Positions 1-5,944 of a stretch of 5,944 nt of DNA are shown here, piece after piece (positions within the stretch are counted from its first letter, which is position 1; each line of letters begins with the position of its first letter). A program made the translations under genes and the position numbers. This DNA comes from Thermoplasmata archaeon (GTDB taxonomy: Archaea; Thermoplasmatota; Thermoplasmata; Thermoplasmatales; Thermoplasmataceae), in NCBI GenBank assembly GCA_021802165.1, contig JAKAAU010000102.1, positions 1-5,944 on the forward strand. Reading direction: 5' to 3'. The notes under the pieces are model-generated. The model saw only the letters and a list, made by a program, of their open reading frames with translations, did no database searches and was not told the origin of the DNA.

Positions 1-1905
1 ATCTGACCAGTTCTGTACACTTGTGTACTTTACATCAGAATTCTTCCTTGCGTATATTTCTACTATGGCTGTATGCAATGAACTTGTATTGTATTTCGGC
101 GCCGTGCAGTTATGAACTGCAAATCCCTTTACCAGGTATGAGTCGTCAGTTTCAACTTCAAGGTTGTATACAATATCGTTGTATTCTTCACGTTCTACCT
201 TCTTTATAGGAACATAGTAATAGTTGTTCTTATGCCTTACCCTGCTGAATTTTATATTTTCTGTATATTCTACTATGTACTGTTCTTTTCTCTGAATAGC
301 CCTGCCACTGATTTCATCGCTGGAGGCAGGCCTGATCATTATGCTGGCAAATATATTGTTCCTTGAAAGCATTTCCTGAAGCTGGAATGCAAGAGCCCTG
401 CTCACTGTGGCTGCCCTGATCATTTTTGATTTGCCTTTTTTTAGATATATATTGCCATCTCCTTTCAGGTAATAGTCTATTAACAGTTTCTGCTTTTCTG
501 CCGGGAGTTTCATGATTTTATCCGAAAATGCCTTCTTATCCGCGTATTTTCCTCCATTTTCCAGGCAGAATTTTATCAGTGGTTTCGAGTATGTTGAAAC
601 TGTATAGTATTTCTTCCCTGCCATGAATATATTAACCTGTTCACCGGATTCCTTTATTATATTGTATAAATCATATGCAATCTCCTTTTCCTTTTCTGAC
701 CTCCCGAACGAAAAGGTCATCTGATCCACATTCAGTGCTTTATTGAATGATATGGAGCCCTCTGCCATGTATAGTCCCAGAATCTTCAGCATAGATTCGT
801 TTATGGAATCATCGTCCTCTGTTGCCACAGGCGATACATAAACAATGAAATCTCCCACAGACAATTCATCGGTTCTTCTGTACTGGGGCTCAGCCTCCAT
901 TAATTTTTTGGTTGAAATTTCATTATATCCGTTTCTTATCCTTGATGTGACCTCCTCCTTCTTTATGCTGAGAACAGGATGTTCCGATGTTGCCTTAAAT
1001 GCATTTCCCGGGGATAGTGGTATGATTTTGTACATAAATCCATTGTAGGGATGTACGTATTTCCTTGTAATTTTCCTTTTATTTCCTGTGTTTGAAACTA
1101 CCTCATTGTCTGTAAGCAATTCATCTATCCTGACGAATTTATCGCCCTGGCTAACAAGTTCATCTTCCGGTAAGCAACCTTCTATGTAGTGCACCTTTGC
1201 ACCCTCATCTGCAACAACTATTGTATGTTCGAACTGTCCGCTCTGCTCACCGTTCATCCTGAAATATGTCTGCAATGGCATGTCTATTGTAACATTCTTG
1301 GGAACATACAGGAAAGACCCACCGGACCATACTGCACCGTTCAGTGCTGCAAATTTATTGTCACTGGGGGGAATTGCCCTGCAGTAGTAATCCTTTACAA
1401 GGTCAGGGTGCTCCTGTACTGCTGTGTCAAGGTCAGTGAATATAACTCCCTTATCCTCCCATTCCTTTCTCAGGCTTCCGTAAACTCCTTCACTGTCATA
1501 CTGTGCAACAGATCCTGCAAGGTATTTCTGTTCCATCTGGGGTATTCCCAGCTTATCGAATGTTTCCTTTATCTTGTCCGGAACCTCATCCCAGTTCTTT
1601 GCCTTGGTTTCTCCGGGCTTTGAATAGTATGTAAGATTGTCAAAGTCTATTCCTGACAGGTCCGGCCCCCAAGTGGGCATGGGCTTTGAAAGGAATATCT
1701 CCAGCGCTTTTAGCCTGCTCCTCCTCATCCAGTCCGGCTCATGCTTTATATCTGATATTTCCTCCACTGTTTTTCTTGTAAGCCCGGCACCTGTTGAATA
1801 CACAGGATTTATTGTATCATGAAACTCGAAATCTGACTTTTTGCTGTGCTTCAGACTTTCTGTCAATTTTTCTATTTCCTCATCTTTATTGTAGTCTTCC
1901 ACCAT
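1..1905 (-). CDS. sufB: Fe-S cluster assembly scaffold SufB, intein-containing precursor (3' end off window)
   Basis: SufB is the scaffold subunit of the cytosolic SufBC(D) complex, on which Fe-S clusters are built using SufC ATPase activity. Reading the minus strand from ATG at 1905 gives one open frame of 635 codons to the window edge. Residues 1-243 are the N-terminal extein and carry SufB hallmarks: GVIFTDLDTAVQEHPDLV (154-171), PPSDNKFAALNGAVWSGGSF (179-198), and QFEHTIVVADEGAKVHYIEG (224-243). Residues 244-599 are an intein. Residues 600-635 resume SufB as CTAPKYNTSSLHTAIVE and onward, so EG plus CTAPKY rebuilds the universal motif. SufB is usually about 470 aa, so roughly 190 residues lie beyond the left edge. 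The start is chosen because a GGAG ribosome-binding site precedes it by 8 nt. The start is 5 nt beyond the sufC stop, so the two genes form an operon. Whether sufD follows cannot be seen. The N-extein holds one other Cys, C175. Confidence 0.96.
   Translation of the reverse strand, partial: MVEDYNKDEEIEKLTESLKHSKKSDFEFHDTINPVYSTGAGLTRKTVEEISDIKHEPDWMRRSRLKALEIFLSKPMPTWGPDLSGIDFDNLTYYSKPGETKAKNWDEVPDKIKETFDKLGIPQMEQKYLAGSVAQYDSEGVYGSLRKEWEDKGVIFTDLDTAVQEHPDLVKDYYCRAIPPSDNKFAALNGAVWSGGSFLYVPKNVTIDMPLQTYFRMNGEQSGQFEHTIVVADEGAKVHYIEGCLPEDELVSQGDKFVRIDELLTDNEVVSNTGNKRKITRKYVHPYNGFMYKIIPLSPGNAFKATSEHPVLSIKKEEVTSRIRNGYNEISTKKLMEAEPQYRRTDELSVGDFIVYVSPVATEDDDSINESMLKILGLYMAEGSISFNKALNVDQMTFSFGRSEKEKEIAYDLYNIIKESGEQVNIFMAGKKYYTVSTYSKPLIKFCLENGGKYADKKAFSDKIMKLPAEKQKLLIDYYLKGDGNIYLKKGKSKMIRAATVSRALAFQLQEMLSRNNIFASIMIRPASSDEISGRAIQRKEQYIVEYTENIKFSRVRHKNNYYYVPIKKVEREEYNDIVYNLEVETDDSYLVKGFAVHNCTAPKYNTSSLHTAIVEIYARKNSDVKYTSVQNWSD
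109..1176 (-). mobile_element. SufB intein (356 aa, class 1, with LAGLIDADG homing endonuclease)
   Basis: This in-frame 1068-bp insertion splits the SufB motif EG|CTAPKY and matches a self-splicing intein block by block. Block A is the N-terminal Cys1 in CLPEDELV. Block B is ATSEHPVLSI, with the TxxH pair at T63 and H66. An ELSVGDFIVY segment (about 103-113) closes the N-terminal Hint part. Block C is LGLYMAEGS (133-141) and block E is LIDYYLKGDGN (232-242), the two LAGLIDADG helices. Block F is VYNLEVETDDSYLVKG (336-351). Block G is AVHN, with penultimate His355 and terminal Asn356, followed by Cys+1. All canonical splice residues are present, and there is no stop or frameshift, so splicing should yield intact SufB. 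Known class 1 chemistry is N-S shift at Cys1, transesterification to Cys+1, then Asn cyclisation. Apart from Cys1, the only intein cysteine is C204. Codon usage looks like the host gene by eye; I did not count it. Confidence 0.95.
247..840 (-). other. DOD-type LAGLIDADG homing endonuclease domain within the SufB intein
   Basis: This is the approximate extent, intein residues 113-310, between the N- and C-terminal halves of the Hint splicing domain. The two dodecapeptide motifs lie at 754-789 (LKILGLYMAEGS, acidic residue E139) and 451-483 (LIDYYLKGDGN, acidic residue D240), about 101 residues apart, which is normal for a monomeric two-motif enzyme. Each motif keeps the acidic residue that coordinates metal in this family. 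The domain is rich in Lys, Arg and Tyr, as expected of a DNA-binding nuclease. By family knowledge it would cut intein-less sufB alleles near the GGT|TGC-type junction to drive homing. Present activity is inferred only from intact motifs and an open frame. Domain edges are estimates. Confidence 0.85.
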
Positions 1906-1910
1906 TTTTA

Positions 1911-2654
1911 TCACTCCTTTATCCAGTCGTATCCCTCATCCTCTATTCTATCGGATACGTTTTTATCTCCATTCATTACTATTTTTCCGTCCTTCAGTAC
2001 GTGCACGAATTCAGGTATAATATCCTTCAATATTCTCTGATAATGTGTAATTATAAGGAATCCTACCTTCTGGTTGTACATTTTCTTTATCTCTGCTGAT
2101 ACAAGTTTCAGTGCATCAACATCAAGGCCAGAATCTATTTCATCAAGTATAACGATTTTTGGCCTGAGTATAACCATCTGGAGAACCTCAAAGCGCTTTC
2201 TCTCACCACCGGAGAAACCGTCGTTAATTGCCCTTGTTATAAAGGATTCGTCCATATCAACATCCTTCATTACTTCCTTTACCATGTTGAAGAATTCCTT
2301 TAAGGGCATTTTTTCATCGGGATATAAATTATTATAGGCCATCCTCAAAAAAGTTGAAATTTTGACACCACTCACTGTTATGGGATTCTGGAATGCCAGG
2401 AATAAACCTGCCCTTGCACGGTCTTCAGGCGCTGCATGGGTTATATCCTTTCCGTTGATCAGAATTTTGCCATCGGTGACCGTGTAATTGGGATGGCCTA
2501 TGAGTACCTCTCCCAGGGTGCTTTTGCCTGCCCCGTTGGGCCCCATTAGTGCATGGATTTCGCCAGAATTGACTGTAAGGTTGATTCCCTTCAATATTTC
2601 TTTGCCATCTACCTCGGCCTTCAGGTTTTTGATCTCAAGTACTGTTTCTGTCAT
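1911..2654 (-). CDS. sufC: Fe-S cluster assembly ATPase SufC
   Basis: SufC is the cytosolic ABC-type ATPase that powers conformational change in the SufB/SufD scaffold during Fe-S cluster assembly. It has no membrane segments. The 247-aa protein is full length for the family (about 245-260). Motifs in order: Walker A GPNGAGKST (38-46, K44), Q-loop Q89, ABC signature FSGGERKR (147-154), Walker B IVILDEIDSGLD (167-178, catalytic E172), and switch His H204 in ITHYQR. The segment DEIDSGLDVDALK is diagnostic of SufC among ABC ATPases. The start at 2654 is supported by full alignment from the first strand (VLEIKNLKAEVDGKEIL) and by a TATA-like box placed for a leaderless transcript. It is the first gene of a sufC-sufB operon, with 5 nt between its stop and the sufB ATG, and it diverges from a SufR-like regulator gene 103 bp away. 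Confidence 0.97.
   Translation of the reverse strand: MTETVLEIKNLKAEVDGKEILKGINLTVNSGEIHALMGPNGAGKSTLGEVLIGHPNYTVTDGKILINGKDITHAAPEDRARAGLFLAFQNPITVSGVKISTFLRMAYNNLYPDEKMPLKEFFNMVKEVMKDVDMDESFITRAINDGFSGGERKRFEVLQMVILRPKIVILDEIDSGLDVDALKLVSAEIKKMYNQKVGFLIITHYQRILKDIIPEFVHVLKDGKIVMNGDKNVSDRIEDEGYDWIKE
1914..1920 (-). promoter_or_regulatory. sufB ribosome-binding site inside the sufC 3' end
   Basis: On the minus strand AAAGGAG lies within the last codons of sufC, and GGAG is 8 nt before the sufB ATG at 1905. It supports the chosen sufB start and translation of sufB as an internal gene of the sufCB transcript. The first gene, sufC, shows no such site. Confidence 0.75.
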
Positions 2655-2675
2655 TATAGATTCATTACAAATAGG

Positions 2676-2683
2676 TATTTAAA
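2676..2683 (-). promoter_or_regulatory. Putative TATA box of the sufCB operon
   Basis: On the minus strand the sequence TTTAAATA, preceded by the purine-rich AAAATG (a possible BRE), is centred about 25 nt before the sufC ATG. That places transcription start at or next to the start codon, giving a leaderless message. This fits the absence of a Shine-Dalgarno sequence before sufC and is common in Thermoplasmatales. It is a positional inference only. Confidence 0.55.
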
Positions 2684-2721
2684 CATTTTATTATGTCTAT
2701 AGTAACTAAAATACGTATAAG

Positions 2722-2729
2722 TATAAATA
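2722..2729 (+). promoter_or_regulatory. Putative TATA box of the sufR-like gene
   Basis: TATAAATA is centred about 32 nt before the ATG at 2758, predicting a transcription start only a few bases before the start codon. Nearby AT-rich runs (GTATAAG just upstream, TATATAAT at 2741-2748) make the exact box uncertain, but the latter is too close to the ATG to serve. The box directly abuts the inverted repeat described separately. Confidence 0.5.
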
Positions 2730-2756
2730 TCACAATATAATATATAATTGTGGTAT
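2727..2756. promoter_or_regulatory. Candidate SufR operator: 10-bp imperfect inverted repeat
   Basis: The left arm ATATCACAAT (2727-2736) and right arm ATTGTGGTAT (2747-2756) are reverse complements at 9 of 10 positions, with a 10-bp AT-only spacer. The dyad overlaps the end of the TATA box and the expected transcription start of the regulator gene. Binding here should block polymerase or TFB/TBP and so autoregulate the gene. The centre-to-centre spacing of the arms is 20 bp, two helical turns, as suits a dimeric winged-helix protein. It is unlike the CAAC-N6-GTTG site known for cyanobacterial SufR. A matching copy at the sufC TATA box was not found, so control of sufCB would have to act across the 103-bp divergent region. 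Confidence 0.45.
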
Positions 2757-2757
2757 C

Positions 2758-3417
2758 ATGGAAGAGTTAATTAACGATTATCTTGGGAATAGTAAAACAA
2801 CTATACTCAGTTCACTGCTGTACGAGGATAAAACCCTTGAACAGCTTTCCGGCATAATGAAGGTAAATAAAAATGCTGTGAAAGAGCATTTAAGCTATCT
2901 TGAAAACCATAGCCTGGTTTCATCATACTTTGTAAGGGCCAAGGCTGGAAGGCCGAAGAAATATTATAAGCTGACAATGAAGGGCATGCAGATATTCCCC
3001 AAGCAGTACATAAACTTCTCATCAATGCTTCTCAAGGAGGTTGAAAATGAGATAGGCACAGTAAGGCTGAACGGTATATTGATGAAAATTGCAGAGGACA
3101 TGGTAAAGGAAGTTTCATCGGACAGCATAGCCCTTGCCTCATTGACAAGGGATGAAAAACTTGAAAAGATAGGCGAGTATGTAAATATCCTCAACCGCCT
3201 TGGCTACTATGCAAAGATGGAGGTTGAGGGGGATACCGTTAAAATTATCAGGCACAACTGTGTATTCTATGAACTGGCAAAAAACAATAAGGACATGGTA
3301 TGCGGATCCCTGGAAAAATCAATGTTTTCAGATACAGTGAGCGATGATTTCAAGCTCATGGAAAACTTTCCGGATGGAGATAACAAATGCGTGGTTGAAA
3401 TATCCATATCAGATTGA
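2758..3417 (+). CDS. sufR: SufR-like winged-helix transcriptional regulator, probable Fe-S sensor
   Basis: This 219-aa protein has an N-terminal winged helix-turn-helix of the ArsR/DeoR-like type. Residues about 15-55 form the helices (ILSSLLYEDKTLEQLSGIMK, then NKNAVKEHLSYLENHSLV), followed by the wing GRPKKYYKLT (64-73) and FPKQY (80-84). All of these resemble SufR. The C-terminal domain has three cysteines, C168 (in RHNC), C182 and C211 (in GDNKCVVEI), spaced C-X13-C-X28-C. In SufR the cysteines follow C-X12-13-C-X13-C-X14-C, so the first, second and last are matched and the third is absent. SufR binds an Fe-S cluster and represses suf genes when clusters are plentiful. The gene is divergent from sufCB, with an inverted repeat at its own promoter, consistent with autoregulation and control of the operon. 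Cluster binding and repression are inferred. The start at 2758 suits the TATA position and the HTH begins soon after it. Confidence 0.78.
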   Translation: MEELINDYLGNSKTTILSSLLYEDKTLEQLSGIMKVNKNAVKEHLSYLENHSLVSSYFVRAKAGRPKKYYKLTMKGMQIFPKQYINFSSMLLKEVENEIGTVRLNGILMKIAEDMVKEVSSDSIALASLTRDEKLEKIGEYVNILNRLGYYAKMEVEGDTVKIIRHNCVFYELAKNNKDMVCGSLEKSMFSDTVSDDFKLMENFPDGDNKCVVEISISD

Positions 3418-3453
3418 TCCATCTGGTATATAAAAATCAATATTTTTGAAATA

Positions 3454-3461
3454 ATTAATAT
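3454..3461 (+). promoter_or_regulatory. Putative TATA box of the nre operon
   Basis: ATTAATAT lies in an AT-rich stretch and is centred about 25 nt before the ATG at 3483, giving a leaderless transcript. No Shine-Dalgarno sequence precedes that ATG. A better-looking TATATAAA at 3427-3434 would instead give a leader of roughly 25 nt. One of the two is probably the promoter, and the sequence does not decide which. Confidence 0.4.
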
Positions 3462-3482
3462 AGTCCTTTGGGTTTGTTATAT

Positions 3483-4712
3483 ATGCCTGGAAAAATGGTC
3501 AGGATTCCCCCCTCTCTATGCGTTAAATGCAGGGGTGCAAAGATGCTATGCGGGCTCTCGTACTGCCCGGTATCCATAGTTGACAGGGTTAAAAAGGTTT
3601 ATACTTTCAGGGGAAACTCCATATCTGGGTCTTCTCCCCCTTCACTCTTTGTGGGCAGATATGGATATCCTAAAATCAATATATATCCCTCAACACCTCC
3701 ATTTTCCGGCGATACTGGATACCTGGAGGATGAATCAAAATGGCTTTCACAGGACCTCAATGACTTTATATCTGGAAGATTGTCGCTTCTCCGGGGAGGT
3801 GTAAAGGTTTCTGTGGATGCAGCATCAAATCCCGATTACCGGCTGCAGGAAATACAGGTGAGCTCGTTATCATCCACGCCGGTGGATGTTGAAATGACAG
3901 TTGAAAAATCATTCAGGGACAACGTTGTCCTTGATGAGAATATTACACCCATGGGGCCATCATCTCCGCTGAAAAGCATAAAATTCGGAAACTACCATAT
4001 AGACAGCAGAATAGAGAAATTATATTATGACAGCGATCTCAAGGCCACAGATGGGGTTATAAGCCTCTACGACCGGGGCATGGGAATCAATGGAATATCA
4101 AAGGCCCTCAGTGCAGGTTCGCTGGGAACAGGAAAGAGAAGGAGGATAGTGCCCACAAGATGGTCCATAACTGCAACCGATAAGGCCATATCGGACAGGC
4201 TGGTGGATGAAATAAAGGACTATAAGGAAATTGACAGCTTCGAGGTATATATACGCAAAACAGGGGGAAATCTCTTTGTTGCAATACTTGCACCGGGCCA
4301 GTGGATGTTTGAATGGGGTGAATCATGGTTCCCTGGAAGCACATGGAACAGCTTCGGCAGTTCAGTTGAAATAGAGCTGGACTATGAGGGTTACCACGGC
4401 AGGAAGACATACCCCGAAATAGGGGGCTGCTACTATTCTTCAAGGCTTGCTGTAGCAGAAAAATACAGGAATATGAAAAGGACAGGATCGGCAATGCTCT
4501 GGAGGGAGATATACCCGGGATTCAACCTTCCCGTTGGTGTCTGGTACGTGCGTGAGAATGTCCGGGAGCTCTTCAGGTCAAAACCTGAAAGGTTTGATAC
4601 GGTAAACGATGCAGTAAAATATGTTTCCAATTTCACGGCTGTGGATATAAAGGCATGGAAGGCAAAATCAAACAATCTGAAGTACCTCGTATCAAATCTG
4701 GATAATTACTGA
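3483..4712 (+). CDS. nreA: Nre-family archaeal DNA repair protein
   Basis: Nre proteins are archaea-specific and, in Haloferax, NreA contributes to repair of alkylation or crosslink damage and is proposed to act with PCNA. The exact reaction is unknown. This 409-aa protein shows the family features. There is an N-terminal zinc-finger-like cluster C13, C16, C23, C28 (CVKCRGAKMLCGLSYCP). GSSPPSLFVGRYGYPKINI follows at about 49-67. A conserved block, RIVPTRWSITATDKAISD, starts at R221. The C-terminal domain is rich in Trp and Gly. The length is typical (about 400). The ATG at 3483 is preferred over an in-frame TTG at 3468, which would add five residues with no homology support. The C-terminus ends NLDNY rather than with a clear QxxLxxFF-type PCNA-interaction motif. 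A radical-SAM gene follows after 5 bp, so the two are very likely cotranscribed. Confidence 0.9.
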   Translation: MPGKMVRIPPSLCVKCRGAKMLCGLSYCPVSIVDRVKKVYTFRGNSISGSSPPSLFVGRYGYPKINIYPSTPPFSGDTGYLEDESKWLSQDLNDFISGRLSLLRGGVKVSVDAASNPDYRLQEIQVSSLSSTPVDVEMTVEKSFRDNVVLDENITPMGPSSPLKSIKFGNYHIDSRIEKLYYDSDLKATDGVISLYDRGMGINGISKALSAGSLGTGKRRRIVPTRWSITATDKAISDRLVDEIKDYKEIDSFEVYIRKTGGNLFVAILAPGQWMFEWGESWFPGSTWNSFGSSVEIELDYEGYHGRKTYPEIGGCYYSSRLAVAEKYRNMKRTGSAMLWREIYPGFNLPVGVWYVRENVRELFRSKPERFDTVNDAVKYVSNFTAVDIKAWKAKSNNLKYLVSNLDNY

Positions 4713-4717
4713 TTTAT

Positions 4718-5539
4718 ATGAATGAAAATGTTATAGAAATTGAGGCGAGGCATGCCCTTGGAAAATCTGGCATGAAAGAGCTTGATTACGCCTTCAACCC
4801 ATATCTAGGGTGTTTTCATGGATGCAGATACTGCTATGCCATAGATATGTCTCCCGATGCAGTCCGGGAGAACTGGGGAACAAAGATTATTGTAAGGCCC
4901 AATATCATAGAACTCCTGGAGAGGGAGGCCAGAATCTACAGGAAGGGAGTGGTGGGAATTTCCACAATAACCGATCCATATCAGTACATTGAAATGAAAT
5001 ACAGAATTATCCCGGCAGCCATTGAAATACTTTCCAGAAACGGCTTTTATGTAACCATACAGACAAAATCTCCAATGGTCCTGAAGGATATTGCAATACT
5101 TGAAAAGAATAAAAAAAATCTGGATGTGGGGATCACTGTAACATCCTTAAAACCGGAGGTATCCAGAATGGTAGAGCCATATGCCCCGGCACCTGCAAAA
5201 CGGCTGGATGCACTGAAAAAACTCTCACACAGTGGAATTAACACATGGCTGTACCTGGGCCCCCTGATACAGAATGTAAACGATGACCTCGATGGCATAG
5301 AAAAAATAGTTGAATTCTGCGGTGAAAACCGTATCAGGATTATATACGATTCATTCCAGGATTTCAGCGGCACCCTGCCATATATGGCAGGGACAGGATA
5401 CATAAGGTCTGATCAGCGCTGGTGGAATAGCATGGATAATAACATAAAAAGCATATGTGGAAAATACGGTGTTTCGTGCACCCTGGAAAGGGATGAATGG
5501 AAATATGAGCTTTCCAGGAAGTATGGTAAATTATTCTGA
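4718..5539 (+). CDS. Radical SAM protein, spore-photoproduct-lyase-like (SplB/COG1533 family)
   Basis: This 273-aa protein is a radical S-adenosylmethionine enzyme. The cluster motif CFHGCRYC (C32, C36, C39; C-X3-C-X2-C) is preceded by FNPYLG and followed by YA, as in the SplB-like family. Other family blocks are TITDPYQYIEMKYR (83-96), the strand-turn VTIQTKS (112-118) followed by MVLKDIAIL, and a later TWLYLGPL segment. It would bind a [4Fe-4S] cluster and SAM and generate a 5'-deoxyadenosyl radical. True spore photoproduct lyase, which repairs a thymine dimer, is longer (about 340 aa). The archaeal relatives have no firmly known substrate, so a repair role here is an inference from the cotranscribed Nre gene. 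The start at 4718 is 5 nt after the nre stop, with no clear ribosome-binding site, suggesting translational coupling. No membrane segment is seen. Confidence 0.88.
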   Translation: MNENVIEIEARHALGKSGMKELDYAFNPYLGCFHGCRYCYAIDMSPDAVRENWGTKIIVRPNIIELLEREARIYRKGVVGISTITDPYQYIEMKYRIIPAAIEILSRNGFYVTIQTKSPMVLKDIAILEKNKKNLDVGITVTSLKPEVSRMVEPYAPAPAKRLDALKKLSHSGINTWLYLGPLIQNVNDDLDGIEKIVEFCGENRIRIIYDSFQDFSGTLPYMAGTGYIRSDQRWWNSMDNNIKSICGKYGVSCTLERDEWKYELSRKYGKLF

Positions 5540-5572
5540 CCCGATGGAGTTATCCGCGCCACTGACCAAATG

Positions 5573-5580
5573 TTATATAG
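5573..5580 (+). promoter_or_regulatory. Putative TATA box of the alpha-hydroxy-acid oxidase gene
   Basis: TTATATAG in the 69-bp gap after the radical-SAM gene is centred about 32 nt before the ATG at 5609, which would give a leader of a few bases. A second AT-rich run (ATTATAAAG, about 5590-5598) is too close to the start. AGGA at 5600-5603 is a possible weak ribosome-binding site. The box suggests this gene has its own promoter, separate from the nre operon. Confidence 0.4.
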
Positions 5581-5608
5581 GTTTCCTGTATTATAAAGCA
5601 GGATAATC

Positions 5609-5944
5609 ATGACACAGTTCGGTATTGATTTTCAGCTGAGGGTTTACACAGGAATGGATGAAAATTCAGACCTCCCAGTATCTGTTGATGACTGGAGAAA
5701 TGCAGCCAGAAAAGCTTTAAAGGATGGGCCCTGGGGGTATATAGAGGGCGCTGCCGGAAGTGAGGATACAATGGCAGAGAATATCCGGGCATTTACCCGT
5801 TACAGGATACGTCCTAGATATCTCCATAACGTTGAGGAAAGAAACCAATCTGTTACAATTTTCGGAAAAAAACAGGATTCTCCATTTATTCTGGCACCAA
5901 TAGGTGTACAGTCCATAATACACAGGGATGCTGAGTATAGATCG
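5609..5944 (+). CDS. FMN-dependent alpha-hydroxy-acid oxidase, lactate 2-monooxygenase-like (N-terminal part only)
   Basis: Only the first 112 residues are in the window; the frame is open to the right edge. The enzyme class oxidises 2-hydroxy acids such as lactate with FMN in a TIM barrel. Visible family features are YIEGAAGSEDT (44-54), NIRAFTRYRIRPRYL (58-72), and FILAPIGVQSIIHRDAE (93-109), the first FMN-facing strand of the barrel. The APIGV...H-D-A/G-E form is typical of the lactate 2-monooxygenase-like branch, whereas glycolate oxidases carry APTAMQ at that place. The catalytic His, Arg and Lys lie in the missing C-terminal part, so substrate and oxidase versus monooxygenase activity cannot be judged. 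The protein is expected to be cytosolic. The ATG at 5609 starts the natural N-terminus (MTQFGIDFQLRVYTG). Confidence 0.87.
   Translation, partial: MTQFGIDFQLRVYTGMDENSDLPVSVDDWRNAARKALKDGPWGYIEGAAGSEDTMAENIRAFTRYRIRPRYLHNVEERNQSVTIFGKKQDSPFILAPIGVQSIIHRDAEYRS

Follow-up and report, generated by a model that had tools for sequence, protein, structure and literature searches.

In the assembly of a Ferroplasma-like archaeon, the one SufB detected is almost certainly interrupted by a class 1 intein that contains a two-motif LAGLIDADG homing endonuclease and that would splice out to leave a working SufB and a mobile endonuclease. This reading is supported by the anatomy of the insert, its predicted fold, uninterrupted relatives, horizontal movement, and the loss of endonuclease acids in some relatives with the splicing residues kept.

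The window (the whole stretch of 5,944 nucleotides that was analysed) contains the 5′ part of sufB and its neighbours (Table 1). Compared with the matching assembly (L004), it has 26 differing bases out of 5944, and the SufB part of the protein is unaffected; the family scans were run on full-length SufB from this assembly, its SufB part being identical to the window's. The window mismatches the assembly at five of its six final bases (5939–5944), as at a contig end. The whole precursor comprises 836 aa from the ATG and has no internal stop in the assembly; a GTG at 1914, upstream of the likely start, is also open as a start. Numbered from the ATG, the N-extein covers residues 1–243 and the intein residues 244–599. 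The original prediction of a complete intein between EG and CTAPKY was exact in these coordinates, and the family matches and the fold agree with it. Full-length SufB scored 685.7 bits with NCBIfam TIGR01980 sufB (cut-off 346.4) and 240 bits with Pfam SUFBD_core (cut-off 27), and SufBD_N was also above its cut-off. The TIGR01980 equivalog match identifies the gene as sufB, together with the neighbours sufC and sufD, the latter lying downstream of sufB beyond the window in the matching assembly. The SufR-like regulator beside sufC suggests that the suf genes of this archaeon may be under cluster-sensing control. No RNA families were found in the window and no tRNAs in L004.

Table 1. Features of the window, and of interrupted IscU loci in other genomes.
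Feature	Position	Strand	Remarks
sufB precursor gene, 5′ part	1..1905	minus	ATG at 1905 likely start; gene continues past the window edge
SufB N-extein, 243 residues, end ...VHYIEG	1177..1905	minus	Sequence reading and uninterrupted relatives
Intein, 356 residues, CLPEDELV...KGFAVHN	109..1176	minus	Sequence, Pfam match, structure model
Cys1, first splicing nucleophile	codon 1174..1176	minus	Sequence and conservation among inteins
Block B TSEHP, intein residues 63–67, His66	976..990	minus	Sequence; catalytic role presumed
LAGLIDADG motif 1, LGLYMAEGS, acidic Glu139 kept	754..780	minus	Sequence; catalytic role of the acid presumed
LAGLIDADG motif 2, LLIDYYLKGDGN, acidic Asp240 kept	451..486	minus	Sequence; catalytic role of the acid presumed
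Block G terminal His-Asn	109..114	minus	Last Asn (Asn356), codon 111-109
Cys+1, EGCTAP Cys, equivalent to E. coli SufB Cys254	codon 106..108	minus	Alignment to E. coli SufB
SufB C-extein start	1..108	minus	36 codons inside the window; 237 residues in the matching assembly
sufC	1911..2654	minus	Directly upstream of sufB
SufR-like regulator, divergent	2758..3417	plus	TIGR02702 43 bits, under the cut-off of 178.8; beyond sufC
Interrupted IscU (NifU_N)	L078:1321-2763; L079:1303-2748; L081:1315-2766	L079 minus	Also P0121-P0240; IscS-like gene adjoins by eye
IscU inteins with the first conserved Cys (CGD motif) at +1	L082; L085:982-2499; L086:982-2595		Also eight P entries with both sites

The intein shows the marks of class 1: Cys at position 1 (Cys/Ser in the class), block B TxxH, a terminal His-Asn, and Cys at +1 (Cys/Ser/Thr in the class). 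Each of the two LAGLIDADG motifs keeps an acid (AEG and GDG). From intein biochemistry we take His66 of block B to be catalytic, and the acidic residues Glu139 and Asp240 presumably are as well. In full-length SufB, Pfam Intein_splicing reached 45.2 bits (cut-off 35.8) and LAGLIDADG_3 31.9 bits (cut-off 22.5; second half of the endonuclease only), and NCBIfam intein_Cterm was above its cut-off (21.9 versus 15.6) and intein_Nterm below (17.2 versus 24.5); the family matches in the precursor are far beyond chance. In the predicted structure, residues 244–599 match solved inteins and the remainder matches SufB, and a HINT fold joins both intein ends; pLDDT is below 50 at the splice junctions (240–246 and 600–606), where the precursor model is poor and the junction geometry is not readable.

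By analogy with established intein biochemistry, the SufB precursor would be translated whole, Cys1 would attack the Gly-Cys bond, and the N-extein would be transferred to Cys+1. Asn356 would then cyclise, aided by the penultimate His, and an acyl shift would give normal SufB with Cys254 free for sulfur uptake. Splicing would thus precede SufB function, and the freed endonuclease (calculated at 41,001 Da for 356 aa, against about 41 kDa predicted) could copy its gene into intein-free sufB alleles, provided that the window's allele is active.

The distribution of the intein was followed in a 41-genome sample, with the junctions of 16 sequences read. It is present in nine of ten same-genus genomes, one of which (G001) has an assembly gap, and in three genomes of another family of the same order (G026, G033, G036). 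Judged from abutting match pieces, SufB is uninterrupted in all 15 other-genus genomes of its own family; this count is not family-wide, as four genomes from other genera of this family (G244, G254, G330, G381) have a SufB intein in the larger phylum sample. The break in the G001 intein falls at NN in the assembly, which led us to reject a split or frameshifted intein there. Within the genus, SufB is uninterrupted in G003 (ending at a contig edge) and at C45 of G008. These proteins are 98–99% and their DNA 88–89% identical to the window's, and since the DNA identity is only this high they belong to other species and are not alleles of the same one. The predicted spliced product equals this natural uninterrupted SufB (HYIEG/CTAPKY, the slash marking the insertion point). 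The G008 bin holds an uninterrupted SufB at C45 (L041) and an interrupted copy at C70 (L042), and is most likely two species binned together.

In the phylum sample, 36 of 389 genomes match the intein at E 0.001 or better. Half of these (18) are SufB with an intein at the Cys254 site, junctions read, and three are intein-bearing IscU; the remaining 15 matches are weaker and mostly partial, and L082, L085 and L086, with their IscU first-Cys inteins, belong here. Among named genomes, a scan with the intein gave four loci, F. acidarmanus Fer1 and three MAGs, which correspond to sample genomes G009, G005, G008 and G001.

Judged from sequence comparison, the SufB intein is a mobile element, as indicated by uninterrupted same-genus SufB, conflicting intein and extein trees, and endonuclease decay with the splicing residues kept. 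All splicing residues are retained in 11 of 11 gap-free inteins. Six of them have intact endonuclease acids (G000, G004, G005, G008:C70, G009, G036), and the remaining five (G006, G002, G007, G033, G026) have lost one or both. In all seven pairs that could be computed, the splicing part had a lower pairwise dN/dS than the endonuclease part; six of the 13 pairs tried yielded no splicing-part value, and dS exceeded 1 in several others. In the intein tree, from which G001 was left out, G005 groups with G000 and G006 (support 80/99). By extein identity it is nearest to G002 and G007, and the free extein tree leaves its placement open. In AU tests of clades picked after the identity table had been seen, the exteins reject G005+G000+G006 (p 2e-11) and the inteins reject G005+G002+G007 (p 0.002). 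The pattern fits the cycle typical of inteins, in which invasion is followed by decay of the endonuclease and then by loss.

Two further signs of movement were sought and set aside. Co-conversion around the G005 insertion was favoured (G000 over G002) by two of 23 60-base windows (upstream 0–60, downstream 180–240), which is too few. No viral carrier came to light: searching viral contigs with the window's intein gave no confirmed relative, and the five inteins picked up by a profile scan are distant, four of them 24–25% identical and the fifth (L105) 46% over its best segment; by eye, none lies in SufB or IscU.

The original prediction held that the novelty lay in the allele and not in the phenomenon, which was described as known from mycobacteria and Ferroplasma, and this is borne out. 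The SufB inteins of F. acidarmanus and M. tuberculosis, as well as the Cys+1 chemistry, are in print (the SufB intein passages of PMC8891592; for the chemistry also PMC8529194). The F. acidarmanus Fer1 intein (NC_021592) lies at the same site of the same gene, has 356 residues, is 82% identical and keeps both endonuclease acids; identity and tree indicate common descent, and it differs from the window's only by allele divergence. The M. tuberculosis SufB (Pps1) intein, as described in PMC8891592, shares class 1, Cys1, His-Asn, Cys+1 and an endonuclease, and has 359 residues. Its exteins of 252 (N) and 235 (C) residues compare with 243 and 237 here, and from these lengths and the description we infer the same insertion site. 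The M. leprae-type SufB-b intein, a name found in PMC5050341, is likewise in SufB, possibly at a different site according to the account in PMC8891592.

The same account includes His-38 in a relay proposed for M. tuberculosis and describes it as conserved in mycobacterial and archaeal SufB. In contrast, position -38 of the N-extein in the window's genus is Thr in all nine interrupted sequences read (G000 and eight others) and Gln in both uninterrupted ones. The three interrupted sequences of the other family have His there, as does G039, and G030 has Gln.

The +1 Cys corresponds to residue 254 when the uninterrupted same-genus SufB (L041) is aligned with E. coli SufB in 5awf, as predicted, and is the Cys of EGC[TS]AP. 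Cys254 is the sulfur-entry residue of E. coli SufB, and the importance ascribed to it is supported by PMC5571166 and PMC6006206. The equivalent of Cys405 is precursor residue 744 from the ATG, invariant across a 65-row alignment. The claim that the intein sits exactly at a functional Cys stands as to position, though not as to the significance implied: the SufB extein has only three Cys (175, 244 and 388 of the joined extein, from the ATG). As the intein needs Cys at +1, few sites are possible and the location is partly forced; because Cys is rare and conserved, coincidence with a functional one is expected. Insertion at the functional Cys is, by itself, no evidence of regulation. Nor do the data show special targeting of catalytic Cys: the IscU extein likewise has three Cys, two other SufB insertion sites have Ser at +1 (five and two proteins), and the search for SufB Cys405 inteins also met radical SAM and ribonucleotide reductase hosts.

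Full dependence of Fe-S assembly on splicing, as originally claimed, is plausible. The matching assembly has one SufB and one SufD and yielded no NifU_N/IscU, the control being detected in 12 of 14 genomes. Against full dependence stand weak ParA/ApbC-type (ApbC/Nbp35-type, ParA family) matches and the assembly's completeness of 96%. Aminotran_5, a broad family including cysteine desulfurases, has five matches, and Intein_splicing one; the latter model scored IscU inteins below its cut-off and may miss others. Unspliced M. tuberculosis SufB reportedly does not bind SufC/SufD (Huet 2006, as related in PMC8529194).

It is hardly conceivable that the insert is a lineage-specific SufB domain instead of an intein. 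We found no support for this; the Pfam intein match, the predicted intein/endonuclease fold and the uninterrupted relatives, whose flanks are continuous where the 356-residue segment is lacking, all speak against it. A dead intein, with SufB function lost or supplied elsewhere, is very improbable. It could draw on the weak ApbC-type match and on splicing being a prediction from sequence, but the reading frame and the splicing residues are intact, the computable pairs indicate purifying selection on the splicing part, and the matching assembly (96% complete) holds no second SufB and no IscU.

We also consider it unlikely, though less so, that the intein has been retained for a role as a redox or metal switch in which oxidation or reactive sulfur at the +1/sulfur-entry Cys would stall splicing and hold back SufB until conditions are right. 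In M. tuberculosis, oxidants reportedly lead to a Cys1/Cys+1 disulfide in the SufB intein (Topilina 2015, as related in PMC8529194). The splicing residues kept in 11 of 11 inteins would suit a switch, as would the His-38 of the three interrupted sequences of the other family (G026, G033, G036) and the SufB and IscU proteins that have inteins at two key Cys at once. However, splicing would be conserved without regulation too, since its failure costs SufB, and His-38 is replaced in the window's own genus. Uninterrupted same-genus SufB and patchy presence elsewhere show the intein to be dispensable for the lineage, and the tree conflict fits a mobile element.

An intein-seeded protein search gave 235 proteins, and the best 120 of these all have a SufB/SufD-type domain. 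The C-junction lies at the Cys254 site in 118 of the best 120; the two others (P0004, P0077) are shorter proteins with the N-junction only. Source names among the best 120 include Thaumarchaeota, Micrarchaeota, Marsarchaeota, Dojkabacteria, Peregrinibacteria, Elusimicrobia and Latescibacterota. In the phylum search, three ORFs of 481–485 residues (Pfam NifU_N 149–158 bits) encode IscU interrupted by an intein ahead of its second conserved Cys (E 1e-54 to 1e-60); they stood among the strong full-length SufB matches, and the next match reached only 1e-17. This Cys is position 63 of chain 9vwk_A, an IscU. We take Cys63 to be a cluster ligand and the first conserved Cys to be number 37. Near the interrupted IscU of L079, a QueC-like gene recognised by eye (minus strand, about 1–828) seems to hold an intein (MDYCLPGSTKIF).

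A search with one of these three interrupted IscU scored 7993 proteins, 3354 of them at E 0.001 or better. Among the best 120 of these 3354, the junction lies at the second Cys in every case, and eight (P0203, P0208, P0211, P0226, P0233, P0235-P0237) have a second, shorter intein before the first Cys. Six of the best 120 are labelled 'SufB' by their source, presumably owing to the intein. Interrupted IscU occurs in three of 45 genomes of L079's archaeal family, and intein-interrupted IscU appear to be common in uncultured microbes.

Inteins at SufB Cys405 were present in 18 of 54 proteins found. Seven of these (P0009, P0010, P0011, P0078, P0241, P0246, P0253) also have the Cys254 intein, the +1 residues being Cys254 and Cys405, two sulfur-relay Cys; the 11 others have no Cys254 junction. 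The Cys405 junction is absent in the remaining 36, many of which are inteins in other hosts, e.g., radical SAM and ribonucleotide reductase proteins. Two further SufB sites have Ser at +1, GS/[KR].TMK (P0081, P0089, P0093, P0103, P0247) and SEAVYHS (P0056, P0060). An intein nested inside the SufB intein of P0056 and P0060 was rejected: the extra intein sits in the N-extein, with the Ser of SEAVYHS at +1.

The IscU second-Cys intein (P0121 and others), for which the literature searched gave no name, is 35–37% identical to the window's over the whole length in three cases and has the same ends, KGF[AT]VHN/C; its host is unrelated, and its target is FG/C[TAG]A versus EG/CTA in SufB. Two trees were built, an 85-row tree with at most 36 rows per group and one of all 150 representatives with 300 residues or more; the SufB Cys254 and IscU second-Cys groups were each gathered from a one-member seed search. 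In the latter, the SufB Cys254 inteins (63 rows) form one group (SH-aLRT 99) and the IscU inteins (74 rows) another (96). These two groups cluster together, apart from the IscU first-Cys and SufB Cys405 inteins, with support of 98 in the 85-row tree; the 150-row tree gives 99 after re-rooting, a reading subject to the label shifts that re-rooting can cause. This sister test used a quick tree (LG+G4) with only SufB Cys405 (11 rows) and IscU first-Cys (2 rows) inteins as outgroups. The unrelated hosts share G/C[TSAG]A at the insertion site. The IscU site of L079 and the uninterrupted SufB site of G003 have 12 contiguous bases in common across the insertion point (GGATGCACGGCC), the best pair of several, with part of the identity forced by the shared residues.

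We give an even chance to the proposal that one intein lineage occupies two unrelated Fe-S scaffolds, SufB before Cys254 and IscU before Cys63, having jumped by means of an endonuclease that accepts the short shared G/CTA (GG.TGCAC.GC); with the separate SufB Cys405 and IscU first-Cys inteins, some cells would have both sulfur/cluster-handling Cys of one scaffold locked until two splicings are complete. No paper on intein-interrupted IscU/NifU was found in the open-licence literature, and the intein passages of PMC6034842 concern only the mycobacterial SufB intein; the family relation of the SufB and IscU inteins may be new.

One genus offers a natural series of intact endonuclease, decayed endonuclease and uninterrupted gene; beyond that, the window's allele contributes little to what is known of SufB inteins in Ferroplasma and mycobacteria. 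The SufB/IscU pattern matters more than this allele. If a single intein family does occupy two unrelated scaffolds, this would allow a direct test of how inteins change their host gene, and also of whether key Cys attract inteins by their chemistry or merely by being rare and conserved.
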